Of a stretch of DNA of 46,767 nt, positions 1-46,767 are shown piece after piece. The notes under the pieces are model-generated. The model saw only the letters and a list, made by a program, of their open reading frames with translations, searched no databases and was not told the origin of the DNA. How positions within the stretch are numbered: the stretch's first letter is position 1; every line of letters begins with the position of its first letter. The translations under genes and the position numbers were made by a program. Origin of the DNA: Carboxylicivirga caseinilyticus (GTDB taxonomy: Bacteria; Bacteroidota; Bacteroidia; Bacteroidales; Marinilabiliaceae); contig JAFMVE010000048.1 of the NCBI GenBank assembly GCA_025499705.1, forward strand, positions 1 to 46,767, read 5' to 3'.

Positions 1-28
1 CAAAGGACTTTCAAATTACTCCGAATGT

Positions 29-46
29 TTTCAAATTAATTTGAAA
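29..46. repeat. 18-bp perfect palindrome upstream of the Abi gene
   Basis: The sequence TTTCAAATTAATTTGAAA is a perfect palindrome. Its left arm (TTTCAAATTA) also occurs as a direct repeat 20 bases earlier, at 9-18, so the region holds three half-sites. It lies about 130 bases before the Abi start codon. It could be an operator or part of a terminator of a gene outside the window; nothing decides between these. Confidence 0.4.
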
Positions 47-179
47 GTTTTGCTGGTTTTCATCAAACCAACATGGACTTTACCGGATGCTTACGATAAA
101 ATGCAATATGATTGCCACATTAAAATATTAACATATATCTTATCTTTGATGATTGGTATAATCAAGAACGCTTATTCTT

Positions 180-1055
180 ATGGGTAAAATAGCAACGAAC
201 ACAGATATTCAAATCAAAATCTTGACAAAAAGAGGAATGATTTTAGATTATGATGAATCGAAAATAAAAGAATTCCTATTAGATATTGGCTATTACAGGC
301 TTGGTTTTTACTGGAATCCTTTTGAAAAAGATGGAAACCATAACTTTGTTGAAAACACTAAATTCTCGGATGTTATTAAGTTGTATTATTTAGATGTCGA
401 TTTGAGGAATATCCTAAGCAAGTACCTAAATAGAATCGAAGTTAACTTCAGGACTAAGGTTGTATATTATGCATCTAATAAACACAAGGACTCCCCGACT
501 TGGTTTGCTGACCCAAGTATAGTAAATCGTGAGGTCATTGATAAAATTGGAGATTACTATCATGAGAATTTTATACGTAGTAATAAGCCAATAAAAAATC
601 ACCATAAGAAATATATAAACGATAAATATGCTCCTGCTTGGAAAACAATTGAGTTTTTTACTTTTGGAACAGTACTAAGTATTTTTCGCAATTTGAAAAA
701 CAATGAGATACAAGAGCGCATATCAAAAGAGTTTGGCATTTTAAACCTATCTAAATTTATTAACTTACTTGAGAAAGTAATTTTAGTTAGAAATATATGT
801 GCTCATGGTGGAATTCTTTTTGATATGCGAACACCTAAAGGTCTTTCGGTTCTTCCTGATATAACCTATAACAATAAAGATAGAAGCTCTTTAGATTCTT
901 GCATTAAAGTCATTTCATTTTTAATAAAGCAAATATCGGTTAATAGACATGAAGAATTAACAATGGAGATACGGGAACTATTTGAAAGTCACAAAGAAAA
1001 CGACCTATTAAAATCTATAATCGAGAATAAAATCAATTACGTATATGAAAAATAA
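180..1055 (+). CDS. Abi family (Abi_2, AbiD/AbiF-like) abortive infection protein
   Basis: The 291-residue protein matches the Abi_2 family, whose lactococcal members AbiD and AbiF stop phage growth by killing or arresting the infected cell. Seen in the sequence: an N-terminal GYYRLGFYWNPF segment (about residues 37-48), a charged middle with APAWKTIEFFTFGTVLSIF (about 156-174), and an RNICAHGG motif near residue 208. That motif resembles the R-N-x-C-A-H core of this HEPN-like family, in which R and H are thought to act in RNA cleavage; here the usual final H or N is G. The ATG start gives a length normal for the family. It stands alone, with a type I restriction operon converging on it and a candidate small RNA beginning two bases after its stop codon. 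Membership is well supported; that it defends against phage here is inference. Confidence 0.85.
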   Translation: MGKIATNTDIQIKILTKRGMILDYDESKIKEFLLDIGYYRLGFYWNPFEKDGNHNFVENTKFSDVIKLYYLDVDLRNILSKYLNRIEVNFRTKVVYYASNKHKDSPTWFADPSIVNREVIDKIGDYYHENFIRSNKPIKNHHKKYINDKYAPAWKTIEFFTFGTVLSIFRNLKNNEIQERISKEFGILNLSKFINLLEKVILVRNICAHGGILFDMRTPKGLSVLPDITYNNKDRSSLDSCIKVISFLIKQISVNRHEELTMEIRELFESHKENDLLKSIIENKINYVYEK

Positions 1056-1056
1056 A

Positions 1057-1088
1057 TTTGACAAATTAATTTAGGTTACATATATTTG
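1057..1088 (+). promoter_or_regulatory. Consensus Bacteroidota promoter of a candidate sRNA
   Basis: A TTTG at 1057-1060 and a TATATTTG at 1081-1088 are separated by exactly 20 bases, matching the Bacteroidota -33/-7 consensus in every fixed position. Transcription would start near 1092. No gene follows on this strand, only a short structured stretch ending in a terminator. Confidence 0.7.
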
Positions 1089-1091
1089 TGG

Positions 1092-1188
1092 TCTCAGTGC
1101 ACTGCTATTCGAAAGAATCAAAGACGTCGCTTTAGTTTCTGCACTTAAAAATATTAAAATAAAACCTGGACTTGCTCCAGGTTTTTTT
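1092..1188 (+). ncRNA. Candidate small structured RNA (about 97 nt), not recognised
   Basis: The stretch is bounded by a consensus promoter (1057-1088) and an intrinsic terminator (1162-1188) and has no ATG-initiated reading frame. It can fold as a three-way junction: AGTGCA at 1096-1101 pairs with TGCACT at 1140-1145; inside, ATTC-GAAA-GAAT (1107-1118) forms a hairpin with a GNRA-type tetraloop, and AAAG/CTTT (1120-1123 with 1130-1133) forms a second hairpin. An A-rich linker (1146-1161) separates this from the terminator. It starts directly after the Abi gene, so it may act on that system or be independent. I do not recognise the family. Transcription is inferred from signals only. Confidence 0.5.
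1162..1188 (+). terminator. Intrinsic terminator of the candidate sRNA
   Basis: AAACCTGGA (1162-1170) pairs with TCCAGGTTT (1176-1184) around a 5-base loop, and the T-run extends to 1188. It would also stop read-through from the Abi gene. Confidence 0.85.
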
Positions 1189-1584
1189 GTTGCTATCAAC
1201 ATCCTTATGAAATACAATAGTGTAAGTTAAAATCAATGTTTATCCGTATAGCCTTATTCGGTTAATTTCAACGCCTAGTATACGTTTAAAAAAGAAAGCA
1301 AAAGCGCATTTTTGGCTATTTTATTTGCCAATTATTATCATTTTCGCAACAAAAGAACACTTTTAAGTAAGCATTTATGTGCTTTTTTACTGTAAAAACC
1401 TGCTTTTATGCGCTTTTTCACTATTAAAAGTAGGTTTTGCGCAAATTTAGATTTTTAAATCTATATAGGCACTGCATACTTTATAGTCCAATAGTTTAAA
1501 GGCAGGTTTTCAACTTAAGTATAGAACAGAATATACGTTTAACTTTTTGGTATCAATTATCACTTTGGATACAAAACAATATTC
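1189..1584. other. Gene-free stretch between the candidate sRNA and hsdR
   Basis: No credible reading frame is seen on either strand. It holds an imperfect tandem repeat of about 31 bases at 1371-1431 (GCATTTATGTGC... and GCTTTTATGCGC...) and two copies of ATACGTTTA (near 1280 and 1532). It lies downstream of both converging gene sets, so it may be left over from an earlier insertion or deletion. Confidence 0.6.
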
Positions 1585-4500
1585 TTAAATATCGGTTGAG
1601 AACATTTCTGCTAATGATTCTCCCTGTGCCAAAACTCTATCTGCTTCTAACTTTGCTAAATCTGGTGGATAGCCGTATCGCATCAATATTTTCTTTACAG
1701 TCAGTCGTAATTTTGCTTTTACGTCATCTCGCTTACTCCAATCAACCGTTGCATTTTTTCTAATGACATCTACAATTGTATGAATCAATTCTTTCATTTT
1801 AGCATCGTCTAAAAAGCTTGTTGATTCATTTTCATTCAAAACGCTATAAAAAGCATATTCCTCTGGAGTTAATCCAAGTTCATCAGATTTATGGTCTTCT
1901 AAACGCATTTCTTTTGCTATCTCAGATAGTTCCTGCAGGACTTGTGCTGAATCAATTTGATTGTTATGGTAACGTTTCACAACTGATTCTAACATTTCGG
2001 AAAAGCGTTTCCCTTGTACTAAGTTTTTTGTTTTTCTAACTCTAACTTCATCACTTAATAGCTTTTTAAGAAGTTCAAAAGCAACATTTTTTTGTTGCAT
2101 ATTTTTTACTTCTAACAAAAACTCATCAGATAGAATACTTACCGATGGACTTTCAATGCCTGCTGCTTCAAATATATCTATAACGCCATCACTTGACAGA
2201 GCGTTATCTACAATTTGCTTAATTGCTGTTTCTACTTCGTAATCTGATTTCACGCCACTGCCCGAAAACTTATTGATTCGCGCCTTTACGGCTTGGAAAA
2301 ATGCCACTTCATCTTTTATAGCTTCTGCGTCAGGACTTGGAATAGACATTGCAAAAAGCTTTGACAGCAATGTCACTTCTTTCAAATATCGTTCTTTCAG
2401 CTTAACGTCCGATAAAATAAAGTTTTGCGCACCTAATAAAACTTGCAGTTTTTCTGCTGTGCCAACTTTGAAATATGCTTTAAAATCAAAACCATTAAAC
2501 ATCTGTTCAATGATTTCAAACTTTTCATTCATGCCAGCAATAGCTTCTTTTATATCTACAATTGGTTCACCTTCGCCACCAGATTGTAAATATGTTGCCA
2601 TTGCATTCCTTAAGTCTTGACCAATACCAAAGTAATCAACAACTAAACCTCCTGGCTTATCTTTGTAAACTCTGTTTACACGAGCAATTGCTTGCATTAG
2701 ATTATGCCCTTGCATTTTTTTATCGACATACATTGTATGGGTGCTCGGAGCATCAAAACCCGTTAGCCACATATCACGAACAATAACTAATTTTAGTTCA
2801 TCATTCGTATCTTTCATTCGAGTGGCTAAATCTTTTCTTTGCTGTTTGGTTGTTTTATGGGGTTGAAATAATTCAGGGTCATCGGATGAGCTTGTCATAA
2901 CAACCTTAATCATTCCTTTATTTAAGTCATCATTGTGCCATTCTGGTCTTAAGTCTATAATTTCGTTATATAGTTTAACACAAATATTACGTGTCATTCC
3001 AACAACCATAGCCTTACCCTCAAAGACTTTTTGCCTTTCTTCAAAGTGCATCACAATATCTTTGGCTACGTCTTTTAATCTGTCTGGATGCCCAACCACA
3101 GCATCAATAGTTGCTGTTTTCTTCTTGGCTTTTTCTATTTGTTCTTCAGTTGCATCAGCAATGTCGTTTATTTCATCGTCTAATGCTTTTGCTGTTTGTT
3201 CGTCAAGTTTGATCTTTACAAGACGAGACTCATAACTAATTGGCACAGTTGCACCATCGTCAACGGCTTGTTTTATGTCGTACACATCAATATAATCACC
3301 AAAAACAGCAGGGGTTGATTTGTCTTCTTTTTCAATAGGTGTTCCCGTAAAACCTATGTAAGAGGCATTAGGTAAAGCATCACGTAAATATTTTGCATTA
3401 CCATATTTTATTTCTGACCCTATTACATTATTATTCTCATCTTTGACTTCGGATTCACGAGCTTTAAAACCATACTGACTGCGATGTGCTTCATCAGCAA
3501 CAACAACAATGTTGGTTCGTTCTGATAGCATTTGATAAACATTACCTTCGGCTGGAGCAAATTTTTGAATGGTTGAGAATATTACACCACCACCTGATAC
3601 TTTCAAAAGTTCTTTGATATGTTCCCTATTATTTGCCTGAACAGGTTTTTGACGTAAAAGCCCAACACAGTTTCCAAAAGTCCCGAAAAGTTGGTCGTCC
3701 AAATCATTTCTATCTGTTAACATCACAATAGTTGGATTTTCCATTTTCGGGTGAGTAATAATCTGCCCACTATAAAAAACCATTGAAAGAGATTTACCTG
3801 AACCTTGCGTATGCCAAATCACGCCAATTTTACGATCTCCATCTTGTGTATGCGTTGCTCTTAAAGTCTGCTCAACTGCTTTTTGAATAGCGTAATATTG
3901 ATGATAAGCTGCTACCTTTTTAATCTTAACCTGAGAAATAAGACCTGTTTTTTCATCTTTCTTTTCCTCTTGCTCAAATACGGTACAGTAGCGAATTAAC
4001 TCAACCAATGTTTTTTTATTGAGCATATATTCTGTTAGAATTTGCAATTCGGTTCTAACATCATGTTTAATTTCTTTTGGTGCCTTCCATGAAAGGTAAC
4101 GTGAAAAAGGAGCTGAAACACTCGATGTCGTTGCATCAATACCGTCTGAAATAATACAAATGGAATTGTAAAAGAAAATACTCGGAACAGCTTTTTTATA
4201 ATTCTGAATTTGCGTGTATGCTTTGCGTAATGTAGCTTTCTCGTCTGTGGCTGATTTAAGTTCAATAAAAACTAGGGGCAAGCCATTAATGAAAATAACA
4301 ACATCAAACCTCTTTTCGTTATTATTCTCTTTAACAACTAGTTGATTGACCACCCAAAAACTATTGTTTTCTGGATTTTCAACATCCAATAAGTTTACAT
4401 TTATCCCTTTAGTTTTTCCGTCTTTTGTATATTCTACTGTTACTCCACTTGTAAGTAATATATGGAAACGCTCATTGTTTTCCATTATATCTTCTGTCCC

Positions 4501-4737
4501 AAGATTAATTACTTTTTGATAAGCTTCAACTCTTGCAGATTCAGGGAGAGAAGGATTAAGCTTCTTAAGCGATTGTTTAAAATGTGACTCTAATATTACA
4601 GAAGCAAAATTCTCTCGTTGCGGATTATCACTATTTGGAGAAATATCCGTGCCATTAAAATACGTATACCCTTGACTAACTAACTGGTCAATTAAGGATT
4701 GTTCAATGGTATTTTCGTTTATTGTATTCATAGGCAT
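1585..4737 (-). CDS. hsdR: Type I restriction enzyme, R subunit (HsdR)
   Basis: This 1050-residue protein is the translocating and cleaving subunit of a type I restriction-modification complex. Visible parts: an N-terminal PD-(D/E)xK nuclease region with D145 and the ELK at 159-161; a Walker A QGSGKS at 311-316; a DEAH box at 415-418; a GFTGTP motif III near 462-467; and further SF2 helicase motifs, including a DAPSTHTMYVDK segment and an ARVNR motif. The C-terminal part is helical, as expected for docking on HsdM/HsdS. The first of two nearby ATG codons is preferred because AAAGGAGAA lies about 12 bases upstream. That start abuts the stop of the PIN gene without spacing, so the two are probably translationally coupled. 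It is the last gene of the hsdM-hsdS-PIN-hsdR operon and appears intact. Confidence 0.95.
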   Translation of the reverse strand: MPMNTINENTIEQSLIDQLVSQGYTYFNGTDISPNSDNPQRENFASVILESHFKQSLKKLNPSLPESARVEAYQKVINLGTEDIMENNERFHILLTSGVTVEYTKDGKTKGINVNLLDVENPENNSFWVVNQLVVKENNNEKRFDVVIFINGLPLVFIELKSATDEKATLRKAYTQIQNYKKAVPSIFFYNSICIISDGIDATTSSVSAPFSRYLSWKAPKEIKHDVRTELQILTEYMLNKKTLVELIRYCTVFEQEEKKDEKTGLISQVKIKKVAAYHQYYAIQKAVEQTLRATHTQDGDRKIGVIWHTQGSGKSLSMVFYSGQIITHPKMENPTIVMLTDRNDLDDQLFGTFGNCVGLLRQKPVQANNREHIKELLKVSGGGVIFSTIQKFAPAEGNVYQMLSERTNIVVVADEAHRSQYGFKARESEVKDENNNVIGSEIKYGNAKYLRDALPNASYIGFTGTPIEKEDKSTPAVFGDYIDVYDIKQAVDDGATVPISYESRLVKIKLDEQTAKALDDEINDIADATEEQIEKAKKKTATIDAVVGHPDRLKDVAKDIVMHFEERQKVFEGKAMVVGMTRNICVKLYNEIIDLRPEWHNDDLNKGMIKVVMTSSSDDPELFQPHKTTKQQRKDLATRMKDTNDELKLVIVRDMWLTGFDAPSTHTMYVDKKMQGHNLMQAIARVNRVYKDKPGGLVVDYFGIGQDLRNAMATYLQSGGEGEPIVDIKEAIAGMNEKFEIIEQMFNGFDFKAYFKVGTAEKLQVLLGAQNFILSDVKLKERYLKEVTLLSKLFAMSIPSPDAEAIKDEVAFFQAVKARINKFSGSGVKSDYEVETAIKQIVDNALSSDGVIDIFEAAGIESPSVSILSDEFLLEVKNMQQKNVAFELLKKLLSDEVRVRKTKNLVQGKRFSEMLESVVKRYHNNQIDSAQVLQELSEIAKEMRLEDHKSDELGLTPEEYAFYSVLNENESTSFLDDAKMKELIHTIVDVIRKNATVDWSKRDDVKAKLRLTVKKILMRYGYPPDLAKLEADRVLAQGESLAEMFSTDI

Positions 4738-5748
4738 TTATTCAAAATTCTCCTTTAAAAATTCAGCAACGGCATTTTCAACTATTTCACTTTTGGCTTT
4801 ATATAGTGTTCCAATAAATTCCTTTACATCAGCATCTTTAATAATCCATTTAATTTGCTCGTTTGAATAAGACGCGTTTAATATTTGATTAATTTCTTCG
4901 TTTGAAAGGTAGTTTATAAAAGGAGCTAGTTTTTCAATTGCATTATGAGTAATATAAAAGTTCTCTGAATTTATTAATTGTGTAATATAATCTATAAACT
5001 GCTCTCTTTCTGATGTACTAACAATCTCACCTGAATCGACTTCAATTATGTATTGCGTATTCTCAATTTCGATAAGAACATTTTGGTTGTCTTCAACATT
5101 ATGCCAATACTCAATAATATTTTCTTTTGAAATAATCACATCAAGTTCTTCATTTACTCTTTCAATAAAGTAATCATCAAAAAACTGAGAAACACTTTTT
5201 TGTTTAAACTCTTTGTAGTTTTCTATAACTACAATATTATGATGTTTATTAAGAGCTTCTTTTAATCTCAAATCTTTCGCACAAACAAATACATTTTTAT
5301 TAGGTATTTCTTGAAGATACTCTAACACTGAAAAGTAAATAAGGGCATCTTTAAATCCCTTGTCTGTATTTTCACCGCTTTCAAAAGGAGCTTGTTTATG
5401 GATTGCTAATTCTTTTATTTGAGGTAAGACATTATTATCCTTTAAGTCAATAATCTCAAAAGGTATGGATTCTTCATCCTGTAATTTTTGAATATAATTT
5501 TCAATTTCAAAGGATTTAGTATCTTCTTCGTTAACGCCTATGAGTTTATGAAAAGGATTATTCAAAAATTTATCTTTATTACTTTTTAAAGCACTTCTTT
5601 TTTGTCTTTTAATCTCCTGAACAACAACCTCTGGGATAACAACCTCTGCATCTTGTGTAAATTGTTCTAGCATTTCTCTGCTTCCGAGGAAGGTATTCAC
5701 CCCTGTATTTCTAGCAATATTGGTATCAAAGATTACTTTTTCTTTCAT
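4738..5748 (-). CDS. PIN-domain (DUF4935-like) nuclease inside the restriction operon
   Basis: The 336-residue protein begins with FDTN (D8), and a plausible PIN acidic set continues with E45, D134 (in GFKDALIYFS) and D159 (in VCAKDLRL). PIN domains are metal-dependent RNases, many of them toxins; the GFKDALI block resembles the DUF4935 group. Residues from about 200 to 336 form a separate, mostly helical and acidic region I do not recognise, perhaps for docking or regulation. The gene starts 3 bases after the hsdS stop and ends directly at the hsdR start, so it is clearly co-transcribed and tightly coupled. It is not a core part of type I systems. By analogy with PrrC and RloC, anticodon nucleases that ride in type I operons and act when restriction is disabled, it may be a second line of defence. 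That role is inference; the fold call is good. Confidence 0.75.
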   Translation of the reverse strand: MKEKVIFDTNIARNTGVNTFLGSREMLEQFTQDAEVVIPEVVVQEIKRQKRSALKSNKDKFLNNPFHKLIGVNEEDTKSFEIENYIQKLQDEESIPFEIIDLKDNNVLPQIKELAIHKQAPFESGENTDKGFKDALIYFSVLEYLQEIPNKNVFVCAKDLRLKEALNKHHNIVVIENYKEFKQKSVSQFFDDYFIERVNEELDVIISKENIIEYWHNVEDNQNVLIEIENTQYIIEVDSGEIVSTSEREQFIDYITQLINSENFYITHNAIEKLAPFINYLSNEEINQILNASYSNEQIKWIIKDADVKEFIGTLYKAKSEIVENAVAEFLKENFE

Positions 5749-5751
5749 ACA

Positions 5752-7011
5752 TTATTCTTTAAAATCATTAACTCTAATCTCTCCGTTCAATAACTTGGGT
5801 AATAAAGTGTCTCTTGTTTTAGAAAGATTAATGATAGCTTCATTATTTGCCGAGATTTTACTTGTTGTCGAATCTGCTAAATCAGAAAATTTTTTTATCA
5901 ATTTAAAATCAGAGGGCAAAAATATCTGATATTCAGGGATTGCCTTTTTTGATAAGTGAAGAACTGTAGTTCCATTTGCATAACCTATACAATGTCCTTT
6001 AAAAGCTCTATTCTTCATTAGATAATAAAGGAATGAAGAAGTCATGTCTTTATGCTCAGATACAACTTTTACCAAATCCATTGTTATATACATTTTGTCA
6101 AAACCTGCATTATCAAAAATGAATGCTGGGTTTCCTAACACCTCTGCATCCTGTGTTAAATCAGTATGAGCAACAACTAAATCCCCTTTTTGTACTTCTT
6201 GTTCTGGTTTAGGGGTTCCTTTAAATGGCTTAAAACCTCTGGATTGAAAGTCTCCGTTTCTTCCAAAATTCTTAAGAGTTACTAATGCTTCATTGCTTTC
6301 ATCAACTAGTTCCTTCCCTTTGTAAGAGTAGCCATTTACAGTCTTAACTAATTCATGCATTTTATAAACTCTCCAACCATCAGGCATTTTATCTCCAACT
6401 TGGAATTTTCCAAACCATTCTTTAAAAATAGTTTGAGCAGTCTGCTCTAAAGTGTTGTTTTGAGCCTGTAGATTTTCAATTTTATCATCTAAGGAGTTTA
6501 TTATCTGCATTATAGATTCTTGCTCAGCTAAGGAAGGTAGGTTAATCATTAGTTTACGCACAGCCTCTTTGGTTATAGTTTTTGTAACTGAACCTAATGC
6601 AAAACTCTTTACATACTTTTCATTAGTCTTTAGGTAATAATAAACATATTTAGGGACTGCTTTTTCTTTATTAATTCTAAGTAAGAACAAATTCATAGCT
6701 AATGAAATAGGCTTTTCAATTTTTGGCGTATAATACACAGAACCTGCATTTGCTATTTTATTCATTATCAAATCATCTCTTTGAACTTTAGATTTTGAAA
6801 GAAAATTATAAGCCTCTTCTGTTATGTATTTATTATTATTTACAAAATCATTTTGCTCAAAATTTGTGGTTCTAATCATTAAAGCATATTCCTCAGAATC
6901 AAAAAGCTGAACATTCTCTTTTAGTTTCTTGTATGCTCCATTAGCATGATAGTCAGTAAGTAAAACCAATAATTCAGATAGGGCAACAGATTTCCAATTT
7001 AAATTATTCAT
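5752..7011 (-). CDS. hsdS: Type I restriction-modification specificity subunit (HsdS)
   Basis: The 419-residue protein has the two-half layout of HsdS: a first target recognition domain (about 1-160), a central helix beginning LAEQESIMQIINSLDDKI (161-178), a second recognition domain (about 210-368) and a C-terminal helix (about 370-405). Each recognition domain reads half of a split DNA target; the helices set their spacing and bind HsdM. The start codon overlaps the hsdM stop (ATGA, 4 bases), typical of hsdMS pairs. Both halves look intact, so an active specificity subunit is expected. The recognised sequence cannot be told from the protein. I saw no inverted-repeat partner hsdS copies in the window, so shuffling of specificity is not indicated. 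Confidence 0.95.
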   Translation of the reverse strand: MNNLNWKSVALSELLVLLTDYHANGAYKKLKENVQLFDSEEYALMIRTTNFEQNDFVNNNKYITEEAYNFLSKSKVQRDDLIMNKIANAGSVYYTPKIEKPISLAMNLFLLRINKEKAVPKYVYYYLKTNEKYVKSFALGSVTKTITKEAVRKLMINLPSLAEQESIMQIINSLDDKIENLQAQNNTLEQTAQTIFKEWFGKFQVGDKMPDGWRVYKMHELVKTVNGYSYKGKELVDESNEALVTLKNFGRNGDFQSRGFKPFKGTPKPEQEVQKGDLVVAHTDLTQDAEVLGNPAFIFDNAGFDKMYITMDLVKVVSEHKDMTSSFLYYLMKNRAFKGHCIGYANGTTVLHLSKKAIPEYQIFLPSDFKLIKKFSDLADSTTSKISANNEAIINLSKTRDTLLPKLLNGEIRVNDFKE

Positions 7012-8561
7012 AGTGTAATACCGATTTTATCTAATTGAGAAGTGATTTCCTTATTTAACTCTTCCTCTTTCTCCATTTGTTTTTTCAATGTAGATGTTAA
7101 GCTTTTAATTTTATCATTGAATGATATACCATCATCTTCTTCATCTGGCATTCCCACATATCTAACTGGTGTCAATATGTATGCATGTTTCTGCAATTCT
7201 TCTTGGGTTGTAGATTTGCAAAAACCTTTTATATCAGCATAGTTTTCATTTTTTCGCCAATTGTGGTAGGTTTCAGCAATTTTTTGAATATCTCCCCATC
7301 CATTTTCGTAAAAGTCTCCTTGCTTTTCTTCATCATCGGCATCTGACAACTTTCTGTGAACACGGTCTTCCATGTAACCCATTTCCGAAGCGTCAATAAA
7401 TAAAACTTGTTTACTATGACTGTTCTTTTCTCTACGAAGTAACCATATACAAGCAGGAATGCCTGTATTATAGAATAACTGCTTAGGCAAAGCAACAATA
7501 CATTCAACTAAATCATTTTCAACTAAGTTTCTTCTAATATCACTTTCTCCTGAAGCATTCGAGCTTAAAGAACCATTCGCTAAAACTGTTGCCATTACAC
7601 CTCTTGGAGATAAATGATATAACATATGCTGAATCCATCCAAAATTAGCATTTCCATTTGGAGGAGTTCCATATTTCCATCGACCGTCATCCTGCAAAAT
7701 ATCAACACCCCATTCTTTTTGGTTAAAAGGTGGATTGGCCAAAATATAGTCGGCTTTTAGGTCAGGATGAGCATCTTTTAAGAAAGAACCTTCAGTGTTC
7801 CATGCGACAAATTTTGAGTTGATATTTCGAATAGCAAGGTTCATTTTAGAAAGTTTCCAAGTGGTTTGGTTACTTTCTTGTCCATACACAGTAATATCTT
7901 TAATGCTTCGTCCATGAGCAGTTACAAACTTTTCACTCATAACAAACATTCCTCCGCTACCACTTGCAGGGTCATAAACTCTACCTTTGTATGGCTCTAT
8001 CATTTCCACCATTAGCTTTACTATAGCTTTTGGCGTATAGAACTGTCCTCCCTTTTTACCTTCCGCATTGGCAAATTCCCCTAAGAAATACTCGTAAACT
8101 CTCCCAAAGAGGTCTTTTGAGTTTTTATTCTCGACTTGCAACTCAGTATTTGAAATCAAATCAATGAGTTCACCCAAAGATGTTTTATCCAAGTTGGCTT
8201 TGCCATAAACCTGTGGAAGTACATTTTTAAGCTCTTTATTTTCCTTTTCTATGGCTTCCATTGCTTCATCAATGGATTGTCCAATCGTTGGCAGTTTTGC
8301 TTGAGAATGAATATGACTCCACCGGGCGCCTTTGGGTACAAAAAATACGTTTTCCGCTATGTATTCGTCTCTATCTTCTGGGTCACTCCATTCATCAGCT
8401 TCTAGTTTGTGGTATAACTCCGAGAAGGATTCTGAAATGTATTTAAGAAATACTAACCCTAAAACAACGTGTTTGTATTCCGCAGCGTCAATGTTCTTTC
8501 TGAGTTTATCGGCTGCTTTAAAAAGTTTCTGTTCGAAACTCCCATTATCTTTCTTTGCCAT
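7008..8561 (-). CDS. hsdM: Type I restriction-modification DNA methyltransferase (HsdM)
   Basis: The 517-residue N6-adenine methyltransferase has an N-terminal HsdM helical domain (about 8-140), FYTP at 174-177, the SAM-binding motif I DPASGSGG at 197-204, and the catalytic NPPF at 276-279. Length and motifs are standard for the family. It is first in the operon, so host protection is made before HsdR, and it overlaps hsdS by 4 bases. Upstream, ACACTT (8588-8593) and AAGTGT (8600-8605) form an inverted repeat that could be an operator or a 5' UTR hairpin. No control (C) protein gene is visible. Confidence 0.96.
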   Translation of the reverse strand: MAKKDNGSFEQKLFKAADKLRKNIDAAEYKHVVLGLVFLKYISESFSELYHKLEADEWSDPEDRDEYIAENVFFVPKGARWSHIHSQAKLPTIGQSIDEAMEAIEKENKELKNVLPQVYGKANLDKTSLGELIDLISNTELQVENKNSKDLFGRVYEYFLGEFANAEGKKGGQFYTPKAIVKLMVEMIEPYKGRVYDPASGSGGMFVMSEKFVTAHGRSIKDITVYGQESNQTTWKLSKMNLAIRNINSKFVAWNTEGSFLKDAHPDLKADYILANPPFNQKEWGVDILQDDGRWKYGTPPNGNANFGWIQHMLYHLSPRGVMATVLANGSLSSNASGESDIRRNLVENDLVECIVALPKQLFYNTGIPACIWLLRREKNSHSKQVLFIDASEMGYMEDRVHRKLSDADDEEKQGDFYENGWGDIQKIAETYHNWRKNENYADIKGFCKSTTQEELQKHAYILTPVRYVGMPDEEDDGISFNDKIKSLTSTLKKQMEKEEELNKEITSQLDKIGITL

Positions 8562-8723
8562 TTATATACTATATTTTTATAACTATTACACTTCAATAAA
8601 AGTGTCACAAGATAAGAAAATATAGTTTTTGAATATTATGTTGTCTGATATGAAAACACCTTAACTGATACCATATCTAGTATATGAGTGAATTGAAAAA
8701 GATATTTGAGGAGTTGTGATTTT

Positions 8724-8745
8724 GTATGCAAATAGTATGCAAATA
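8724..8745. repeat. Perfect tandem 11-bp repeat beside tRNA-Ala
   Basis: GTATGCAAATA occurs twice in a row without change, about 50 bases beyond the 3' end of tRNA-Ala on the side of the defence genes. Paired short repeats next to a tRNA 3' end can be recombinase arm sites, but no integrase gene is present in the window, so the role is unknown. Confidence 0.6.
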
Positions 8746-8778
8746 AAAAAAGCGCCCGATGTGGAAGCCACCGAACGC
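8745..8778 (-). terminator. Intrinsic terminator of tRNA-Ala
   Basis: Read on the minus strand, GCGTTCGGTGG (8778-8768) pairs with CCAC..CGGGCGC (8764-8752), with G-T pairs and a 2-base bulge, followed by seven T residues (8751-8745). Confidence 0.75.
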
Positions 8779-8792
8779 CTTTATTTTCAACG

Positions 8793-8866
8793 TGGAGAAT
8801 ATCGGAATCGAACCGATGACCTTTTGACTGCCAGTCAAACGCTCTAGCCAACTGAGCTAATCCCCC
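8793..8866 (-). tRNA. tRNA-Ala (anticodon GGC)
   Basis: The 74-base cloverleaf is complete: 7-bp acceptor stem (GGGGGAT with ATTCTCC), D-arm GCTC/GAGC, anticodon stem TTTGA/TCAAA around CTGGCAG with anticodon GGC, and T-arm ATCGG-TTCGATT-CCGAT. The discriminator base is A and CCA is not encoded. A terminator follows. The restriction operon lies beyond its 3' end, a usual side for integrated islands, but I find no repeated 3' end marking the far boundary. Confidence 0.93.
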
Positions 8867-8885
8867 AAAATGTATAAAGGGTATG

Positions 8886-8935
8886 AGTCAAAACTCTCTA
8901 GCCTCCCGATAGCTATCGGGATGAGCTAATCCCCC
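8886..8935 (-). pseudogene. Broken tRNA-Ala copy with an 18-bp palindrome in its D-loop
   Basis: Read on the minus strand, this repeats the 5' half of the neighbouring tRNA-Ala. GGGGGATTAGCTCA and GGCTAGAG are identical, and GTTTTGACT resembles the start of the anticodon arm. The three bases GTT of the D-loop are replaced by TCCCGATAGCTATCGGGA (8921-8904), a perfect palindrome. The 3' half is missing. It lies just upstream of the intact tRNA and would be in the same precursor transcript. Confidence 0.75.
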
Positions 8936-9318
8936 AAAAACATAAAAAAACAGTCTTTTCTGCTTTAGCGTTGCAAATATATATGTTTTTTCAATATCTC
9001 ATGATTCATCATTAAAAAAGATCAATCAAAATTACATTTTGGTGTGTTTATTGTTGTCTTTTATATTAGGTTCTTATTTTGGTCGAGCATTAAAATTGTA
9101 TGGTTCAATCTCGGTCAGCAAATGTTTACCTTAATCTAATCATGAAACAATAAAGTTGTTGGGTAAACAAATAAAAACTGATAGAAATAGGATGGAAATT
9201 GATTTTAAAATTCTATTTTTATGCACTCAAAATTTAGGGAATAGGGTAATGTGCCCTATATAACATGAATAAAACTATTATTTATAGCTATCTTTAGGCA
9301 CCAAAACTTTGATCTATT
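8936..9318. other. Intergenic region between the tRNA leader and tonB
   Basis: No reading frame of note is seen. On the plus strand a weak -7-like TATCTTTA (9289-9296) lies 22 bases before the tonB start. The divergent tRNA promoter is at the left end. Nothing else is recognisable. Confidence 0.5.
8974..8981 (-). promoter_or_regulatory. Likely -7 element of the tRNA-Ala transcript
   Basis: The minus strand reads TATATTTG, a full match to TAnnTTTG, about 108 bases before the tRNA 5' end. No clear TTTG is seen at the right distance upstream. The leader would include the broken tRNA copy. Confidence 0.45.
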
Positions 9319-10002
9319 ATGGAAGTAAAAAAGTCGCCGAAGGCAGATCTTGAGAACAAGAAAAGTGTCTTTATGCAGATCGGTTTGGTGGTTGTTCTGG
9401 CAGTTGTTTTAATTGCTTTCGAATGGACAACAACCGATGTGGACGTCTCTCAATTTGAGATGGTTGAAGACCTTGAAGCCGAGGAGGAAATTATGCCTAT
9501 TACAAGGCAAGAGGAAGTGAAACCACCACCACCACCACCACCACCAAAGGTTGCAGATGTATTGAACATCGTAGAGGATGATGTGGAGTTGGATGAGGAG
9601 TTGGACATCGAGGATACAGAAATGGAGGAAGATACAGAAGTTGATTTCTCTGATCTGGCAATGGACGAAGAGGAGGCTGAAGATGCACCCGTATTCTTTA
9701 TTGTAGAAGAGATGCCTGAATTCCCGGGAGGTGAGGAAGCATTACGTAAGTTTATTGCTCAATCAGTTAAGTATCCTGTAATTGCTCAGGAGAATGGTAT
9801 TCAGGGACGTGTTTATGTTTCTTTCGTTGTGAACACAAAAGGTGCTGTAACAGATGTTAAGATTGCACGTGGAGTGGATCCAAACTTGGATAAAGAAGCG
9901 ATTCGCGTGGTTAACTCAATGCCAGCTTGGAAACCTGGTAAGCAAAGGGGTAAAGCAGTAAAAGTATCTTATACTGTACCTATTAACTTTGTATTGCAGT
10001 AG
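9319..10002 (+). CDS. TonB-family energy transducer
   Basis: The 227-residue protein has a short cytoplasmic start, one membrane helix (about 18-35), a proline block of eight residues (69-76), a strongly acidic linker (about 83-122) and a C-terminal TonB domain (about 130-227). The domain contains EMPEFPGGEEALRKFI, KYPVIAQENGIQGRVYVSF and the closing YTVPINFVLQ. It would pass proton-motive energy from an ExbB/ExbD complex to outer membrane receptors. It stands alone with its own terminator, so the ExbBD partners are elsewhere. The linker is unusually acidic rather than the Lys-Pro/Glu-Pro type. The eight CCA codons are a perfect trinucleotide run. The family is certain; the receptors served are unknown. 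Confidence 0.93.
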   Translation: MEVKKSPKADLENKKSVFMQIGLVVVLAVVLIAFEWTTTDVDVSQFEMVEDLEAEEEIMPITRQEEVKPPPPPPPPKVADVLNIVEDDVELDEELDIEDTEMEEDTEVDFSDLAMDEEEAEDAPVFFIVEEMPEFPGGEEALRKFIAQSVKYPVIAQENGIQGRVYVSFVVNTKGAVTDVKIARGVDPNLDKEAIRVVNSMPAWKPGKQRGKAVKVSYTVPINFVLQ

Positions 10003-10021
10003 ATTATTTTTAAGTCTATAT

Positions 10022-10055
10022 AAAAAACCCTCGCTTTTGGCGAGGGTTTTTTGTT
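10022..10055 (+). terminator. Intrinsic terminator of tonB
   Basis: The arms AAAACCCTCGC and GCGAGGGTTTT pair around a short T-rich loop and are followed by T residues. It separates tonB from hflX. Confidence 0.88.
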
Positions 10056-10068
10056 GCTTATAATTGAG

Positions 10069-10076
10069 TATATTTG
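10069..10076 (+). promoter_or_regulatory. Likely -7 element of hflX
   Basis: TATATTTG matches TAnnTTTG fully and places a start site near 10080, 19 bases before the ATG at 10099. This argues against the longer frame that begins at a TTG inside the tonB terminator (10051). Confidence 0.55.
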
Positions 10077-10098
10077 TGGCCTTAAAACATTAGTGTTA

Positions 10099-11319
10099 AT
10101 GATTGAAAATCTGTCGACTCAGCAGGAGTTAGAGAAGGTAGTGCTGGTTAGTGTAAAAACACCGGAGTTAACTGAGCAACAAGTTGAGGAATATCTGGAT
10201 GAATTGGCGTTTTTGGCTGAAACAGCAGGTGCAGAACCTGTGAAACGTTTTACACAGAATCTTCCAATGCCTGATCCTAAAACATTTGTGGGAAGTGGAA
10301 AGCTTCAGGAGATAGTGGATTATATGAAAGTTCATGAGGTGAAGACAATTATCTTTGATGATGAATTAAGTCCTTCGCAGCTTCGTAACCTGGAGAATAA
10401 TCTTAAAGTTTTGGTGCTTGATCGTACCAACCTGATATTGGATATTTTTGCACGGAGAGCCCGTACTGCCCACGCAAAAACGCAAGTTGAATTAGCTCAA
10501 TATCAATATCTTTTACCCCGCTTAACACGTATGTGGACTCACCTTGAACGTCAGCGTGGAGGTATTGGTATGCGTGGTCCCGGAGAAAAGGAAATTGAAA
10601 CAGACCGCCGTATTATTAGGGATAAGATTGCTAAACTAAAAGTTGATCTTAAAAAGATTGATCAGCAAATGTTCACTCAACGTCAGAACAGAGGTAAATT
10701 GGTTCGTGTTGCTTTAGTTGGTTATACAAATGTGGGTAAGAGTACCTTGATGAATGTGTTGAGTAAATCGGAAGTATTTGCTGAAAATAAATTATTTGCC
10801 ACACTTGACACAACAGTTCGTAAGGTTGTGGTGGATAATATACCTTTTCTTTTGGCTGATACTGTAGGTTTTATCCGTAAGTTACCACATCATCTGGTCG
10901 AGTCGTTTAAGTCTACGTTGGATGAGGTGCGTGAGGCAGACGTATTAATGCACATTGTGGATGTTTCTCATCCGGGTTTTGAACAACAGATAGAAGTTGT
11001 AACTAAAACGCTGCATGAAATCGATGATAGAGAAAAACCAACTATTTTGGTTTTTAATAAGGTAGATGCTTATTCATATATTCCGAAAGACGAAGATGAT
11101 CTTACGCCAAAAACAAGAGCTAATTTTACTCTTGATGAAATGAAGGAAACATGGATGGGACAACAGGATAACTGTATTTTTATTTCAGCTTTAAACAAGG
11201 TTAATTTTATTGAATTTAAAAAGGTACTTTACAATGCCGTTAAGGAAATTCATACGAAAAGATTTCCATTTAATGACTATCTGTATCAAACCTATGATGA
11301 CGATAATAATGATGAATAA
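10099..11319 (+). CDS. hflX: GTPase HflX
   Basis: HflX is a ribosome-binding GTPase that splits stalled or hibernating 70S ribosomes under stress. The 406-residue protein has the N-terminal HflX domain with DPKTFVGSGKLQEI, the conserved RGPGEKEIETDRR segment, and the G domain with G1 GYTNVGKST (about 208-216), G3 DTVGF (about 254-258) and G4 NKVD (about 315-318). The chosen ATG gives the usual family start (MIENLSTQQE); the 16 extra upstream codons would begin with TTG within the preceding terminator and before the -7 element. It is a single-gene unit with its own terminator. Confidence 0.94.
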   Translation: MIENLSTQQELEKVVLVSVKTPELTEQQVEEYLDELAFLAETAGAEPVKRFTQNLPMPDPKTFVGSGKLQEIVDYMKVHEVKTIIFDDELSPSQLRNLENNLKVLVLDRTNLILDIFARRARTAHAKTQVELAQYQYLLPRLTRMWTHLERQRGGIGMRGPGEKEIETDRRIIRDKIAKLKVDLKKIDQQMFTQRQNRGKLVRVALVGYTNVGKSTLMNVLSKSEVFAENKLFATLDTTVRKVVVDNIPFLLADTVGFIRKLPHHLVESFKSTLDEVREADVLMHIVDVSHPGFEQQIEVVTKTLHEIDDREKPTILVFNKVDAYSYIPKDEDDLTPKTRANFTLDEMKETWMGQQDNCIFISALNKVNFIEFKKVLYNAVKEIHTKRFPFNDYLYQTYDDDNNDE

Positions 11320-11331
11320 CCAGTTATAAAG

Positions 11332-11358
11332 AAAGGACGTTTTTATCGTCCTTTTTTT
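11332..11358 (+). terminator. Intrinsic terminator of hflX
   Basis: AAAGGACG (11332-11339) pairs with CGTCCTTT (11347-11354) around a T-rich loop; the T-run continues to 11358. Confidence 0.88.
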
Positions 11359-11430
11359 GTTGTTATGCGTAACAATTCTGCCTCTAAACTGTAGAACATA
11401 TCAATAAAATAACACCCGTATACGTCAAGT

Positions 11431-12540
11431 ATGTTATCAATAGATAAGTTCAAGATTAAAATTCATCTGATATACAGAGGCTTCTTTTATCATTTCTTTT
11501 TTTGGTTGGTCTCTTTATCATTATTTGTTTTTATCTCAGGAGTTCAATCTATCTACATCAATTATTTTAACTTGCTGTTGAAAGATGATGTGTATGGGAA
11601 TACAATACTTCTTAGTTTTCTATTAGCTCTATTATTTGCTACACTTGATGCCTTGTTCTCTGATAAAATAATGAGGCACTCTCCTATTCGTTTTTTGGTG
11701 TCATTACGGTTTTTATTGTATTTCTTACTTGGTTATATAATCATTTTCTTTTCTGAAAATAAAAATCTGAAATGGGCAGAATTTGTCAATTATAAGGACT
11801 TGATAAATAAAATACCTGAATTGTCAATGACTCATGTCCGGTTCCTGATTTGGTTTTATATTTCGTGTTTATTAAATAGTTTGTTGCGCGGAGTATTGCA
11901 TAAAATTGGTATGGATAATTTTATGTATTGGATGCTGGGTATGTTAAATAAACCAAGGGCCGAAAAGCGGATTTTCATGTTTATCGATATGAAATCATCG
12001 GTGACCATTGCCGAGCAGTTGGGGCATAAAAACTTTAGTTTTCTGGTTCAGGATGTGTTTGGAGACCTGGCTATTGTTGAGAACTATCACGGAGAAATTT
12101 ATCAGTATCTGGGAGATGGTGCAATTATTTCATGGGACTTAAAAAAGGGACTGAGAAAAAATAATTGCTTGAAGGCTTTTTATGCTTTTCAAAAGGTGAT
12201 AAATAGAAAAAGTTTCTTCTATGATTTTAGATATGGCTTGGTGCCTGAGTTTAAAGCAGGAATTCATATTGGAGAAATAATGGTTCTTCAGGTTGGACGG
12301 TATAAGCGAGATATATCTTATAATGGTGATACTTTGAATACGACAGCACGTATTGAATCAATGTGTAACGTTTGTCGCGAAAATCTTCTGATATCAGGCG
12401 TTTTATATGAGTCATTAAAAGATAAAGAAGGCTTCAGCTTTAAAGAGATTGACGGCAAGAAGGTGAGTTTAAAAGGCAAACGTCAATCAGTTCAGATATA
12501 TGGAGTAAAGCATAAGCAAAAGACAAAAAGGAAGAAATAA
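11431..12540 (+). CDS. Membrane-bound class III adenylate/guanylate cyclase
   Basis: The 369-residue protein has four membrane helices (about 19-38, 57-77, 86-108, 136-156) followed by a class III cyclase catalytic domain (about 178-360). The two metal-binding aspartates are present (D186 in FIDMKSS, D229 in YLGDG), as are D294 and the transition-state pair N303 and R307 in GDTLNTTARIE. The position that usually selects the base (Lys for ATP, Glu for GTP) is Q225, so ATP or GTP cannot be chosen from sequence. It would make a cyclic nucleotide at the inner face of the membrane. It stands alone between two terminators. No partner effector is in the window. The N-terminal membrane module is not a sensor I recognise. 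Confidence 0.88.
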   Translation: MLSIDKFKIKIHLIYRGFFYHFFFWLVSLSLFVFISGVQSIYINYFNLLLKDDVYGNTILLSFLLALLFATLDALFSDKIMRHSPIRFLVSLRFLLYFLLGYIIIFFSENKNLKWAEFVNYKDLINKIPELSMTHVRFLIWFYISCLLNSLLRGVLHKIGMDNFMYWMLGMLNKPRAEKRIFMFIDMKSSVTIAEQLGHKNFSFLVQDVFGDLAIVENYHGEIYQYLGDGAIISWDLKKGLRKNNCLKAFYAFQKVINRKSFFYDFRYGLVPEFKAGIHIGEIMVLQVGRYKRDISYNGDTLNTTARIESMCNVCRENLLISGVLYESLKDKEGFSFKEIDGKKVSLKGKRQSVQIYGVKHKQKTKRKK

Positions 12541-12565
12541 AAAGGCCTGACCTAAATCAGACCTT
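12536..12565 (-). terminator. Intrinsic terminator of asd
   Basis: On the minus strand AAGGTCTGA (12565-12557) pairs with TCAGGCCTT (12550-12542), including one G-T pair, and is followed by TTTTTATTT. On the plus strand the same hairpin has a C-A mismatch and no T-run, so it mainly serves asd. Confidence 0.8.
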
Positions 12566-12586
12566 CAATATGCTTATTGTTTGAAA

Positions 12587-13597
12587 TTACTTTATCAAAC
12601 CTTCTTTAATCATATATTCTGCTATTTGAACAGCATTTAAAGCAGCTCCTTTTTTAATCTGGTCAGAAACACACCAGAATGCCAAACCGTTAGGATTAGC
12701 TAAATCAGCACGTACACGACCCACAAAGACTTCATCTTTACCAGCCAAAAATAATGGCATTGGGTATTCTTTGTTTGCAGGATCATCCATTAAAATTACT
12801 CCATCTGCTTTTCTAAAAGCCTCCTGAGCCTGTTCCGGAGCAATTGCATTTTCTGTTTCAAGCCAGATAGACTCTGAGTGTGCACGAAGAATTGGAACAC
12901 GAACACAAGTTGCACTCACCCGAACATCGCTGTGCATAATCTTACGTGTTTCGTTAAACATCTTCATTTCCTCCTTGGTGTAGTTGTTATCAGTAAAAAC
13001 ATCAACCTGAGGAATCAGGTTCATTGCCAATTGGTATTGAAAAGCTGAAACTTCAATGTCTTTACCTTCAACAATTGCTTTAGTCTGATTCTCCAGCTCT
13101 GCCATACCACTTGCTCCGGCACCACTTGATGCCTGATAAGTTGAAACATGCACTTGTTTGATATGCGATATTTCATTGATCGGCTTAAGAGCAACTACCA
13201 TTTGAATAGTTGTACAATTGGGATTGGCAATAATATTGCGAGGAGCATTCTTGCAATCCTCAGCATTTACTTCCGGAACCACCAAAGGTACATCATCATC
13301 CATACGGAAAGCACTTGAGTTATCAATCATGATAGCTCCATGCTTCGTAATCGTTTCAGCAAATTCCTTTGACGTTCCTCCACCAGCAGACGTCAGGGCA
13401 ATATCAATATCTTTAAAGTCATCGTTGTGTTTCAGCTCTTTGACAGTAAGGGTCTTTCCCTTGAAAGTGTAGGTTTTACCTGCACTTCGTGAAGATCCAA
13501 AGAGAACCAACTCATCTAATGGAAAATTTCTTTCTTCCAATACTTTTAAAAATTCTTGTCCTACTGCGCCACTGGCACCAACGATTGCAACTTTCAT
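12587..13597 (-). CDS. asd: Aspartate-semialdehyde dehydrogenase
   Basis: This enzyme reduces aspartyl phosphate to aspartate semialdehyde, the branch point to lysine, diaminopimelate, threonine and methionine. The 336-residue protein has the NADP-binding GASGAVG at 7-13, the phosphate/substrate segment SSAFRMD (about 94-100), the catalytic C128 in NPNCTT, and the general base H240 in [11 protein letters not shown]. Length is normal and no residue is missing. It is a single gene with a terminator shared with no other minus-strand gene. The divergent secreted-protein gene starts about 125 bases upstream. Confidence 0.96.
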
Positions 13598-13723
13598 TGT
13601 TGTAAAATTTTAATTATATTTAATTGGGTGAGCATCAGCTTTATTTTAAGTGTGTTGTTGGTGGTTGCTTCTTGCTTACCTAATAATGCAAAAATAGGAA
13701 TATTTGTTTTAAACCGTCACCCT

Positions 13724-16561
13724 ATGAAACCCTTTTTCTTGCTTTTTATCGTTTGGCCATCAGTTCTATGCGCACAATTAAACGAAACGTTTTCCGATGG
13801 TGAAATCTTTAACAATCCACAATGGTTTGGTCAAGTTGATAGCTTTATTGTCAATTCTGATTATCAGCTGCAGTTGAATGCAACAGCCGCTGGGTCCTCT
13901 TTTCTTTTTACAAGTTCTGATGTTATAGAACAGGCAAACTGGAGTTTTAAAGTTAAATACGAGTTTAGTCCTTCTGGTTCAAATTATGCAAGAGTTTTTC
14001 TGGCAATGGATAATTCCGATCCATCAAATATCACCAATGCCATATTTTGTGATATTGGAAAAAATAGCGATCGTCTTGAATTAGGAGTCATTACAAATGG
14101 AGAAGAAAGAATAATAATTCAAGGTGAGGATGGAATACTAAGCCCGAGTTCTAATGAATTGATTATTCGTGTTACAAGGGAGGGAAATACCTGGACTTTA
14201 GAATATGATTCAGGATTAGGTTTTATGAAGGTTGGTGAAATGGATAGAATCATTGAAATGCAATCTTCATGGTTTGGAATACTTTGCAATTATACTGTTA
14301 CAAGGGCACAGAAATTCTTTTTTGATGATATTAATGTCGACGGTGAACCTTATACAGATGTGCATCCGCCAAAAGTAATCGATTATGAGGTGGTTAATGG
14401 AGGATTGATTCGTATTGTTTTTAATGAGGATCTTAATATTAATTCTTTTAATGCAGGTAGTTTTTATTTGACAAAGTTAGAAAGAAGTGCATCAGTATTA
14501 TTATACAATGAAGCATCCAAAATGGTAGAGTTGTATTTTAATCCGGGTTTGGAAGATGTCGAAGATGACATTTTGGTCTTGTCTCATTTGGAAGATCTAG
14601 CGGGTAATGTTATGGCCACAGAACTTATTGTCAGTTATCATAGGGTGAGGATAAATGATGTTCAATTGTTAACCACAGATTTAATGCAGTTTGAATTTTC
14701 AAAAGCAATTAATGCTGATAGCTGGATACAGGCCAATCTTTTGTTGGATAACCAAAAGCTGGAAGATTTTGAAGTGTCTGTTTCAGTAGAAGGTGTGATT
14801 CATCAATTAAAACTAGTTGCTGCATTGGAAGAAGGTAGAAAATATCAGTTGAAATTAAATGGTTTAAAAGATATTACAGGGGATACTCTAAAAAGCTTTC
14901 AACAAGATATTTGGTATTATCATCCTGCCCGGTTTGATATAGTGATTAATGAAGTAATGGTTGATCCTTCACCAACAGTTGCTCTTCCCGAGAATGAATA
15001 TATTGAGTTGTATAACCGTTCTGAATTTGATTTGTCATTAAAAGATTGGAAAGTAATGGTTAATGATAAATCTTTTGACTTACCCGATAGTCTTATTAAA
15101 GCAGGTACATATGTATTACTCGTACCTTCCGGTTCATTGGATTTTTGGCAAGGCTCATTAGTTGGGGTAGATAAGTGGCAAACATTAAACAATTCAGGAT
15201 TTGATTTAGTGGTAAAAAATGAGCAATCAGAAGTTATTGATGCTTTTAAATACAATCCGACTCAAATATATGGTGAGGGATTTAAAGAAGAAGGAGGTTG
15301 GTCGGTTGAACGCTTGGATGTAAATAATATGTCGGGTAAGCCTGATAATTGGAAATGGAGTGTTGATTATACTGGCGGGACTCCATTAAATGAAAATTCT
15401 GTAATGGTTGATAATCCTGATTTTGAACCGCCATGGTTTGTTTATAGTGAATTTTTTAACGATTCAACTCTTAGAATTCATTTTAGTGAAGTAATGAATT
15501 TACTTAATAATGAATGGAGTTTTGAAATCTTCCCTGTATTGGAAGATTTTAATTCATCTATTGATTCCGTCTTTTTATCATATGTTGATATTACAATAAA
15601 TCCCCAATTGGAAATCAATAAAGTATATTCAATTGGATTTAATAAGACTAACGATTGGGCAGGGAATGATTTTTCAATTGAATTTCCAATACGTTTTGCT
15701 AAACCTGATTCTTTGGTTTCTGGTGATATCATAATTAATGAAGTATTATTTAATCCCAGTCCTGATGGCGTGGATTTTATTGAGTTGGTGAATCGTTCAA
15801 ACAAAGTTATTAATCTTAACGATGTATATCTTGGTGATTGGGATGAAGATAAAACGATTAATAAATTATATCCGATAACTGACAGAAACAGAATGATTTT
15901 TCCTGATGATTATCTTTTATTAAGTCAAGATAGCTTGATTGTGCTAAATCTATATCGTTCTGAAAATCATTCAACCTTTCTAAATACGAAACTTCCTTCA
16001 TTACCGGATGACGAAGGTGTTGTGATAATATGTAATCAGTCTGGTAATATCATAGATTATCTGGAATATAAAGATGATATGCATTTTGATTTGATTCGGG
16101 ATCCGGAAGGTGTTTCTTTAGAGAGATTGGCTATTGATCAACCAACCAATGATCATCAAAATTGGCATTCTGCAGCATCAGATGTATTAGCAACACCAGG
16201 TTATTCGAATTCTCAAACCATAAAAATGCATTTTGACGACAAATCAATTTATCTGGATTACGATGTTTTTACACCCAATAATGATGGACGGAATGATCAG
16301 TTAATCATCCGGTATAATAATACTGAGACAGATGTAACTATTAATATCAGGATTTTTGATAGTACGGGACGTGAAGTTAGATACCTTGCAAACAATGTGC
16401 TGCTACACGCAAAGGGTTATTTTTTATGGGATGGACTTGATGATGCAAATGAGTGTTTAAAGCCAGGTATTTACATTGTTTATTGCCAGTGTTTATACCC
16501 CAATGGTATGGTTAAAAACGATAAATTAGTTTGTGTAATTGGAGTCGAAAGTTCTAATTAA
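13724..16561 (+). CDS. Secreted lamin-tail-domain protein with type IX secretion C-terminal domain
   Basis: The 945-residue protein starts with a signal peptide (MKPFFLLFIVWPSVLCAQ). After a jelly-roll-like region (about 20-180) come Ig-like SbsA-type segments. Two lamin-tail domains follow (about 405-510 and 668-790), each opening with the INEV-x5-P-S-P pattern and an FIELVNRS or YIELYNRS strand. The end (about 846-945) is a gliding-motility/CHU_C type domain with FTPNNDGRND and GIYIVYCQ, the sorting signal of the type IX secretion system, so the protein is likely exported and attached to the cell surface. The frame can be extended upstream to a TTG inside asd, but the ATG at 13724 directly precedes the signal peptide. 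Its substrate is unknown; nuclease or adhesion partners are often fused to such domains but none is seen here. Confidence 0.85.
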   Translation: MKPFFLLFIVWPSVLCAQLNETFSDGEIFNNPQWFGQVDSFIVNSDYQLQLNATAAGSSFLFTSSDVIEQANWSFKVKYEFSPSGSNYARVFLAMDNSDPSNITNAIFCDIGKNSDRLELGVITNGEERIIIQGEDGILSPSSNELIIRVTREGNTWTLEYDSGLGFMKVGEMDRIIEMQSSWFGILCNYTVTRAQKFFFDDINVDGEPYTDVHPPKVIDYEVVNGGLIRIVFNEDLNINSFNAGSFYLTKLERSASVLLYNEASKMVELYFNPGLEDVEDDILVLSHLEDLAGNVMATELIVSYHRVRINDVQLLTTDLMQFEFSKAINADSWIQANLLLDNQKLEDFEVSVSVEGVIHQLKLVAALEEGRKYQLKLNGLKDITGDTLKSFQQDIWYYHPARFDIVINEVMVDPSPTVALPENEYIELYNRSEFDLSLKDWKVMVNDKSFDLPDSLIKAGTYVLLVPSGSLDFWQGSLVGVDKWQTLNNSGFDLVVKNEQSEVIDAFKYNPTQIYGEGFKEEGGWSVERLDVNNMSGKPDNWKWSVDYTGGTPLNENSVMVDNPDFEPPWFVYSEFFNDSTLRIHFSEVMNLLNNEWSFEIFPVLEDFNSSIDSVFLSYVDITINPQLEINKVYSIGFNKTNDWAGNDFSIEFPIRFAKPDSLVSGDIIINEVLFNPSPDGVDFIELVNRSNKVINLNDVYLGDWDEDKTINKLYPITDRNRMIFPDDYLLLSQDSLIVLNLYRSENHSTFLNTKLPSLPDDEGVVIICNQSGNIIDYLEYKDDMHFDLIRDPEGVSLERLAIDQPTNDHQNWHSAASDVLATPGYSNSQTIKMHFDDKSIYLDYDVFTPNNDGRNDQLIIRYNNTETDVTINIRIFDSTGREVRYLANNVLLHAKGYFLWDGLDDANECLKPGIYIVYCQCLYPNGMVKNDKLVCVIGVESSN

Positions 16562-16686
16562 TAAGTACATGATTACCGAATATTTAATCAAAAAATTCAA
16601 TTGTTTGATGTAAGAATTTAAGTAGTTTAAAAGCTTAAATACTGTTAAGTGTCATGTATTCAGCTGTATGTAGCTTTATTAATAAA

Positions 16687-16717
16687 TGTGTGATTAAAAC
16701 ACAAAGAACTATATTTG
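16687..16717 (+). promoter_or_regulatory. Promoter of the chemoreceptor gene
   Basis: TGTG at 16687-16690 and TATATTTG at 16710-16717 are 19 bases apart; the -7 box is a full match and the -33 box 3 of 4. It gives a 5' leader of about 115 bases. Confidence 0.5.
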
Positions 16718-16836
16718 CTTCTGTTAATCTTAATCAAGAATAACACTCCGGCGCAATAATCTGTGAATATTTTATGGAATGAAAAAAGTCATATTACAAA
16801 ATATGATTGTAGAAAGCACACACACATTTTTTTGTT

Positions 16837-18738
16837 ATGAAATTAAGAAATTTATCTATTAGAACTCGTTTGGCATTAGCAGGTTCGGTGTTACTGTTTT
16901 TTGTTGCTTTAGTTGGTTTAATTAATCATTTTTCATTAAAGCAAACCAATGAAATAGTAAGTGAGGTTGGTGAGTTAAAATTAGTCGAGAAAAATCTACA
17001 GAGCATTCGATTAAAAGTAATGTATTATATAAAGTTTAATGATTCTCAAATTGCAGAAGAGTGTTCATTATTACTTCAAGGGGCAATGGATGAAGTTACC
17101 AATTTGCTAACTAATAATGAGGATGAGAAAGATGAATTAGGTGATTTAAGACTTAATGTTGAAGATTACAAAGAAGGTTTTAGTAATTTTTCTCAACTCG
17201 AAAATCAAAAAGAAAATACACGGTTAAAATGGTCAGAGGAAGGAGTGAAACTCGGAGAATTATTAACCAGTAATGGTAGCTTAAATAATTTAGGAAGTCT
17301 ATCTATACAATTATTAAATGCTCATAGTCAGTTACGAATATATGCATGGCAGTTTCTTGCAAATGAATCAGATAGTACGGGTGAATTAAATATCGATGCT
17401 GTCAATCAGATTGAGAACGGCATTCAAAAATGTAATCAGGTTGTTGAAAGGGCCATTAAACAATATAGTGGAAATTCGAATACTGCATTATCACTTAATA
17501 AGTTAAAAGAGGGCTACCGTAAATACCAGTTATCATTTATAGAATATAAAGAAGCATTGTTAGAGCAGAAAAAAGAGATGAAAACAATGCAGGCGCGCGG
17601 TGCCAAAGTTGCAGAATTAATTGATAATCTTGTTAACAGCCATATTGAGGAGCAGGAATTGGTAATGGAAACATCTGAAGCAAGATCGTTAATCGTGCTA
17701 ATTTTGGCAATTATCCTTGGTGCCTTTGTATCACGATACTCATCTATTAGTATTACACGACCTCTAAATGAAAGCCTAAATCTTGCCAATTATCTGTCAG
17801 AAGGAGAATTGTATCACGATGTAAATACAAAGGGTAAGGATGAGCTTGCTAAGCTTAATGGAGCCATGTTAACAATGAATAATAAACTACGTGAGGTGGT
17901 GGGCGAGATAAAAGGCGGTTCTGAGCAACTGTCTGTTGCAAGCGAACAGGTTAATACTGCATCACAGGAATTATCTCAGGGCTCTAGTGAGCAAGCTGCA
18001 TCGTTGGAAGAAGTTTCAACTACCATGGAAGAAATGTTGGCTAATATTCAGCAAAGTAATAACAATGCAAAAGTAAGTGCTGAAAAATCTGAATTAGCTT
18101 ATAGCAGTCTTGTTGATGCAGAAGAGAAATCAAAAACAGCAATGGAAGCCAATAAAATAATTGCCAATAAAGTTGCCGTTATTAATGAGATAGCAATGCA
18201 AACAAATATATTGGCGCTTAATGCTGCGGTTGTAGCTGCCAGAGCAGGAGACCAAGGACGTGGATTTAATGTAGTTGCCAGTGAAGTTCGTAAGCTAGCC
18301 GAAAGAAGTCAGCAGGCTGCTGTTGAAATTATTAAGTTGGTTGAAAGTAGTAGAGAATCTTCAGTTTTGGCAAGTGAGAAATTAAGCAGTGTATTACCCG
18401 TAATTGAAGAGTCGAATTCTTTGATGAAAGAAGTTGCTGCAGCTGCTATGGAGCAGCGTGAAGGTGCCAGCCAGATTAATAATGCTTTGCATCAATTGAA
18501 TATTGTTACCCAACAAAATGCTGCGGGAAGTGAAGAATTAGCGGGAAGTGCTGAAGAGTTGAGTTCTCAGTCGTTACAATTAAAGAACTTAATTGATTTC
18601 TTTAAAGTTGAGAAATCTGAATCTGAAAGACCTGTTGCTTTTAATGTTGAAAATAAAAACACCAATCAAAAGAATAATAGGGTACAAAGGGTTACAGAAA
18701 CAGTTGTAGAAGAAGAATACGAACCATACACGGTTTAA
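16837..18738 (+). CDS. Methyl-accepting chemotaxis protein
   Basis: The 633-residue receptor has membrane helices at about 12-32 and 283-300, a long helical periplasmic sensor (about 33-282, resembling helical bimodular sensors), a HAMP region (about 300-355) and a cytoplasmic signalling coiled coil. The hairpin tip is clear ([12 protein letters not shown], then [11 protein letters not shown], residues 451-477), but the glutamate of the nearly invariant AA(I/V)EAARAG is V466 and the later E is D472. No CheB/CheR-binding pentapeptide is seen at the C-terminus. In enteric receptors this glutamate lies at the trimer/CheW contact, so the change may weaken or alter kinase control. No che genes are nearby. 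The ligand is unknown. Confidence 0.92.
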
Positions 18739-18762
18739 ATAACCAAACAACAATATATCAAG

Positions 18763-18800
18763 AGGCTGTCCTTTCTTTATTTGGACAGCCTTTTGTTTTT
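18763..18800 (+). terminator. Intrinsic terminator of the chemoreceptor gene
   Basis: AGGCTGTCC (18763-18771) pairs with GGACAGCCT (18783-18791), followed by TTTTGTTTTT. Its stem also lies just beyond the convergent pyrH stop, but without a T-run on that strand. Confidence 0.88.
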
Positions 18801-19506
18801 AGTTTTTAACCAAAGTTCCAATATTTTCTCCCTTCAGAACCTTAATCAGGTTACCTTTGGTATCCATATCAAAAACAACAATGGCAAGGTTGTTTTCTTT
18901 GCACATTGTGGTGGCTGTTAAATCCATTATTTTCAGTCCACGATTATAGATTTCATCGAAAGTAATTTCATCAAATTTAGTGGCATTGGGATCTTTTTCC
19001 GGGTCAGCAGTGTAAATTCCATCAACTCGGGTGCCTTTTAACATTACATCGGCTTCAATTTCGATACCTCGAAGAGAGGATCCTGTGTCGGTAGTAAAAT
19101 ATGGATTACCGGTACCACCAACCAAAATAACCACCTCACCGTTCTCAAGTGCTGCAACGGCCTTTGGTTTATCGTAATATTCGCCAACCGGTTCCATACG
19201 AATGGCAGATAAAAGTCTTGCCTTAACACCCATTGCAATCAATGCTGACTGAAGAGCCAGCCCGTTAATTGCTGTTGCCAGCATACCCATTTGGTCGCCT
19301 TTATAACGATCAAAACCTTTGGAAGCCCCAGCTAATCCACGAAAGATATTTCCGCCACCAATTACGATGCCAACTTGCACACCCATATCGGTTGCTTCTT
19401 TAATTTGTTTAGCATAGTCGTTTAAACGCTCCGGATCAATTCCGTAACCTTGTTCGCCCATTAGGGATTCGCCACTGAGTTTAAGGAGGATTCTTTTGTA
19501 TTTCAT
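18799..19506 (-). CDS. pyrH: UMP kinase
   Basis: PyrH phosphorylates UMP to UDP with ATP, the committed step to UTP and CTP. The 235-residue protein has the amino acid kinase fold signatures: KLSGESLMG (9-17), the glycine loop GIVIGGGNIFRG (about 46-57), KGDQMGMLAT, and the nucleotide-binding VGGTGNPYFTTDT near 130-142. Length is normal. In many bacteria it follows rpsB-tsf and precedes frr. Here it has the same strand as tsf but is separated from it by the bacteriocin-like cluster, and frr is not in the window. Confidence 0.96.
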   Translation of the reverse strand: MKYKRILLKLSGESLMGEQGYGIDPERLNDYAKQIKEATDMGVQVGIVIGGGNIFRGLAGASKGFDRYKGDQMGMLATAINGLALQSALIAMGVKARLLSAIRMEPVGEYYDKPKAVAALENGEVVILVGGTGNPYFTTDTGSSLRGIEIEADVMLKGTRVDGIYTADPEKDPNATKFDEITFDEIYNRGLKIMDLTATTMCKENNLAIVVFDMDTKGNLIKVLKGENIGTLVKN

Positions 19507-19639
19507 TTTTTAATAGTATCAAGTATCTAGACAAATGTATCAAGATAAAAATTTGATTACAAATGGAATTATTTTCTCGATCTAGCAGATATGAAACAGT
19601 TATTTGGTATAGTCATTGTTGAAGTTGTAGGTCAAGTGT

Positions 19640-21820
19640 TTATGTGAATTCAACCTTTATTTCTTCAAAAGCTTGCTTGTAGTATGTACTTGTGCCTAAT
19701 AATTCCTCATGTGATCCTCTATTCGTGATAGTGTTATTTTCGATTATTATAATATTGTCAGAGTGTCTGGCTAATTGTGGACGATGCGTAACAAATAATA
19801 TTATCATGTCTTGTTTGAGATTATTCAATAAATCGATAACAAATTGTTCAGCTTTCCGACCCATAGCTGCTGTTGCTTCATCCAATAATAGTACCTTTGG
19901 TTTGGAATAAAGGGCTCGGGCCAATGCAATTAATTGCCGCTGTCCACCTGATATATTTGTTGCGTTCTCATTAATAATGGTTGCATAGCCCTGTTGTAGA
20001 TCATTAAAGAATTTATCAAATCCATGGTTATTACAGAAATGCTCCATCTGTTTATAATCTGGAGTTTCAGATAAAGTAATGTTTTCGAATAGCGTATTAT
20101 TGAATAGCTTCACATGTTGTTCAACAACTGCGACATGTTTCCGCCAATGATTCGTTTTAAAACAGTTCCAATCTTCTCCGTTAACTAAAATATCTCCTGA
20201 TTCAATTTTATGAAAGCGTTGAAGAATAGAAAGTAAGGTACTTTTACCACAACCAATTTCTCCCAAAAGACTAGTAAACTGTCCCTTTTTTAGCTTTAAG
20301 TCAATATTTTTTAGTAATAATGATTTACCAGGAAAACGAAAGTTAAGTTTATCAATACTAATTTTTTGTATGCTTATAGGATTATTTGCGATTTCTAAAT
20401 CATCTTTTAGGTATTCAGGTTCTGTGTTTGCATACTCATACATACGTTCAAAAGCGATACGTGCTTCCTGTAGTTGTATATTGGCTAACGCAATTCTTAT
20501 AACGGCGGCAGTCATACTTCCGCATAAACTGATAATGGCCATTAATTGTCCTACTAAAAGCTGTGTGCTTAATACCAAATGTGCCGCCCAAGCTATAACA
20601 CCAACCATTAGTAAAGTGTTAATTGCTTCAACCCACCAGTTAAGTTTAGCACTTAATACTCCTAATTGATAAACACCTTCCATAAAAATTCGATAGATTG
20701 CATTTACCGACCTTCCTAATAGGCTTTCAAGGTTATTGGTTTTGATGGTGTCAATGTTATTAAATGTATCGATATATTTGCTTTCAGTTACAGCATAACT
20801 TTTCATAACAGCTTGTTGCCCTCTGATTACGTTTCTGTTAAATCGCCACGCAATTAAACCAAAAAGAGGAATGGTCAATAAACTAATAAAACCGGTAGAG
20901 GTTGAATATACAAAGATGTATGAAATCGAAGCAATTGCAACTAATATATCTATCAATAATTCACTACTTAAATAAATTACCACGCGCTGAATTCGGCGAG
21001 CATCGTTTAATCGTGCCACCATATCGCCAGTTGAGATGCTGTTAAAAAAGCTTTTAGGCAAGTACAGTAATTTGCCAAAAAAAGATGTTACCAAACGTGT
21101 ATTCATATCACGCCCTTGTCGTTGTAGAAAAATATTACGGATGTAACCGATTGTTGCATGCGCAATTAGAATTAAGCCAAAAACAATTAAGCCAAAAATA
21201 AGACTACGGATATCTTTAGCTGGCAGAATCACATCAATCAGCTTTTGTGAAAAGATTGCGGTTGCCAAACCTAATATTGAGATTCCAATCCCTAAAAATG
21301 CAGCAATTGCCAATATGGGATAATCGTCTTTAAGTAGTTGTAAAAACCAGGTTCGTTGATGGATTTTGTTCTTTTTCTTAGTGATAAATCCTTCACCTGG
21401 CTTCATTTTTAATAATGCACCACTTTTCCATATTTCTTGTAACTCAATTTGAGAATATTCAAGTATACCCAGGCTAGGATCACCGATTATAAACTTATTA
21501 TTGACATAGGTATAACAGACAACAAAATGCTGACGATTATTGTCCATAATAACATGTAAGATAACCGGTACTGTTTGCTCTTTTAATGCTGACATATCAG
21601 CATTAAAACCTTTGACTTCAAAATTTAGCTTTTGAGCTGACTGGTATAAACCAAGTAGCGAGGTGCCATTCAAAGTGGTTCCACTACTTTCTCGTAGTTT
21701 TTCTTGTGAGATATCACCACCATAATATTTGACAATGGAGGATAAACAGGCTAGACCACAATAATACTGACTATGCTGTTTTGTAAATGTACGTTTTATA
21801 TGTTTGAAGTTGGGCTGCAT
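19640..21820 (-). CDS. Peptidase-containing ABC transporter (C39 bacteriocin exporter)
   Basis: The 726-residue protein combines a C39 peptidase (1-135), a six-helix ABC membrane domain (about 165-450) and an ATPase (about 482-720). In the peptidase, Q15, C21, H98 and D114 fit the papain-like active site that cuts after a double glycine. In the ATPase, Walker A is GEIGCGKS (520-527), the signature SGGQ is at 624-627, Walker B LLLDE ends at 648 and the switch His is H679. The D-loop is AAMG (651-654), where SALD or a similar motif ending in D is usual. It would remove the leader of the LNGG precursor encoded upstream in the same direction and export the peptide. In Gram-negative cells such exporters need an HlyD-like adaptor and a TolC-like channel; neither gene is here. 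It is last in the cluster, 18 bases after the thioredoxin-like gene. Confidence 0.92.
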   Translation of the reverse strand: MQPNFKHIKRTFTKQHSQYYCGLACLSSIVKYYGGDISQEKLRESSGTTLNGTSLLGLYQSAQKLNFEVKGFNADMSALKEQTVPVILHVIMDNNRQHFVVCYTYVNNKFIIGDPSLGILEYSQIELQEIWKSGALLKMKPGEGFITKKKNKIHQRTWFLQLLKDDYPILAIAAFLGIGISILGLATAIFSQKLIDVILPAKDIRSLIFGLIVFGLILIAHATIGYIRNIFLQRQGRDMNTRLVTSFFGKLLYLPKSFFNSISTGDMVARLNDARRIQRVVIYLSSELLIDILVAIASISYIFVYSTSTGFISLLTIPLFGLIAWRFNRNVIRGQQAVMKSYAVTESKYIDTFNNIDTIKTNNLESLLGRSVNAIYRIFMEGVYQLGVLSAKLNWWVEAINTLLMVGVIAWAAHLVLSTQLLVGQLMAIISLCGSMTAAVIRIALANIQLQEARIAFERMYEYANTEPEYLKDDLEIANNPISIQKISIDKLNFRFPGKSLLLKNIDLKLKKGQFTSLLGEIGCGKSTLLSILQRFHKIESGDILVNGEDWNCFKTNHWRKHVAVVEQHVKLFNNTLFENITLSETPDYKQMEHFCNNHGFDKFFNDLQQGYATIINENATNISGGQRQLIALARALYSKPKVLLLDEATAAMGRKAEQFVIDLLNNLKQDMIILFVTHRPQLARHSDNIIIIENNTITNRGSHEELLGTSTYYKQAFEEIKVEFT

Positions 21821-21838
21821 TCGGGTTGGTTTAATTTA

Positions 21839-22354
21839 TTAATGTAATGAAGATAAAATTGCTTCAGGTTTGGTTTCGCCCAGATATTTATTCTGCAGTT
21901 GCCGATTTCGATCGTAGATAAAAACTGATGGGAATATTGAGGTTCCGAAAAATTTATAAAACGCATCATTTTTATCCATCAATATGTCTATTGCTTCTAA
22001 ATCCCATAACTGATATTGTTTTACAAATTGATTAAGCCTGGAGAGGGAGTCATCATTTGTAATCATAATTATTTGAGTATTGACAAATGCTTCTTTATTT
22101 AAACGTAATGCCTGTGCCTCGTACTGACAATGCTCACATTCAGGATGAAAGTATATGACTACCATCGGCAAACCGTTATAATCGTGTAAACATACATCCT
22201 CATTATTAAGATTAGTAAACTGTCCGTTAGGTAAGATCTGTATATGGGTTTCAATTTCTTTCTTAGCCATATAGCTAGCTGTTATCTGAAAAACTCCATA
22301 ACTTATTACTAATATTAGGAAGAGGAATATAATTCGTTTAATAATGTACTTCAT
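21839..22354 (-). CDS. Membrane-anchored thioredoxin-like protein
   Basis: The 171-residue protein has an N-terminal membrane anchor (about 7-27) and a thioredoxin/redoxin-like domain with the redox pair C73-E-H-C76 in HPECEHCQYEA and a cis-proline candidate P142 in SIFPSVFIYD. The domain should face the periplasm, like TlpA or ResA relatives. It starts one base after the stop of the upstream membrane protein and precedes the exporter, so it belongs to the same unit. The precursor peptide of the cluster has two cysteines in its mature part, so forming or reducing that disulfide is a reasonable guess. A further cysteine (C55) lies before the domain core. The family is clear; the substrate is inference. 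Confidence 0.82.
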   Translation of the reverse strand: MKYIIKRIIFLFLILVISYGVFQITASYMAKKEIETHIQILPNGQFTNLNNEDVCLHDYNGLPMVVIYFHPECEHCQYEAQALRLNKEAFVNTQIIMITNDDSLSRLNQFVKQYQLWDLEAIDILMDKNDAFYKFFGTSIFPSVFIYDRNRQLQNKYLGETKPEAILSSLH

Positions 22355-22355
22355 A

Positions 22356-23036
22356 CTATGCCATATTTAAACTAACAAACATGACTAATAGTACCCAAAT
22401 TATAAGTCCACTACCGTATGATGATACTACCAATTGTAGCGATTTACCATATTTTATTGGCTGCAGATGTTTTGATTCTTTAATCGCAATTACTAACAAT
22501 GAAGCCAAAACTAAAAAGTAAACTAATTCAAATACATTGAGCAGGCTTAAGGGATAAATAAATACAGGATCTACAGTATTGTATTCAAATAAGGACATGA
22601 TTGAAAGTGGGGTGTATTGTAAATCCTGGAGATTGGAAACATTTTTAAAAAGTACCAGTTTAGCAAGTTTCACTACTCCCGATATGATATAAATAAAATC
22701 GGCAATAAGGGCTACTTTAAAATGTTTGCTAAAGTCAATTTTTATTTCAGAAAAATAGGTGCCAATGTAAAGGAATATTGAAGTGAAGAATATCCTAAAT
22801 AGAAGCAAGAGTGGAATTAATAAAAAACTAATCCAACCATACTTTTTATTCATTAAAAAAATTGATTCAATTCTTCCTGAAGATAACTGTTCTGAAAATG
22901 TATTGAAGTAAATCTGTTCATTAATTAATAAATAGTCAGTAGCCAGCTTTAGAGTAAATGTGAATAGGACAATAATAGAATAAATTATCCAAGAATTTAA
23001 GCTCCAAAATTCTTGAATGATCCTGTTATTACTCAT
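22356..23036 (-). CDS. Unrecognised multi-pass membrane protein of the bacteriocin-like cluster
   Basis: The 226-residue protein has about five or six membrane helices (near 14-38, 66-95 which may be two, 108-130, 158-187, 199-224) and no signal peptide. There is no catalytic motif that I recognise. The spacing of helices loosely recalls Yip1-type proteins, but I would not assign it. It starts 41 bases after the stop of the 119-residue membrane protein and ends one base before the thioredoxin-like gene, so it is part of the export/immunity unit. Possible roles are immunity, precursor docking or export help; none can be chosen from sequence. Confidence 0.7.
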   Translation of the reverse strand: MSNNRIIQEFWSLNSWIIYSIIVLFTFTLKLATDYLLINEQIYFNTFSEQLSSGRIESIFLMNKKYGWISFLLIPLLLLFRIFFTSIFLYIGTYFSEIKIDFSKHFKVALIADFIYIISGVVKLAKLVLFKNVSNLQDLQYTPLSIMSLFEYNTVDPVFIYPLSLLNVFELVYFLVLASLLVIAIKESKHLQPIKYGKSLQLVVSSYGSGLIIWVLLVMFVSLNMA

Positions 23037-23077
23037 TTTTGTAAAATCATTGATTCATAAATAATCTCTATTGGAAT

Positions 23078-23437
23078 CTATAACTCTTTAGGCTGTATGT
23101 TTTTTCTATTCTTATATAGAAGTACAGTGCCTAAAATAATATTTAAAGAAATAACAGATATGATGACGGTTATTTGTGAATTAACAAAGAAAGCTATAAA
23201 AGATGAACCAATTAATGTGCAAGAAAATAATATAATAAGATCTGATTTAAATTTTTTTATATTAATAATCGTCATTTTTTCTCTAATGGCAGCACCTATT
23301 ATCCATCCTATTGTACAACCAATCCATGCCATTGTTATTGATATATATGTTTTATTCCCATGAAGATAAGCCCCTATGAATAATGTTAAAAATATCAATA
23401 ATAAGAAAATGGATTTTTGAATAAATTTAGTTTTCAT
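23078..23437 (-). CDS. Small four-helix membrane protein, possible immunity protein
   Basis: The 119-residue protein is almost entirely membrane helices (about 7-25, 30-50, 65-85, 88-107) with basic ends. It has no motif I recognise. It is the first gene after the precursor gene, separated from it by 162 bases that include a strong hairpin. Small hydrophobic proteins directly after a bacteriocin precursor are often immunity proteins that protect the producer, so that is the leading guess, but position is the only evidence. Confidence 0.65.
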   Translation of the reverse strand: MKTKFIQKSIFLLLIFLTLFIGAYLHGNKTYISITMAWIGCTIGWIIGAAIREKMTIINIKKFKSDLIILFSCTLIGSSFIAFFVNSQITVIISVISLNIILGTVLLYKNRKNIQPKEL

Positions 23438-23548
23438 GTCTTCAATTTTTTATTATTCACTTTCTCTTAATTTTATAAAATTCAAGAGAAATAATAAGTA
23501 ATATTGCTAATTGTTGATACCATAATAATTAACGCGTAAGAAATGTTG

Positions 23549-23593
23549 ATAACTTAATCGAGATATTGATTAATAATACCTCGATTAAGTTAT
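23549..23593 (-). promoter_or_regulatory. Intra-operon hairpin after the precursor gene
   Basis: ATAACTTAATCGAG (23549-23562) and CTCGATTAAGTTAT (23580-23593) form a perfect 14-bp stem with a 17-base loop, starting 6 bases after the precursor stop codon. No T-run follows on the minus strand, so it looks more like an attenuator or mRNA 3'-end stabiliser than a full terminator. It could give more precursor than exporter mRNA. Confidence 0.6.
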
Positions 23594-23599
23594 TAGTTT

Positions 23600-23791
23600 T
23601 CATGCATCTTTGCATACATAGGCTGTTAAACCACTCCATGCAAAACCAACAACAGCAGCACCTATACCTCCTGTAGCTACTCCAGCCATAGCTGACCAGA
23701 AAATACCAACTGCTGCCATACCTAAATTACATGAATAATAACTTTCTCCACCATTCAGGTTTTCCATCTGTTCAAAATTTAGTTCTTTCAT
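23600..23791 (-). CDS. Double-glycine leader bacteriocin-like precursor peptide
   Basis: The 63-residue product has a 15-residue leader ending LNGG, with L at -12, M at -7, L at -4 and GG at -2/-1. This matches the pattern cut by C39 peptidases, one of which is encoded downstream in the same cluster. The predicted mature peptide is 48 residues. It is hydrophobic and rich in Gly and Ala (for example GVATGGIGAAVVG), with cysteines at mature positions 6 and 45 and a cationic residue only near the end. Small-xxx-small spacings recall membrane-inserting class II bacteriocins. Only one precursor is seen, so a two-peptide bacteriocin is not indicated. Activity as an antibacterial or as a signal peptide is inference; being a C39 substrate is well supported. 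Confidence 0.82.
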   Translation of the reverse strand: MKELNFEQMENLNGGESYYSCNLGMAAVGIFWSAMAGVATGGIGAAVVGFAWSGLTAYVCKDA

Positions 23792-23900
23792 GATTAAAAG
23801 TATTTAGTTAATATTGTAATGACAGGATAAATTAACTACATACTTACTATAGTTTCAATTATTAGGAATGAAAAAAACGTGAGCGTTAAGGAATTGATAT

Positions 23901-23934
23901 TGAGTGTAATGTATTGTACTCTGAGTGTATTGTA
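23901..23934. repeat. Paired direct repeats upstream of the precursor gene
   Basis: TGAGTGTA occurs at 23901-23908 and 23922-23929 (21 bases, two helical turns apart), and TGTATTGTA at 23910-23918 and 23926-23934. They lie 110-140 bases before the precursor start codon, upstream of a weak promoter candidate (TTG near 23856-23858 and TAATTTAT at 23827-23834, minus strand). Two-turn direct repeats are typical activator sites, for example of LytTR regulators, but no regulator gene is in the cluster. Confidence 0.35.
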
Positions 23935-23993
23935 AAGTGTAGTTGAGGGGAATTTATATCATAGATAATACTTATTTACTCATTTAAGGGCAC

Positions 23994-24017
23994 AAAAAAA
24001 GGGGCTCGAAAGCCCCC
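23994..24017 (-). terminator. Intrinsic terminator of the rplM-rpsI-rpsB-tsf genes
   Basis: On the minus strand GGGGCT-TTCG-AGCCCC forms a hairpin with a stable TTCG loop, followed by TTTTTTT. It closes the ribosomal operon before the bacteriocin-like cluster begins. Confidence 0.93.
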
Positions 24018-24040
24018 TTTTATATATGCGAATTTATTTC

Positions 24041-24868
24041 TTAAGCGTCTAATGAAAAACGTTTGAAATCAACTGCAGTCAAGCCTTTACTTGCTCCATC
24101 AAGATATTGCTTGATAGAAAGCTTGTTGTCTTTTACAAAAGCCTGGTTTAACAAAGTGCTTTCTTTGAAGAACTTTTGTAAACGACCCATTGCAATTTTT
24201 TCCAACATAGCTTCTGGCTTACCTTCATTACGAGCCATTTCCTTACCGATTTCCAATTCTTTTTCTTTTACCTCAGCAGGAACGCTGTTTTCATCCAATG
24301 CAACTGGAGCCATAGCAGCAGCTTGCATTGCAACGTCTTTACCTACCTGTATATCGAAACCAGCCTGATTAAAACCAACCAATGTAGCTAATTTATTACC
24401 AGGGTGGATGTAAGCAACTACAGATTCAGCAGAAACAGTGTCAAAAGCTGAAAGATCAATTTTTTCACCAATTACACCAGTTTGCTCAGTAATTAGCTCC
24501 TGAACAGGACGACCGTCTAAGTCTATAGCTTTAACAGCTTCGATGTCGTTAGCACCAGCAGCAATAGCAGCATCAAGGATTGAAGTAGCAAATGCAACAA
24601 AACTCTCGTTTTTAGCAACGAAGTCAGTTTCACAGTTCAATACAATGATTGCACCATTTTTACCATCTTCAGTTACTTTAGATAATACAACTCCTTCAGT
24701 TGCGTCTCTGTCGGCACGTTTGCTAGCAATAGCCTGACCTTTTTTACGGATGATTTCAACAGCTTTATCGAAATCTCCTTCGGCTTCAGTTAAAGCTTTT
24801 TTACAATCCATCATACCGGCTCCGGTAGCCTTTCTTAGTTTGCTTACGTCAGCAGCAGTGATAGCCAT
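24041..24868 (-). CDS. tsf: Elongation factor Ts
   Basis: EF-Ts exchanges GDP for GTP on EF-Tu. The 275-residue protein has the N-terminal UBA-like domain with LRKATGAGMMDCKKAL (11-26), the conserved AIASKRADRDATEGVV, and the NCETDFVAKN motif near 78-87 that contacts EF-Tu. The C-terminal core includes GKPEAMLEKIAMGRLQKFFKE. It follows rpsB by 32 bases and ends at a strong terminator. All expected parts are present. Confidence 0.97.
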   Translation of the reverse strand: MAITAADVSKLRKATGAGMMDCKKALTEAEGDFDKAVEIIRKKGQAIASKRADRDATEGVVLSKVTEDGKNGAIIVLNCETDFVAKNESFVAFATSILDAAIAAGANDIEAVKAIDLDGRPVQELITEQTGVIGEKIDLSAFDTVSAESVVAYIHPGNKLATLVGFNQAGFDIQVGKDVAMQAAAMAPVALDENSVPAEVKEKELEIGKEMARNEGKPEAMLEKIAMGRLQKFFKESTLLNQAFVKDNKLSIKQYLDGASKGLTAVDFKRFSLDA

Positions 24869-24900
24869 GATATTTTCTTTTTAAAAAGTTAAAAATCAAA

Positions 24901-25725
24901 TTACTCTTTAGTAGTTCCTTCTTCTTCAGAAGCTTCTTCAACTACTTCATCTTCTTTTTTAGCTTTAGCCTTTGCAGGTTCAGCTTTTTTGCTGCGAGCA
25001 GCTCTTTTTTCTTTAGGACCATCGCTATCTTTCTCAGCCTTACGCTCATTCAATCCTTCCTGCATAGCTTTTACCATTACATCGGTAATCAATTCGATAG
25101 ACTTTGTAGCATCGTCGTTAGCTGGGATAACAAAGTCAATGTTTGATGGATCCGAGTTGGTATCAACAATTCCGAAAACAGGGATGTTCAAGCGAATAGC
25201 TTCTTTTACTGCAATGTGTTCTTTCATTACATCGATAACGAACATAGCAGCTGGAAGACGAGTCAAATCAGCGATTGAACCTAAAGTTTTTTCCAACTTG
25301 GCACGCTGACGGGTAATTTGAAGTCTTTCACGTTTTGATAAGTTTTTCCATGACTGATCAACCATCAACTTATCAATAGAAGTCATTTTTTTCACTGCTT
25401 TACGGATAGTGGGGAAGTTGGTTAACATACCACCTGGCCATCTTTCAACCACATAAGGCATGTTTACACTTCCAACTTTATCAGCAATGATTTCTTTCGC
25501 TTGTTTCTTTGTTGCTACGAATAACACTTTCCGACCTGATTTTGCAATCTGTTTAAGTGCATCGGCAGCTTCATCGATTTTAACAGCTGTTTTGTGTAAG
25601 TCAAGAATGTGAATTCCATTACGCTCCATGAAAATGTAAGGAGCCATGGCTGGGTTCCACTTTCTCTTAAGGTGACCGAAGTGTACTCCGGCATTCAATA
25701 ATTCCTCGAAATTAACTCTAGGCAT
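24901..25725 (-). CDS. rpsB: 30S ribosomal protein S2
   Basis: The 274-residue protein has the S2 signatures GVHFGHLKRKWNPAMAPYIF (13-32), RWPGGMLTNFPTI near 94-106 and PVFGIVDTNSDP near 181-192. The core ends near residue 228; the rest is a tail rich in Lys, Ala and Glu, as in many Bacteroidota S2 proteins. The 108 bases between rpsI and rpsB could hold a leader or an extra promoter, but I see no defined structure. Confidence 0.97.
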   Translation of the reverse strand: MPRVNFEELLNAGVHFGHLKRKWNPAMAPYIFMERNGIHILDLHKTAVKIDEAADALKQIAKSGRKVLFVATKKQAKEIIADKVGSVNMPYVVERWPGGMLTNFPTIRKAVKKMTSIDKLMVDQSWKNLSKRERLQITRQRAKLEKTLGSIADLTRLPAAMFVIDVMKEHIAVKEAIRLNIPVFGIVDTNSDPSNIDFVIPANDDATKSIELITDVMVKAMQEGLNERKAEKDSDGPKEKRAARSKKAEPAKAKAKKEDEVVEEASEEEGTTKE

Positions 25726-25833
25726 TTTAATTTTTTTAAAGTTGTTTACTTTCTGTTTAAATCAATCCTTAAGTAGTTCCTCCAAAAAATGAGTAGTCTT
25801 AAAGATTTAGATACTAAACACACCTGATAAATA

Positions 25834-26220
25834 TTAACGTTTAGAGAACTGGAATCTCTTACGTGCTTTTGGTTGACCTGGTTTCTTACGCTCAACAACA
25901 CGAGAGTCGCGAGTCATGAAACCTTCAGCTTTCAAAGCAGGTTTATTTTCTGCGTCAATTTTCACAAGTGCGCGGGCAATAGCTAAACGCACTGCTTCCG
26001 CCTGACCTTTTACACCACCACCATAAAGGTTAATTTTGATGTCGTAGTTATCAGCAACACCGATAACATTCAAAGGTTGTTTTACAATGTATTGTAATGT
26101 AGCAGCTGGGAAGTAGTTAGACAAGTCACGCTTGTTAATGGTGATTTGACCTTTTCCTTCGCTCATGTAAATACGAGCAACTGCCTCTTTTCTTCTACCA
26201 ATAGCATTAATCACTTCCAT
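25834..26220 (-). CDS. rpsI: 30S ribosomal protein S9
   Basis: The 128-residue protein carries IGRRKEAVARIYM (6-18), the GGGVKGQAEAVRLAIARAL block (66-84), and the basic end with RDSRVVERKKPGQPKARKRF ahead of a C-terminal SKR that reaches the P-site tRNA. It starts 5 bases after the rplM stop. Confidence 0.97.
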   Translation of the reverse strand: MEVINAIGRRKEAVARIYMSEGKGQITINKRDLSNYFPAATLQYIVKQPLNVIGVADNYDIKINLYGGGVKGQAEAVRLAIARALVKIDAENKPALKAEGFMTRDSRVVERKKPGQPKARKRFQFSKR

Positions 26221-26225
26221 ATTGC

Positions 26226-26681
26226 TTATTTAAGAGTGTTAATATCGATTACTTTAGGCTGCTGAGCTTCTTGCTTGTGCTCGTTGCCAGCATATACATA
26301 CAGATTTCTGAAACACTGACGTCCAAGACGGTTTTTAGGAAGCATACCTTTAACCGCTCTTTCAACCAATCTTTCTGGTTTTTTAGCGAACAATTCCGCT
26401 GGAGTAACGTCTGTACGTCCACCTGGGTAACCACTGTGGTAATAGAAAAGGCGCTGGGTCCATTTGTTACCAGTCAATTTTACTTTGTCTGCATTTAAGA
26501 TAATCACGTTATCTCCGCAGTCCATATGAGGAGTATAATTAGGCTTATACTTACCTCTTAATAATTTAGCCACTTTTGTAGCCAAACGACCAACCACCAT
26601 ATCAGTTGCATCAACAACTACCCACTCTTTGTTGATAGTAGCTTTAGTGGCTGAAAGCGTTTTGAAACTTAACGTATCCAT
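26226..26681 (-). CDS. rplM: 50S ribosomal protein L13
   Basis: The 151-residue protein has WVVVDATDMVVGRLATKVAK (20-39), the LRGKYKPNYTPHMDCGD motif and the GMLPKNRLGRQCFRNLYVYAG signature near 112-132. First gene of rplM-rpsI-rpsB-tsf, in the usual order, with a promoter about 125 bases upstream and a leader long enough to bind a ribosomal protein for feedback control, although no such site is recognised. Confidence 0.97.
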   Translation of the reverse strand: MDTLSFKTLSATKATINKEWVVVDATDMVVGRLATKVAKLLRGKYKPNYTPHMDCGDNVIILNADKVKLTGNKWTQRLFYYHSGYPGGRTDVTPAELFAKKPERLVERAVKGMLPKNRLGRQCFRNLYVYAGNEHKQEAQQPKVIDINTLK

Positions 26682-26804
26682 TTCTTAACTTTATTATTTA
26701 TAACAAATTGCAAAAGCGAAAGATTCCCCTAACCAACTCCGGATCCCACCCCGAAATCAGTAAAAAGAATAAATCAACTTTTCAGATCGGATAATAATCG
26801 GCCG

Positions 26805-26812
26805 CAAAAGTA
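26805..26812 (-). promoter_or_regulatory. Likely -7 element of the rplM operon
   Basis: The minus strand reads TACTTTTG, a full TAnnTTTG match, with a weak -33 (TTAG) about 20 bases upstream. Transcription would start near 26801, leaving a leader of about 120 bases. Confidence 0.55.
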
Positions 26813-26916
26813 CTCTAATTATTTGTTATTTACTAATGTTATAATAAAAAAAATAGAGAAGATTTTGTTCGTTCATGAAAAAAGCGCCATCTTGTTTGGC
26901 CAAATTTTTATTTGAT

Positions 26917-27384
26917 ATGGAAAAGACGAAGTGGATGACTGAGGCAATTGAGCTTTCAAAAAATAATGTAAATAATGGGGGAGGCCCTTTTGGAGCTGTG
27001 ATTGTAAGAAATAATGTCATTGTAGGGAGAGGCGTGAACAGGGTAACAGTAAATTGTGATCCTACTGCTCATGCAGAAGTTACTGCTATCAGAGAAGCTT
27101 CAAAAAATTTAGGCACCTTTGATTTGTCAGATTGTGAAATATATACTTCCTGTGAACCTTGTCCAATGTGCCTCGGAGCCATTTACTGGGCTCGCTTGAA
27201 GACTATCTATTATGGAAACACCAAGGTTGATGCTGCCAAGATTGGATTTGATGACCAGTTTATTTATGATGAGATTGACAGACCAATTAATGAAAGAAGT
27301 ATTCCAACCAAGCAGATTTTGCCTGAAAAAGCCATCGAAGCTTTTAAGCTATGGGATGAAAAGGATGATAAAATTGAATATTAA
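26917..27384 (+). CDS. guaD: Guanine deaminase (cytidine deaminase fold)
   Basis: The enzyme hydrolyses guanine to xanthine and ammonia. From the chosen start the protein has 155 residues. The zinc site is complete: H52 and E54 in TAHAEV, and C82 and C85 in CEPCPMC. The whole protein resembles the Bacillus GuaD type rather than the tRNA deaminase TadA: GGPFGAVIV, LGAIYWARLKTIYYGN, AKIGFDDQFIYDEIDRP and a KIEY end. An in-frame ATG at 26875 would add 14 residues (MKKAPSCLAKFLFD); the shorter form matches the family start. It is divergent from rplM and precedes the glycosylase gene. Confidence 0.87.
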   Translation: MEKTKWMTEAIELSKNNVNNGGGPFGAVIVRNNVIVGRGVNRVTVNCDPTAHAEVTAIREASKNLGTFDLSDCEIYTSCEPCPMCLGAIYWARLKTIYYGNTKVDAAKIGFDDQFIYDEIDRPINERSIPTKQILPEKAIEAFKLWDEKDDKIEY

Positions 27385-27468
27385 AGTAGTCGGTTTGTTT
27401 TTAGTCAGTAGTCAAAAGTTGATAATTTTATTAATCCATTCATATTGAATCTTTTTTTAGTGTTTTAT

Positions 27469-27978
27469 ATGAAGTTAGATCAATCTTATTTTAGAAAAGA
27501 TGTGTTGGAGGTAGCTCCTGATTTAATTGGAAAGGTTTTGGTACGTGTTTTTGATGATGGGACAACTGAAAAATGGCAAATCACCGAAACTGAAGCCTAT
27601 AGGGGAGAGGAGGATGAAGCTTGTCATGCACGAAAAGGAAGAACTCCAAGAACAGAAGTGATGTATGCTGAAGGAGGTGCAGTTTATGTTTATTTAATTT
27701 ACGGTATGTATTGGTTGTTAAATATCGTAACAGGTACTAAAGATGATCCGCAAGCTGTGTTAATTCGAGGTTTGAAAAATATTGATGGTCCTGGCAGAGT
27801 TGGTAAGGCTCTCCAACTTGATAAATCATTTTATGGTGAGAATATTATTACATCAACCAGAATGTGGATAGAAAACGGTTCAGAGAAGTTACAGCATAGT
27901 ACTTCACCAAGGATTGGGATTGATTATGCACCGGATGAATGGAGGTTAAAACCATGGAGATACACGATTGCTGATTAG
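27469..27978 (+). CDS. 3-methyladenine DNA glycosylase (AAG/Mpg family)
   Basis: This base-excision enzyme removes alkylated purines such as 3-methyladenine and hypoxanthine. The 169-residue protein has LIGKVLVR, the active-site region ITETEAYRGEEDEACHA (the E of TEAY is the family's catalytic acid), GRTPRTEVMY, the intercalating segment VYLIYGMYWLLNIVT, and GPGRVGKALQLD. The C-terminal RIGIDYAPDEWRLKPWRYTI is typical. The frame extends upstream only through a TTG; the ATG is preferred. It is slightly short but complete for bacterial members. The gap to guaD is 84 bases and includes a TAGTCAGTAGTC stretch seen as GTAGTT/GACTA fragments after acr3. Confidence 0.9.
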   Translation: MKLDQSYFRKDVLEVAPDLIGKVLVRVFDDGTTEKWQITETEAYRGEEDEACHARKGRTPRTEVMYAEGGAVYVYLIYGMYWLLNIVTGTKDDPQAVLIRGLKNIDGPGRVGKALQLDKSFYGENIITSTRMWIENGSEKLQHSTSPRIGIDYAPDEWRLKPWRYTIAD

Positions 27979-28124
27979 TCGATGTATCAATGTGTCAATT
28001 AATTTATTAGACAATGTTTAATTGTCGAGCTGCTGAGTTGTTGAATGGGATATGATACAACTAAACAACTCTACAAATCAACAGTTCAACTTTGTAATTG
28101 AAAATCGTCACATTGACACATCGA
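27979..28124. repeat. Long imperfect inverted repeat between convergent genes
   Basis: TCGATGTATCAATGTG (27979-27994) is matched in reverse by CACATTGACACATCGA (28109-28124), with one difference. The inner part carries GAGTTGTT and AACAACTC in opposite order. A related inner core forms a perfect stem at 38100-38136, so this looks like a member of a REP-like palindromic repeat family. Confidence 0.55.
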
Positions 28125-28132
28125 ATAATTGA

Positions 28133-28501
28133 TCAATTAATCGTTCTTCCAAAAGGGGTTAAGGCTACTCCGGCCAATTTAAAATGCTGACGGGCAAATG
28201 GTATTCCAATGATGGTAATGGCCAGTATTATTCCCCAAAAAACATGGGTTAGGGCAATGATGAAACCTCCGAATATTAACCAGATCACATTCATTATGGT
28301 ATTTAAGCAGCCCGAAGCCTGAGGGTTATAACCTACTTTTGTGCCAAAAGGCCAAAGGGCAAGTATTCCCAATTTCATGGTTTGTAATCCAAATGGTATT
28401 CCAATAATAGTAAACATCATTACCAAACTACTGATAAAGTATTCGATGGCAATCATAAAACCACCAAAAAGAAGCCAGATAATATTTCCTAAGAATGACA
28501 T
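28133..28501 (-). CDS. YccF-family inner membrane protein
   Basis: The 122-residue protein contains two related halves. Each has an IIWLLFGGF or VIWLIFGGF start followed by a membrane helix pair and a TIIGIPF motif (about 29-35 and 95-101). This internal duplication defines the YccF family. It lies in the inner membrane; the function is unknown. Another in-frame ATG (28540) would add 13 residues, but these fall inside a strong hairpin, and the family begins MSFLGNIIW. It is the last gene of the PadR-PspC group, 68 bases after the DUF4252 gene. Confidence 0.88.
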   Translation of the reverse strand: MSFLGNIIWLLFGGFMIAIEYFISSLVMMFTIIGIPFGLQTMKLGILALWPFGTKVGYNPQASGCLNTIMNVIWLIFGGFIIALTHVFWGIILAITIIGIPFARQHFKLAGVALTPFGRTIN

Positions 28502-28519
28502 TTTATTTTTTTTAGTAAT

Positions 28520-28563
28520 GGAACGGCTCTTTATTTGCATTTATACAAATAGAGAACCGTTCC
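28520..28563. repeat. Strong hairpin between the DUF4252 and yccF genes
   Basis: GGAACGG-CTCT-TTATTTG and CAAATA-GAGA-ACCGTTCC pair over about 17 bases around a short loop, with one bulged base. No T-run follows on either strand. It begins 6 bases past the DUF4252 stop codon, so it may limit or process the mRNA before yccF. Confidence 0.6.
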
Positions 28564-28569
28564 CTGTAA

Positions 28570-29076
28570 TTATTTATAGTCATCAAGTTTTTCGGCCATT
28601 TCTTTTACATCTTCCACTTTAAAGTCACCGAAGAAAGAAAGTAATACGCCATTGGTTTCGCCTTGAAACAGAAGATGACATTCTTTGATTTTTCTGCCTG
28701 ATCCGTTTACACGAATGTCAACGGTGCCGTTTTTATTGTCAATTTCGTACTCTTCTGCATCAATAACTCTGAATTTATTGAGTGGTAAATAGCGTAATGC
28801 TTCTCCTCTGAAATCTATACTTTCACCTGTTTCAGGTGCTTTGTAGATAACTACTTTTACTTCGTGTAAGTCACCTGTTACCTTGTTTTCTTTATCTCCT
28901 TTATCATTGTCAAAGTTCATGTTAACCGCGTCAAGCATCTCCTTCGAAAAAGAAAGCATGGTGATACCTTTTTGCAAAGCCAGTTTTTCAAATAAGCGGT
29001 CAGAAGGTCGGCTTTGCGCATTTACCGATAAATTGATAGTCAGTAAGGCAACTATTATAAATGATATTGTTTTCAT
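28570..29076 (-). CDS. DUF4252 domain-containing secreted protein
   Basis: The 168-residue protein has a signal peptide (MKTISFIIVALLTINLSVNAQ) and then a single domain of mixed strands and helices matching DUF4252, which is found almost only in Bacteroidota. Seen features: FEKLALQKGITMLSFSKEML near the start, EVKVVIYKA in the middle and LLFQGETNGVLLSFFGDF near the end. No catalytic motif is visible. It would be periplasmic. The gene follows the large PspC gene by 23 bases. Its presence in this operon suggests a role in envelope homeostasis, by context only. Confidence 0.82.
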   Translation of the reverse strand: MKTISFIIVALLTINLSVNAQSRPSDRLFEKLALQKGITMLSFSKEMLDAVNMNFDNDKGDKENKVTGDLHEVKVVIYKAPETGESIDFRGEALRYLPLNKFRVIDAEEYEIDNKNGTVDIRVNGSGRKIKECHLLFQGETNGVLLSFFGDFKVEDVKEMAEKLDDYK

Positions 29077-29099
29077 CTTTTTTGATTTAAGTGTAGGTG

Positions 29100-30611
29100 T
29101 TAATAATTATTTGAATCGTCGTTGTAATTAATTAGTCTGTCGAGGTAGGGGCTGACTTCCAGTTTTTTGTTGTGAGGTATTTCAATATTTACAACTACTT
29201 CCTGCTTGCGTGCCAGAGCCTCGTCTCCCAGCATATAAGTGCGATCTAAATAAATGATTGAATCATTCTGAGCCCAATAGTATTCAGTTGAATTTGCATT
29301 GAATTCAGCCTCTTCTTCATTTATGCCTCTTGCTTTTTTGGTTATGGTAATCTCAAATTTATCACCTCTGGTAAGATTTATTCTTGGATCGCCTTCGATG
29401 ATCAGCTTGCCATCCAATGAAGATAATTCAAGATTATTAATTTCAAGCAGATATTCTTTATTACCAAATGGTTTACTGTCGTTACCAACTTTCAGGTAAA
29501 TTGCTTCAGCAGAAGTATCCATCAATTGATGAGTTTCGGACATGGTGCCTTCATCTTCAAATCCTTTTACCACCCTTAAAGCTGTAAAGAATAATAATAC
29601 AAGGCCTGCAAGCCATAATCCAAGGGCGGTCATGCCAATAATCTTACCATTTGATTTAAACTGAAAGATCAATTTTAATCCCAGGTAAAGAATGATTAAA
29701 AATGGAATCCCGATTAATAAACCGGCAGCAATGTTAAACAGGGTAAGGTCGAGGTGCGATAAAAAATAGTCTGGAACATTGGTGATGTAAAAATTGCCTA
29801 CTGAACTTGCCAAACCTGGCATTGAATCTTTTAGTACCAAAACTCCGGTTAATACCATTATGCTTAAAACGCTCCATAAAACGATCGCAATGCCCAGTAT
29901 GGTGCCTAAAACCCGCAGAACAGCATTTAAACCATTTGCCATGGCATCTCCCGTTTTATTCATGCGATTTTGCATGTTTCTGTAATTTTGCGACTTGGTA
30001 TATGTTTTAAACTTGTCGGATACAGAGTTATACTCATTTTTGATATTATCACTTACATCCTTAAAGGTTACTCCACCCCGCATTCTTAAACGTTGCTCAA
30101 TGGTGCGTGCTTCTGGCATTGCAATCCACAATACAATATATACAATTGGCACTGCTCCAACCGAAAGTAAGGTAGTAACCACAGCAATGATACGGAACAC
30201 AACAGGATCGATATCGAAATATGCTCCGAGTCCTCCACAAACACCTCCAAAAACTCTGTCTTCGCGACTTCGGTAAAGTCCTTTGCGCGTATAGTATGGA
30301 GGAGGTGCCGAATATTGTTGTTCCGATTCTTTCCGGGGTTCTTCAGCATCTTCTTCATCAACAATGTCGGACGGTTCACCAATGGTTTCGATTATTTCTT
30401 CAACCAGTGAAAGACGAATTATATCTTGTCCACTTTTGTAAATAAATAGTTCGGCAATACGGGCTTCAATATCATCTAATATCTCCTGAGCTTCTTCGTT
30501 TCTGCTTAATCTGGATTTAATAGTATCCAGGTATTTTTTTAGTTTCTCGTATGCATCTTCTTCAATTTGAAAAACACGTCCGTCGAGATTTATATTGATA
30601 GTTTTATTCAT
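29100..30611 (-). CDS. Large PspC-domain membrane protein
   Basis: The 503-residue protein has four parts: an N-terminal cytoplasmic helical module (1-90, starting MNKTININLDGRVFQIEEDAYEKL in essence), a PspC domain (109-168) with RVFGGVCGGLGAYFDIDPV and a membrane helix, two or three more membrane helices (about 238-260, 288-315, 325-345), and a C-terminal extracytoplasmic beta-rich domain (about 375-503). PspC proteins in other bacteria sense membrane damage and act on phage-shock responses. The N-terminal module and PspC domain are shared with the smaller protein encoded upstream, so the pair arose by duplication. Co-encoded with PadR. The stimulus is unknown. Confidence 0.88.
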   Translation of the reverse strand: MNKTININLDGRVFQIEEDAYEKLKKYLDTIKSRLSRNEEAQEILDDIEARIAELFIYKSGQDIIRLSLVEEIIETIGEPSDIVDEEDAEEPRKESEQQYSAPPPYYTRKGLYRSREDRVFGGVCGGLGAYFDIDPVVFRIIAVVTTLLSVGAVPIVYIVLWIAMPEARTIEQRLRMRGGVTFKDVSDNIKNEYNSVSDKFKTYTKSQNYRNMQNRMNKTGDAMANGLNAVLRVLGTILGIAIVLWSVLSIMVLTGVLVLKDSMPGLASSVGNFYITNVPDYFLSHLDLTLFNIAAGLLIGIPFLIILYLGLKLIFQFKSNGKIIGMTALGLWLAGLVLLFFTALRVVKGFEDEGTMSETHQLMDTSAEAIYLKVGNDSKPFGNKEYLLEINNLELSSLDGKLIIEGDPRINLTRGDKFEITITKKARGINEEEAEFNANSTEYYWAQNDSIIYLDRTYMLGDEALARKQEVVVNIEIPHNKKLEVSPYLDRLINYNDDSNNY

Positions 30612-30639
30612 GATAGTTAAGTAAAAGAATTAGATAAAT

Positions 30640-31146
30640 TCAACTTTTTATTTTATCAGTCACAACACGTTTAATATGCTTTTGAATGCTTGTATAGAGG
30701 TGTTCGTTTGCTTTTTGTCGAGCTTCCTTAACAGAGCATGATCCTAAAATATTTAGCTGCGCACTCATGTCAAAGTTCTCAGTGTGTATTGGTTTTTGAC
30801 TTGATGGATTTTTCCAGCTGAAAACTCCTTCTGCCTCTATGCTGATTGGTTTATAAAAAGGCATATAAATTAGTTTACCAATGGAGCTTTTCTGTTCCAC
30901 ATAAACATGTATTAAATAGCAGTCAGGGTTTGTTCTCTCATTATCAATGGTGTCAAGTCCATGTAAAACAATTTCGTAAGGTTCATTAAATGAAATAATT
31001 GAATCTTCTGCTTCAGAATCAGCACTTGAATAGCTCGAAATTGATTCGTGGTATGAAGTCTTTTGATAGGATATGTTGGTGAACTTACCAATTAAGAGTA
31101 ATCCGATGACTATTAGTAATCCTATTTTTATAGATTTTTTTCTCAT
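30640..31146 (-). CDS. Unrecognised membrane-anchored protein between two PspC genes
   Basis: The 168-residue protein has one N-terminal membrane helix (about 7-24) and an extracytoplasmic domain. It contains a Ser-rich stretch (about 35-47) and two cysteines (C80 and C135 region) that could pair. I recognise no family. It sits 20 bases after the small PspC gene and 28 before the large one, so it is co-transcribed. A periplasmic partner or sensor of the PspC proteins is possible by position only. Confidence 0.65.
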   Translation of the reverse strand: MRKKSIKIGLLIVIGLLLIGKFTNISYQKTSYHESISSYSSADSEAEDSIISFNEPYEIVLHGLDTIDNERTNPDCYLIHVYVEQKSSIGKLIYMPFYKPISIEAEGVFSWKNPSSQKPIHTENFDMSAQLNILGSCSVKEARQKANEHLYTSIQKHIKRVVTDKIKS

Positions 31147-31166
31147 AGTGGTTTGGTTTTTAGGGG

Positions 31167-32144
31167 TTAAGCCATAAGAAGAAATCCTCCGAACATCCAG
31201 AATATAACTTTAAGAACCAATGCTCCGAGTAACAGGAATGCTATTATATATATAATTACCTTGAATATTGTTTTGAAAATCAGTCCAATAATTAATAATA
31301 CTAGGATTATTGGTAGAGCACCAGGGAAAAAAATATGATTAAACGTAGGAGCAATGCCGTGAGTCATCGACGAAAAAAATGCAAATGGTGCATGAATCAC
31401 ATGGGTACCCAGATCTATAAAATGACTAAAAGCAAAAAGACTTAGAATAACAGCAACTATTATTAACACTGTTTTATCTGATTTTGAAAATCTGCTGAAA
31501 AAATTCTCACCTTTTTTATAAGTCTCAGAATGCTTAAAGTTTTTAAAGTTCTTTTTAACCTCATCGTATTCATTCTTAATTGATTCTTCAATGGTGTTGA
31601 TGGTAATGTGCTTTCCACGCATTTCCAATTTTTGAGCGGTTGTGATTGCCGGAGGAAGAGCCATCCATAAAACCAGATAGATTAAAATTATAGCACCCGA
31701 TGTAAAAGGTATCAAGATCAATGCAATGATGCGAACAATGATACTGTCGATGTCGAAATAGGCTGCAATACCAGCGCAAACACCACCTAAGATTCGATTG
31801 TCGATGTCGCGATAAAACCGTTTGCTTGGTTTAACCAATGCTGTGGAGGTTGGACGGCTACTGGATTGTGATTTTTCTTCTTCGCCAGTCATATCTTCAG
31901 GTTGCCCCATAATCGAAATCATTTCCTCAACCATTTGCATGGTTACCACATCAGTCTCACGTTTGATTTTTTCTTCAAAAAGTTCAGCAATGCGCGATTC
32001 AATGTCTTTGATAATTTCGTCACCGCTTTCTTGTTTTTTAAAGCTTAGTTCAATTTTTTTCAAATAATCGCTTAATCGGGCATAAGCATCTTCGTCGATA
32101 AAAAACTGACTGCCGTTTATATTTATAGTTACTGTTTTGTTCAT
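31167..32144 (-). CDS. PspC-domain membrane protein
   Basis: The 325-residue protein has the same N-terminal module as the larger PspC protein (NGSQFFIDEDAYARLSDYLKKI, ESRIAELFEEK), then a PspC domain (108-165) with RILGGVCAGIAAYFDID. The remainder has three more hydrophobic helices (about 228-245, 275-292, 295-323). It begins 2 bases after the padR stop, so translation is likely coupled to the regulator. It is probably an inner membrane stress protein; the signal sensed is unknown. Confidence 0.88.
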   Translation of the reverse strand: MNKTVTININGSQFFIDEDAYARLSDYLKKIELSFKKQESGDEIIKDIESRIAELFEEKIKRETDVVTMQMVEEMISIMGQPEDMTGEEEKSQSSSRPTSTALVKPSKRFYRDIDNRILGGVCAGIAAYFDIDSIIVRIIALILIPFTSGAIILIYLVLWMALPPAITTAQKLEMRGKHITINTIEESIKNEYDEVKKNFKNFKHSETYKKGENFFSRFSKSDKTVLIIVAVILSLFAFSHFIDLGTHVIHAPFAFFSSMTHGIAPTFNHIFFPGALPIILVLLIIGLIFKTIFKVIIYIIAFLLLGALVLKVIFWMFGGFLLMA

Positions 32145-32146
32145 GG

Positions 32147-32482
32147 CTATAAATTATTGGGTTGGTGGATCAATTCAACTGCATTAACTAATTCTTTCCA
32201 GGACGCGTCCATTTCATTTAAAAAGGTTTTACCCTCTTCGGTCAATGCGTAATACTTTCTTGGCGGCCCCTGAGTTGATTCTTCCCAGCGATAACTTAAA
32301 AGTTTGTCATTTTTCAAGCGGGTTAGCAAAGGATACAGGGTTCCTTCAACAACAATCATCTTGGCCTCTTTTAATGTATTAATGATGTCGGAAGCGTAAG
32401 CATCGTTATTGGCCAGTATCGAAAGGATGCAATATTCGAGCACTCCTTTTCGCATTTGGGCTTTTATATTTTCTACATTCAT
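32147..32482 (-). CDS. PadR-family transcriptional regulator
   Basis: The 111-residue protein is a short PadR winged-helix regulator: KGVLEYCILSILANNDAYASDIINTL (helix-turn-helix start), then VEGTLYPLLTRLKNDKLLSYRW (recognition helix and wing) and GPPRKYYALTEEGKTFL. PadR proteins bind palindromes as dimers and often repress their own operon. A palindrome GGTACT-N11-AGTACC (32836-32858) at the upstream promoter is the best operator candidate. It is followed within 2 bases by the PspC gene it probably controls. Confidence 0.92.
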   Translation of the reverse strand: MNVENIKAQMRKGVLEYCILSILANNDAYASDIINTLKEAKMIVVEGTLYPLLTRLKNDKLLSYRWEESTQGPPRKYYALTEEGKTFLNEMDASWKELVNAVELIHQPNNL

Positions 32483-32506
32483 ATAAGCAGTATTAAAGGT
32501 TTGTTT

Positions 32507-32779
32507 CTAGATGTTCGAAAGTGGTTTTTGTTTAAATAAGAAACCATTTTCAAAACACCGGCTTATATCCAAACTGTCTTTCTTTGTTTTGATTGAGTCA
32601 GTTGGTTTATTTGAGTTCTCCTTTTTAGGTGTTGCCGTTTGGCAACCTTTTTTAGTCATCAGTTCAATTTTTTCAAGTGAATCTGTTTTTGAGATTTGGG
32701 CGTAATTCAATGGGACAAATGAAAGAATTGCCAGCGCTAACAAAACTCGTTTAAGTTTATTTCGTCTAAATGGTCTCAT
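32507..32779 (-). CDS. Small secreted protein at the head of the PadR-PspC operon
   Basis: The 90-residue frame starts with a good signal peptide (VLLALAILSFVPLNYAQ, cut near residue 28) and continues as a Lys/Ser/Thr-rich tail with repeated KTDSL, PTDSI and KKDSLD segments and two cysteines. It begins about 33 bases after the predicted transcription start and ends 24 bases before padR. I do not recognise it. It may be a real periplasmic or surface peptide; the low-complexity tail makes chance coding possible. A hairpin with a T-run lies inside it on the opposite strand. Confidence 0.5.
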   Translation of the reverse strand: MRPFRRNKLKRVLLALAILSFVPLNYAQISKTDSLEKIELMTKKGCQTATPKKENSNKPTDSIKTKKDSLDISRCFENGFLFKQKPLSNI

Positions 32780-32815
32780 GACAGAATACTATTTTAAACA
32801 ATGATATTGGTAATA

Positions 32816-32858
32816 CAAATATATATACAAAAACAGGTACTATGCAATACAAAGTACC
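32816..32858 (-). promoter_or_regulatory. Promoter with palindromic operator of the PadR-PspC operon
   Basis: On the minus strand a TATATTTG -7 box (32823-32816, full match) lies 21 bases after an ATTG/TTG -33 candidate (32847-32845). The -33 lies inside the palindrome GGTACT-N11-AGTACC (32858-32836), so a dimer bound there would block RNA polymerase. The likely binder is the PadR protein of the same operon. Confidence 0.6.
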
Positions 32859-32956
32859 ATATTTTTTTATCATTTTATTTTCATTTATGCTTGAATCTTA
32901 GCTATAGTAAGGGTTTTAGAAAGAAAAATTTTTTCAATCAGGGTGATTATTTTTTT

Positions 32957-32964
32957 TACTTTTG
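32957..32964 (+). promoter_or_regulatory. Likely -7 element of the YqaA-like gene
   Basis: TACTTTTG is a full TAnnTTTG match, with TTTC about 21 bases upstream as a -33. The start site would be near 32968, 18 bases before the ATG. Confidence 0.55.
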
Positions 32965-32985
32965 CTGCAAATTGAGTTCATTTAG

Positions 32986-33426
32986 ATGTTTGAATCAGGA
33001 TATTTAGCACTTTTTTTAGCTTCTTTTCTGGCTGCAACCGTGGTTCCTTTCAGTTCAGAAGCCATATTATCAGGAATGCTGGCAACGGGTTATGATTTAT
33101 ATTTGAGTCTGGCATTGGCAACATTGGGTAATTGGTTAGGAGGATTGAGTTCGTATTATATTGGATGGTTAGGTAAAACGGAGTGGATCGAAAAATATCT
33201 GAGAATTAAACACGAGCAGATTGTTAAAAATCAAAACAAGATTGCCGGTAAGGAATTGTGGATCTCTTTTTTTTGTTGGTTGCCGGGCGTTGGTGACGTG
33301 CTGGCTGTTCTTTTGGGCCTATTAAAAGTAAATGTGTGGAATGCTGCTATTGGCATGTTGCTCGGAAAGCTTGTGCGATATATAATATGGGCATTACTGA
33401 CTCTTAAGGTAATTGAATTGTTTTGA
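32986..33426 (+). CDS. YqaA/DedA-family membrane protein
   Basis: The 146-residue protein is a short member of the DedA/SNARE-associated group. It has ATVVPFSSEAILSGML (about 17-32), a GNWLGGLSSYYIGW segment (about 48-61), and the FFCWLPGVGDVLAVLLGLLKV core (about 95-115), with about four membrane helices. DedA relatives move or flip phospholipid carriers and support membrane integrity; YqaA itself is poorly studied. It is a single gene upstream of trpS with its own promoter. Confidence 0.85.
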   Translation: MFESGYLALFLASFLAATVVPFSSEAILSGMLATGYDLYLSLALATLGNWLGGLSSYYIGWLGKTEWIEKYLRIKHEQIVKNQNKIAGKELWISFFCWLPGVGDVLAVLLGLLKVNVWNAAIGMLLGKLVRYIIWALLTLKVIELF

Positions 33427-33616
33427 TTACTTATAAATCACATCAGTAATATAAATTCTTAGAAAGCTTTTGAGGAAGTCTTCTTAATTTTTATCATTTT
33501 TGTGCCTGTTTTAAAAATGATTAATAGTTTTTCGGACTTATTCGAAGCTTTAAAAGATACAGTCAGCCGAAGAAATTGTATGTTGTTTCTAAGTTGATTT
33601 TAATTGATTGAATGTT

Positions 33617-34702
33617 ATGACAATAGAAAAAACTGAAGGAATCAGTAATTCATCGTTTGATATTGCTGTACAAAAAAGCCATGCGTTGGAAGCTGATTTG
33701 CAATTGAATCCTCAAAAACATCGTGTGCTAACAGGTGATCGCCCAACAGGAAATCTTCATATCGGCCATTATTTTGGATCATTGCAAAATCGTGTTCGTT
33801 TGCAAAATATGGGAGTTGAGACTTTTATTGTTATTGCAGATTATCAGGTTTTAACTGACCGGGATGTTTTTAAAGATATTTCGAAGTTTGTGTTGGAATT
33901 AACCATCGATTATCTGGCTTGTGGTTTGGATCCTCACAAATTTAAAACACATATTTTTCCGCATAGCCATATCCCTGAATTAAACCAGTTATTGGTACCT
34001 TTTCTTTCATTGGTTTCAAATGCAGAGTTGAGTAAGAACCCAACAATTAAGGAAGAAATTCAGGCATCAGGACAAAATGTGATTAATGCTGGTATGTATA
34101 CTTATCCTGTTCATCAGGCAGCTGATATCCTTTTCTGTAAAAGTGATGTGGTTCCGGTAGGGAAAGATCAGTTACCACATATTGAATTGACTCGTAATAT
34201 TGCCAAGCGATTCAATAAAAAATTCAAATCTCGCGTATTTCGTGAACCTACAGGTTTATTGAGTGAAACTCCAATGATTCTAGGTTTAGATGGTGGTCAG
34301 AAGATGAGTAAAAGTAGAAATAATACCATCATGATTAAGGCCACTGAAGATGAAACTTTGAAAGCGGTTAAATCAGCCAAAACGGATTCAGAAAGATTGA
34401 TTACATATGATCCTGATAATCGTCCTGAAGTTGCCAATTTGTTGAGAATTGCAGCATTGGCATCAGGTGGTTCTCCTGAGCAACTGGCTGCTGAAATCGG
34501 AGATCAGGGAGCTGGTAAATTGAAGCAGGTGGTTACAGAATCTATTAACGAACATTTTCGTGAGATTCGTCAACGTCGCACACAGCTAGAGAGTAATCTT
34601 GATTTTGTAAAAGGGATATTAAGAGAAGGTATTTCGGAAGCACGAGGTGTTGCACAAGCTACTCTTGAAGAAGTAAGAGCCGCAATGAATATGGAAATTT
34701 AA
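33617..34702 (+). CDS. trpS: Tryptophanyl-tRNA synthetase
   Basis: TrpS charges tRNA-Trp. The class I signatures are present: HIGH in GNLHIGHYFGS and KMSKS in GGQKMSKSRNN (near 229-233 of this start), plus the Trp-site segment with NAGMYTYPVHQAADILF. From the ATG at 33617 the protein has 361 residues, about 35 more at the N-terminus than the usual start just before LTGDRPTGNLHIGH. No closer in-frame ATG exists, so either the extension is real or a TTG further in is used. A frame start at 33608 is a TTG. An intrinsic terminator follows. Confidence 0.94.
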   Translation: MTIEKTEGISNSSFDIAVQKSHALEADLQLNPQKHRVLTGDRPTGNLHIGHYFGSLQNRVRLQNMGVETFIVIADYQVLTDRDVFKDISKFVLELTIDYLACGLDPHKFKTHIFPHSHIPELNQLLVPFLSLVSNAELSKNPTIKEEIQASGQNVINAGMYTYPVHQAADILFCKSDVVPVGKDQLPHIELTRNIAKRFNKKFKSRVFREPTGLLSETPMILGLDGGQKMSKSRNNTIMIKATEDETLKAVKSAKTDSERLITYDPDNRPEVANLLRIAALASGGSPEQLAAEIGDQGAGKLKQVVTESINEHFREIRQRRTQLESNLDFVKGILREGISEARGVAQATLEEVRAAMNMEI

Positions 34703-34731
34703 AAGATTATTCTTGTATAGAATATAGAAAG

Positions 34732-34758
34732 AAGGGAGGCAGATGCTTCCCTTTTTTT
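34732..34758 (+). terminator. Intrinsic terminator of trpS
   Basis: AAGGGAGGC (34732-34740) pairs with GCTTCCCTT (34745-34753), with one G-T pair, around AGAT, followed by a T-run. Confidence 0.88.
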
Positions 34759-34793
34759 ATTGCGCTAAAATGGGATTTAATAAAAATTTAACC

Positions 34794-34837
34794 TGACGTA
34801 TTTGTACGTCATAAATAATTGACGTATTTTTACGTCA
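34794..34837 (+). promoter_or_regulatory. ars promoter with two ArsR-type operators
   Basis: Two 18-bp palindromes, TGACGTATTTGTACGTCA (34794-34811) and TGACGTATTTTTACGTCA (34820-34837), differ at one base and are 26 bases apart. The first contains the TTTG of a -33 box (34801-34804) and the second the TATTTTTA -7 box (34825-34832), 20 bases apart. Each operator therefore covers one promoter element. The arsR ATG follows 12 bases later. Confidence 0.85.
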
Positions 34838-34849
34838 AAATTAAGAATT

Positions 34850-35182
34850 ATGGCAGAAGCAAAATTTCAGTTATTTGATGACGATTTGCAGGAGCTGGCT
34901 CAGCTTTTTAAAGCTTTGGGGCATCCGGCACGATTGCAGATTCTTAAATTTCTGGCATCAAAAAATGCCTGTTTCACTGGTGATATAACAGAGGAGTTGC
35001 CATTAGGGCGAACAACTGTCAATCAGCATCTGAATGAACTTAAGAAAGCAAATTTGATTCAGGGTTCTGTTCAGGGAGTAAAAACCAACTATTGTGTAAA
35101 TGTCTCAGAGATAAGAAAATTGGAAGCCTTGGGAAAGGATTTTTTTGATGGTTTAAATACAATTGAATGTACAGATTGTTAA
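34850..35182 (+). CDS. arsR: ArsR-family arsenic-responsive repressor
   Basis: The 110-residue winged-helix protein has the ArsR pattern: LFKALGHPARLQILKFL (19-35), then the recognition helix in LGRTTVNQHLNELKKANLI (52-70) and the wing GSVQGVKTNYCV. It would repress its own operon until arsenite binds. The classical metal motif ELCVCDL of helix 3 is absent. The cysteines are C41, C82, C107 and C110, the last two at the very C-terminus (ECTDC), so the arsenite site is probably of the C-terminal type. It heads arsR-arsC-arsM-acr3 and is preceded by two matching palindromes. Confidence 0.92.
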   Translation: MAEAKFQLFDDDLQELAQLFKALGHPARLQILKFLASKNACFTGDITEELPLGRTTVNQHLNELKKANLIQGSVQGVKTNYCVNVSEIRKLEALGKDFFDGLNTIECTDC

Positions 35183-35206
35183 TTGAAATAAAATAATCAG
35201 AATATT

Positions 35207-35629
35207 ATGAAAGTATTGATTTTATGCACAGGTAACAGTTGTCGAAGCCAAATGGCTCATGGTTTTTTACAGTCGTTCGACAAGAATCTGCAGGTTTTCT
35301 CGGCCGGAACAGAAGCTTCTGGTAAACTTAATGCGAAAGCCGTTCAGGTAATGAGCGAAATAGGTATTGATATCAGTGGACATACCAGTGATTCTGTTTC
35401 AAAGTATCTGGATGAAGAATGGGATTTTGTGATAACAGTTTGTGGCGGAGCCAACGAAAGCTGTCCTGCATTTATCGGAAAGGTTAAAAACAGAGTGCAC
35501 ATTGGATTTGACGATCCATCTCATGCCGAAGGAACAGATGAATTTATCATGAGTGAGTTTCATCGTGTTCGAGATGAGATTAAAGAACAGTTTTATCAGT
35601 TCTACTTAGAAAATATGAAAGGTAAATAA
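35207..35629 (+). CDS. arsC: Arsenate reductase, low-molecular-weight phosphatase type
   Basis: The 140-residue enzyme reduces arsenate to arsenite using a cysteine relay recharged by thioredoxin. The P-loop CTGNSCRS (7-14) supplies C7 and R13; C79 and C86 in VCGGANESC are the relay pair; FDDPSHAEGTD (101-111) holds the catalytic Asp. This is the pI258-type fold, not the glutaredoxin-linked E. coli type. It follows arsR by 24 bases and precedes arsM by 14, in one operon. Confidence 0.94.
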   Translation: MKVLILCTGNSCRSQMAHGFLQSFDKNLQVFSAGTEASGKLNAKAVQVMSEIGIDISGHTSDSVSKYLDEEWDFVITVCGGANESCPAFIGKVKNRVHIGFDDPSHAEGTDEFIMSEFHRVRDEIKEQFYQFYLENMKGK

Positions 35630-35643
35630 CTTAATTTCAAACG

Positions 35644-36447
35644 ATGAAACCAGAGGATTTAAAGTTAATTGTTCAGGAAAAATACGGTGAAATTGCACAT
35701 CAAAGCAGAGACTTTAATGCAGGTTCGTGTTGTGGAAGTACGGGATGTTGCGATACTGTTGATTATAGCATCTTTGCCGATAGTTACGACCAGCTTGACG
35801 GATATAATCCTGATGCTGACCTTGGTTTGGGTTGTGGTTTGCCAACTCAGTATGCCGGAATCAATCAGGGCGATTCAGTATTGGATTTAGGAAGCGGTGC
35901 TGGTAATGATTGTTTTGTTGCCCGTCAGTTGGTTGGCGAAGAAGGTATGGTAACAGGAATTGACTTTACCGATGAGATGCTGAAGAAAGCAAAAGCCAAT
36001 GCCTCCAAGCTTAATTTTAACAATGTTGAGTTTGTAAAGGGTGATATTGAAGAGATGCCACTTCCGGATAATAACTTCAATGTGGTTATCAGTAATTGTG
36101 TTTTAAACCTGGTTCCTGATAAGAAAAAAGCCTTTTCTGAAATATATCGCGTACTGAAACCTGGAGGTCATTTTTCTATTTCGGATGTAGTGCTCGAAGG
36201 TGAATTACCTGCTGATTTGCAAAGTGCAGCAGAGATGTATGCAGGATGTGTGTCAGGAGCCATTCAAAAAGAGGATTATCTGCAGGTGATTAAGGATGTT
36301 GGTTTTAAATCAGTTCAAATCAAAAAGGAAAAAGTGATTACTGTACCGGATGAAATACTTTTAAAGTATATTTCTCAAAATGAAATTGAGAATTTGAAAG
36401 CAAAAGGGACCGGTATTTTTAGTATTACAGTTGTTGGCACCAAATAA
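35644..36447 (+). CDS. arsM: Arsenite S-adenosylmethionine methyltransferase
   Basis: ArsM methylates arsenite to methylated, partly volatile products. The 267-residue protein has the Rossmann SAM motif DLGSGAGND (81-89) and D135 in [10 protein letters not shown]. The arsenite-binding cysteines are C64 in GLGCGLP, C152 in SNCVLNLVP and C202 in YAGCVSGA. Two CC pairs (29-30, 35-36) lie near the N-terminus, where the family has an additional cysteine. The gene ends 2 bases before acr3. Confidence 0.93.
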
Positions 36448-36449
36448 CT

Positions 36450-37478
36450 ATGGGACAGAAAAAGCAAATTGGTTTCTTTGAGAAGTATCTTACTCTTTGG
36501 GTTGCTTTATGCATTGTAGCAGGTATTACTATTGGTCATTTTTTAGGTGATACAGTTAATGTGCTGAGCGGTTTTGAGATTTCCGGAGTAAATGTATTGG
36601 TGGCTGTTTTAGTTTGGCTGATGATTTACCCGATGATGCTTCAGGTGGATTTTAGCAGTATTAAAAATGTTGGAAAAAGACCTAAAGGTTTGATGCTAAC
36701 TCTAGTGGTTAATTGGTTGATAAAGCCTTTTACCATGGCATTTTTTGCCTGGATATTCTTTGATAAGTTATATGCGGCTTATATCGATCCATCACAGGCA
36801 GGTGAATATATTGCGGGAGCCATTCTGTTAGGTGCTGCTCCTTGCACAGCAATGGTTTTTGTGTGGTCGTACCTCACCGATGGCGATCCGAACTATACGT
36901 TAGTTCAGGTATCTGTTAACGATCTTATTATTCTGGTGGCATTTGTTCCCATTGTCGGCTTATTGCTTGGGATCACCAATGTGAGTATACCATATGATAC
37001 GCTGGTTGTAAGTGTTGTAGTTTTTGTGGTAGTGCCTTTATTGGCAGGCTCTATTACGAACAGAATGCTTATCAAAAGAAAAGGAAAAGAGTGGTTTACT
37101 GATACGTTTCTTCCGAAATTTAAACCGGTAAGTATTGTTGCACTTTTAGCTACGTTGGTTTTGCTCTTTGCTTTTCAGGGACATAACATTGTGAAGGAGC
37201 CTTTTATTATTCTTTTGGTTGCGATACCGTTGGTGCTTCAAACCTACTTTATCTTTTTTATAGCATGGTTTGGAGGACGAAAATTAAAATTACCTCATGC
37301 AATTTGTTCTCCAGCATCGATGATTGGAGCGAGTAACTTTTTTGAACTTGCAGTGGCAGTTGCAATTGCTTTGTTCGGATTACATTCACCAGCTGCATTG
37401 GTAACAGTTGTTGGGGTGTTGGTTGAGGTGCCTGTGATGTTATCTTTGGTAGCCTTGGCCAACCGTTGGAAATATTAA
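36450..37478 (+). CDS. ACR3-family arsenite efflux transporter
   Basis: The 342-residue protein has about ten membrane helices and the Acr3 hallmark [15 protein letters not shown] with the essential C132, plus [24 protein letters not shown] in helix 9 with its conserved Glu. It expels arsenite across the inner membrane, driven by the proton gradient. It is the last gene of the arsenic operon, starting 2 bases after arsM. No ArsA ATPase gene is present, so it works alone. No terminator is evident downstream; only a 7-bp AGTAGTT/AACTACT hairpin near 37505-37529 is seen. Confidence 0.95.
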
Positions 37479-37676
37479 GAAGAAAAGATTGATAGTATTT
37501 AGTAAGTAGTTTAAATGTAGAGAACTACTGACTATGACTTCAAACAATTTGAGAGATTATTTTGTAACCATTGAATTATCTTCAACTCTCAAACTTCGGA
37601 GTGAAAGCTTAGGACATTGATGAACAATCTTTCGTTTTTTGTCTTTTATCTATTTCTGAATGATTATTTTTGCATC

Positions 37677-38063
37677 ATGATTTATTTAGTATTAGGTATC
37701 GTCTTAGCCTTGGTTGTGGCGGTGGTTTTTTCACGTAAATCCAAACCGGGGGAGGAAGAGAAGAAAGTGGAGGTGCCCGATGATTGTTGTGGTGCCCATG
37801 AAGTTTGTGAAGCCGATAGTTTACTAAGTGCTGATGGTAAAGCCGAATACTTCGAAGATGAAGAATTAGACAACTACAAGAGTAAAGCAGCAGATAGTTA
37901 TACCGACGAACAGATAGAGGAATTCAGAGATGTTCTTTTTACTTTGAAAGAACGGGAAGTAGCTGGCTGGTTAAAGAGTTTGCAGGCACGAAATATCAAT
38001 CCTCCTGAGATAATCAGAGAAGAAGCCTTGATGATTGTAGCGGAAAGAAGATTTGTCAATTGA
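37677..38063 (+). CDS. Small membrane-anchored protein with a CCGAHEVC motif
   Basis: The 128-residue protein has one N-terminal membrane helix (2-18), a basic/acidic linker, a cysteine-histidine motif DDCCGAHEVCE (about 35-45), an acidic region, and a helical C-terminal half ending EEALMIVAERRFVN. Proteins of this shape occur in Bacteroidota and are sometimes labelled phospholipase, with no motif that would support that name. The Cys/His group could bind a metal. The frame extends upstream to TTG/ATG at 37617-37622; the later ATG puts the membrane helix at the start. It is not clearly in an operon. Confidence 0.7.
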   Translation: MIYLVLGIVLALVVAVVFSRKSKPGEEEKKVEVPDDCCGAHEVCEADSLLSADGKAEYFEDEELDNYKSKAADSYTDEQIEEFRDVLFTLKEREVAGWLKSLQARNINPPEIIREEALMIVAERRFVN

Positions 38064-38099
38064 TAAATTAACCAATTGTTTATTTGTGTAATTGCCTAA

Positions 38100-38136
38100 T
38101 TGTTGAGTTGTTATTTTCAACTTAACAACTCAACAA
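38100..38136. repeat. REP-like perfect stem-loop
   Basis: TTGTTGAGTTGTTA (38100-38113) and TAACAACTCAACAA (38123-38136) form a perfect 14-bp stem with a 9-base loop and no T-run. The same GAGTTGTT/AACAACTC core is found in the repeat at 27979-28124. Confidence 0.65.
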
Positions 38137-38186
38137 ATGCTCATCTTAACAATCATAAATCACAATATATATCATTTTCATGAAGA

Positions 38187-38229
38187 GAGAAAAGCTGTAT
38201 CTTGAAATCCAATTCAAAATACAGTTCTC
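38187..38229 (+). promoter_or_regulatory. 5' UTR hairpin touching the start codon of the aminopeptidase P gene
   Basis: GAGAA (38187-38191) pairs with TTCTC (38225-38229), CTGTAT (38195-38200) with ATACAG (38219-38224), and TTGAA (38202-38206) with TTCAA (38213-38217), leaving a 6-base loop. The stem ends at the base before the ATG, so it could hide or frame the ribosome site. Confidence 0.5.
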
Positions 38230-39624
38230 ATGTTTTCAAAAGATGTATATATAAATCGTAGGAAAAAGCTGCAATCTAAAGTTGAATCAGGTATCATCCT
38301 GATGTTGGGTAACAACGACTCACCTATGAACTATGCTGATAATGTATATCATTTCCGTCAGGATAGTACTTTCTTATATTTTTTCGGAATTGATTTGCAG
38401 AATCATGCTGCCATTATCGATATTGATAATAACAAGGAATATTTGTTTGGAGACGATATTTCATTAGGTCACATAATCTGGATGGGACCTCAACCTACCA
38501 TGGAAGAAAAAGCATTTCAGGTTGGCGTTGAGAATGTAAGATCTATGTCAGATTTGTCAAAGATGGTGAATGATGCGATAAAGCAAGGACGAAAGGTTCA
38601 TTTTACGCCTCCATATCGTGGTGAAAACATTATGTGGATGAGCGATTTGTTGGATGTACATCATTCCAAAGTCAAAGAGATGGCCTCACTGGAACTGACC
38701 AAAGCCTGTATTAATATAAGATCAGTGAAAGAGGTGTGCGAGATTGAAGAGATGGAGCGTCATATGGCTACAGCATACAAAATGCATACAACGGCCATGA
38801 AAATGGCTCACGATGGAGTTAGTGAGCAAGAGATAAGTGGCGCTTTGGAAGGAGTTTCGATGTCAGGTGGTGGAATTGTTTCATTCCCTATCATTTGTAG
38901 TAAGCGTGGAGAGACGCTTCATAATCATTATCACGGAAATATATTACAAAAGGGTGATTTACTCTTGGTGGATGCAGGAAGTGAATCGCCTCTTCATTAT
39001 GCAACTGATCATACCCGAACAACCGCAGTAGGAGGTAAATATTCGCAACGACAGAAGGAGGTATATGAAATAGTATTAGCCGCCAATAACATAGCCCGCG
39101 AAGCAACAAAACCAGGTGTTACCTATAAAGAGTGTCATTTGATTGCCGCACGGGTTATTGCTTCAGGATTGAAAGACCTGGGATTAATGAAAGGTGATGT
39201 GGATGACGCTGTTGCTCAGGGAGCGCATGCTATGTTTTTTCCTCATGGATTGGGGCATATGCTGGGACTTGATGTACATGACATGGAAGACTACAATGAT
39301 ACACTTGTGGGGTATATGGATGAAATGGAACGGAGCACTCAGTTTGGTTTATCTGCATTACGTTTAGGACGTACTTTGGAGAAAAACTGGGTTGTAACCA
39401 ACGAACCCGGTATTTATTTTATTCCAGCTTTAATTGATACCTGGAGGACCGAAGGTAAGTTTAAGGATTTTATCAATTACGACAAGGTAGAGAGTTACAA
39501 AGATTTTGGTGGAATACGTCTTGAAGATGATATTCTATTAACTGACGATGGCTGCAGAATTTTGGGAGAACGCATTCCTATCACAATTGATGATGTTGAA
39601 GCTGTGGTGCAGGGCAAAGTTTAA
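38230..39624 (+). CDS. Aminopeptidase P family metallopeptidase (M24B)
   Basis: The enzyme removes the N-terminal residue from peptides with proline second. The 464-residue protein has an N-terminal creatinase-like domain (1-170) and a C-terminal pita-bread domain with the five metal ligands in order: the two Asp of LLVDAGSESPLHYATDHTRT, the His of FFPHGLGHMLGLDVHD, the Glu of VTNEPGIYF and the Glu of GGIRLEDD. It lacks a signal peptide and should be cytoplasmic. It is preceded by a hairpin at the start codon and followed by a terminator, so it is a single gene. Confidence 0.93.
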   Translation: MFSKDVYINRRKKLQSKVESGIILMLGNNDSPMNYADNVYHFRQDSTFLYFFGIDLQNHAAIIDIDNNKEYLFGDDISLGHIIWMGPQPTMEEKAFQVGVENVRSMSDLSKMVNDAIKQGRKVHFTPPYRGENIMWMSDLLDVHHSKVKEMASLELTKACINIRSVKEVCEIEEMERHMATAYKMHTTAMKMAHDGVSEQEISGALEGVSMSGGGIVSFPIICSKRGETLHNHYHGNILQKGDLLLVDAGSESPLHYATDHTRTTAVGGKYSQRQKEVYEIVLAANNIAREATKPGVTYKECHLIAARVIASGLKDLGLMKGDVDDAVAQGAHAMFFPHGLGHMLGLDVHDMEDYNDTLVGYMDEMERSTQFGLSALRLGRTLEKNWVVTNEPGIYFIPALIDTWRTEGKFKDFINYDKVESYKDFGGIRLEDDILLTDDGCRILGERIPITIDDVEAVVQGKV

Positions 39625-39661
39625 GATTAAAATGTTCAGTTTAAAAAAATAACTATATTTG

Positions 39662-39689
39662 AATGAGCTCTGTACAGAGCTCATTTTTT
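39662..39689 (+). terminator. Intrinsic terminator of the aminopeptidase P gene
   Basis: AATGAGCTCTG (39662-39672) and CAGAGCTCATT (39675-39685) are exactly complementary and a T-run follows. A TATATTTG (39654-39661) directly precedes it and is a chance or overlapping -7 match, since a transcript from it would start inside the hairpin. Confidence 0.82.
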
Positions 39690-39714
39690 ATCTGATTAAC
39701 CTAAATTATTACGA

Positions 39715-40815
39715 ATGACACGAATTTTGTATTTGTTTATTGGGCTGATATTGATTGGAAATATCAGTGCCCAGGAAAAAGCTAAATTTGAATTTACCAA
39801 TATTTACGATATCAAAGCTACTCCTGTAAAAAGTCAGGGTAATACGGGTACATGTTGGGCATTTAGTACCACTTCATTTATCGAATCTGAAATAATTAGA
39901 TTAGGTGGACCCGAACAGGATTTGTCAGAAATGTACTTTGTTCGTTATGTTTACCCTAAAAAAGCTCAGAAATATGTGATGCTTCATGGTATGGGGAATT
40001 TTAGTCAGGGTGGATTGGCTCATGATGTAATGAATTGCATCCGAAATTATGGTATGGCCACTGAAGATGCTTACCCTGGACGAAAAGATATAAACCAGCC
40101 ACATAATCATACTGAGTTGGAATCATCACAAAAAGTATTACTTGATAATTTTATTGAACAGCGTAAGGCTGAGCCTAGTCCAGTATGGTATGAGGTACTT
40201 GCAGGTGTTTTAGATCCATATCTGGGAAAAGTTCCTGAAAAAGTAGAAGGAGTTACTCCACAAGAATTTGCCACAAAGATGAAGATCAATCCGGATGATT
40301 ACGTAGAATTAACATCTTACACGCATTATCCATTATATCAGCAATCTGATCTAGAAATACCTGATAATTGGGCACATGAAAGATATTATAACGTGACATT
40401 GGATGAATTGATTGAAGTTATGAATAATGCCTTGTCTAATGGCTATTCTATTGCCTGGGATGGAGATGTAAGTGAGAAATTTTTCTCGCATAAAAATGGA
40501 GTTGCCTTGGTTCCTGTAGATCAAAGTAAAGGTTTTCAACCTCAGGAAGAAAAAGAGATTACTCCGGAAATCCGTCAAGAGGCATTTATGTCATGGCAAT
40601 CAACCGATGATCATCTGATGCATTTAACTGGAATGGCTAAAGATCAGAATGGGAAAGTTTATTATACTACAAAAAACAGCTGGGGTGAAAAAAGTAATGC
40701 CTTTGGAGGGTATTTGTATATGTCGGAGAGTTATGTGAGATTACATACAGTTTCTGTGATGGTTCATAAAGATGCCTTGCCTAAAGCAATTGCAAAGAAG
40801 TTAGCATTGAACTAA
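39715..40815 (+). CDS. Secreted C1B cysteine peptidase (PepC/bleomycin hydrolase-like)
   Basis: The 366-residue protein has a signal peptide (about 1-19, ending ISAQ), so unlike cytoplasmic PepC it should act in the periplasm or outside. The papain-type active site is complete: Q41 and C47 in SQGNTGTCWAFST, H300 in DDHLMHLTGMAKD and N321 in TTKNSWGE. The insertion between them (about 125-220) is typical of the C1B group. It probably trims peptides as an aminopeptidase. It stands alone between two terminators. Confidence 0.9.
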   Translation: MTRILYLFIGLILIGNISAQEKAKFEFTNIYDIKATPVKSQGNTGTCWAFSTTSFIESEIIRLGGPEQDLSEMYFVRYVYPKKAQKYVMLHGMGNFSQGGLAHDVMNCIRNYGMATEDAYPGRKDINQPHNHTELESSQKVLLDNFIEQRKAEPSPVWYEVLAGVLDPYLGKVPEKVEGVTPQEFATKMKINPDDYVELTSYTHYPLYQQSDLEIPDNWAHERYYNVTLDELIEVMNNALSNGYSIAWDGDVSEKFFSHKNGVALVPVDQSKGFQPQEEKEITPEIRQEAFMSWQSTDDHLMHLTGMAKDQNGKVYYTTKNSWGEKSNAFGGYLYMSESYVRLHTVSVMVHKDALPKAIAKKLALN

Positions 40816-40832
40816 TAATATGTATATAAAAG

Positions 40833-40867
40833 AAAGCCGGAGATCAAAAGATTATCCGGCTTTTTTA
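40833..40867 (+). terminator. Intrinsic terminator of the C1 peptidase gene
   Basis: AAAGCCGGA (40833-40841) pairs with TCCGGCTTT (40855-40863), followed by a T-run. It lies 13 bases before the convergent dehydrogenase stop. Confidence 0.85.
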
Positions 40868-40879
40868 TGTTGACTATAG

Positions 40880-42169
40880 TTATAAACTCCAGTATGTCAT
40901 GTCTTTTATCTTTCCGCGATAAATGCCTTTCACGTCAACAAAAACACCTTCTTCAACCATAATGGATTTGAAATAAGCTTCATCAAGGTTTATATAGTCT
41001 GTATGGTTAACTGCAACAATAATACCATTGTATTTATCCTTGATTTCATCAATCAGACCATAACCGTATTCGTGCATTAATTCTTCTGAAGAAGCATGAG
41101 GATCAATGACATCAACCTTCACACTAAATGATTTAAGTTCGTTAACAACATCAGCAACCTTTGAATTTCTAATATCACTTACATTCTCCTTAAATGTTGC
41201 ACCCATCAACAGAACTTTAGCTCCATTTATTTTATTACCGTTCGAAATCATTTTCTTAACGAGTGTTTTGGCAACATATGCTCCCATCGAGTCGTTGATC
41301 GTTCTACCCCCTGTTATGATCTTTGAATGATAGCCCAACTCATTGGCTTTGTATGTCAGGTAATATGGGTCAACACCAATACAGTGACCTCCAACCAAAC
41401 CTGGGAAGAATTTAAGGAAGTTCCATTTTGTACCTGCCGCTTCCAGTACTTCAAAGGTATTGATGTTCATTCTGTCAAATATCAACGATAATTCATTCAT
41501 CAAAGCAATGTTGACATCACGTTGAGTATTCTCAATAATCTTTGCAGCTTCTGCAACTTTAATACAGCTTGCTTTGTGGATACCGGCTTTAATAATGCTG
41601 GCATAAACAGCTTCAATAATTTCTGCTGATTCCGCGTCACTCCCTGATACTATTTTTAATATTTTGGTAAGTGTGTGTTCTTTATCTCCCGGATTAATTC
41701 TCTCAGGGCTATAACCCACTTTGAAATCAACATTAAATTTCAAACCCGATTCAGCTTCCAGAATAGGTACACAATCTTCTTCGGTACATCCAGGGTAAAC
41801 CGTCGATTCAAAGACAACGATATCACCTTTTTTAAGTGCTTTACCTACAGTTCTGGTTGCACCTAATAAAGGAGTCAGATCAGGTAAATTGTGTTGATTG
41901 ATTGGTGTGGGAACCGCAACCACATGAAAGTTGGCTTCTTTAAGATCATCTGGACTTGCGGTAAAATGGATATCGCAACCATCAAAGTCTTCGCTAACTA
42001 ATTCATTACTTGGATCTATTTTGTTACGCATTAGATCAACTCGATCTTGCTTAATATCAAAACCAATGACTGACATTTTTCTTGCAAATTCCAGAGCAAT
42101 TGGTAATCCTACATAACCAAGTCCGATTACAGACAGTTTAATCTCTTTATTTAGTAGTTTCTCTAACAT
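40880..42169 (-). CDS. Nucleotide sugar 6-dehydrogenase (WbpA/TviB-like)
   Basis: The enzyme oxidises C6 of a UDP-HexNAc to the uronic acid with two NAD. The 429-residue protein has the NAD-binding GLGYVGLP (16-23), the central VFESTVYPGCTEEDCVP, SPERINPGDKEHTL and the catalytic C263 in GLVGGHCIGVDPYYL, with the C-terminal UDP-binding domain containing LLMGATFKENVSDIRNSK. Motifs fit UDP-GlcNAc or UDP-GalNAc dehydrogenases rather than UDP-glucose dehydrogenase. It begins 3 bases after the Gfo/Idh/MocA gene. With that gene, the acetyltransferase and the aminotransferase it forms a WbpA-B-D-E set for a UDP-2,3-diacetamido-uronic acid. Confidence 0.9.
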   Translation of the reverse strand: MLEKLLNKEIKLSVIGLGYVGLPIALEFARKMSVIGFDIKQDRVDLMRNKIDPSNELVSEDFDGCDIHFTASPDDLKEANFHVVAVPTPINQHNLPDLTPLLGATRTVGKALKKGDIVVFESTVYPGCTEEDCVPILEAESGLKFNVDFKVGYSPERINPGDKEHTLTKILKIVSGSDAESAEIIEAVYASIIKAGIHKASCIKVAEAAKIIENTQRDVNIALMNELSLIFDRMNINTFEVLEAAGTKWNFLKFFPGLVGGHCIGVDPYYLTYKANELGYHSKIITGGRTINDSMGAYVAKTLVKKMISNGNKINGAKVLLMGATFKENVSDIRNSKVADVVNELKSFSVKVDVIDPHASSEELMHEYGYGLIDEIKDKYNGIIVAVNHTDYINLDEAYFKSIMVEEGVFVDVKGIYRGKIKDMTYWSL

Positions 42170-42172
42170 GAT

Positions 42173-43198
42173 TTATAAATTGGCTGGTTTGTTTAGATAA
42201 ATTCTTTCGATGATATCAACCACTTTAAGGCCTTCAAGCGCATTGGTTGTAATGGTTGTATTTCCTTTTATTACCTCAACAACATTATCAATAACGTAAT
42301 GATGATTGGCTGCAGATCCTTTATAAGGTCCATAATCATTTGGCGGGTTTGATTCTGCCAAAACAGGCATCTGGTAATCTTTTACATGGCATTCAACAAC
42401 CTCATTCATATACTGACCAGAAACTTTAACAGTTCCCTGACTACCGATTATGGTAATGCTACTTTCAAGATTTTTGTCCCACACAGCAGTACTGTAATTC
42501 AAGCTGCCTGATCCGCCATTGATAAAGTCAAATGTAACAAATCCACTGTCCTCGAAATCTGTGGATTTTTGATGTGCAAAATCTTTAAAATTTCCTTGAA
42601 TATTAGTGATGTCTCCAAAAAGCCAGTACATGATATCAATAAAATGAGAGAACTGAGTGAATAATGTACCCCCATCCAGCTCTCTGTTACCATGCCAGTT
42701 TCCTTTGCTGTAATAACGATCATCACGATTCCAGTAGCAATTGAGTTGAACCATAAAAATGTCACCTAATCTTTTCGCTTCTACCATTTCTTTAAGCCAG
42801 ACACTTGGAGGTGAATAGCGATTTTGCATCACAGCAAATACCTGTTTTGACATTTGTAGCGCCTTGAAGATTACTTTTTCAGCGTCTGCTTTGCTCAAAG
42901 CCATTGGTTTTTCAACAACTACATGTTTTTTTGCCTCTAAAGCTTCAATTGCCTGCTCTGCATGCAGACCGTTAGGAGTGCATATGTTTACGACGTCCAC
43001 ATCAGGCTGGTTTTTTAATAGTTCACTAATTGAAGTGTAAAAAGGAACATTTTCTTGCCAGTTTAGATCTTCTTTGGGTCTGATATCGCACACTGCCAGT
43101 AGCTCAGCATCCTCATTGCGTTTGATCATTTCTGAATGACGCTTGCCAATATGTCCCAGGCCTATTACGGCAAATTTTATCTTTTGATTTGTACTCAT
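42173..43198 (-). CDS. Gfo/Idh/MocA oxidoreductase (WbpB-like, 3-dehydrogenase)
   Basis: The 341-residue protein has an N-terminal NAD-binding fold with VIGLGHIGKRH (11-21), the family VVVEKPMAL (about 93-101), and a C-terminal beta-sheet domain with the YWNRDDRYYSKGNWHGNRELDGG and QFSHFIDIMYWLFGD segments broken over 160-195. In the Pseudomonas pathway WbpB oxidises C3 of the UDP-uronic acid, and 2-oxoglutarate recycles its NADH. The gene abuts the acetyltransferase stop with no gap. The WbpB assignment rests on the four-gene context; the superfamily itself is certain. Confidence 0.88.
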   Translation of the reverse strand: MSTNQKIKFAVIGLGHIGKRHSEMIKRNEDAELLAVCDIRPKEDLNWQENVPFYTSISELLKNQPDVDVVNICTPNGLHAEQAIEALEAKKHVVVEKPMALSKADAEKVIFKALQMSKQVFAVMQNRYSPPSVWLKEMVEAKRLGDIFMVQLNCYWNRDDRYYSKGNWHGNRELDGGTLFTQFSHFIDIMYWLFGDITNIQGNFKDFAHQKSTDFEDSGFVTFDFINGGSGSLNYSTAVWDKNLESSITIIGSQGTVKVSGQYMNEVVECHVKDYQMPVLAESNPPNDYGPYKGSAANHHYVIDNVVEVIKGNTTITTNALEGLKVVDIIERIYLNKPANL

Positions 43199-43783
43199 TT
43201 ATTTTGGTAACTTTCTTACGTTATTTTCCTCCAGAATGTATTTGTCTTGACTTTCAGGGCAGGTGGCAATTCCTTGTTCATTAAATTGTAACTGATGACC
43301 AAACTCACTCATCCAGCCAATTTGCTTTGATGGATTACCAACTACTAAAGCATATGGAGGTATGGTTTTAGTTACAACAGCTCCTGCTCCAATAAAAGCA
43401 TATTCGCCAATATCGTGTCCACAAACAATGGTGGCGTTGGCTCCGATTGTAGCACCTTTTTTTACCGTTGTTTTCTGATATTGTCCTCTTCTGTTAATGG
43501 CACTTCGTGGATTAATCACATTGGTAAAAACCATTGACGGACCTAAAAATACATCATCTTCACAAATAACGCCTGTATAAATGGAAACATTATTCTGTAC
43601 TTTTACATTTTTCCCAAGTTTTACATCCGGTGAAATAACAACGTTCTGGCCAATGTTGCAGTTGTCTCCAATTACACAGTTAGGCATAATGTGAGAAAAG
43701 TGCCATATTTTAACGCCTTTGCCAATAATGCACGGAGAATCGATTACAGCTGTTTCATGCGCAAAAAATTGTTTATTGGCCAT
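43199..43783 (-). CDS. Left-handed beta-helix N-acetyltransferase (WbpD-like)
   Basis: The 194-residue protein is a hexapeptide-repeat acetyltransferase. Many isoleucine/valine-spaced turns run from about residue 15 to 145 ([31 protein letters not shown] and onward), ending with [20 protein letters not shown]. WbpD acetylates the new 3-amino group of the UDP-sugar. Length and the N-terminal [15 protein letters not shown] match WbpD. Its start overlaps the aminotransferase stop by 11 bases, so these two are translationally coupled. Confidence 0.9.
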
Positions 43784-44906
43784 GATTGAAAAAGCGTTTA
43801 ATGGTTGATGTAATATCTTTTAGCTGTTCTTCAGATAGCTCTGTATGCATTGGCAATGATAGAACCTGTGTGCTTAGATCTTCTGAGTTAGGCAATGATG
43901 AATCAGAATCCTGATATGCAGCAAAGGCTTCCTGCTGATGCAAAGGAACAGGATAATAAACCATGGATGGTATATTATTTTCTTTCAAAAAGTTTTGTAA
44001 TTTATCCCTCTCTCCATTCTTAACCTTTATGGTGTATTGATGGAATATATGATCTGAATCTGAACTTCGCGTAGGAATTACAAGATTATCAATCTCTTTT
44101 AATTCTTCGTCGTACCATTTTGCTGCAGTTTTGCGTCTGTTGTTAAAATCATCCAAATGTTTTAGTTTAACATCTAAAACAGCAGCCTGCAAAGTGTCAA
44201 GCCTGGAGTTGACTCCGATAATCTGATGGTAATATTTCTTTTGGGAACCATGATTGACAATCATTCGCATTTTTTCCGCCAAAGAATCATTATTTGTGAA
44301 GCAGGCACCTCCATCACCAAAACATCCTAAGTTTTTGGAAGGAAAAAAGGATGTGCAGCCAATATCACCAATTGTACCAAGTTTTGTTGTGCTTCCATTA
44401 ACATTATAATCACAACCAATGGCTTGAGCTGTATCTTCAACAACTTTTAAGTGATGTTTTTTAGCGATACTCATTATGGCATTCATATCAGCACCTTGAC
44501 CAAACAGGTGAACCGGTATGATTGCTTTTGTCATAGGTGTAATAGCCTTTTCAACTTCTTCAGGAAGTAATGTGAAGGTATCTGGTTCTACATCTACAAG
44601 AACAGGTTTTAATTTTAGTAGGGCAATAACTTCAACTGTTGCAATAAAAGTAAATGTAGAGGTGATTACTTCATCTCCGGGTTGAAGGTTCAAAGCCATA
44701 AGAGCTATTTGTAGAGCATCTGTTCCATTTGCACAAGGGATAACATGCTTAACATTTAGGTACTTCTCAAGATTGGATTGAAATACTTTGACAGCAGGAC
44801 CATTAATGAAAGATGTTTGTTCTAAAACATCGGCCATTGCTTTGTCAATGTCACTTTTTAGACGTAAGTATTGACTGTGCAGGTCTACCATTTTATGCTG
44901 TTCCAT
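43773..44906 (-). CDS. DegT/DnrJ/EryC1 aminotransferase (WbpE-like)
   Basis: The PLP enzyme would transfer an amino group from glutamate to the 3-keto UDP-sugar. The protein has 377 residues from the ATG chosen here; a TTG one codon earlier is not needed, and another ATG at 44891 is possible. Motifs: [15 protein letters not shown] near 58-72, the cofactor-binding D158 in [10 protein letters not shown], and the PLP lysine K191 in [14 protein letters not shown]. The order aminotransferase, acetyltransferase, oxidoreductase, dehydrogenase on one strand gives a whole pathway. The closest described relatives are the WbpE type. Confidence 0.9.
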
Positions 44907-44939
44907 CAATTTAATTTTGAGTTGTGAATTTAGATAAAA

Positions 44940-46580
44940 TCAAAAACCGAAGTTCATTCCAAGTGAAACTATTTGATTACCTGCAAGAAAGTAGGGATTA
45001 GTGTACTTTTCTGAGTCAGTGCCATCGTATAAATTATGCTGATATTCAACAAAAATATATCCGTCGTTCACAATTTGGTAACTTCCTTTGAGCGTAAAAT
45101 TAGTGTTTTTGTAGCGTACTTCGTTCATAAAAGGCAATCCTCTTCTTATTTCTTCCTGCTCCTGATTAATTTCAGTATGCAAATCCATTTCATTATTATC
45201 AAAAATACTCTGATAATCTTTGCCTTTTCGAATGATAGTTAACCTGGCAGACAAATCAAGGCCTTTTAATGGCTTATGCCTTATCATAAAAAATAATTCA
45301 TCGGAATTATCAAGTGTGTAGCTTCCCAAGGTGTATTGATTACTCATGAAAGAAAGCGAAGGTACAAAGTGCTGATACACCAATGGACGTATAATTGTAT
45401 ATTCTGCAGTGAAAGATGTATTGTGGAGGATATCCGTTAAACGTCCGCCAATTTTCCAAGCGACATCATTTGATTGTTCATTCTTTTTAAGCAGGTTGCT
45501 AATGCTTATCTCATCAATGAATAAGCTGGTGTATAGATGAAGGTTTTTAATTTGTCGGCTATCAATATCGATAAACATCTGGGCATTTTGTCCAACCCAG
45601 TTATCCCACGAATTATAAGTGTGGTCAGCCGATTTATAAAATAAAAAAGGTACAGCATAGGCTGGATTGAAATTGACATCACTATATATAATGGAGTTGC
45701 CGAATGAGATATTTAGTTTTGACCATGGTCGAATCGTAAAGATATTAGAGGCTACAAATTTATTGGTATAAACTTCCCGTTCACCGTTAAATACCGAATA
45801 TGTTCTGGATGAATCGACCACTTCACTAACCAGCCATCCGTGTAAATAATTAAAGTCAAACCATTTTGCCGGTGATATCTTAAATGACAAATATCCAAAT
45901 GAAGGCGTGCGACCAGAAAATATTACTGACTGGCTATAACTATTTCCCCATTGAAAGTGATCTTTATGTAATCCGATACTTCCCCATTTCCATGAATAGG
46001 TTATCCCTCCTCTTGTTTCTGAATAATCCTTGTTGTCGTTGTCTCCTTTATATACAACCCCAGATCTATTGGTAATGTACTCGGGTCCTCCTAAAAAGAA
46101 TGATTCATGATTGTCGCGTAAGCTTCCGTAAATGGAAACATGTTTTCCGATGGTACCATAAAATTCAGCACCTCCCCAACGATGGTATTCAGTTTTATCA
46201 CCATTATTAAAAAACTGTCCACCAAGAATTGGATTTATGGTCAGATTGAATAATGAGTCGCTGAAATAAAATAAGTCCCATCTCTTGTCAAACGATTTGC
46301 CAATTAATAGTTCTTTATTAAAATCTTTAAGATAAAAAGTCAGTTCTTTTTGCTGACGGTTACTTAAGAGTGGATTTTGGTCGCATAACCTTAACCATTC
46401 TGCTATTTGTTGTCGGCTGTAGGGTTTAATGCTGGAATTAACATCGATAAGTCCTTTGTTGGCAAGTTCATCTATAAAATCATAAACCGATTCATTACTG
46501 ATATGATAGGGAGTGTTTTGGCTAATGGAATAAAAACACGATGTAGTGAGAAAAGTTATGAAGAGTATTATTTTTTTCAT
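44940..46580 (-). CDS. Wzi-family capsule assembly outer membrane protein
   Basis: The 546-residue protein has a signal peptide (about 1-20, ending SISQ) and then a small helical part with YDFIDELANKGLIDVNSSIKP (33-53) and YSRQQIAEWL. The rest is a beta-barrel pattern of alternating strands ending in a terminal aromatic residue (SLGMNFGF). This layout fits the Bacteroidota Wzi-type capsule assembly family; E. coli Wzi anchors capsule to the outer surface. It is 33 bases upstream of the aminotransferase gene, in the same direction, which ties it to surface polysaccharide production. Confidence 0.82.
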   Translation of the reverse strand: MKKIILFITFLTTSCFYSISQNTPYHISNESVYDFIDELANKGLIDVNSSIKPYSRQQIAEWLRLCDQNPLLSNRQQKELTFYLKDFNKELLIGKSFDKRWDLFYFSDSLFNLTINPILGGQFFNNGDKTEYHRWGGAEFYGTIGKHVSIYGSLRDNHESFFLGGPEYITNRSGVVYKGDNDNKDYSETRGGITYSWKWGSIGLHKDHFQWGNSYSQSVIFSGRTPSFGYLSFKISPAKWFDFNYLHGWLVSEVVDSSRTYSVFNGEREVYTNKFVASNIFTIRPWSKLNISFGNSIIYSDVNFNPAYAVPFLFYKSADHTYNSWDNWVGQNAQMFIDIDSRQIKNLHLYTSLFIDEISISNLLKKNEQSNDVAWKIGGRLTDILHNTSFTAEYTIIRPLVYQHFVPSLSFMSNQYTLGSYTLDNSDELFFMIRHKPLKGLDLSARLTIIRKGKDYQSIFDNNEMDLHTEINQEQEEIRRGLPFMNEVRYKNTNFTLKGSYQIVNDGYIFVEYQHNLYDGTDSEKYTNPYFLAGNQIVSLGMNFGF

Positions 46581-46767
46581 GGCGCTTTACTGGTTGAAAC
46601 GAAGATACATAAAAGGGTAATGTCTTCAAACTGAAGTTGACAAAGCAGACTATTGCTGTGGTGTATCAAAAGAAAGAGGGTGTCCAAAAAGTGATTCTGC
46701 AAATAAGGAATCTTTCAAATTGTAACTTTACTTTCATTATACCCCACCAAACCTCCCCTAAAAGGGA
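46581..46767. other. Window end upstream of the wzi-like gene
   Basis: No reading frame or promoter match is convincing here. The last 30 bases are rich in C on the given strand and may belong to the next gene's surroundings. Confidence 0.4.

What the first reader, a model, noticed from the sequence alone, without database searches (positions are those of the whole stretch)
19640..23791. Compact single-peptide bacteriocin-like cluster with its own thioredoxin-like protein
Five same-strand genes encode a 63-residue LNGG precursor, two small membrane proteins, a membrane-anchored CxxC protein and a C39-peptidase ABC exporter. The 48-residue mature peptide is glycine/alanine rich and has two cysteines near its ends, so the CxxC protein may set a ring-closing disulfide. 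Two membrane proteins have no recognised family and no HlyD adaptor is encoded, which is unusual for a Gram-negative exporter of this type. The system may be a new type of peptide antibiotic or signal.
Basis: partly seen in the sequence, partly recalled or inferred. Interest (0 to 1): 0.76.

Follow-up and report, generated by a model that had tools for sequence, protein, structure and literature searches.

The report
Disulfide peptide-bacteriocin cassette in marine Bacteroidota
A recently acquired five-gene cassette probably makes, staples with a disulfide, exports and protects against a small membrane-active antibacterial peptide; it is a variant of the known bacteroidetocin systems rather than a wholly new kind of antibiotic.

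Summary
In detail: five tightly packed minus-strand genes (23791 to 19640) encode a 63-aa LNGG precursor, 119-aa and 226-aa membrane proteins, an anchored thioredoxin-like CEHC protein and a complete C39-peptidase ABC exporter. Four of the five match the published bacteroidetocin (class IIf; Coyne 2019) gene set: GG peptide, 5-TM protein, thiol oxidoreductase, C39 exporter. Missing HlyD is usual here: of 109 surveyed C39-exporter loci, 45 of 50 with TM/thioredoxin genes have no HlyD hit; in a tree of 90 of them these exporters form one branch (SH-aLRT 99). Their precursors carry at least two cysteines (49 of 52, against 1 of 12 at HlyD-type loci). The genome gave no DsbB or VKOR hit. Different from described bacteroidetocins: the mature peptide is hydrophobic and Gly/Ala-rich (weakly predicted helical hairpin), and a fast-evolving 4-TM protein follows it. 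Membrane partners follow many precursors of this subtype, so it is a candidate immunity protein, which bacteroidetocins reportedly lack. The cassette sits between tsf and pyrH, adjacent in three congeners; another congener carries it elsewhere with a like 21-bp-period repeat array upstream.

The parts
23600..23791 (-). 63-aa precursor: 15-aa GG leader + 48-aa mature peptide, Cys at mature 6 and 45, Gly/Ala 38%
   Evidence: below-cut-off Pfam Bacteriocin_IIc match 20.8 bits; AF2 mean pLDDT 73, two mature helices 16-40 and 43-60
23078..23437 (-). 119-aa, 4-TM protein right behind the precursor; candidate immunity protein
   Evidence: 39% id, fastest evolving of the five; TM; membrane partners behind precursors in related clusters
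22356..23036 (-). 226-aa, 5-TM protein (M226), likely counterpart of the bacteroidetocin 5-TM protein; no cysteine
   Evidence: relatives; co-occurrence; AF2 pLDDT 92.6; no PDB match; no Cys
21839..22354 (-). 171-aa membrane-anchored thioredoxin-like protein (TLP), CEHC active site
   Evidence: AhpC-TSA 48 bits, Thioredoxin_2 27 bits; C73 and C76 invariant in 4 and 7 rows; ResA and other thioredoxin-like chains
19640..21820 (-). 726-aa C39 peptidase-containing ABC exporter
   Evidence: full-length match to the PDB bacteriocin transporter 8vp3/4ry2, E about 1e-97; motifs; tree
23871..23929 (-). three direct repeats (TACACTCA, TACACTCA, AACGCTCA) at exact 21-bp period plus TTAACGCTCACGTTTTTTT; possible activator-binding array
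23549..23593 (-). strong hairpin between precursor and the export genes (19-nt arms)
   Evidence: -23.9 kcal/mol for 23530-23605, z -7.2; L040 folds to a different hairpin at the same place (z -4.8) although the repeat finder lists none there
23994..24021 (-). inverted repeat + T run behind tsf (terminator-like), separating the cassette from tsf
   Evidence: sequence itself; no terminator scan was run

Best explanation
A self-contained bacteriocin cassette of the bacteroidetocin (class IIf) layout. The exporter's C39 domain cuts the precursor after LNGG and the ABC part moves the 48-aa peptide across the inner membrane. The anchored thioredoxin-like protein joins Cys6 and Cys45 in the periplasm, holding the ends of a hydrophobic Gly/Ala-rich helical hairpin together; the 226-aa 5-TM protein is needed for production (export or hand-over), not for immunity. 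The released peptide acts on the inner membrane of related bacteria, and the 119-aa 4-TM protein protects the producer. Expression may be switched on by a regulator that binds the 21-bp-period repeats. Shown here: gene set, conservation, selection, insertion between tsf and pyrH, co-occurrence across many Bacteroidota, cysteine association. Supported by published tests on a counterpart: roles of exporter, TM protein and oxidoreductase. Inferred: disulfide, target, immunity, regulation.
For: Published counterpart: the four-gene set, deletion attenuating activity for the peptide, TM and oxidoreductase genes, neither TM nor oxidoreductase protecting, and four genes sufficing in E. coli (PMC6671954). 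Here: same five genes in a congener with dN below dS; 226-aa relatives next to GG peptides, oxidoreductases and C39 exporters; a Bacteroidaceae-like genome with TM gene - 60-aa 4-Cys peptide with 15-aa GG leader - oxidoreductase - exporter, the published order. TM/TLP-type exporters are one side of a branch, SH-aLRT 99, 38 rows against 52. Of 109 exporter loci 53 have an HlyD hit and 50 a TM and/or TLP gene; only 5 have both; in the family set of 60 loci drawn by the C39 domain alone, 1 of 6 TM/TLP-type against 43 of 54 others have an HlyD hit. Precursors with at least 2 Cys: 49 of 52 against 1 of 12. No DsbB or VKOR hit in the own genome. Next non-core gene with at least 2 TM: 24 of 38 hydrophobic peptides against 2 of 21 others (rule set; first rule 14 of 38 against 1 of 21). 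One precursor and its 107-aa partner occur as a 542/548-nt identical unit with different neighbours in two genomes.
Against: No peptide, disulfide, killing or protection has been measured. Published Bd-A/B are described as having 12-13 hydrophobic of 42 residues and being somewhat basic, Bd-A acts on the outer-membrane protein BamA and producers inhibit themselves, so function may not carry over. The peptide hairpin model is weak (pLDDT 73, pTM 0.47), and a GG within 5 residues of the midpoint between the cysteines is found in only 9 of 23 two-Cys hydrophobic peptides. The 119-aa protein has a relative in only one other cluster of the survey, L040. The partner in the L085/L089 unit has no predicted TM, and 14 of 38 hydrophobic peptides have no such membrane neighbour. 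Five TM/TLP-type loci have an HlyD relative near by. Three of 52 peptides at these loci have fewer than two Cys, and 5 of the 50 loci, L053-L055, L058 and L063, have the TM gene but no TLP hit.
Confidence: 0.7

Rival explanations
1. A secreted signal rather than a weapon: the 48-aa peptide is sensed by a two-component system and the 21-bp repeats are its autoinduction site.
For: Repeat array with 21-bp period upstream in both carriers; 24 LytTR-domain matches in the genome, a family recalled to bind such spaced repeats.
Against: No sensor kinase or regulator among the five genes, and none of the 24 LytTR matches lies on the window's contig; 48 largely hydrophobic residues with terminal cysteines is unlike most sensed peptides (recalled); the published counterpart kills; a 4-TM partner is not needed for a signal.
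Confidence: 0.13
2. A true bacteroidetocin acting on the outer membrane (BamA) like Bd-A, with the 119-aa protein an accessory rather than an immunity protein.
For: Same four core genes, leader length 15, mature length 48 within the published 42-53 range, at least 2 Cys; no immunity protein in the described systems.
Against: Peptide is hydrophobic and acidic (pI 4.4, GRAVY 0.88) whereas Bd-A/B are described as somewhat basic; a membrane partner tracks hydrophobic precursors and in L131 follows the precursor at the far end of the operon.
Confidence: 0.2
3. The oxidoreductase acts as a reductant or as a helper of the exporter, not as a disulfide maker.
For: Its Pfam, NCBIfam and PDB relatives are ResA/thioredoxin-like, many of which reduce their clients (recalled).
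Against: Cysteine content of precursors follows the TM/TLP type of locus; no DsbB or VKOR detected; published peptides ran differently reduced and non-reduced, consistent with disulfides.
Confidence: 0.12
4. A decaying or silent cassette.
For: The 226-aa gene and the upstream motif were each found in only 2 of 14 genus genomes.
Against: All five ORFs intact; dN/dS about 0.11 for the precursor and lower than that for three others.
Confidence: 0.05

Closest known systems
Bacteroidetocins, class IIf bacteriocins (Coyne 2019, PMC6671954; BamA target PMC8546649)
   Same: GG leader of 15 aa, mature length within 42-53, at least two cysteines, 5-TM protein + thiol oxidoreductase + C39 ABC exporter in a region described with four genes and no adaptor, Bacteroidota
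   Different: Hydrophobic Gly/Ala-rich acidic peptide with 2 terminal Cys instead of the 4 of Bd-A/B; precursor first instead of TM gene first; extra 4-TM protein behind the precursor (no immunity protein described); repeat array upstream; target unknown
Class II microcins such as microcin V with CvaB/CvaA/TolC
   Same: GG leader, C39 ABC exporter, Gram-negative, hydrophobic Gly-rich peptide with cysteines, small membrane immunity protein (recalled)
   Different: No HlyD-type adaptor in the cassette; dedicated oxidoreductase and 5-TM protein instead; Pfam MccV match only 16.2 bits, cut-off 27
Gram-positive class II bacteriocins with PCAT exporters (e.g. carnobacteriocin B2 precursor, PCAT1)
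   Same: GG leader and C39 exporter; exporter matches the solved bacteriocin transporter 8vp3/4ry2 over its length; precursor weakly resembles carnobacteriocin B2, E 0.37
   Different: No YGNGV motif; TM protein and thiol oxidoreductase are said not to be typical of class IIa regions (PMC6671954)

Membership tests
Bacteroidetocin (class IIf) | GG leader of 15-16 aa | tested here: met
   15-aa leader MKELNFEQMENLNGG
Bacteroidetocin (class IIf) | mature peptide 42-53 aa with at least two cysteines | tested here: met
   48 aa, 2 Cys; range from PMC6671954 and PMC8546649
Bacteroidetocin (class IIf) | 5-TM protein in the region | tested here: met
   226-aa protein, 5 hydrophobic segments; a profile that includes it and not L056 finds the TM gene of the bacteroidetocin-ordered locus L056 (E 1.6e-17). 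Direct comparison with the published TM gene was not possible
Bacteroidetocin (class IIf) | thiol oxidoreductase gene | tested here: met
Bacteroidetocin (class IIf) | C39 peptidase ABC transporter | tested here: met
Bacteroidetocin (class IIf) | peptide related by sequence to bacteroidetocin A/B (directly or by iterated tblastn) | tested here: inconclusive
   A/B sequences are not in the text I could read and I found no named A/B genome; only gene order and features of L056 stand in
Bacteroidetocin (class IIf) | kills Bacteroidales through BamA, producer not immune | not testable with these tools
   needs the peptide
Class II microcin with HlyD/TolC type I export | HlyD-type adaptor with the exporter | tested here: not met
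   no HlyD hit in the cassette or within 3.5 kb; exporter lies on the TM/TLP side of the branch that holds no HlyD-only row
Class IIa bacteriocin | YGNGV motif in the mature peptide | tested here: not met
   absent from the 48-aa sequence
DsbB/VKOR-type quinone oxidant (for the 226-aa protein) | conserved cysteine pairs in a multi-TM protein | tested here: not met
   no cysteine in the 226-aa protein

The most novel reading that the evidence does not exclude
Bacteroidota hold a separate peptide-export lineage, built of a C39 ABC exporter, an unfamiliar 5-TM protein and a dedicated oxidoreductase in place of the HlyD adaptor, that releases disulfide-closed peptides; one broad subtype, represented here, makes inner-membrane-active helical hairpins each paired with its own membrane immunity protein, carried as exchangeable peptide-immunity units on moving cassettes with their own switch. 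The 5-TM protein would be a new kind of export component with a fold not matched in the PDB.
Probability: 0.4. Interest if true: 0.7.

Novelty: new variant of a known kind. Interest (0 to 1): 0.52.

Why it matters
It turns an observation made on bacteroidetocins into a testable rule for many Bacteroidota: exporters that travel with the 5-TM and thioredoxin-like genes carry cysteine-paired peptides and mostly do without HlyD. It also offers candidate immunity proteins for such systems, and a small, recently moved cassette in which disulfide making, export and immunity can be separated gene by gene. How such peptides cross the outer membrane without an adaptor remains open.

Tried and rejected
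Rejected: 'new type of antibiotic system' (gene set is published for bacteroidetocins); 'HlyD missing is unusual' (45 of 50 loci of this type); '226-aa protein as immunity' (published test on the counterpart negative; and it accompanies very different peptides); '226-aa protein as DsbB-like oxidant' (no cysteine); class IIa and HlyD-type membership (see table).

Led nowhere: Foldseek of the 226-aa model against the PDB gave 25 matches, none below E 2.2 and no TM-score above 0.26; profile search of the PDB gave none; two housekeeping relatives touch Pfam Yip1 below cut-off (20.1 and 21.3 bits against 28.6), a lead only. A GG near the midpoint of the cysteine loop is not general (9 of 23). The 21-bp array was looked for upstream of 13 other clusters; in none did fewer than 8% of shuffles reach it (only 142 bases were available in L079). 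Literature; no listed paper joins this genus with bacteriocins (0 papers), and the only paper with all terms is Coyne 2019; I saw none that describes the 119-aa type of partner, but titles, abstract starts and passages are all I saw of most, and papers outside the library were not searched. Besides the two bacteroidetocin papers I saw passages of PMC10352776 and PMC11195462, which gave no sequence to compare.
Full report
What is there. The five ORFs are exactly as described, all on the minus strand, with 162, 41, 1 and 18 bases between them. The exporter has C39, ABC membrane and ABC ATPase domains over their Pfam cut-offs, the motifs CGLAC, HFVV, GDPS, GEIGCGKST, SGGQRQ and LLLDEA (their roles recalled), and matches the solved bacteriocin transporter 8vp3/4ry2 over residues 11-716. 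The 171-aa protein is ResA/thioredoxin-like with one N-terminal hydrophobic segment and a CEHC pair. The 226-aa protein has five hydrophobic segments and no cysteine; the 119-aa protein has four; neither has a family in Pfam or NCBIfam above cut-off. The precursor gives only sub-threshold Pfam matches (Bacteriocin_IIc 20.8 bits, cut-off 27.1; MccV 16.2, cut-off 27).

Host. The window lies in a 5.65-Mb genome.

A second copy and selection. G018 has the same five genes in the same order. Identities: precursor 77%, 119-aa 39%, 226-aa 63%, oxidoreductase 67%, exporter 72%; dN/dS 0.15/1.37, 0.61/1.25, 0.26/5.1, 0.22/2.9, 0.19/6.0 (dS saturated for the last three, so only the direction is safe). Both cysteines are kept. 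The precursor is the best kept and the 119-aa protein the fastest changing.

Recent arrival. In 3 of 13 congeners (G019, G008, G007) tsf and pyrH are neighbours with 146-171 bases between them; in the window the cassette lies between these two genes. In the other 10 no tsf was found in the 1.5-kb flanks fetched, some cut by contig ends, so their arrangement is open. In G018 the cassette has other neighbours and pyrH lies about 30 kb away on the same contig. The 226-aa gene was found in 2 of 14 genus genomes, own included. The 16-mer TTAACGCTCACGTTTT is found in 2 of 14, once each, both times just upstream of the precursor: the control region travelled with the genes.

Control region. Upstream of the precursor the window has TACACTCA, TACACTCA, AACGCTCA at an exact 21-base period; L040 has ACGCTTA three times then ACGCTCA, same period, both ending in TTAACGCTCACGTTTTTTT. 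Lag 21 was the best of lags 15-30 in both, reached by 0 of 500 first-order random sequences each; 13 other clusters showed nothing of the kind. A 21-base period of short direct repeats is what I recall for LytTR-type activators of Gram-positive bacteriocin operons; the genome has 24 LytTR matches, none on the window's contig. That link is inference. Behind the precursor stop both copies can fold into a strong RNA hairpin, of different sequence (z -7.2 and -4.8; the repeat finder lists an inverted repeat only in the window), which could keep precursor messages more abundant than exporter messages.

What it matches. The bacteroidetocin paper (PMC6671954; sections 7 and 14 read, other passages seen) describes regions of four genes: an unknown protein with five TM segments, a GG peptide, a thiol oxidoreductase and a C39-type ABC transporter. 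Deleting the peptide, TM or oxidoreductase gene attenuated activity and was complemented; neither TM protein nor oxidoreductase protected a sensitive strain; four genes sufficed in E. coli BL21; producers inhibited themselves. Further putative members from four classes have 15-16 aa leaders and at least two cysteines; most, not all, regions have the oxidoreductase. A later paper gives mature lengths of 42-53 and BamA as the target (PMC8546649; title, start of abstract and passages). The window meets each structural feature. I could not compare with A/B sequences themselves. As a stand-in, an alignment of 226-aa relatives that did not include it found L029 (enlarged as L056) in a genome of a family in which two other members carry a Bacteroides-Prevotella 16S probe site (probe recalled); there the order is TM gene, 60-aa peptide with 15-aa GG leader and four cysteines, oxidoreductase, exporter, the published order.

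Breadth. Relatives of the 226-aa protein: 6 of 71 family genomes; 20 of 395 class genomes (some of them housekeeping relatives without peptide genes); 20 of 393 order genomes, two of them weak matches with stops; 4 of 399 genomes of the Bacteroidaceae-like family, one of them a weak match with a stop. Of 24 named loci brought in by the thioredoxin-like alignment, 22 show a 226-aa-type match; they include Draconibacterium, Prolixibacteraceae, Flavobacteriales, Cloacibacterium and Marinilabiliaceae MAGs. Two Flammeovirga plasmids have it too.

Two kinds of exporter locus. Among 109 distinct C39-containing exporter ORFs, 50 had a 226-aa-type and/or oxidoreductase gene within 3.5 kb on the same strand (48 the former, 45 the latter), 53 had an HlyD-type hit, 5 had both and 11 neither. 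In those five Pfam confirms adaptor-type domains; in L091 the neighbour is a MacB-type permease, and L091 also has a second, stronger 146-aa HlyD hit that was not scanned, so 'MacA-like, belonging to another exporter' is a guess for them. Contig ends may hide genes. Most TM/TLP loci were collected because of those genes; in the set drawn by the C39 domain alone (60 of the 66 places) 43 had HlyD only, 5 TM/TLP only, 1 both, 11 neither. In a tree of the 90 exporters of at least 640 aa, the 38 TM/TLP-type rows are one side of a branch with SH-aLRT 99 (quick method); some rows have long branches.

Cysteines. Using one rule for GG precursors in both sets, 49 of 52 peptides of TM/TLP-type loci and 1 of 12 of HlyD-only loci have two or more cysteines (Fisher p 5.6e-9); by locus 31 of 32 against 1 of 11. 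The single HlyD-type case looks like a chance ORF. Relatedness of loci is not corrected for. With no DsbB (controls rang in 6 of 14) or VKOR match (3 of 14) in the own genome, the cassette's oxidoreductase is the only dedicated disulfide candidate that I looked at; other families were not searched. What reoxidises it is unknown.

Peptide and partner. The precursor model shows two mature helices, 16-40 and 43-60, with Cys21 and Cys60 (precursor numbering) towards the two outer ends, at modest confidence (pLDDT 73, pTM 0.47). In many clusters with hydrophobic peptides a small membrane protein, or a multi-TM permease with an ATPase (DUF5687 in the two permeases scanned), follows the precursor: L083 (95, 98, 158 aa), L089 (141, 107, 77 aa), L128 (61, 63 aa), and L131, where precursor and a 92-aa 3-TM protein sit together at the far end of the operon. 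By the first rule set (longest next gene, at most 165 aa with at least 2 TM) 14 of 38 hydrophobic and 1 of 21 other peptides had such a partner, p 0.011; by a rule changed afterwards (nearest non-core gene, at least 2 TM, any size) 24 of 38 and 2 of 21, p 8e-5. L085 and L089 share one precursor (64/64) and its 107-aa partner (104/107) as a 542/548-nt unit among different neighbours, as expected of a toxin-immunity pair, although that partner has no predicted TM. Against: the relative of the L083 95-aa protein in L087 lies behind another ORF, not directly behind a precursor.

The 226-aa protein. AlphaFold2 gives a confident helical model (pLDDT 92.6, pTM 0.85) with no PDB counterpart by Foldseek or profile. 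It is kept with peptides that share little but leader and cysteines, so it serves the common pathway rather than one peptide.

Verdict. A new variant of the bacteroidetocin kind of bacteriocin cassette: known core, different peptide class, a candidate immunity protein, its own upstream array, recent transfer. Steps inferred and untested: the bond, killing, target, immunity and regulation.

Noticed in passing
L053 5848-7212, L054 6122-7483, L055 6410-7849: Relatives of the 226-aa protein beside a C39 protein of 453-479 aa, in L053 and L055 also beside a two-Cys peptide; the one scanned (L053) has no ABC ATPase domain and an RteC gene next to it, so maturation without, or with a distant, ATPase.
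   Followed up: partly
L051, L057, L059-L062, L064, L065: Relatives of the 226-aa protein in peptide-free contexts; neighbours scanned in L051, L057 and L059 are a TMEM260-like protein or TPR proteins; the relatives in L060 and L064 touch Pfam Yip1 below cut-off.
   Followed up: partly
L058 8816-9085 and many other exporter loci: A small protein family recurs beside C39 exporter loci of both kinds; its one scanned member touches Pfam HTH_11 below cut-off, so it may be a shared regulator.
   Followed up: no
L045 5403-6806: A run of six short cysteine-rich GG precursor ORFs (five by the rule) in front of one 226-aa/oxidoreductase/exporter set.
   Followed up: no
L146 5512-7418: Four similar 61-63-aa mature peptides with CxxC near both ends around one 226-aa gene.
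   Followed up: no
L058 6600-7484, L063 8066-9007: Two clusters with polar, four-Cys KFWG peptides have a ~300-aa CarboxypepD_reg-like protein behind the peptides (below cut-off in L058, above in L063); L044 and L137 have unscanned genes of like size, and the Flammeovirga plasmid loci annotated GLPGLI proteins.
   Followed up: partly
window 180-1055 and 1585-8561: Abi_2 protein and a type I restriction system (HsdR, S, M) with a PIN-domain gene between S and R.
   Followed up: no
L067 6032-10279 and L068 5369-9317: The own genome has two further C39 exporters, both with an HlyD-type gene next to them, near small GG ORFs without cysteines.
   Followed up: partly
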